DNA from: Mycobacterium sp.
Lineage (GTDB): Bacteria > Actinomycetota > Actinomycetes > Mycobacteriales > Mycobacteriaceae
Assembly: GCA_025965815.1 (NCBI GenBank)
Contig: JAOPWF010000247.1
Location: 1-18,130, forward strand
DNA: 18,130 nucleotides
Direction: 5' to 3'
Under the pieces are notes generated by a model. The model ran no database searches and was not told the origin of the DNA. It saw only the letters and a list, made by a program, of their open reading frames with translations. The first letter of the stretch is position 1. Each line of letters starts with the position of its first letter. Positions 1 through 18,130 of this stretch are shown piece after piece. The translations under genes and the position numbers were made by a program.

Positions 1-47
1 GGCGTCGCCGCCGCGAACTTCAGCACGTCGCGCCGACTCACTGACAC
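1..47 (-). CDS. Tat-exported protein, Rv2525c-like, 5' end only
   Basis: The reverse strand reads GTG then Met-Ser-Val-Ser-Arg-Arg-Asp-Val-Leu-Lys-Phe-Ala-Ala-Ala-Thr-Pro and runs off the left edge. SRRDVLKF is a twin-arginine signal motif at the very N-terminus, so the protein should be exported folded by the Tat system. From memory, the same start occurs in M. tuberculosis Rv2525c, a Tat-exported protein with a glycoside-hydrolase-like (DUF1906) fold. Only about 15 residues are visible, so the assignment rests on the signal peptide alone. Two GTG starts are possible, at 47 and at 41. Neither has a good ribosome binding site of its own. The GTG at 41 forms a GTGA overlap with the stop of the upstream leader ORF. 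Confidence 0.6.
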   Translation of the reverse strand, partial: MSVSRRDVLKFAAAT

Positions 48-100
48 GAGCCACAGAGTACGACAAATACCCCAATTTTCACGTCAACGCCACTGGTCAC
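38..100 (-). CDS. 20-codon leader ORF coupled to the Tat-protein gene
   Basis: A GTG at 100-98 sits 8 nt after a strong AAGGAG on the reverse strand. It opens a 20-codon frame ending Val-Val-Leu-Cys-Gly-Ser-Cys-Gln, stop TGA at 40-38. The stop overlaps a possible start of the next gene in a GTGA arrangement. The downstream gene has no clear Shine-Dalgarno of its own, whereas this ORF does, which is the usual signature of translational coupling. The peptide is mostly hydrophobic and ends in a C-x-x-C pair. It could be a regulatory leader peptide. Nothing proves that it is translated. Confidence 0.4.
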   Translation of the reverse strand: MTSGVDVKIGVFVVLCGSCQ

Positions 101-223
101 ACCCGTATCTCCTTTACATTCCGTATCCGCGGACGGCGCGGGGCGTCCACTACGAAATGGGGCGTCAAAAGCGCGTGACGACACGAAAACCGCGATGACG
201 CTGCGGTTTGACCTTGATATTCC

Positions 224-229
224 TAGGAT
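224..229 (+). promoter_or_regulatory. candidate -10 box for the importer operon
   Basis: TAGGAT fits the mycobacterial -10 pattern TANNNT and lies 5 nt before the ATG at 235. The transcript could therefore start at or next to the ATG and be leaderless. The same bases also contain a weak AGGA that could serve as a ribosome binding site if transcription starts further upstream. No convincing -35 box is visible. Confidence 0.3.
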
Positions 230-234
230 TGGCC

Positions 235-1311
235 ATGCCCTCAGGGAGGTCCGCTGCCGCGAGTGATGCGAATTTCGCAGACCGGACGGACGTTCCGCAG
301 ATCGAGCTGCAGGGCCTCCGGAAGGTGTTCGGCGAGATCATAGCCGTCGAAGGTGCCGATCTCACGATCGCCGACGGTGAACTGTTCGCCATCCTCGGCC
401 CGTCGGGCTCCGGGAAGACCACGGTGCTGCGCATGGTCGCCGGCTTCGAGCAGCCGACTGCCGGCGTCATCCGCCTCGGCGGCACCGACGTCACGTCACT
501 GCCGCCGGCCCGCCGCGACGTCAACACAGTCTTCCAGGAATACGCGCTGTTCCCGCACATGACCGTCCAGCAGAACGTCGAATATGGGCTGCGGGTGCGC
601 GGGGTCGCCAAACCGGAACGCCGCCGCCGCACCGGTGAAGCGCTCGAGATGGTACGGCTGACCGGCCACGCCGCCCGCAAACCCGCGCAGCTCTCCGGCG
701 GCCAGCGTCAGCGGGTTGCGCTGGCGCGGGCACTGGTCGGACGGCCCCGGGTGCTGCTGCTGGACGAGCCCCTCGGCGCGCTCGATCTCAAGCTGCGCGA
801 GCAGATGCAGGTCGAGCTGAAAGCCATCCAGCGTGAGGTCGGGATCACCTTCGTCATCGTCACCCACGATCAGGACGAGGCACTCACGCTGTGCGACCGG
901 CTCGCGGTGTTCAACGAGGGGCGGATCGAGCAGATCGGGGCGGCCCGCGAGGTGTACGAGCAGCCCGCCAACCGCTTCGTCGCCGACTTCGTCGGCACGT
1001 CCAATGTGCTGGACGGGGCGGCCGCGCAGAAGGTGATCGGCCGGTCCGGAATCTTCGCCATCCGGCCTGAGCGGATCGGCGTCACCGAACCCGGCGCGGA
1101 TATCGCCGCCGGCAACAAGACGGTGGACGCCACGGTGGCGGAGATCGTCTACGCGGGGCCGATCACCCGCGTGACCGCAGACGTGGGTCCCGACGTCACC
1201 CTCGTCGCGACTCTGCTGAGCACCACCGCGGGCGGCCAGGAGCTCAGCCACGGCACCCCCATCACGCTGAGCTGGCCCGACAGGGCAGTCCATGACCTGT
1301 CCACCGAATAG
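235..1311 (+). CDS. polyamine-type ABC importer, ATP-binding protein (PotA family)
   Basis: This 358-aa ATPase powers a binding-protein-dependent importer. Walker A GPSGSGKT is at about residues 55-62, the Q-loop QEYALF at 101, the signature LSGGQ at 153-157, Walker B VLLLDEP at 173-179, and the switch histidine in VTHDQDEA at 211. A C-terminal region of about 110 residues has the look of a TOBE domain. The length and the QEYALFPHMTV and HDQDEALTL segments are typical of the spermidine/putrescine (PotA/FbpC-like) branch. I chose the ATG at 235; an in-frame TTG at 208 is an alternative but adds an unlikely hydrophobic stretch. It is the first gene of a four-gene operon, and the next start is 10 nt after its stop. 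Confidence 0.9.
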   Translation: MPSGRSAAASDANFADRTDVPQIELQGLRKVFGEIIAVEGADLTIADGELFAILGPSGSGKTTVLRMVAGFEQPTAGVIRLGGTDVTSLPPARRDVNTVFQEYALFPHMTVQQNVEYGLRVRGVAKPERRRRTGEALEMVRLTGHAARKPAQLSGGQRQRVALARALVGRPRVLLLDEPLGALDLKLREQMQVELKAIQREVGITFVIVTHDQDEALTLCDRLAVFNEGRIEQIGAAREVYEQPANRFVADFVGTSNVLDGAAAQKVIGRSGIFAIRPERIGVTEPGADIAAGNKTVDATVAEIVYAGPITRVTADVGPDVTLVATLLSTTAGGQELSHGTPITLSWPDRAVHDLSTE

Positions 1312-1321
1312 GAGAGCCGAC

Positions 1322-2509
1322 ATGAAATCCACCGTCTATCGCCTCGGCCTCGCGATCGCCGCGTGCGCCGCCCTGGTGAGCGCGTGTTCGAGTTCGAACA
1401 CATCGAGCAGCACTAGCGAGACGCCGCCGAAGATGGAGCCGCTGAGCACCGTCGGCAACGGCGAGGGCGCGCTGAACCTCATCACCTGGGCGGGCTACGC
1501 GGAGGACGGCTCCAACGACAAGACCGTGGACTGGGTGCATCCCTTCGAGCAGCAGACCGGCTGCAAGGTCAACGTGAAGATCGGCAACACGTCCGACGAA
1601 ATGGTTCAGCTCATGCGGACCGGACAGTACGACGGCGTGTCCGCCTCCGGGGACGCGACGCTGCGGCTGATCTACGCCGGTGACGTTGCGCCGGTCAACA
1701 CCTCGCTGGTGCCTAACTACGCAACGATTTCGCCGTTCCTCAAAGACAAGTCGTGGAACTCGGTGGACAAGCAGACGTACGGCATCCCGCACGGCTGGGG
1801 CGCGAACCTGCTGATGTACAACACCGATGTGGTGAAGGGTGCCCCGGACACGTGGGGCGCGGTGTTCGACGGGGCCCCGTACAAGGGCAAGGTGACCGCT
1901 TACGACTCCCCCATCTACATCGCCGACGCCGCGCTGTATCTGTCGAAGACCAAACCGGGACTGGGCATCAAGGATCCGTACTCGCTCACCGAGGATCAGT
2001 TGAACGCTGCGGTCGATCTGCTCAAGGCGCAGCACGCCAATATCGGTGAGTACTGGTCGGATTACACCAAAGAAGTGCAGGCCTTCGAGTCGGACACCTC
2101 GGTGATCGGGACAACCTGGCAGGTCATCGCGAACCTCGTGCAGAGCGACAACAAGGTGAAGGTCGCGACGGTGCTGCCCAAGGAAGGCTCGACCGGATGG
2201 TCGGACACCTGGATGGTCTCGGCGAAGGCGGCGCACCCCAACTGCATGTACAAGTGGATGGACTACATCACCTCACCGCAGGTGAATGCGCAGGTGGCCG
2301 AATACTTCGGTGAGGCGCCTGCGCAGACCAAGGCATGCGATTTCACCAGCGACAAACAGTTCTGCCAGACCTATCACGCCACCGACGCCGACTACGCCGC
2401 CAAGATAAGCTACTGGACCACCCCACAGAAGCAGTGCGTCGACGGCAGCGGCGACAACTGCACGGCCTACACCGAGTGGGTCGACAAGTGGCAGCAGATC
2501 AAGGGCTGA
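1322..2509 (+). CDS. polyamine-type ABC importer, substrate-binding lipoprotein (PotD family)
   Basis: This 395-aa protein starts at an ATG preceded by AGGAG that overlaps the stop of the ATPase gene. The signal peptide ends in the lipobox V-S-A-C with Cys22, followed by a Ser/Asn/Thr-rich linker, so it should be a lipid-anchored extracytoplasmic receptor. The mature domain opens with LNLITWAGYA and continues with EQQTGCKVNV, the hallmark N-lobe of PotD/PotF-type receptors. IPHGWGANLLMYNTDVV is the usual middle block. The last part is unusually cysteine-bearing (four Cys over about 55 residues), so disulfides near the C-terminus are plausible. Polyamine is the family substrate; the real ligand cannot be read from the sequence. 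Confidence 0.88.
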   Translation: MKSTVYRLGLAIAACAALVSACSSSNTSSSTSETPPKMEPLSTVGNGEGALNLITWAGYAEDGSNDKTVDWVHPFEQQTGCKVNVKIGNTSDEMVQLMRTGQYDGVSASGDATLRLIYAGDVAPVNTSLVPNYATISPFLKDKSWNSVDKQTYGIPHGWGANLLMYNTDVVKGAPDTWGAVFDGAPYKGKVTAYDSPIYIADAALYLSKTKPGLGIKDPYSLTEDQLNAAVDLLKAQHANIGEYWSDYTKEVQAFESDTSVIGTTWQVIANLVQSDNKVKVATVLPKEGSTGWSDTWMVSAKAAHPNCMYKWMDYITSPQVNAQVAEYFGEAPAQTKACDFTSDKQFCQTYHATDADYAAKISYWTTPQKQCVDGSGDNCTAYTEWVDKWQQIKG

Positions 2510-3339
2510 CCGTCGCGGCGAGGGGCCGGCTCAGGCTCGCCTTCCTGCTGATACCGCCGCTGGCCTGGCTGGTTGTCGCCTACCTGGGATCACTTGCGGT
2601 GCTGTTGGTCTCGGCCTTCTGGAGCACCAACACTTTCACCGGCGCCGTGGTGCGGACCTTCACCGGCGACAACATCGTGCGGGTGCTCACCGACGAGGTG
2701 TTCCGGACGGCGACGCTGCGCACCGTGGCGGTGGCCCTGGCGGTCACCGTGATCTGCGGCGTGCTCGCCGTGCCGCTCGCGCTGTACATGGCCAAGGCGG
2801 CCTCGCCGCGGGTGCGACTGGCGCTGGTGGTTGCGGTGACCACACCACTATGGGCCAGCTATCTGGTCAAGGCCTATGCGTGGCGGATGCTGCTCTCGCC
2901 GGAGGGGCCGCTGTCGTGGGCGACCGGCTACACCCCGGGATACGGCCTGGCCGCCACGGTGCTGACGCTGTCCTACCTGTGGTTTCCGTACATGGTCATT
3001 CCGGTGTTCGCGGCCTTCGACCGTGTCCCCGATTCGTTGATCGACGCCAGCTTCGACCTGGGCGCGTCCAGCATCACAACCTTGCGAAGTGTGGTAGCGC
3101 CATTGGTGTTTCCCGGAATCGCCGCCGGCTCCATTTTCACCTTCTCGCTGTCACTGGGCGACTACATCGCGGTGACGATCGTCGGCGGCAAGACGCAGAT
3201 GCTCGGCAACATCATCTACGGCCAGCTGGTCACCGCCAACAATCAACCGCTGGCCGCGGCGCTGTCGCTCATCCCCCTGGCGGCGATCGTGCTGTACCTG
3301 CTGGCGATGCGGCGCACCGGCGCGTTGGAGAACGTGTGA
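2488..3339 (+). CDS. polyamine-type ABC importer, first permease (PotB-like)
   Basis: This integral membrane permease is about 283 aa. It opens with a strongly hydrophobic segment (LAFLLIPPLAWLVVAYLGSL) and has about six membrane helices. The cytoplasmic EAA-type coupling loop reads DASFDLGASSITTLRSVVAPL, which contacts the ATPase. The open frame extends far upstream inside the lipoprotein gene, but homology begins near here. The GTG at 2488 (or 2476) overlaps the lipoprotein gene by about 22 nt, which suggests translational coupling. No strong ribosome binding site is seen, so the exact start is uncertain. Confidence 0.82.
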   Translation: MAADQGLTVAARGRLRLAFLLIPPLAWLVVAYLGSLAVLLVSAFWSTNTFTGAVVRTFTGDNIVRVLTDEVFRTATLRTVAVALAVTVICGVLAVPLALYMAKAASPRVRLALVVAVTTPLWASYLVKAYAWRMLLSPEGPLSWATGYTPGYGLAATVLTLSYLWFPYMVIPVFAAFDRVPDSLIDASFDLGASSITTLRSVVAPLVFPGIAAGSIFTFSLSLGDYIAVTIVGGKTQMLGNIIYGQLVTANNQPLAAALSLIPLAAIVLYLLAMRRTGALENV

Positions 3340-4139
3340 TGCTCTCCGGCGGCCTGCGGCGCGCGATCGGTGCCTGGACCATCCTGGTGCTGTTTTTTCT
3401 CTACGCCCCACTGCTTCTGGTCGTCGTCAATGCGTTCAACGCGTCCCGCACCTTCGCGTTTCCGCCGACCGGGTTCACGTTCGACTGGTGGGCCGCCGCG
3501 TGGAACAGCGACGGCATGTGGAAGTCGCTCGGCAATTCCGTCCTGGTCGGGCTGGGCGCCACCGCCATTGCACTGGTGCTGGGCAGCATGGCCGCTTTCG
3601 CGGTCCAGCGGTACCGGTTCTTCGGTCGTCAGATTGTCAGTTTCCTTGTGGTGCTGCCGATCACCTTGCCCGGGATCGTGACCGGTATCGCGCTGAACGC
3701 GACCTTCACCTCCGCTTTGGGCGTCACGCTCGGGCTGACCACGGTCATCATCGGTCACGCGACGTTCTGTATCGTCATCGTCTTCAACAACACGCAGGCG
3801 CGGTTGCGGCGGCTGGGCACCAGCCTCGAAGAGGCATCAGCGGACCTGGGCGCGTCGTCCTGGCAGACCTTCCGATTCGTGACATTTCCGATGATGCGCG
3901 GCGCGCTGGTTGCGGGCGCAATCCTGGCATTCGCGCTCAGCTTCGACGAGATCGTGGTGACCACCTTCACCGCGGGGCCAACGGTGCAGACCCTGCCGAT
4001 CTGGATCTTCGGAAACCTGTTCCGGCCCAACCAGGCTCCGGTCATCAATGTCGTCGCAGCGGCGCTGACCCTCATCGCGATCGTGCCGGTGTGGCTGGCG
4101 CAGCGCTTCGGCGGGGATCCCGCGACGACCCGCGTCTAG
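3339..4139 (+). CDS. polyamine-type ABC importer, second permease (PotC-like)
   Basis: This 266-aa permease has about six membrane helices and the coupling loop EEASADLGASSWQTFRFVTFP followed by AFALSFDEIVVTTF, a typical PotC-like block. The ATG at 3339 overlaps the previous stop as TGATG, and a GTG one codon earlier is possible. It pairs with the first permease to form the channel. The gene ends on a CTAG at 4136-4139 shared with the convergent MerR gene, so no space is left for a terminator between the two. Confidence 0.87.
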   Translation: MLSGGLRRAIGAWTILVLFFLYAPLLLVVVNAFNASRTFAFPPTGFTFDWWAAAWNSDGMWKSLGNSVLVGLGATAIALVLGSMAAFAVQRYRFFGRQIVSFLVVLPITLPGIVTGIALNATFTSALGVTLGLTTVIIGHATFCIVIVFNNTQARLRRLGTSLEEASADLGASSWQTFRFVTFPMMRGALVAGAILAFALSFDEIVVTTFTAGPTVQTLPIWIFGNLFRPNQAPVINVVAAALTLIAIVPVWLAQRFGGDPATTRV

Positions 4140-4930
4140 GAGTGGGTCTTCGACTCCCACTGACCGCGCATGATCAGCTGGGCGGTGTAGTCGGAAATGG
4201 CCTTGACCACATGTTGTTGCAGGGCGTCGTCGAGTTGTAGGGCGAGGACCCTGCCGCCGAGGTCGCGGTGGTCCTGCACGATTCGGCTCAGTTCGGCTAT
4301 TTCTTCCGGTTTGGGGTTGAAATTGGGGCCGAACCTCGACATGACGCATTCCTGCAGGGTGTCCACCACCTCAGCGGCGAGCTCGTCGATCGTGTCCCGT
4401 GTCGAATCGAACAGCTGCAGAATCGCGTCAATGTAGGCGGCTTTGTTGGGTGCGCGCCCGACGATCTCCGCGACCTTGGGGTCGAACAGCACGATGGCAT
4501 TGTCAGCGATTCCGGCAAGGCCGATCTCGACTAGGCGCAGCGCTTCGGCGCTGCCGGGATCCAGACCGACGATCACGATGCCGGCGGGGGCGGAACGGCC
4601 GTTGGGGGATGTCTCGACGGACTGAGGCTCGTTCCCGGTATGACTGCCCCACCGGCCCAGCATCGCCTGCTGGAGCCCGAGAATATCGGCCAGATTGTGC
4701 CCCTGGCGCATGCCGGTGATGAATTCCGTTATATGCGCCGACGTGAATCCCCTGCGAAGCAATTGATTGATGATTCTCAGCTGCGAGACGTGGTAATCGT
4801 CGTAAAAGGCGGACCGGCCCTCACGCCGTGGCGGGTCCAGCAGGCCGCGCTCCCGGTAGGCGCGGATGTTTCGCGCACTGACCCCCGAAATCCGTGCCAG
4901 GTCATCGAGCCGGTACTCAGCCAACGTCAC
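4136..4930 (-). CDS. MerR-family transcriptional regulator
   Basis: From the GTG at 4930 the protein has 264 aa. Residues about 5-40 read YRLDDLARISGVSARNIRAYRERGLLDPP, the winged-helix DNA-binding head of MerR proteins (HTH, RAYRERGLL, PP, R.GR..Y). The effector part, about 180 residues, is not a type I recognise. It contains VIVGLDPGSAEALRLVEIGLAG and a charged helical end. No metal-binding cysteine pattern is visible, so it is not an obvious metal sensor. It is convergent with the importer operon and divergent from the MFS gene; either could be its target, the MFS gene more likely by geometry. The reading frame continues upstream to 5113, but that extension is low-complexity and unlike the family. 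Confidence 0.82.
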   Translation of the reverse strand: MTLAEYRLDDLARISGVSARNIRAYRERGLLDPPRREGRSAFYDDYHVSQLRIINQLLRRGFTSAHITEFITGMRQGHNLADILGLQQAMLGRWGSHTGNEPQSVETSPNGRSAPAGIVIVGLDPGSAEALRLVEIGLAGIADNAIVLFDPKVAEIVGRAPNKAAYIDAILQLFDSTRDTIDELAAEVVDTLQECVMSRFGPNFNPKPEEIAELSRIVQDHRDLGGRVLALQLDDALQQHVVKAISDYTAQLIMRGQWESKTHS

Positions 4931-4974
4931 GCACCCGGATTCGATCCGCAGTTTCGGCCCCCGCAGGCTGTGGA

Positions 4975-5002
4975 CTACAGCACTCCATGGCGCACACTGT
5001 AG
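4975..5002. promoter_or_regulatory. interrupted inverted repeat upstream of MerR gene
   Basis: CTACAG and CTGTAG are separated by 16 bp. On the reverse strand the right arm contains TACAGT, a plausible -10 box for the regulator gene, so binding here could autoregulate it. The arms are only 6 bp, so this is a weak candidate. Confidence 0.25.
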
Positions 5003-5291
5003 CGCTTGATTACGCAAGCAACCGAGAATCGTCGCCCTCTGATTGGCATTGTCATACTTTCGCCACACCGACCGTCGCCTACGGATGTGGCGGGGCAGTC
5101 GCCGCGTTACCACAGTCTAAGATGTTTGCTGTCTCGCCGTCGCCACGGCCCACACGCCGCCCGATCTCGACGCACGGCTCGGCCCGGCGCTGCCCACCAT
5201 CCGTGACCAGTAGCGATAGCGGCGGTGAGGGATTTCACCTGAAACGAATTCGTAATCGGAATAGCGGTGCGGGAGGATGGGGTTGGTTAAA

Positions 5292-5329
5292 ACAAAGTCG
5301 CCCATCTGAGACAAAATCGCCCATCTGAA
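5292..5329. repeat. tandem 19-bp direct repeat upstream of MFS gene
   Basis: Two abutting copies of ACAAARTCGCCCATCTGAR differ at only two positions. They end 1 bp before the ribosome binding site GGAAGG of the MFS gene. Their position and near-identity suggest a regulator binding to tandem half-sites on one face, shifted by about two helical turns, or less likely an RNA element in the 5' leader. Confidence 0.6.
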
Positions 5330-5342
5330 CGGAAGGTCCGCA

Positions 5343-6632
5343 GTGCGTCCCTGGATCGTCTGGGCCACCGGACTGTTCGCCTACATCGTGGCGGTCCTCG
5401 ACCGGACCACCCTGGGCGTCTCCGGCCTCGATGCGGCCGACCGTTTCGCGGCGAGTCCGAGCGTGCTGTCGTTCTTCGTCGTCCTACAGGTCAGCGTGTA
5501 CGCGGCCGCACAGGTGCCGGCGGGTCTGCTACTCGACCGGTTCGGCTCCAAGGCACTCATCGTCACCGGTGCGCTGCTGATGGCGGCCGGCCAGATGACC
5601 CTGGCCGTCACCGAGTCGCTGCCCGCCGCGGTCGCCGCGCGCGCGGTGGTCGGACTGGGCGACGCGTTCACCTTCATCTCGGTGCTCCGGTTGGTGCCGT
5701 ACTGGTTCAAGCCGCGCCAGGTGCCGCTGGTAACCCAGCTGACCGGAATCTGCGGGCAGCTGGGCCAGGTGCTCTCGGCCGTTCCGTTCTTGGCCCTGCT
5801 CCTGGCTTTGGGCTGGACCGCCGCCTACACGTCGGTCGCCGCGCTCGGTGTGCTGGCGATCGTGCTGACCATCGCACTCGTGAAGAACACGCCGGACCAC
5901 GTGGTTGTCACGCCCGAGACGACCTCGGTGCGCCAAACACTGGCCAGCGTCAGGACGGTATGGCTGCGGCCGGGCACCCGGCTCGGCTTCTTCACGCACA
6001 TGGGCACGCAGTTTTCCGTCACCGTGTTCGCGCTGATGTGGGGCGTTCCGTATCTGACTGTCGCCCAGGGTGTTTCCAGAGGCGTCGCGGGCAGTCTGCT
6101 GACCATCTCGGTGGCCGCGGCGATCATGTCGGGCATTGTCGTCGGGCTGTTCACCGGTCGCCATCCACATCGCCGATCGCGGCTCGTTCTGGGGATCATC
6201 GCCAGCAATGCCGTGGTGTGGACGATTGTGCTGGCGCTGCCGGGACGGGCGCCGCTGTGGCTGTTGATCGTGCTCGTGGTCGTCATCTCGGTCGGCGGAC
6301 CGGGTTCCATGGTCGGGTTCGACTTCGCGCGCACGTTCAATACGAGTGCGACCCTGGGCACCGCTCAGGGAATGGTCAACATGGGTGGGTTCATCGCCTC
6401 ACTGCTCGTGATGCAAGCGATGGGCGTGATTCTGGCTGCCACGGGTTCGTATTCGTTCGAATCGTTCCGCCTGGCCTGGACCGTCCAGTACGCCATCTGG
6501 GCGCTGGCCGTCGTCGGAATCCTCATCACCCGCAAGAAGGCACGGCAAATGATGAGAACGGCGGAGCAGGAGCGCGTCCTACTGGAGAGCTTCGACAGTC
6601 CGCACAGTGAGTCGGCTGCCACCACCAGCTAG
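5343..6632 (+). CDS. major facilitator superfamily transporter
   Basis: This 429-aa protein starts at a GTG 6 nt after GGAAGG and has about twelve hydrophobic segments in two halves. The first half carries the MFS signature between helices 2 and 3 (AGLLLDRFGSKALIVTGALLMAAG, an RxG-type motif A), then RAVVGLGDAFTFISVLRLVPYWF, typical of the anion/organic-acid symporter side of MFS. A charged cytoplasmic tail follows the last helix. The substrate is unknown. It is divergent from the MerR gene and is preceded by the tandem repeat, which suggests regulated expression. It ends on a CTAG shared with the convergent ChaB gene. Confidence 0.85.
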   Translation: MRPWIVWATGLFAYIVAVLDRTTLGVSGLDAADRFAASPSVLSFFVVLQVSVYAAAQVPAGLLLDRFGSKALIVTGALLMAAGQMTLAVTESLPAAVAARAVVGLGDAFTFISVLRLVPYWFKPRQVPLVTQLTGICGQLGQVLSAVPFLALLLALGWTAAYTSVAALGVLAIVLTIALVKNTPDHVVVTPETTSVRQTLASVRTVWLRPGTRLGFFTHMGTQFSVTVFALMWGVPYLTVAQGVSRGVAGSLLTISVAAAIMSGIVVGLFTGRHPHRRSRLVLGIIASNAVVWTIVLALPGRAPLWLLIVLVVVISVGGPGSMVGFDFARTFNTSATLGTAQGMVNMGGFIASLLVMQAMGVILAATGSYSFESFRLAWTVQYAIWALAVVGILITRKKARQMMRTAEQERVLLESFDSPHSESAATTS

Positions 6633-7048
6633 CGGTTCCGGCTGGATGCGCGTCTATTGGCCTGCTTGATGGCCGACACCAACTTGTCCTTCGTCATCGT
6701 CGAGCGGCCGGAGATATCCAGTCGCCGCGCGATGTCCATCAGATGCTTCTTGGTGGAGTTCGCGTTGACGCCCTCGGCGGTCTCACCCTTCGCATTAGGC
6801 CCACCACTGCGGGCCCGCTCGTCGGACGGCCCTCGTTTGCTCTTCTTCTCCCAGTGGTCGCCCACTTTTTCGTAGCTGTGTTTGACCGCGCTGTAGGCGA
6901 CGCGGTGCGCGCGTTCACCCTCGCCGTACTCGGCGGCAGCCGCATCGTGCGCTTTCGCGAAGGTGCGTTGCGCCTTGTCGTCCGACTTGCGCAGCGTGCT
7001 CGGCAGTTCGGACTTCTTGGCCTTACCGCCCTTGGTCGTCTTCGGCAT
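6629..7048 (-). CDS. ChaB-domain protein with Rho-N/SAP-like C-terminus
   Basis: This 139-aa basic protein starts at an ATG 7 nt after AGGAGT. Residues about 12-60 (ELPSTLRKSDDKAQRTFAKAHDAAAAEYGEGERAHRVAYSAVKHSYEK...W) match the ChaB fold. The C-terminal 35 residues (STKKHLMDIARRLDISGRSTMTKDKLVSAI) resemble the Rho-N or SAP-like nucleic-acid-binding helix-extended-loop-helix. ChaB was named as a regulator of cation transport in E. coli; its role in mycobacteria is unclear and is probably stress-related. The middle linker is rich in Gly, Ser and charged residues. A SigF-like promoter lies about 175 bp upstream. Confidence 0.8.
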   Translation of the reverse strand: MPKTTKGGKAKKSELPSTLRKSDDKAQRTFAKAHDAAAAEYGEGERAHRVAYSAVKHSYEKVGDHWEKKSKRGPSDERARSGGPNAKGETAEGVNANSTKKHLMDIARRLDISGRSTMTKDKLVSAIKQANRRASSRNR

Positions 7049-7224
7049 CGTCGGACTCCTTCGCGCTGAACCTTGGATAGCCGCCGAGGTGCACGCGTTG
7101 CTCTCCAGCACCTCCGGTGAACTGCGCGGCCGCTCCTTGACCGTCGCGGTTCGAGTACTCGCCCTGGCGAGACAATGGCGCTCTTCACAATCGTCGTGCA
7201 GCCTCGAACGGCTATCTGAACCTG

Positions 7225-7251
7225 TTACCCAGCTATGTCGGCGCTAAAACC
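7225..7251 (-). promoter_or_regulatory. SigF-type promoter for the ChaB-domain gene
   Basis: The reverse strand reads GGTTT, 16 nt, GGGTAA, which fits the known mycobacterial SigF consensus GGTTT-N15-17-GGGTAY except for the last base. It begins 8 bp after the stop of the LtrA-type gene and points toward the ChaB gene, giving a leader of roughly 170 nt. Stationary-phase or stress control of ChaB is the inference. Confidence 0.5.
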
Positions 7252-7258
7252 CGCAAAA

Positions 7259-8539
7259 TCATTCGCCGTCAGCACCGTCAAGGCTCCTGGTGATCGCGTC
7301 CGCCGCGTGCCGGTGCCCCATGAGTTCGAATCCGACAACCGTCACGACCGGAGCCAGCATCACGATCAGCAGGCACACCGCCATCGAAATACCCACCGCC
7401 GCCAGCACGACCGCCGCGACCAGGACCACGGCCGTGAGAACGATGAGCAGTACGTGAAATGCATCCCAGGTGCGCACCAGCACTATGTACAGCACATAAA
7501 CCATGCCGATATAGATGGCGACCGGAATGGCGACCGACAGCACCGTCTCGACCGAACTCAGCAATGAATGGTGGTCGATGTAATACGCGGCGGCGTGCAG
7601 TCCTGCGCCGGTCGCCACGATGGAGCCGTACAGCACGATGTGCAGGTATCCCCACCAGAAAGACCGTTCGCGCCGCGGATGAAGCAGTTCGGCAGCCGGG
7701 GCGACGAAGTACACCCACCACATGCCGAAGGTCAGTCCGGTGCCGGCCACCGCGACCAGCACGGCATCGACCGTCCAGCCCTGTCCGGCGACCAGGGCGG
7801 TGATGGAGGCGACCGTCCCGACCACACCTTCGCCGAGGGCGATGATGGTGAGCAGGCTGTAGCGCTCGGCGATGTGATGGGCATGCCAGGGCGTGCCGCC
7901 GGTGCGCTTCTCCGCCAGCCACGGTCCGGTGAACTCAACCGTGACCATCACCACGACGAGCAGGGCTGTTACCCGGACCGACGCGTGCGCGATGATGATG
8001 CCGACCCAACCGACCTGGGCAACGGTGATCGCGGCGGCGTACGTCAGACACGCCGATCGACGTTGGGGATCCTGCTTGGCGGCGCGTAACCACTGGAACA
8101 CCATGGCTATTCGCATCACCACATAGCCGGCCACCATCACGCTGTTGTCGACGTGCTCGCCTTCTTCGATCGAGGTGAACACCGGCGGAATCCCGAGCGC
8201 CAGGATGACGACGCCGACCATCTGGACCATCGTCGTCAGCCGGTACAGCCAGTCGTCGGTGTCGTACGCCGACGCGAACCAGCTGAAGTTGATCCATGCC
8301 CAACACACGGCGAAGGTGGAGAACGCGAAGCCGGTCAGGCCGGCCCCGACGTGGTTCTCGGAGAGCATGTGGGCGAACTCCGATGCGGCGACGCCGAACG
8401 CGACGACAAAGGTCAGGTCGAAGAGCAGCTCCAAAGGTGTCGCCACCCTGTGCTCTTCGTAGGGATCGCGGCCGGTCATGGGTCGCACGCGATGCACCGG
8501 CGACGGGAGCCGCCGCGACCGCGATTCAAGCTCGCTCAT
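7259..8539 (-). CDS. LtrA-family multi-pass membrane protein
   Basis: This 426-aa protein is typical in length for low temperature requirement protein A. After a charged N-terminus it carries the family block EEHRVATPLELLFDLTFVVAFG (about residues 28-49), then around ten hydrophobic segments. The second conserved block, ERYSLLTIIALGEGVVGTV, lies mid-protein. LtrA was first described in Listeria growth at low temperature, and its biochemical role is unknown. The ATG at 8539 has a GGAAGAG upstream; the open frame continues far beyond it only as an antisense shadow of the epimerase gene. It stands alone, divergent from the epimerase. Confidence 0.85.
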   Translation of the reverse strand: MSELESRSRRLPSPVHRVRPMTGRDPYEEHRVATPLELLFDLTFVVAFGVAASEFAHMLSENHVGAGLTGFAFSTFAVCWAWINFSWFASAYDTDDWLYRLTTMVQMVGVVILALGIPPVFTSIEEGEHVDNSVMVAGYVVMRIAMVFQWLRAAKQDPQRRSACLTYAAAITVAQVGWVGIIIAHASVRVTALLVVVMVTVEFTGPWLAEKRTGGTPWHAHHIAERYSLLTIIALGEGVVGTVASITALVAGQGWTVDAVLVAVAGTGLTFGMWWVYFVAPAAELLHPRRERSFWWGYLHIVLYGSIVATGAGLHAAAYYIDHHSLLSSVETVLSVAIPVAIYIGMVYVLYIVLVRTWDAFHVLLIVLTAVVLVAAVVLAAVGISMAVCLLIVMLAPVVTVVGFELMGHRHAADAITRSLDGADGE

Positions 8540-8620
8540 CGGGATATTCTCTTCCCTGCTCAGGTGAACCAGCAACGACGTCGGGGGTGGCGCGTCGCAC
8601 GGGTGCGCGACTCCGCAGGC

Positions 8621-8626
8621 TAGATT
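8621..8626 (+). promoter_or_regulatory. candidate -10 box for the epimerase gene
   Basis: TAGATT fits TANNNT and is followed 42 nt later by the ATG of the epimerase with its GTGGAGG binding site. No clear -35 box is present at the right spacing. Confidence 0.3.
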
Positions 8627-8668
8627 CGAACACTGGCTGCCCTCGGGCGCGCATCGTGGAGGTCGACA

Positions 8669-9673
8669 ATGGCGGGGCGAACAAAGCTGGTGATCGGCGC
8701 GAGCGGATTCCTCGGCTCGCATGTCACCCGGCAGCTCGTCCAGCGCGGCGACGAGGTACGCGTCCTCATCCGTAAGACCAGCTCCACGAAAGCCATTGAG
8801 GATCTCGACGTCGACCGACACTACGGGGACATCTTCGACGACCAGGCCCTGCGCTCCGCTATGGAGGGCTGTGACGACGTCTTCTACTGTGTGGTCGACG
8901 CCAGGGCCTGGCTGCGTGACCCCGCGCCGCTGTTCCGGACCAACGTCGAAGGTCTGCGTCACGTTCTCGACGCCGCCGTCGACGCGGACCTGCGACGCTT
9001 CGTTTTCACCAGCACAATCGGCACCATCGCCATCGGCGAGGACGGCCCAGTCGCCGAGAATGCACCGTTCAACTGGCTCGACAGAGGAGGTGCCTACATC
9101 CGGTCGCGGGTCGAGGCGGAGAACCTGGTGCTGAGCTACTACAAGGACAGGGGCCTGCCGGCGGTCGCCCTGTGCGTCGCGAACACCTACGGCCCCGGGG
9201 ACTACCAACCGACACCCCACGGCTCTCTGGTCGCGGCCGCCGCGGCAGGCAAGATGCCCTTCTACGTCAAGGGCATGGCGAACGAAGTGGTCGGCATCGA
9301 GGATGCGGCGCAGGCCCTGCTGCTCGCGGCGCACAAGGGTCGCAACGGCGAGCGCTACATCATCTCCGAGCGCTTCATCAGCACGCGGGAGTTGTACGAG
9401 ACGGCCGCGGTCGCAGCGGGCGCCAGGCGTCCGCGATTCGGGATTCCGCTGACGGCTATGTACGCCTTGGGTATTGGCGGCAACGTCGCGGCGAAGGTGC
9501 TGCGGCGGGACGTGCTGCTCACCACATTGAGCGTGCGGTTGATGCACATCATGTCCCCGATGGACCACGGCAAGGCCGAGCGCGAGCTGGGCTGGCAGCC
9601 GAAACCGATCCACGACTCCGTGCGCAAGGCAGTGCATTTCTACCGAGGACGGAGGAAGTCCCCGCGTCCGTAA
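8669..9673 (+). CDS. NAD(P)-dependent epimerase/dehydratase (extended SDR)
   Basis: This 334-aa protein begins with the Rossmann motif GASGFLG (residues about 9-15), followed by RTNVEGLRHVLDAA and the substrate-side FTSTIGT. The expected catalytic Tyr is in AYIRSRVEAE, where the family lysine (YxxxK) is Arg (YxxxR). NTYGPGD is the usual nucleotide-sugar-epimerase-like block. It resembles the mycobacterial Rv0139 type of oxidoreductase from memory; the substrate is unknown. The ATG has GTGGAGG six nt upstream. The last residues after HFYRG are basic and Pro-rich. The gene is followed 52 nt later by the first motif of the SARP cluster and is probably a separate unit. Confidence 0.85.
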   Translation: MAGRTKLVIGASGFLGSHVTRQLVQRGDEVRVLIRKTSSTKAIEDLDVDRHYGDIFDDQALRSAMEGCDDVFYCVVDARAWLRDPAPLFRTNVEGLRHVLDAAVDADLRRFVFTSTIGTIAIGEDGPVAENAPFNWLDRGGAYIRSRVEAENLVLSYYKDRGLPAVALCVANTYGPGDYQPTPHGSLVAAAAAGKMPFYVKGMANEVVGIEDAAQALLLAAHKGRNGERYIISERFISTRELYETAAVAAGARRPRFGIPLTAMYALGIGGNVAAKVLRRDVLLTTLSVRLMHIMSPMDHGKAERELGWQPKPIHDSVRKAVHFYRGRRKSPRP

Positions 9674-9725
9674 CCGCTCCACCGGGTCGGTACAGCGCCA
9701 CGTATGGCCTCACAGGGCAAACACA

Positions 9726-9770
9726 GGTAGTCCGCTACGCGTGTGGGGTCGGGCCCGGCAACGCCACCAT
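9726..9770 (+). promoter_or_regulatory. conserved promoter motif, copy 1 (SARP gene)
   Basis: GGTAG-tccg-CTACGCGTG at 9726-9743 is followed by CACCAT at 9765-9770, a degraded -10 box exactly 39 bp from the motif start, as in the two other copies. GTAG and CTAC form an inverted repeat with a 4-bp centre. The motif overlaps the place where a -35 box would sit. Confidence 0.55.
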
Positions 9771-9807
9771 TCGAGTGGTAATGCCGGCCACAGCGAAGCG
9801 GGGCGCG

Positions 9808-10365
9808 ATGACGGGACAGTTCACGGTGACGCTCCTGGGTGATTTCGGCGTCCGGCGGGACAGCCAACCACTCGAACTGCCGCCGTCATGCCAGCGCCTG
9901 GTAATGCTCACGGCGCTTGCCGGCAGGGCGGTACACCGCACCTGGATCTGTTCGAAGCTGTGGCCGGACACGACGCCGCACAACGCCAAGGCCAGCCTGC
10001 GTTCCACGCTCTGGCGGCTGCGCCCGATGGGCGCGGAGGCCCTGCTGCGGGTCGACGCACAGTCCATCGCGCTGGCGCCGGAGGCGGGCGTCGACTGGCA
10101 GCGTGCGGTCGCGCTGATCGAGACCCTTCTCGACGAGCCTGCGGCCGGCACGGACGCGGAGCTGATCGCCGAACTGTTGCCTCTGCTCCGGTCGGGCGAA
10201 CTCCTGCCCGGGTGGACCGATACCTGGAATCTGCAGGAGCGCAACCACTATCACGCGCTGCGGTGGGCGGCGCTGGACTGGCTGCGGAGGTCGGTGTCCG
10301 ATCACCCCAGCCACGTGCGAGGACCGCGGACGCATTGCGCCTCGAGCCTTGAGGGGCGGACGTGA
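9808..10365 (+). CDS. short SARP-type transcriptional regulator
   Basis: From the ATG at 9808 the protein has 185 aa. FTVTLLGDFGVRRDSQPLELPPSCQRLVMLTALAGRAVHRTWICSKLW is the N-terminal part of the OmpR-like winged helix of SARP regulators. ASLRSTLWRLRPMGAEALLRV is the recognition and wing region. VDWQRAVALIETLL starts a bacterial transcriptional activation domain that is clearly shorter than usual and ends in a Pro/His-rich tail. It lacks the ATPase and TPR parts of large SARPs. In-frame ATG 9781 and GTG 9775 are alternative starts close to the predicted transcription start. It lies directly upstream of small-protein genes whose promoters carry the same motif as its own, so it is a candidate controller of them. 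Confidence 0.75.
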   Translation: MTGQFTVTLLGDFGVRRDSQPLELPPSCQRLVMLTALAGRAVHRTWICSKLWPDTTPHNAKASLRSTLWRLRPMGAEALLRVDAQSIALAPEAGVDWQRAVALIETLLDEPAAGTDAELIAELLPLLRSGELLPGWTDTWNLQERNHYHALRWAALDWLRRSVSDHPSHVRGPRTHCASSLEGRT

Positions 10366-10373
10366 CGAGGACA

Positions 10374-10418
10374 GGTAGCCGACTACGCGTGCTACCTACC
10401 GCCAGCCGTCCATACGCT
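10374..10418 (+). promoter_or_regulatory. conserved promoter motif, copy 2 (77-aa ORF)
   Basis: GGTAG-ccga-CTACGCGTG at 10374-10391 starts 9 bp after the SARP stop. TACGCT, a good -10 box, begins exactly 39 bp after the motif start, and the ATG of the 77-aa ORF begins 66 bp after the -10. The site is followed by CTACC, giving an additional GGTAGC/GCTACC symmetry. Confidence 0.6.
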
Positions 10419-10478
10419 CTATCTCATCACGAGCTAGACGGCACGGCCGCAACGGCCGCTCGGCGAGGAGTAACGACG

Positions 10479-10712
10479 ATGGAACAGCTGACACTGGTTT
10501 CGGCAGTAGCCAGATCCGTGGTCGCTGTGAGTAACTCGGAGCCCATTCTCTTCAATTCGCCCCCCACCGGGGCGACATCCGGCCACTGGTCAATGCCGAC
10601 CGTGGCCACTCCGTCGGCCCCTATTTTCGAGGGGGAGCGGCCGGCGGCAGGCGCCGGGGAAAGGCCACGCCTTTCCCCGGCGCCCAACAACCGTGGAGCG
10701 GGTGTTTCATGA
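10479..10712 (+). CDS. hypothetical 77-aa protein
   Basis: The ATG lies 8 nt after GAGGAG. The product starts MEQLTLVSAVARSVVAV, then becomes Pro/Ser/Thr-rich with no helix long enough for the membrane and no recognised domain. The C-terminal 30 residues are encoded across a 15-bp perfect inverted repeat, so that part of the DNA may be selected as RNA structure rather than as protein. Third-position GC looks lower than in neighbouring genes. The stop overlaps the start of the 38-aa gene as ATGA. Confidence 0.5.
   Translation: MEQLTLVSAVARSVVAVSNSEPILFNSPPTGATSGHWSMPTVATPSAPIFEGERPAAGAGERPRLSPAPNNRGAGVS
10650..10684 (+). repeat. 15-bp perfect inverted repeat (hairpin)
   Basis: GGCGCCGGGGAAAGG and its exact complement flank a 5-nt loop, CCACG. 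The stem ends 24 nt before the start of the 38-aa gene. No T-run follows, so it is not a classical terminator. It could be an attenuator or an mRNA-processing or stability element between two coupled small genes. Confidence 0.7.
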
Positions 10713-10825
10713 CCCCGCTACTGGTGGCCTGCGTGTCGGTTTGCACCCCGCTTGTCGCCATCGGCCTGCACGACCTGCAGGGCCGCCTGGAGCAGTGGGA
10801 TTACGAGCGCCACTATCAGGATTAG
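10709..10825 (+). CDS. 38-aa mycobacterial small protein
   Basis: The ATG overlaps the previous stop (ATGA). The peptide has a short hydrophobic N-terminal segment, LLVACVSVCTPLVAIGL, followed by an amphipathic, charged tail, HDLQGRLEQWDYERHYQD. The shape is that of a small membrane-associated protein, and I recall similar short LQxRLExWDxxRH proteins in mycobacteria. No function can be assigned. It is too short for ordinary gene finders and is probably translated by coupling to the 77-aa ORF. Confidence 0.6.
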   Translation: MTPLLVACVSVCTPLVAIGLHDLQGRLEQWDYERHYQD

Positions 10826-10907
10826 ACGGTCCAGGAGTTACCGAGTGGCGTGGCCGGCTCGAAGCCGTGCCTGACCTCATTGACGTCCCATGACTGCGCG
10901 CACACCA

Positions 10908-10933
10908 TGCCGGACAACGAGTGTTGTCCGGCA
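10908..10933 (+). terminator. hairpin after the SARP cluster
   Basis: TGCCGGACAAC and GTTGTCCGGCA form a perfect 11-bp stem around a GAGT loop, 82 bp after the stop of the 38-aa gene and upstream of motif copy 3. CACTTTGTGTG follows, with no real T-run, so termination is plausible but unproven. Confidence 0.5.
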
Positions 10934-10978
10934 GCACTTTGTGTGCCAGCCGACCTGTGTAGTCCGCCGAACAACTCG

Positions 10979-11023
10979 GGTAGTGAACTACGCGTGCTTG
11001 GCCGTGGCCGGCGGCCTTACGTT
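10979..11023 (+). promoter_or_regulatory. conserved promoter motif, copy 3 (113-aa ORF)
   Basis: GGTAG-tgaa-CTACGCGTG at 10979-10996 is followed by TACGTT beginning 39 bp after the motif start, and by the ATG of the 113-aa ORF 66 bp after that. Both spacings are identical to copy 2. A half-site like copy 1 (GTAGTCCGC) precedes it around 10959-10967. Confidence 0.6.
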
Positions 11024-11083
11024 TGCTCCTAGAACGACCGGATCAGTCGGTCACGAAGGTCATACGCAAGGGGGCGACCTGAA

Positions 11084-11425
11084 ATGTATGCATTACCAGC
11101 GGTATCCGCCATACAGGATCTCGACAAACACGCCACCGCACAGGCGCCGTCGGCGCCGCGCGTTGAGGACAGCACCGAACGGGTTTCGACGCCCGCCCTC
11201 ATCACCGAGCAGGAGGTTGTCTTCAGCACGGCGGCCGCCGTGGCTCTTCCGAGCCCGACGACCACACGCCGGTTCAGCGACCGGCTCCGTTCGGTAGCGA
11301 CGAACGTGTTGGTCTTTCTGACTCCGGCACCACGTCCGCGCCCGGCCCGAAGGCATGTCCCAGCGCGGCGGTACCCCAGCTACTTCGAGAGCTCGCTCGA
11401 ATCGCGCGAGCGGTTGCGTCTCTGA
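11084..11425 (+). CDS. hypothetical 113-aa basic protein
   Basis: The ATG follows an AGGGGG about 11 nt upstream. The N-terminal half is Ala/Thr/Ser/Pro-rich and looks disordered. Around residues 60-80 is TTRRFSDRLRSVATNVLVFLTPA, a possible amphipathic helix. The end is rich in Arg and Pro and finishes RRYPSYFESSLESRERLRL. No known domain is recognised. The C-terminal pattern and the shared promoter motif suggest a conserved mycobacterial small protein under the same control as the SARP cluster. Confidence 0.6.
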   Translation: MYALPAVSAIQDLDKHATAQAPSAPRVEDSTERVSTPALITEQEVVFSTAAAVALPSPTTTRRFSDRLRSVATNVLVFLTPAPRPRPARRHVPARRYPSYFESSLESRERLRL

Positions 11426-11460
11426 ATTCGGCTCCACCACAAGAAACGAAGGGCACCACA

Positions 11461-11766
11461 ATGAACAACTTCGCATTCGCGACCGTCGTCGGTAGCGGGC
11501 TGGCCACCGCGATCCTCGGACTGGCCGGCCCGGCGGCGGCCGCGCCCACGGGTCCCGGCAACGCCCAGGACACGGTCAATGCCCTGCAGGCTCAGGGCTA
11601 CAACGTGATCATCAACAAACTCGGTTCCGGCCCGCTCAGCCAGTCCACCGTTGTCGGCGTGCGCACCGGTCCGACCTACTCGCGCACCGACTCCGGGATC
11701 CCCGGAGCCGGCAACGATGTCATCACCACCATCACGGCCAGGACGGTCTACGTCGACGTGAAGTAG
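11461..11766 (+). CDS. small secreted mycobacterial protein (101 aa)
   Basis: The ATG lies 7 nt after GAAGGG. A Sec signal peptide (VVGSGLATAILGLAGPAAAA) ends around AAA-APT, leaving about 70 mature residues. The mature part reads DTVNALQAQGYNVIINKLGSGPLSQSTVVGVRTG and ends RTVYVDVK, a PASTA-like alternation of helix and strand common in small exported mycobacterial proteins. Where relatives that I recall carry a Cys in the xQCTV position, this one has Ser, so it would lack that disulfide. Function unknown. Confidence 0.75.
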   Translation: MNNFAFATVVGSGLATAILGLAGPAAAAPTGPGNAQDTVNALQAQGYNVIINKLGSGPLSQSTVVGVRTGPTYSRTDSGIPGAGNDVITTITARTVYVDVK

Positions 11767-11782
11767 CGCCGGCATGGAGGCG

Positions 11783-11788
11783 TAGATT
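11783..11788 (+). promoter_or_regulatory. -10 box for a leaderless leader ORF
   Basis: TAGATT is followed by 6 nt and then ATG at 11795, the ideal spacing for transcription to begin at the A of the ATG, as is common in mycobacteria. No strong -35 box is visible. Confidence 0.4.
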
Positions 11789-11794
11789 CGCAGT

Positions 11795-11830
11795 ATGCGC
11801 AACGGTGCGGCCAGCAGGGCGGCGATCTGA
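11795..11830 (+). CDS. 11-codon leader ORF coupled to the LLM oxidoreductase
   Basis: The frame reads Met-Arg-Asn-Gly-Ala-Ala-Ser-Arg-Ala-Ala-Ile-stop. Its TGA overlaps the ATG of the oxidoreductase (TGATG). With the -10 box six bases upstream, it would be translated from a leaderless transcript and hand ribosomes to the main gene. The AGGGCGG inside it could also serve as a direct binding site for the main start, so the leader is a hypothesis. Confidence 0.35.
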   Translation: MRNGAASRAAI

Positions 11831-12702
11831 TGCAGATCGGTGTCGTCTTCCCCCAGACCGAGCTCGGCGGCGATGTCCGCGCCGTGCGCGCCTACGCCCA
11901 AGGGGTCGAGCAGCTCGGCTACTCGCACCTGCTTACCTACGACCACGTCGTCGGCGCCGACCCCGAAATCCACCGGGGCTGGGCGGGCCCCTATGACGTG
12001 CACACCACGTTCCACGAGCCGTTCGTGCTGTTCGGCTACATCGCCGCCATCACCTCGCTGGAGCTGGTGACCGGCATCATCATCCTGCCGCAGCGACAGA
12101 CGGTTCTGGTGGCCAAGCAGGCGGCCGAGGTGGACCTGCTCACGAACGGCCGGTTCCGCTTGGGCATCGGGGTGGGCTGGAACCCGGTGGAGTATGAAGC
12201 GCTCGGCAGGGATTTCTCGGATCGTGGCCGCCGCAGCGAGGAACAGGTCGCGCTGCTGCGTCGGTTGTGGACCGAGCAGACCGTCACCCACGACGGCCCG
12301 AGCGAGCGGGTGACGGGCGCCGGCCTCGCACCCCTGCCCGTGCAGCGACCCATCCCGATCTGGCTCGGCGCCCAGTCACCGCGCGCCTACCGGCGCGCCG
12401 GTCGTCTCGCCGACGGCTGGTTCCCGCAGATGTCGCCGGGCCCCAAACTCGACGAAGCCAAGGCCACGGTCGAAGCCGCCGCCATCGAAGCGGGGCGTGA
12501 CCCAGCCACGATCGGGATGGAGGGCCGGGCCACCTGGGACGCGGGCGGCCTCGACCCGTTGCTTGATGAGGTCGAGCAGTGGAGCAGCGCCGGCGCCACT
12601 CACCTCTCGATCAACACGATGGGCGCGGGGCTTGCGTCCGTCGACGAGCACCTCGAGGCACTCTCGACAACCGCCCAACGACTCGGCCTCACACCGGCCT
12701 GA
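11830..12702 (+). CDS. LLM-class F420-dependent oxidoreductase
   Basis: This 290-aa protein has the luciferase-like monooxygenase (TIM barrel) pattern: MQIGVVFPQTELGG at the start, GYSHLLTYDHVVGAD, then LVTGIIILPQRQTVLVAKQAAEVDLLTNGRFRLGIGVGWNPVEYEALG, a classic cofactor-side block, and IPIWLGAQSPRAYRRAGRLADGWFPQ near the C-terminal third. In mycobacteria such proteins normally use F420H2. The substrate is unknown. It is convergent with the HadC-like gene. Confidence 0.87.
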   Translation: MQIGVVFPQTELGGDVRAVRAYAQGVEQLGYSHLLTYDHVVGADPEIHRGWAGPYDVHTTFHEPFVLFGYIAAITSLELVTGIIILPQRQTVLVAKQAAEVDLLTNGRFRLGIGVGWNPVEYEALGRDFSDRGRRSEEQVALLRRLWTEQTVTHDGPSERVTGAGLAPLPVQRPIPIWLGAQSPRAYRRAGRLADGWFPQMSPGPKLDEAKATVEAAAIEAGRDPATIGMEGRATWDAGGLDPLLDEVEQWSSAGATHLSINTMGAGLASVDEHLEALSTTAQRLGLTPA

Positions 12703-12716
12703 CCGCGCGCACGCTG

Positions 12717-12731
12717 GCATCCGAAGGATGC
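12717..12731. terminator. weak hairpin between convergent genes
   Basis: GCATCC-GAA-GGATGC gives a 6-bp stem in the 57-bp gap between two convergent genes, where a bidirectional terminator would be expected. The stem is short and no T-run follows. Confidence 0.25.
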
Positions 12732-12759
12732 ACAACAGGTGGCGAAGTCCGACCTACTG

Positions 12760-13230
12760 CTACATGAAGTCGATCTTGACGGAATCGTCGCCTTCGTGGC
12801 CCATCAGCGTCGTGAAGGCCTCCATCACCAACTCCCCCGTCTCGTTGACGCAGGTGTTCTTGGTGACGACGATGTCTGCGCCGAACCGCTCGTCCACTGA
12901 CACGATGTCGAAGCGGCACCACAGTTTGTCGCCCGCCACCACGGGCTTGTGGTAGACGAATTTCTGGTCGACCTGAACGATCTGCATCGTCTCCATGCCG
13001 ACGTCAACGACGCGGAAAAAGTCCTTCTGCGCCAATACCGCGAAGACGGTCAGGAATGTCAGTGGGGCCACGATGCCGTCGTAACCGAGTTCGCCCGCTG
13101 CGGACTCTTCGAGGCTCGCGGGGTCCTCGCTCTTGATAGCTGAGCCGAACTCGCGGATCTTCTCTCGCCCCACGACAAAGTAGTCGGGGTACTCGTGCGT
13201 CATCCCCCGGATGTCGGTCTTGAGCGCCAT
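12760..13230 (-). CDS. HadC-like (3R)-hydroxyacyl-ACP dehydratase subunit
   Basis: From the ATG at 13230, preceded by AGGGAA, the protein has 156 aa. It begins MALKTDIRGM, and YPDYFVVGREKIREFGSAIK plus VAPLTFLTVF and GMETMQIVQVDQKFVYHKPVVAGDKLW follow. These blocks match HadC (Rv0637), the non-catalytic hotdog subunit that pairs with HadB in the FAS-II dehydratase of mycolic acid synthesis. HadC of M. tuberculosis is about 166 aa. No HadB-type catalytic partner lies beside it here, so it is probably a paralogue working with a distant partner. A longer upstream frame to 13443 has no family support. Confidence 0.8.
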   Translation of the reverse strand: MALKTDIRGMTHEYPDYFVVGREKIREFGSAIKSEDPASLEESAAGELGYDGIVAPLTFLTVFAVLAQKDFFRVVDVGMETMQIVQVDQKFVYHKPVVAGDKLWCRFDIVSVDERFGADIVVTKNTCVNETGELVMEAFTTLMGHEGDDSVKIDFM

Positions 13231-13449
13231 CGATTCCCTGCGCGGTGCGGGCAGGACGGCGGTCGACTCCTTGCCACTGGTGCTGAAACGTTGCGCGATG
13301 GCCACCGACTTGTGCTCTGGCTCAGTAGACTTCACACAATCCATTACACGATTTCGCTTTTCTCGCAATCGGTGGGCACAGGCAGCCACGGTGCTTCCGG
13401 CGCGGTGAACGGGAAATGCCGAACTGAGAGTGACCGACACCACCAGTGG

Positions 13450-14379
13450 TCACACCCGCGTGGCGGCCAGGAACTCGACGGTGCGAGCGCGGGTGTCCGC
13501 ATCGCCGTGGGGCGAACCGACGAACTCGCTCACACCGACATCGGCGAACCTGCGCAACCGCGCGGTGACCTCCTGTTCGTCGCCGACGATGCTCACGTCC
13601 GCCACCCCCGCGGCGCCCTCCTTGGCCAGGATCGCTCGGTAAGCCGGCGTCTGCTCCGCCATCTGATACGTCTGTGCGAGTTGTGCGCGCACCGAGTCGG
13701 GATCGGAAGTGACCGCCACCGGCAGACCCGCGATGATCTGCGGCGCCGGGCGGCAGGCCCCCGCGGCGGCCTTGGTGATCCGCGGGATGATGTCGTTTTC
13801 CAGCGCCCTGGGGCCCGCCCAACTCGTCACGGTGCCGTCGGTCAGTTCACCGGCAAGATCGAGCATCAGCGGCCCCAGCGCGGCGGTTATCACCGGCGGC
13901 GCGGACGCTCCGGGGGCGAGCACCTGGCCCACCGCCGTCAGCCGCTGCCCGTGGTGGTCGACCGGTTCTCCGGCCAGGGCCGGCGTCAGCACTTCCAGGT
14001 ATTCACGGAGGTAGGCCGCCGGCGCTTCATAGGCATAGCCGAAAACGTCGGCGACCATAGCGCGGTGGCTGACCCCGATGCCAAGCACGAGGCGTCCGCC
14101 CACCGCGGCCGAGGTCGTGAGAGCGTTCCGCGCCATCACCAGTGGGTGCTGGGCATAGGCGACGACCACACCCGTGGCCAACTCGATGTCGGGCACCCGT
14201 TGCCCCGCCAGCGCCAGCACGGTCAGCGCATCCCAACCGGCGACCCCGTTCATCGGTGGGAGTTGCGGAACCCACGCCCGACTGAACTCGGCGTCCGCAG
14301 CCGCGGCGATTTCCGACACGACGCCGTCGAGTCCTCTCGGATCGTCGGGTTGAGGAAACACCATGATGGAGATCCGCAT
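13450..14379 (-). CDS. LLM-class F420-dependent oxidoreductase (TIGR03564-like)
   Basis: This 309-aa protein starts at an ATG 8 nt after GAAGGG. It has MRISIMVFPQPDDPRGLDGVV, then ELATGVVVAYAQHPLVMARNALTTSAAVGGRLVLGIGVSHRAMVADVFGYAYEAPAAYLREYLEVL, and it ends in a typical FADVGVSEFVGSP barrel strand. The Ser-His in IGVSHR is characteristic of a mycobacterial F420-dependent subgroup. It is divergent from a TetR gene across two operators, which makes it the likely target. The HadC-like gene lies downstream on the same strand, 219 bp away, and may be partly co-transcribed. Confidence 0.85.
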   Translation of the reverse strand: MRISIMVFPQPDDPRGLDGVVSEIAAAADAEFSRAWVPQLPPMNGVAGWDALTVLALAGQRVPDIELATGVVVAYAQHPLVMARNALTTSAAVGGRLVLGIGVSHRAMVADVFGYAYEAPAAYLREYLEVLTPALAGEPVDHHGQRLTAVGQVLAPGASAPPVITAALGPLMLDLAGELTDGTVTSWAGPRALENDIIPRITKAAAGACRPAPQIIAGLPVAVTSDPDSVRAQLAQTYQMAEQTPAYRAILAKEGAAGVADVSIVGDEQEVTARLRRFADVGVSEFVGSPHGDADTRARTVEFLAATRV

Positions 14380-14401
14380 CGCCGGGCCCTTCGGTAGAAT
14401 T

Positions 14402-14443
14402 CGGAGTCTATCTCCGGATCATATATACGGAGTCATCCTCCGT
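14402..14443. promoter_or_regulatory. twin TetR operators in divergent promoter
   Basis: CGGAG-TCTAT-CTCCG at 14402-14416 and ACGGAG-TCATC-CTCCGT at 14427-14443 are two copies of the same palindrome, CGGAG-N5-CTCCG, with centres 26 bp apart. The AT-rich core between them contains TATGAT on the reverse strand (14423-14418), a good -10 for the oxidoreductase, and TATATA on the forward strand for the TetR gene. A dimer on each site would shut both promoters. Confidence 0.7.
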
Positions 14444-14465
14444 TTGTCTAGTGGAAGGGTCGGCG

Positions 14466-15041
14466 TTGACGCAGACACCCAGCCCGGCGCGCCCGATGCG
14501 CGCCGACGCGGCACGCAACCGCGGCCTGCTGCTCGACGCCGCGCGCGAGGCATTCAGCCGGCAGGGCGTGACCGCGTCGCTCGACGACGTGGCCCGCAGC
14601 GCGGGCGTTGGACCGGCAACGCTGTACCGGCATTTCCCGACGCGAGATCATCTGGTGCTGGCGGTGATTGACGAAGGACTGGGCCAAATTTGCGATCTCG
14701 GCACGGCGTTGCTCGACGAGCCCGACGCGCTGGACGCGTTGCACCGTTGGCTCAATGCGTTCATCGAGCAGGGCAGTGTCTTCGACGGCCTGGCCCGCAC
14801 GTTGGTCAGCCCGCCGGCAGCGGCGCCGGACGATCAGAGTATGTGCCGGTTGGCGCGCGGCGCGGGCGCGGACCTGATTGCGCGCGCGGCCGACCAGACT
14901 CTGATCCGACGCGATGTCAACGTCGATGACGTGCTGGACATGGCGGCAGCCATCGCGTGGGTGTCCGAACAGCCCGACCGCGACGCGGACCAGCAGCGCC
15001 GACTCGTGCGTCTGCTGGTCAGCGGCCTACGGCCGACCTAG
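14466..15041 (+). CDS. TetR-family transcriptional regulator
   Basis: From the TTG at 14466 the protein has 191 aa. Residues about 20-65 read LLLDAAREAFSRQGVTASLDDVARSAGVGPATLYRHFPTRDHLVLAV, a textbook TetR helix-turn-helix. The ligand domain has the helical pattern of the family and no recognisable ligand signature. The TTG has GGAAGGG six nt upstream, whereas the GTG at 14451, five codons earlier, has none, so the TTG is preferred. It probably represses itself and the divergent oxidoreductase. Confidence 0.87.
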   Translation: MTQTPSPARPMRADAARNRGLLLDAAREAFSRQGVTASLDDVARSAGVGPATLYRHFPTRDHLVLAVIDEGLGQICDLGTALLDEPDALDALHRWLNAFIEQGSVFDGLARTLVSPPAAAPDDQSMCRLARGAGADLIARAADQTLIRRDVNVDDVLDMAAAIAWVSEQPDRDADQQRRLVRLLVSGLRPT

Positions 15042-15080
15042 CCGCCGCTGCCGATAAATCGCCTCGACGAGCGTAAGGTA

Positions 15081-15108
15081 TTGCCGTCCGGCATTCCAGT
15101 TGTAGAAT
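15081..15108 (+). promoter_or_regulatory. SigA-like promoter for the exported protein
   Basis: TTGCCG, 16 nt, TAGAAT, with the predicted transcript start near 15115 and the start codon at about 15142. Confidence 0.45.
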
Positions 15109-15141
15109 TTGCCGGCGGGGCGAGAGGTTGTGGGTGACGTG

Positions 15142-15477
15142 ATGATTCTTCCGCGTACGGCAAGGCGAGTGGCGATTGCGGGTGGATTCGCCATCGCCAT
15201 CATGGCCGCGCCGACAGTTGCCCTGCTGGCAGGTCCAAATTCTGACCCGGCGCCTCGCACCGTGGCGGATCCCTGCGGCTCCAATATACAGCCGGGCAAT
15301 CCCTACGTCGCACCGTGTGGCATCCCCTCGGCGCCACCCCCCGCTATAGGCGGCTCGCCCAGTGCGGGCGCGATCATCGCGTGTCGCAACATTCCGGGGT
15401 GCCTGTCCTACGCCGTCAACAATCCCGGATACGTTCAGGTGCCGCAGCGCGGCGGGATGGTTCAGCAGAGCCAGTAA
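15142..15477 (+). CDS. small exported mycobacterial protein (111 aa)
   Basis: An N-terminal basic stretch (RTARR) and the hydrophobic VAIAGGFAIAIMAAPTVALLAG form a signal peptide or anchor. The mature part has four Cys in ADPCGSNIQPGNPYVAPCGIP and ACRNIPGCLSYAVNNPGYVQVP, so two disulfides are likely. It is Pro/Gly-rich and has no known domain. Start candidates are ATG 15142, GTG 15139 and GTG 15130; GAGAGG at 15122-15127 fits the GTG 15139 or the ATG best. Confidence 0.65.
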   Translation: MILPRTARRVAIAGGFAIAIMAAPTVALLAGPNSDPAPRTVADPCGSNIQPGNPYVAPCGIPSAPPPAIGGSPSAGAIIACRNIPGCLSYAVNNPGYVQVPQRGGMVQQSQ

Positions 15478-15499
15478 CGCGGAAGCTTGTCGCGTAAGG

Positions 15500-15856
15500 C
15501 TATTGCAATTCGGCCGGCGGCACGGGTTCGTTCATGGTGTTCTGTGTGGTCGTGACATCTCGGCACTCGCCGTAGAGGGTGATGGCGCTGAGCCTGTCGT
15601 CCGGGTGGTAAACATCGAAGCGCGCGTCCACGCCGTTCCTCTTCACCACCGCCGCATGGCTCTGGAAGTCCGTATCGCCGCTCCATCCGTTGCGCCGCAG
15701 CTGTTCCACCATCTTCGCGACCTCAGCCTGCGACTCCTCGTAACTGGAGGCGTGCGTCCGGATGTTCACGCCCGCAGAGCAACCCGCGACTTGGTGAGGT
15801 GCTTGTTGACTTCCTCCTCGACACCACCCGCACGGCAATCTGCTCATACGCAACAA
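15500..15856 (-). CDS. 5'-truncated gene for a secreted mycobacterial protein
   Basis: The convincing part begins near position 15784 with Gly-Cys-Ser-Ala-Gly and reads VNIRTHASSYEESQAEVAKMVEQLRRNGWSG, DTDFQSHAAVVKRNGVDARFDVYHPDD and LYGECRDVTTT, a pattern I recall from small secreted mycobacterial proteins. Cys26 and the Cys in GECRD would be the usual disulfide. The first 24 codons of the open frame are antisense to the amidohydrolase remnant and bear no resemblance to a signal peptide. The gene therefore seems to have lost its export signal and promoter at the junction. An internal GTG at about 15769 could start a shorter product. Confidence 0.5.
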   Translation of the reverse strand: MLRMSRLPCGWCRGGSQQAPHQVAGCSAGVNIRTHASSYEESQAEVAKMVEQLRRNGWSGDTDFQSHAAVVKRNGVDARFDVYHPDDRLSAITLYGECRDVTTTQNTMNEPVPPAELQ

Positions 15857-16214
15857 CGCGGTTCGCCGTTACCCGCCTATCAAATTCGTCCTCAGCCACG
15901 CCGGCGGATTCGTCCCCTACGCCGCACACCGGATGGCGGCCGTCCTGGTCGGTGAGGATGGCCGCAATCCGCTGGACACCCTCGAAGACTTCTCCAACTT
16001 ATACTTCGACACCGCCCTGTCCGGCAGCGCCGCCGCCCTGCCGAGCATGCTCGCCTTCGCCCAGGCTGGACACGTTCCGTTCGGTAGCGACTGGCCGTTC
16101 GCCGCGCCCGCAGCAGTCCAGTACTTCACCGCGATCGACGCCCATCCCGGCACCGATCACACCGCCATCAATCGGGACAACGCCACCTTGCTGTTCCCAC
16201 GGCTCGCCGACTGA
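15799..16214 (+). pseudogene. 3' remnant of an amidohydrolase gene, frameshifted
   Basis: One frame gives VLVDFLLDTTRTAI (15799-15840). The homologous continuation (NLLIRNNAVRRYPPIKFVLSHAGGFVPYAAHRMA, then YFDTALSGSAAALPSMLAF and VPFGSDWPFA) is in another frame to the stop at 16214. Together they match the C-terminal third of ACMSD-type (amidohydrolase 2) metal-dependent hydrolases. LSHAGG and YGSDWPF are the usual metal-site blocks; here the second reads FGSDWPF. The frame changes around 15838-15850. The N-terminal two thirds, with the HxH motif, are absent, so the product would be inactive. Confidence 0.7.
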
Positions 16215-16269
16215 CCATCAAACCGCGCGGGCGGCCGTTAGGTTAGCTTCGTCGGCCCGTCCCAGCGCT

Positions 16270-16557
16270 TCAGCGGCTACTGAACTTTTCTGTTGTCGCG
16301 TCACAGCTCAGCGCGAGGAATACCCATGAATTCGAGGTCTTTTGGCGGACTACAAGGCATTCGCTCTGCGGTATCTCGTGGACAGCAGATGCGGACGCCA
16401 CCGCTGTGTAGCCCGCCTCGTTCAACTCCTCTTGTGCCGCAGCGAATGTCTTGCCGCTTACATTCGGAGCGGCTTCGGCCAAGCCGGTATCGATCAGGAT
16501 CGCCGACGCCGCGATCGCCGCGAATGCGGCCGCGGCGAGAAGGAGAATCTCTGTCAT
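16270..16557 (-). CDS. small secreted PASTA-like protein (95 aa)
   Basis: The ATG at 16557 has GGAAG 7 nt upstream. A signal peptide (LLLAAAAFAAIAASAILIDTGLAEA) ends near AEA-AP. The mature part, NVSGKTFAAAQEELNEAGYTAVASASAVHEIPQSECLVVRQ, follows the PASTA pattern of a helix then GY and strands. Two Cys (SEC and LSC) may pair. It resembles the 101-aa secreted protein encoded at 11461-11766 in overall plan. Function unknown. The open frame runs further upstream to 16653 without family support. Confidence 0.65.
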   Translation of the reverse strand: MTEILLLAAAAFAAIAASAILIDTGLAEAAPNVSGKTFAAAQEELNEAGYTAVASASAVHEIPQSECLVVRQKTSNSWVFLALSCDATTEKFSSR

Positions 16558-16909
16558 AACCCGACTTCCGTGTGTCCACCCGGTCGACGCGGCACGGTCG
16601 TCCTCGGCTCGCCGCAAAGGCGTCAACGAGAGCGTACGAATTGCCGGGACCATGCCGCGCCGACCTAGAGGTTGAACGGTCCTGTTCTACGTGGCTGGGA
16701 CGCTAGGGGTCGTCGCCGGCCCAAGAAGATAGGGAACGCAGGGGTTTTCCAGATTTCCTCCTTAAACGAGAAGGCCACGGCGTCGACCGGCACCGCGGGA
16801 TCCACCATCGCACCGGCCCGCTGAGAAGACGCTGAGGATGTCGCCCCTCCTACGTCCTGCTCGTCGGTTGCCACCAAAAGCACTGCGTCGAAAGCCGATC
16901 CAGCGTTCG
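16558..16909. other. 352-bp region without a supported gene
   Basis: It lies between the start of the PASTA-like gene and the end of the VWA gene. A reverse-strand frame crosses it and ends at 16665, but upstream it is only an out-of-frame shadow of the VWA gene, and its tail has no recognised domain. An isolated AAGGAGG on the reverse strand near 16760-16770 has no start codon at the right distance. The promoter of the PASTA-like gene must be here, but I cannot fix it. Confidence 0.5.
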
Positions 16910-17917
16910 TCAGTTGGGTAGGCGGCGGTTCATCAGCAGAGCGGCAAGCGCCGAGAGCGCCAGGACCGCGGCGCCGAGTCGCAGCCATCCGCCGCTGGCG
17001 TCGCCTTTGATGGTCTCGTAGCCGATCTGCTGCTGCAGCGTGGCGTAGACATTCTTGAGCTCGGCGATGCTCGACGCGCTGAACGAAGTGCCGCCGGACA
17101 GATCGGCGACTTTCTTCAATGTCGCGTCGTCGACCGGCACCGGAAGACGCTGGCCGTTGATGTCGACGTAGCCGTAAGGCGTGCCGAACGAGATTGTGGA
17201 GACGGGAACACCTTGCTCCTTGGCCGTTCGGGCGGCGGTGAAGGCGCCCTTGGGGTCGTCGGGGTTGGTCGGCACCGTCTCCTTGCCGTCGGAGAAGAGG
17301 ATGATCCGCGCCGGCGGCGGGGCGCCGCCGCCGCCGATGACAGCGCCGACCGTCGCAATCGCCTGCAGCGCAGTGAAGATGCCCTCGCCGGTGGCGGTAC
17401 GGTCGGCCAGTTGCAGCTTGTCGATGGCGGCCTTCGTGGCGGCGCGGTTGGTGCTGGGCGCGGTTAAGACGGTCGCAGTGGCGGCATAGGAGATCAAGCC
17501 GAGGTTGATCCCCGGCGTCAACTCGTCGGCGAACTGTTTGGCCGCGTCCTGCGCCGCCGCCAGCCGGTTCGGTGACACGTCGGTGGCCCGCATGGACTGC
17601 GACACGTCGATCACCAGCATCACCACCGCGCGGTTGCGCGGGATCCGGACATCGTTCGTCGGACCCGCCATCGCGACGGTCAGCAGCAGCAGCGCGGCGA
17701 TGAGCAGGATCGCAGGCAGATGCCGCCAGCGGATGGGCCGCTTGGTCGCCACGCTTTCCAGCAACTCCATGTTGGCGAACCGCAGCACCCGCTTCTGCCG
17801 GGCCATCTGCACGACGACGTAGAGCCCGATCAGCGCCAGGATCCCCAGCAGGAAAAGGAAGTACCACTTGTGCTCGAATCCCGACAGCGTCATCGCGCCG
17901 ACCACCGGCAAAGTCAT
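16910..17917 (-). CDS. VWA-domain membrane protein, Rv1481-like
   Basis: The protein has 335 aa, the same length I recall for Rv1481. It starts at an ATG 6 nt after AAGGGT. Two N-terminal membrane segments ([20 protein letters not shown] and [16 protein letters not shown]) frame a cytoplasmic loop, [12 protein letters not shown]. The VWA domain carries the MIDAS motif D-V-S-Q-S ([11 protein letters not shown]) with ATGEGIF and ILFSDGKE completing the metal site. A final membrane segment precedes NRRLPN. In M. tuberculosis the homologue sits with moxR1 and Rv1480 (DUF58); here the neighbour upstream is a porin, so it may be a stand-alone paralogue. Confidence 0.88.
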
Positions 17918-17933
17918 CGGGGACCCTTGAGGC

Positions 17934-17970
17934 GTAGCCCGCCGCGACAGGGGGGTTCGCGGCGGGCTAC
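17934..17970 (-). terminator. hairpin terminator after the porin gene
   Basis: GTAGCCCGCCGCGA and its exact complement form a 14-bp GC-rich stem around a 9-nt loop, 21 bp past the porin stop and 16 bp before the VWA start on the reverse strand. No T-run follows, as is usual for mycobacterial terminators. It should insulate the VWA gene from strong porin transcription. Confidence 0.7.
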
Positions 17971-17991
17971 GGGCATGGTTGGCGTCGGTCG

Positions 17992-18130
17992 TTAGTTCAT
18001 GTTCCAGGGTTCGCCGTAGGTGGTGACGCTGTCACCGTCCTTGCTGATCAGCCGGGCGAACGGGCGCAGCAGCACACCGCCGGCCGCGCCGGTCACCGTG
18101 CCGTGCGCATTGGAGACCGCCACACCACCC
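17992..18130 (-). CDS. mspA: MspA-family porin, C-terminal 45 residues
   Basis: The reverse strand reads [27 protein letters not shown], then [14 protein letters not shown] and a TAA stop. This is nearly the exact C-terminus I recall for MspA of M. smegmatis, with SKD in place of AST before GDSV. MspA octamers form the main hydrophilic pore of the outer membrane in fast-growing mycobacteria. The first three quarters lie off the right edge, and fast growers carry several close paralogues, so which one this is cannot be decided. Confidence 0.9.

Follow-up and report, generated by a model that had tools for sequence, protein, structure and literature searches.

The Locus

The window, by which we mean the whole stretch of 18,130 nucleotides analysed here, carries the gene of a short SARP regulator, two small ORFs of 77 and 38 aa that overlap, and a further ORF of 113 aa, together with three copies of the motif GGTAG-N4-CTACGCGTG (Table 1). 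The copies, which start at 9726, 10374 and 10979, are exact and all lie on the forward strand; no further exact copy occurs in the window, and none of 200 dinucleotide shuffles of the window contained the pattern. At all three copies the sequence xACxxT is found 39 bp downstream. The first-pass annotation of this DNA had described three copies in one orientation, each followed at exactly 39 bp by a –10-like hexamer (at 9765, 10413 and 11018) and, for copies 2 and 3, with an ATG exactly 66 bp beyond that hexamer (at 10479 and 11084), and all of this was confirmed. It had also named the SARP gene, the 77-aa ORF and the 113-aa ORF as the genes behind the copies. The first and the last of these stand, but the 77-aa ORF has no convincing homologue among the loci examined, and the conserved gene behind copy 2 is the 38-aa ORF, which had been overlooked.

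Table 1. Features associated with the three motif copies in the window.
Feature	Position	Strand	Remarks
Motif copy 1, GGTAGTCCGCTACGCGTG	9726..9743	+	Exact match; 5' of the SARP gene
Hexamer CACCAT, –10-like	9765..9770	+	39 bp after copy 1 start; A...T at +39 counted from GTAG
SARP regulator gene, short (185 aa)	9808..10365	+	Predicted OmpR-type winged helix and truncated BTAD-like helices
Motif copy 2, GGTAGCCGACTACGCGTG	10374..10391	+	Exact match; equivalent site 3' of the SARP gene in L038, L039 and L040
Hexamer TACGCT, –10-like	10413..10418	+	39 bp after copy 2 start
77-aa ORF	10479..10712	+	ATG 66 bp after copy 2 hexamer; ATGA overlap with 38-aa ORF
38-aa microprotein, MTPLLVACVSVCTPLVAIGLHDLQGRLEQWDYERHYQD	10709..10825	+	Relative 3' of the SARP gene in 29/30 loci
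Motif copy 3, GGTAGTGAACTACGCGTG	10979..10996	+	Exact match
Hexamer TACGTT, –10-like	11018..11023	+	39 bp after copy 3 start
113-aa ORF	11084..11425	+	ATG 66 bp after copy 3 hexamer; distant member of the 'LITEQQVLFSTAAA ... YLENSLMAREMDRL' small-protein family

Elsewhere in the window, ABC importer genes (ATPase, binding protein and two permeases), with a convergent gene for a MerR-type regulator, lie at 208-4139 and 4136-5113, and an exported-looking ORF of 101 aa lies at 11461-11766. When a 2.2-kb query was compared with plasmids, two records covered 11–12% of it and none covered most of it; the segment 11461-11766 was the only part of the query matched in these two Mycolicibacterium plasmids (67–71% identity).

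The Regulator and the Small Proteins

The short regulator has no Pfam hit at E ≤ 0.01 and shows a weak NCBIfam match to AfsR, with an E-value of 0.0033 that lies far under the cut-off. Its AF2 model has a mean pLDDT of 84.8, and Foldseek placed AfsR (8hvr/8k60) and EmbR (2ff4) as the best matches to this model, followed by PhoB-type domains; for this reason we regard the protein as a SARP whose BTAD region, as modelled, is truncated. An OmpR/PhoB-type winged-helix DNA-binding domain is recognisable in the model and through Foldseek, and beyond it the model has only three helices in place of a complete BTAD domain. Relatives of this protein form a set of 52 proteins scoring at least 154 bits (the window's own among them), the next match being at 88 bits, and PF03704 is present in two of the 52 close relatives listed. 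At one locus (L166, genome G208), an apparent remnant of the SARP gene, recognised by reading of the sequence, follows an intact motif and –10.

The 38-aa microprotein accompanies the regulator closely. By tblastn, 29 of 30 SARP loci have a relative 3' of the regulator gene, the only exception being L089; a strict regular expression recovers it in 20 of the 30, missing the forms that end in ...QD, so that the higher count is that of tblastn. Matches to the family, whose consensus is ..PLAALGxHxLQxRLERWDYERHAED, were obtained in 201 of the 396 genomes of the genus; it has no Pfam family, and the microprotein appears from its sequence to contain one membrane span. Its members occur in two contexts, either behind the motif or in loci in which about 1.5 kb on either side contains no motif (L135, L138, L141 and L142). 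In three of these four motif-free loci the neighbours read as acyltransferase-like.

The 113-aa ORF shares 33–40% identity (tblastn) with motif-driven proteins of seven other loci (L017, L044, L055, L057, L067, L071 and L074). These proteins of about 100 aa carry LITEQQVLFSTAAA in the first half and YLENSLMAREMDRL at the end. With one member as query, 89 proteins were retrieved, the listed lengths ranging from 76 to 121 aa; they are hypothetical or uncharacterised wherever a product is named, and belong to Mycobacterium or Mycolicibacterium wherever a species is given.

Architecture of the Promoter Element

Sites from other loci were gathered by the motif or by the neighbouring gene, never by their –10, and the 285 site records were reduced to 119 non-redundant ones by leaving out near-duplicates (at least 50% identity downstream) and the copies of the window. 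Counted from GTAG, an A at +38 or +39 with a T four bases later is present in 109 of these 119 sites, compared with 5.75 on average, and 14 at most, when the same sites were read in shifted windows. The spacing of +38 is commoner than +39 (72 vs. 40 sites), and the window copies use the latter. The arrangement extends to other genera of the family, in which the –10 is in place at 27 of the 30 sites that came with DNA, and to genomes of the SARP-negative group, in which the non-redundant sites carry A at +38 (17/24) and T at +42 (20/24). The first-pass annotation had proposed a scan of mycobacterial genomes in which the –10 is sought at the fixed distance, and had named random positions or spacings as a result that would speak against it; the scan was strongly positive and no such randomness was seen. 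Its reading of selection on position, with a motif overlapping the –35 position in the geometry of an activator site, is supported.

When the sites are aligned on A...T, again leaving out the window copies, the –10 takes the form tACgNT and the –35 position that of RYGnnn. Outside the core, enrichment is seen for A (–6), T/A (–4), C (–3) and G/A (–2), and positions +18 to +36 hold little information (at most 0.53 bits). For 87 sites a start codon preceded by a ribosome-site-like stretch was found, the median distance from the A being 55 nt. Upstream, the conserved part consists of a 12-bp palindrome, GTAGTNNACTAC, which has its centre at about –44 and stops about 20 bp short of the –10. Palindrome, poor –35 and tACgNT together look like an activator-type promoter; judged by sequence, they amount to a class II arrangement, in which an activator-type site abuts the –35 at a fixed distance, the –35 is poor and the –10 is recognisable.

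Two readings of this pattern can be set aside or nearly so. Chance, or the recent duplication of one promoter, would account for three copies within 1.3 kb, but the absence of the pattern from all shuffles, the unconserved flanks of the copies and the recurrence of the element at other loci and in other genera already contradict it and leave it a negligible probability; that the copies are not a recent duplication had been claimed from the start and holds. Sigma factors read asymmetric hexamers. The very rigid spacing and the non-consensus –35 would suit an alternative sigma factor that reads the whole element, in place of an activator acting with the housekeeping sigma factor; the upstream part, however, is a 12-bp palindrome at about –44, and tACgNT resembles a housekeeping –10, and we consider this reading very improbable.

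A literature search yielded no description of this element, which is weak evidence of novelty as most subscription journals lie outside its coverage. The motif letters that occur in one mycobacterial paper (PMC13083937) are, in the part of that text available, parts of cloning oligonucleotides, and the titles of the other papers listed for these letters are unrelated.

Distribution Across Genomes

The genome from which the window derives (877 contigs, 81% complete) contains five exact matches to GTAG-N4-CTACGCGTG, compared with none for the reversed control. Two of them lie outside the window, on contigs C20 and C679, and two further sites with variant tails are found on C177 and C788, so the set is larger than the three copies to which it had seemed limited. 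The A...T at +38/39 is present in six of these seven sites, that of C20 lacking it. With one mismatch allowed the same genome gives seven sites and nine control hits, no excess, which makes the loose pattern uninformative.

Across 396 genomes of the genus, the pattern with the strict tail gave 310 exact sites vs. 222 hits of the reversed control, and the genomes with at least one motif (162/396) were fewer than those with a reversed-control hit (174/396). The excess is concentrated in the genomes that hold the SARP gene, with 2.55 sites per genome vs. 0.63 for the control in the 49 SARP-positive genomes and no excess in the 347 SARP-negative ones (0.53 vs. 0.55 on average); in this division, three SARP matches at 109–112 bits are classed as negative and one partial match at 113 bits (G079) as positive. 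Since other tails are found in SARP promoters (among them GCATG, TGATG and TCACG), the tail was relaxed to GTAGTNNACTACNSRYG and the search applied to the 49 SARP-positive genomes and to 111 of the SARP-negative ones. This gave 196 sites in the former (control 40) and 110 in the latter (control 51), that is, averages of 4.0 and 0.99 per genome. At least one relaxed site is present in 46/49 vs. 50/111 genomes and at least three in 37/49 vs. 15/111 (p = 3e-14, the species not being independent). The reversed control differs between the groups as well (0.82 vs. 0.46 per genome, p = 3e-4), and part of the difference in site number is therefore compositional. In other genera of the family, sites occur in 19 of 80 genomes (55 sites vs. 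23 control hits), and any site at all is found in 4/4 genomes with a SARP relative vs. 15/76 without (p = 0.0025).

Sites are nonetheless abundant in some genomes for which the search detected no SARP relative. G028 has ten and G013 six, with controls of zero, and at E ≤ 0.001 both lack a SARP match. In fourteen SARP-negative genomes with at least three sites, SARP matches do not exceed 23.5 bits, and among 13 further genomes picked for strict sites a match at E ≤ 1e-6 was found only in G255 (90 and 111 bits) and G290 (45 bits). G028 keeps the microprotein gene together with its site, and the interval from these to the upstream gene, which is LtrA-like (named by reading) and oriented away from the site, contains no SARP gene.

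Genes Behind the Sites

The target genes to be scanned were chosen by hand, and the following is a description rather than an enrichment test; nine of the first 20 target proteins scanned have no Pfam family. Within the genus, the targets include fusions of trypsin and DNA/RNA endonuclease domains (in G273 and in the SARP-free G013), Tle1-like lipases (in G327 and on contig C20 of the window's own genome, behind the site without a –10), a DUF2278 protein with a sub-threshold LTD, PG_binding_1, peptidases of the M43, C1, A4, S58 and M4 families, a multicopper oxidase, an aminotransferase (contig C679), cupin and LysM proteins, P450-like and PE-like proteins (by reading) and many members of the family of about 100 aa. 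In other genera they comprise Tle1-like, patatin, LysM, TIR+nSTAND1 and LAL-type AAA proteins.

Several of these placements deserve a separate mention. An S58 peptidase gene lies behind a conserved site at eight loci (L009, L015, L031, L154, L169, L174, L175 and L181; by Pfam in L015, by reading in the others); none of the eight genomes is among the matches of the microprotein family, and no regulator adjoining the site was recognised in the four loci viewed. PE-like and PE_PGRS-like genes (by reading) stand directly behind the motif in L151, L264 and L267. In another genus, immune-type genes stand under this type of promoter, TIR with nSTAND1 by Pfam in L318 and a close relative by reading in L319. 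LAL-LuxR genes carry the motif in their own promoter in L186-L190, L193 and L194, all from SARP-negative genomes.

Three more specific assignments were considered and rejected. Between the two sites of G327, which are 8 kb apart, reading revealed only unrelated genes and no secretion- or injection-system cluster; the LysM/phage-tail-X-like target has no secretion- or injection-system cluster in the 0.8 kb downstream of it; and PADLOC, run on nine proteins for known defence systems, returned only weak protease-domain matches in two of them.

Which Protein Reads the Element?

We consider, with a probability of roughly 0.6, that the three copies of the window belong to a widely conserved and probably activator-dependent promoter class, which is bound by a separate activator and counts the SARP gene among its targets. 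A dimeric activator would bind the palindrome, whose end falls just upstream of the degenerate –35, and would recruit the housekeeping RNA polymerase to the tACgNT hexamer 17–18 bp further on, the centre near –44 corresponding to class II geometry. Within the window, this would turn on the SARP gene together with the 77-aa/38-aa pair and the 113-aa gene. The direct binder would be common to SARP-containing and SARP-free genomes and, judging from the geometry, perhaps of the LuxR/NarL type; the SARP, or a LAL-LuxR protein elsewhere, would be a regulated member that may amplify or redirect the response. In our judgement a third, shared activator is favoured because two unrelated regulator families, SARP and LAL, stand under the same promoter. 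Several findings count against it: no gene for a separate activator was identified, the C20 site before the Tle1-like gene lacks a –10, the strict-tail pattern is not in excess over the control in the SARP-negative genomes taken together and occurs in fewer of the 396 genomes than the control, and the presence of the SARP gene predicts the number of sites, both in the genus and in other genera, as is expected if the SARP itself is the binder.

This last alternative, in which the SARP binds the palindrome and activates its own gene, that of the microprotein and other targets, while SARP-free genomes keep relic sites or a replacement regulator, survives best among the rivals, and we judge it unlikely rather than remote. 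Orthologous SARP genes have the core at the same promoter position as copy 1: among the 30 loci fetched (of 52 matched) it is exact in 28 and has one mismatch in the other two, and in all 28, the window's included, the A...T is in place at +38/39. In a genome of another genus (G436), whose SARP is longer (254 aa), the site starts 97 bp before the ATG with the A...T in place, and SARP-positive genomes are the richer in sites. On the other hand, the other five SARP-like loci fetched from other genera (L284 and L286-L289) have no exact core, L288 having a one-mismatch core on the opposite strand. A SARP box consists of direct repeats spaced by 11 or 22 bp, with the 3' repeat 8 bp from the –10, and the AfsR box is centred at –29.5, as far as the available part of the source goes (PMC10936776). 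The element described here, instead, is an inverted repeat that ends about 20 bp before the –10, no direct repeats with that spacing and position are found at it, and the stretch in which a SARP box would fall (+18 to +36) is the poorly conserved one. Moreover, up to ten sites are present in genomes without a detected SARP relative, and the –10 matches in SARP-negative genomes; this weakens the SARP as sole binder and makes it more likely to be a target or an amplifier. The earlier idea of SARP autoactivation thus keeps its basis in the SARP's own promoter, which nearly always has the motif, and is no longer the simplest explanation of the whole set, for which an unlinked regulator, at first given as an equal possibility, is now preferred. 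Likewise, the label of a small SARP-linked regulon has to be dropped, as the same architecture is found in genomes with no detected SARP relative and before unrelated LAL-LuxR genes, and overall the earlier interpretation is partly supported.

The binding sites of GerE domains are short palindromes located at about –42. A LAL-LuxR protein (AAA_16, TPR, GerE) could hence be imagined as the direct activator of the class: a site precedes seven of the nine LAL genes that score highest against the LAL alignment (three of the seven had led to the family, which leaves four of the six others), and in another genus it precedes two AAA-type LAL-like genes (L290 and L291), a C-terminal GerE domain being visible by reading in L320. 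However, at E ≤ 1e-120, with the best two candidates per genome scored, the LAL alignment has no match in the site-rich G273, G298, G327, G141, G177 and G021 or in the window's genome, and none of the next 21 LAL paralogues has a site. Because of these site-rich genomes, LAL-free at the threshold used, and of the paralogues, LAL proteins are improbable as the general binder.

Returning to the shared activator, a broader and more tentative possibility, which we hold to be less probable than not, is that of a so far undescribed effector regulon extending through the family, in which one activator and one promoter class switch on lytic-type enzymes (Tle1-like lipases, trypsin-endonuclease fusions, patatin and several protease families), the TIR-STAND gene, the microprotein and the protein of about 100 aa, with lineage-specific amplifiers, SARP or LAL. 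Many of these enzymes appear, by eye, to have no signal peptide. The many hydrolases and the immune-type TIR-STAND gene among the targets suggest a role in stress, defence or antagonism. If this is true, the effector regulon would be a programme of this kind with different amplifiers in each lineage, and would tie SARPs and LALs, which are usually discussed for antibiotic clusters, to a hydrolase-rich gene set. The rigid two-part promoter, recognisable in the sequence of dozens of mycobacterial and related genomes, already provides a list of probably co-regulated genes, many of which are unannotated, including those of the 38-aa microprotein and of the family of about 100 aa.

Comparison With Known Systems

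Close parallels in promoter logic are the 'sigma adaptation' promoters of PafBC and AfsR, in which, in the parts of the sources available, an activator motif likewise keeps a constant spacing to the –10 and the –35 is poor or absent (PMC11804915; PMC10936776). Position and symmetry differ from both: the PafBC motif lies at –26 (PMC11804915, likewise in part) and the AfsR box at –29.5, whereas the element here is a palindrome near –44.

With the SARP family (AfsR, EmbR and RedD type) the protein of the window shares, as modelled, the OmpR-type winged helix and part of a BTAD-like region; it differs in that proteins of its type are 168–185 aa long with a truncated BTAD and no Pfam hit, and in that the site beside its gene is an inverted repeat placed further upstream than the SARP direct repeats. 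The genes of LAL regulators, proteins with AAA_16, TPR and a C-terminal GerE domain, stand behind this site in seven genomes, but no LAL regulator is seen in the window and many site-rich genomes have no match at the threshold. Lux-box and other class II activator sites are palindromes centred near –42 to –45 that abut the –35. The sequence of the element is another one and a LuxR-type binder is only putative, but its palindrome lies at a comparable position and abuts the –35 in the same way.
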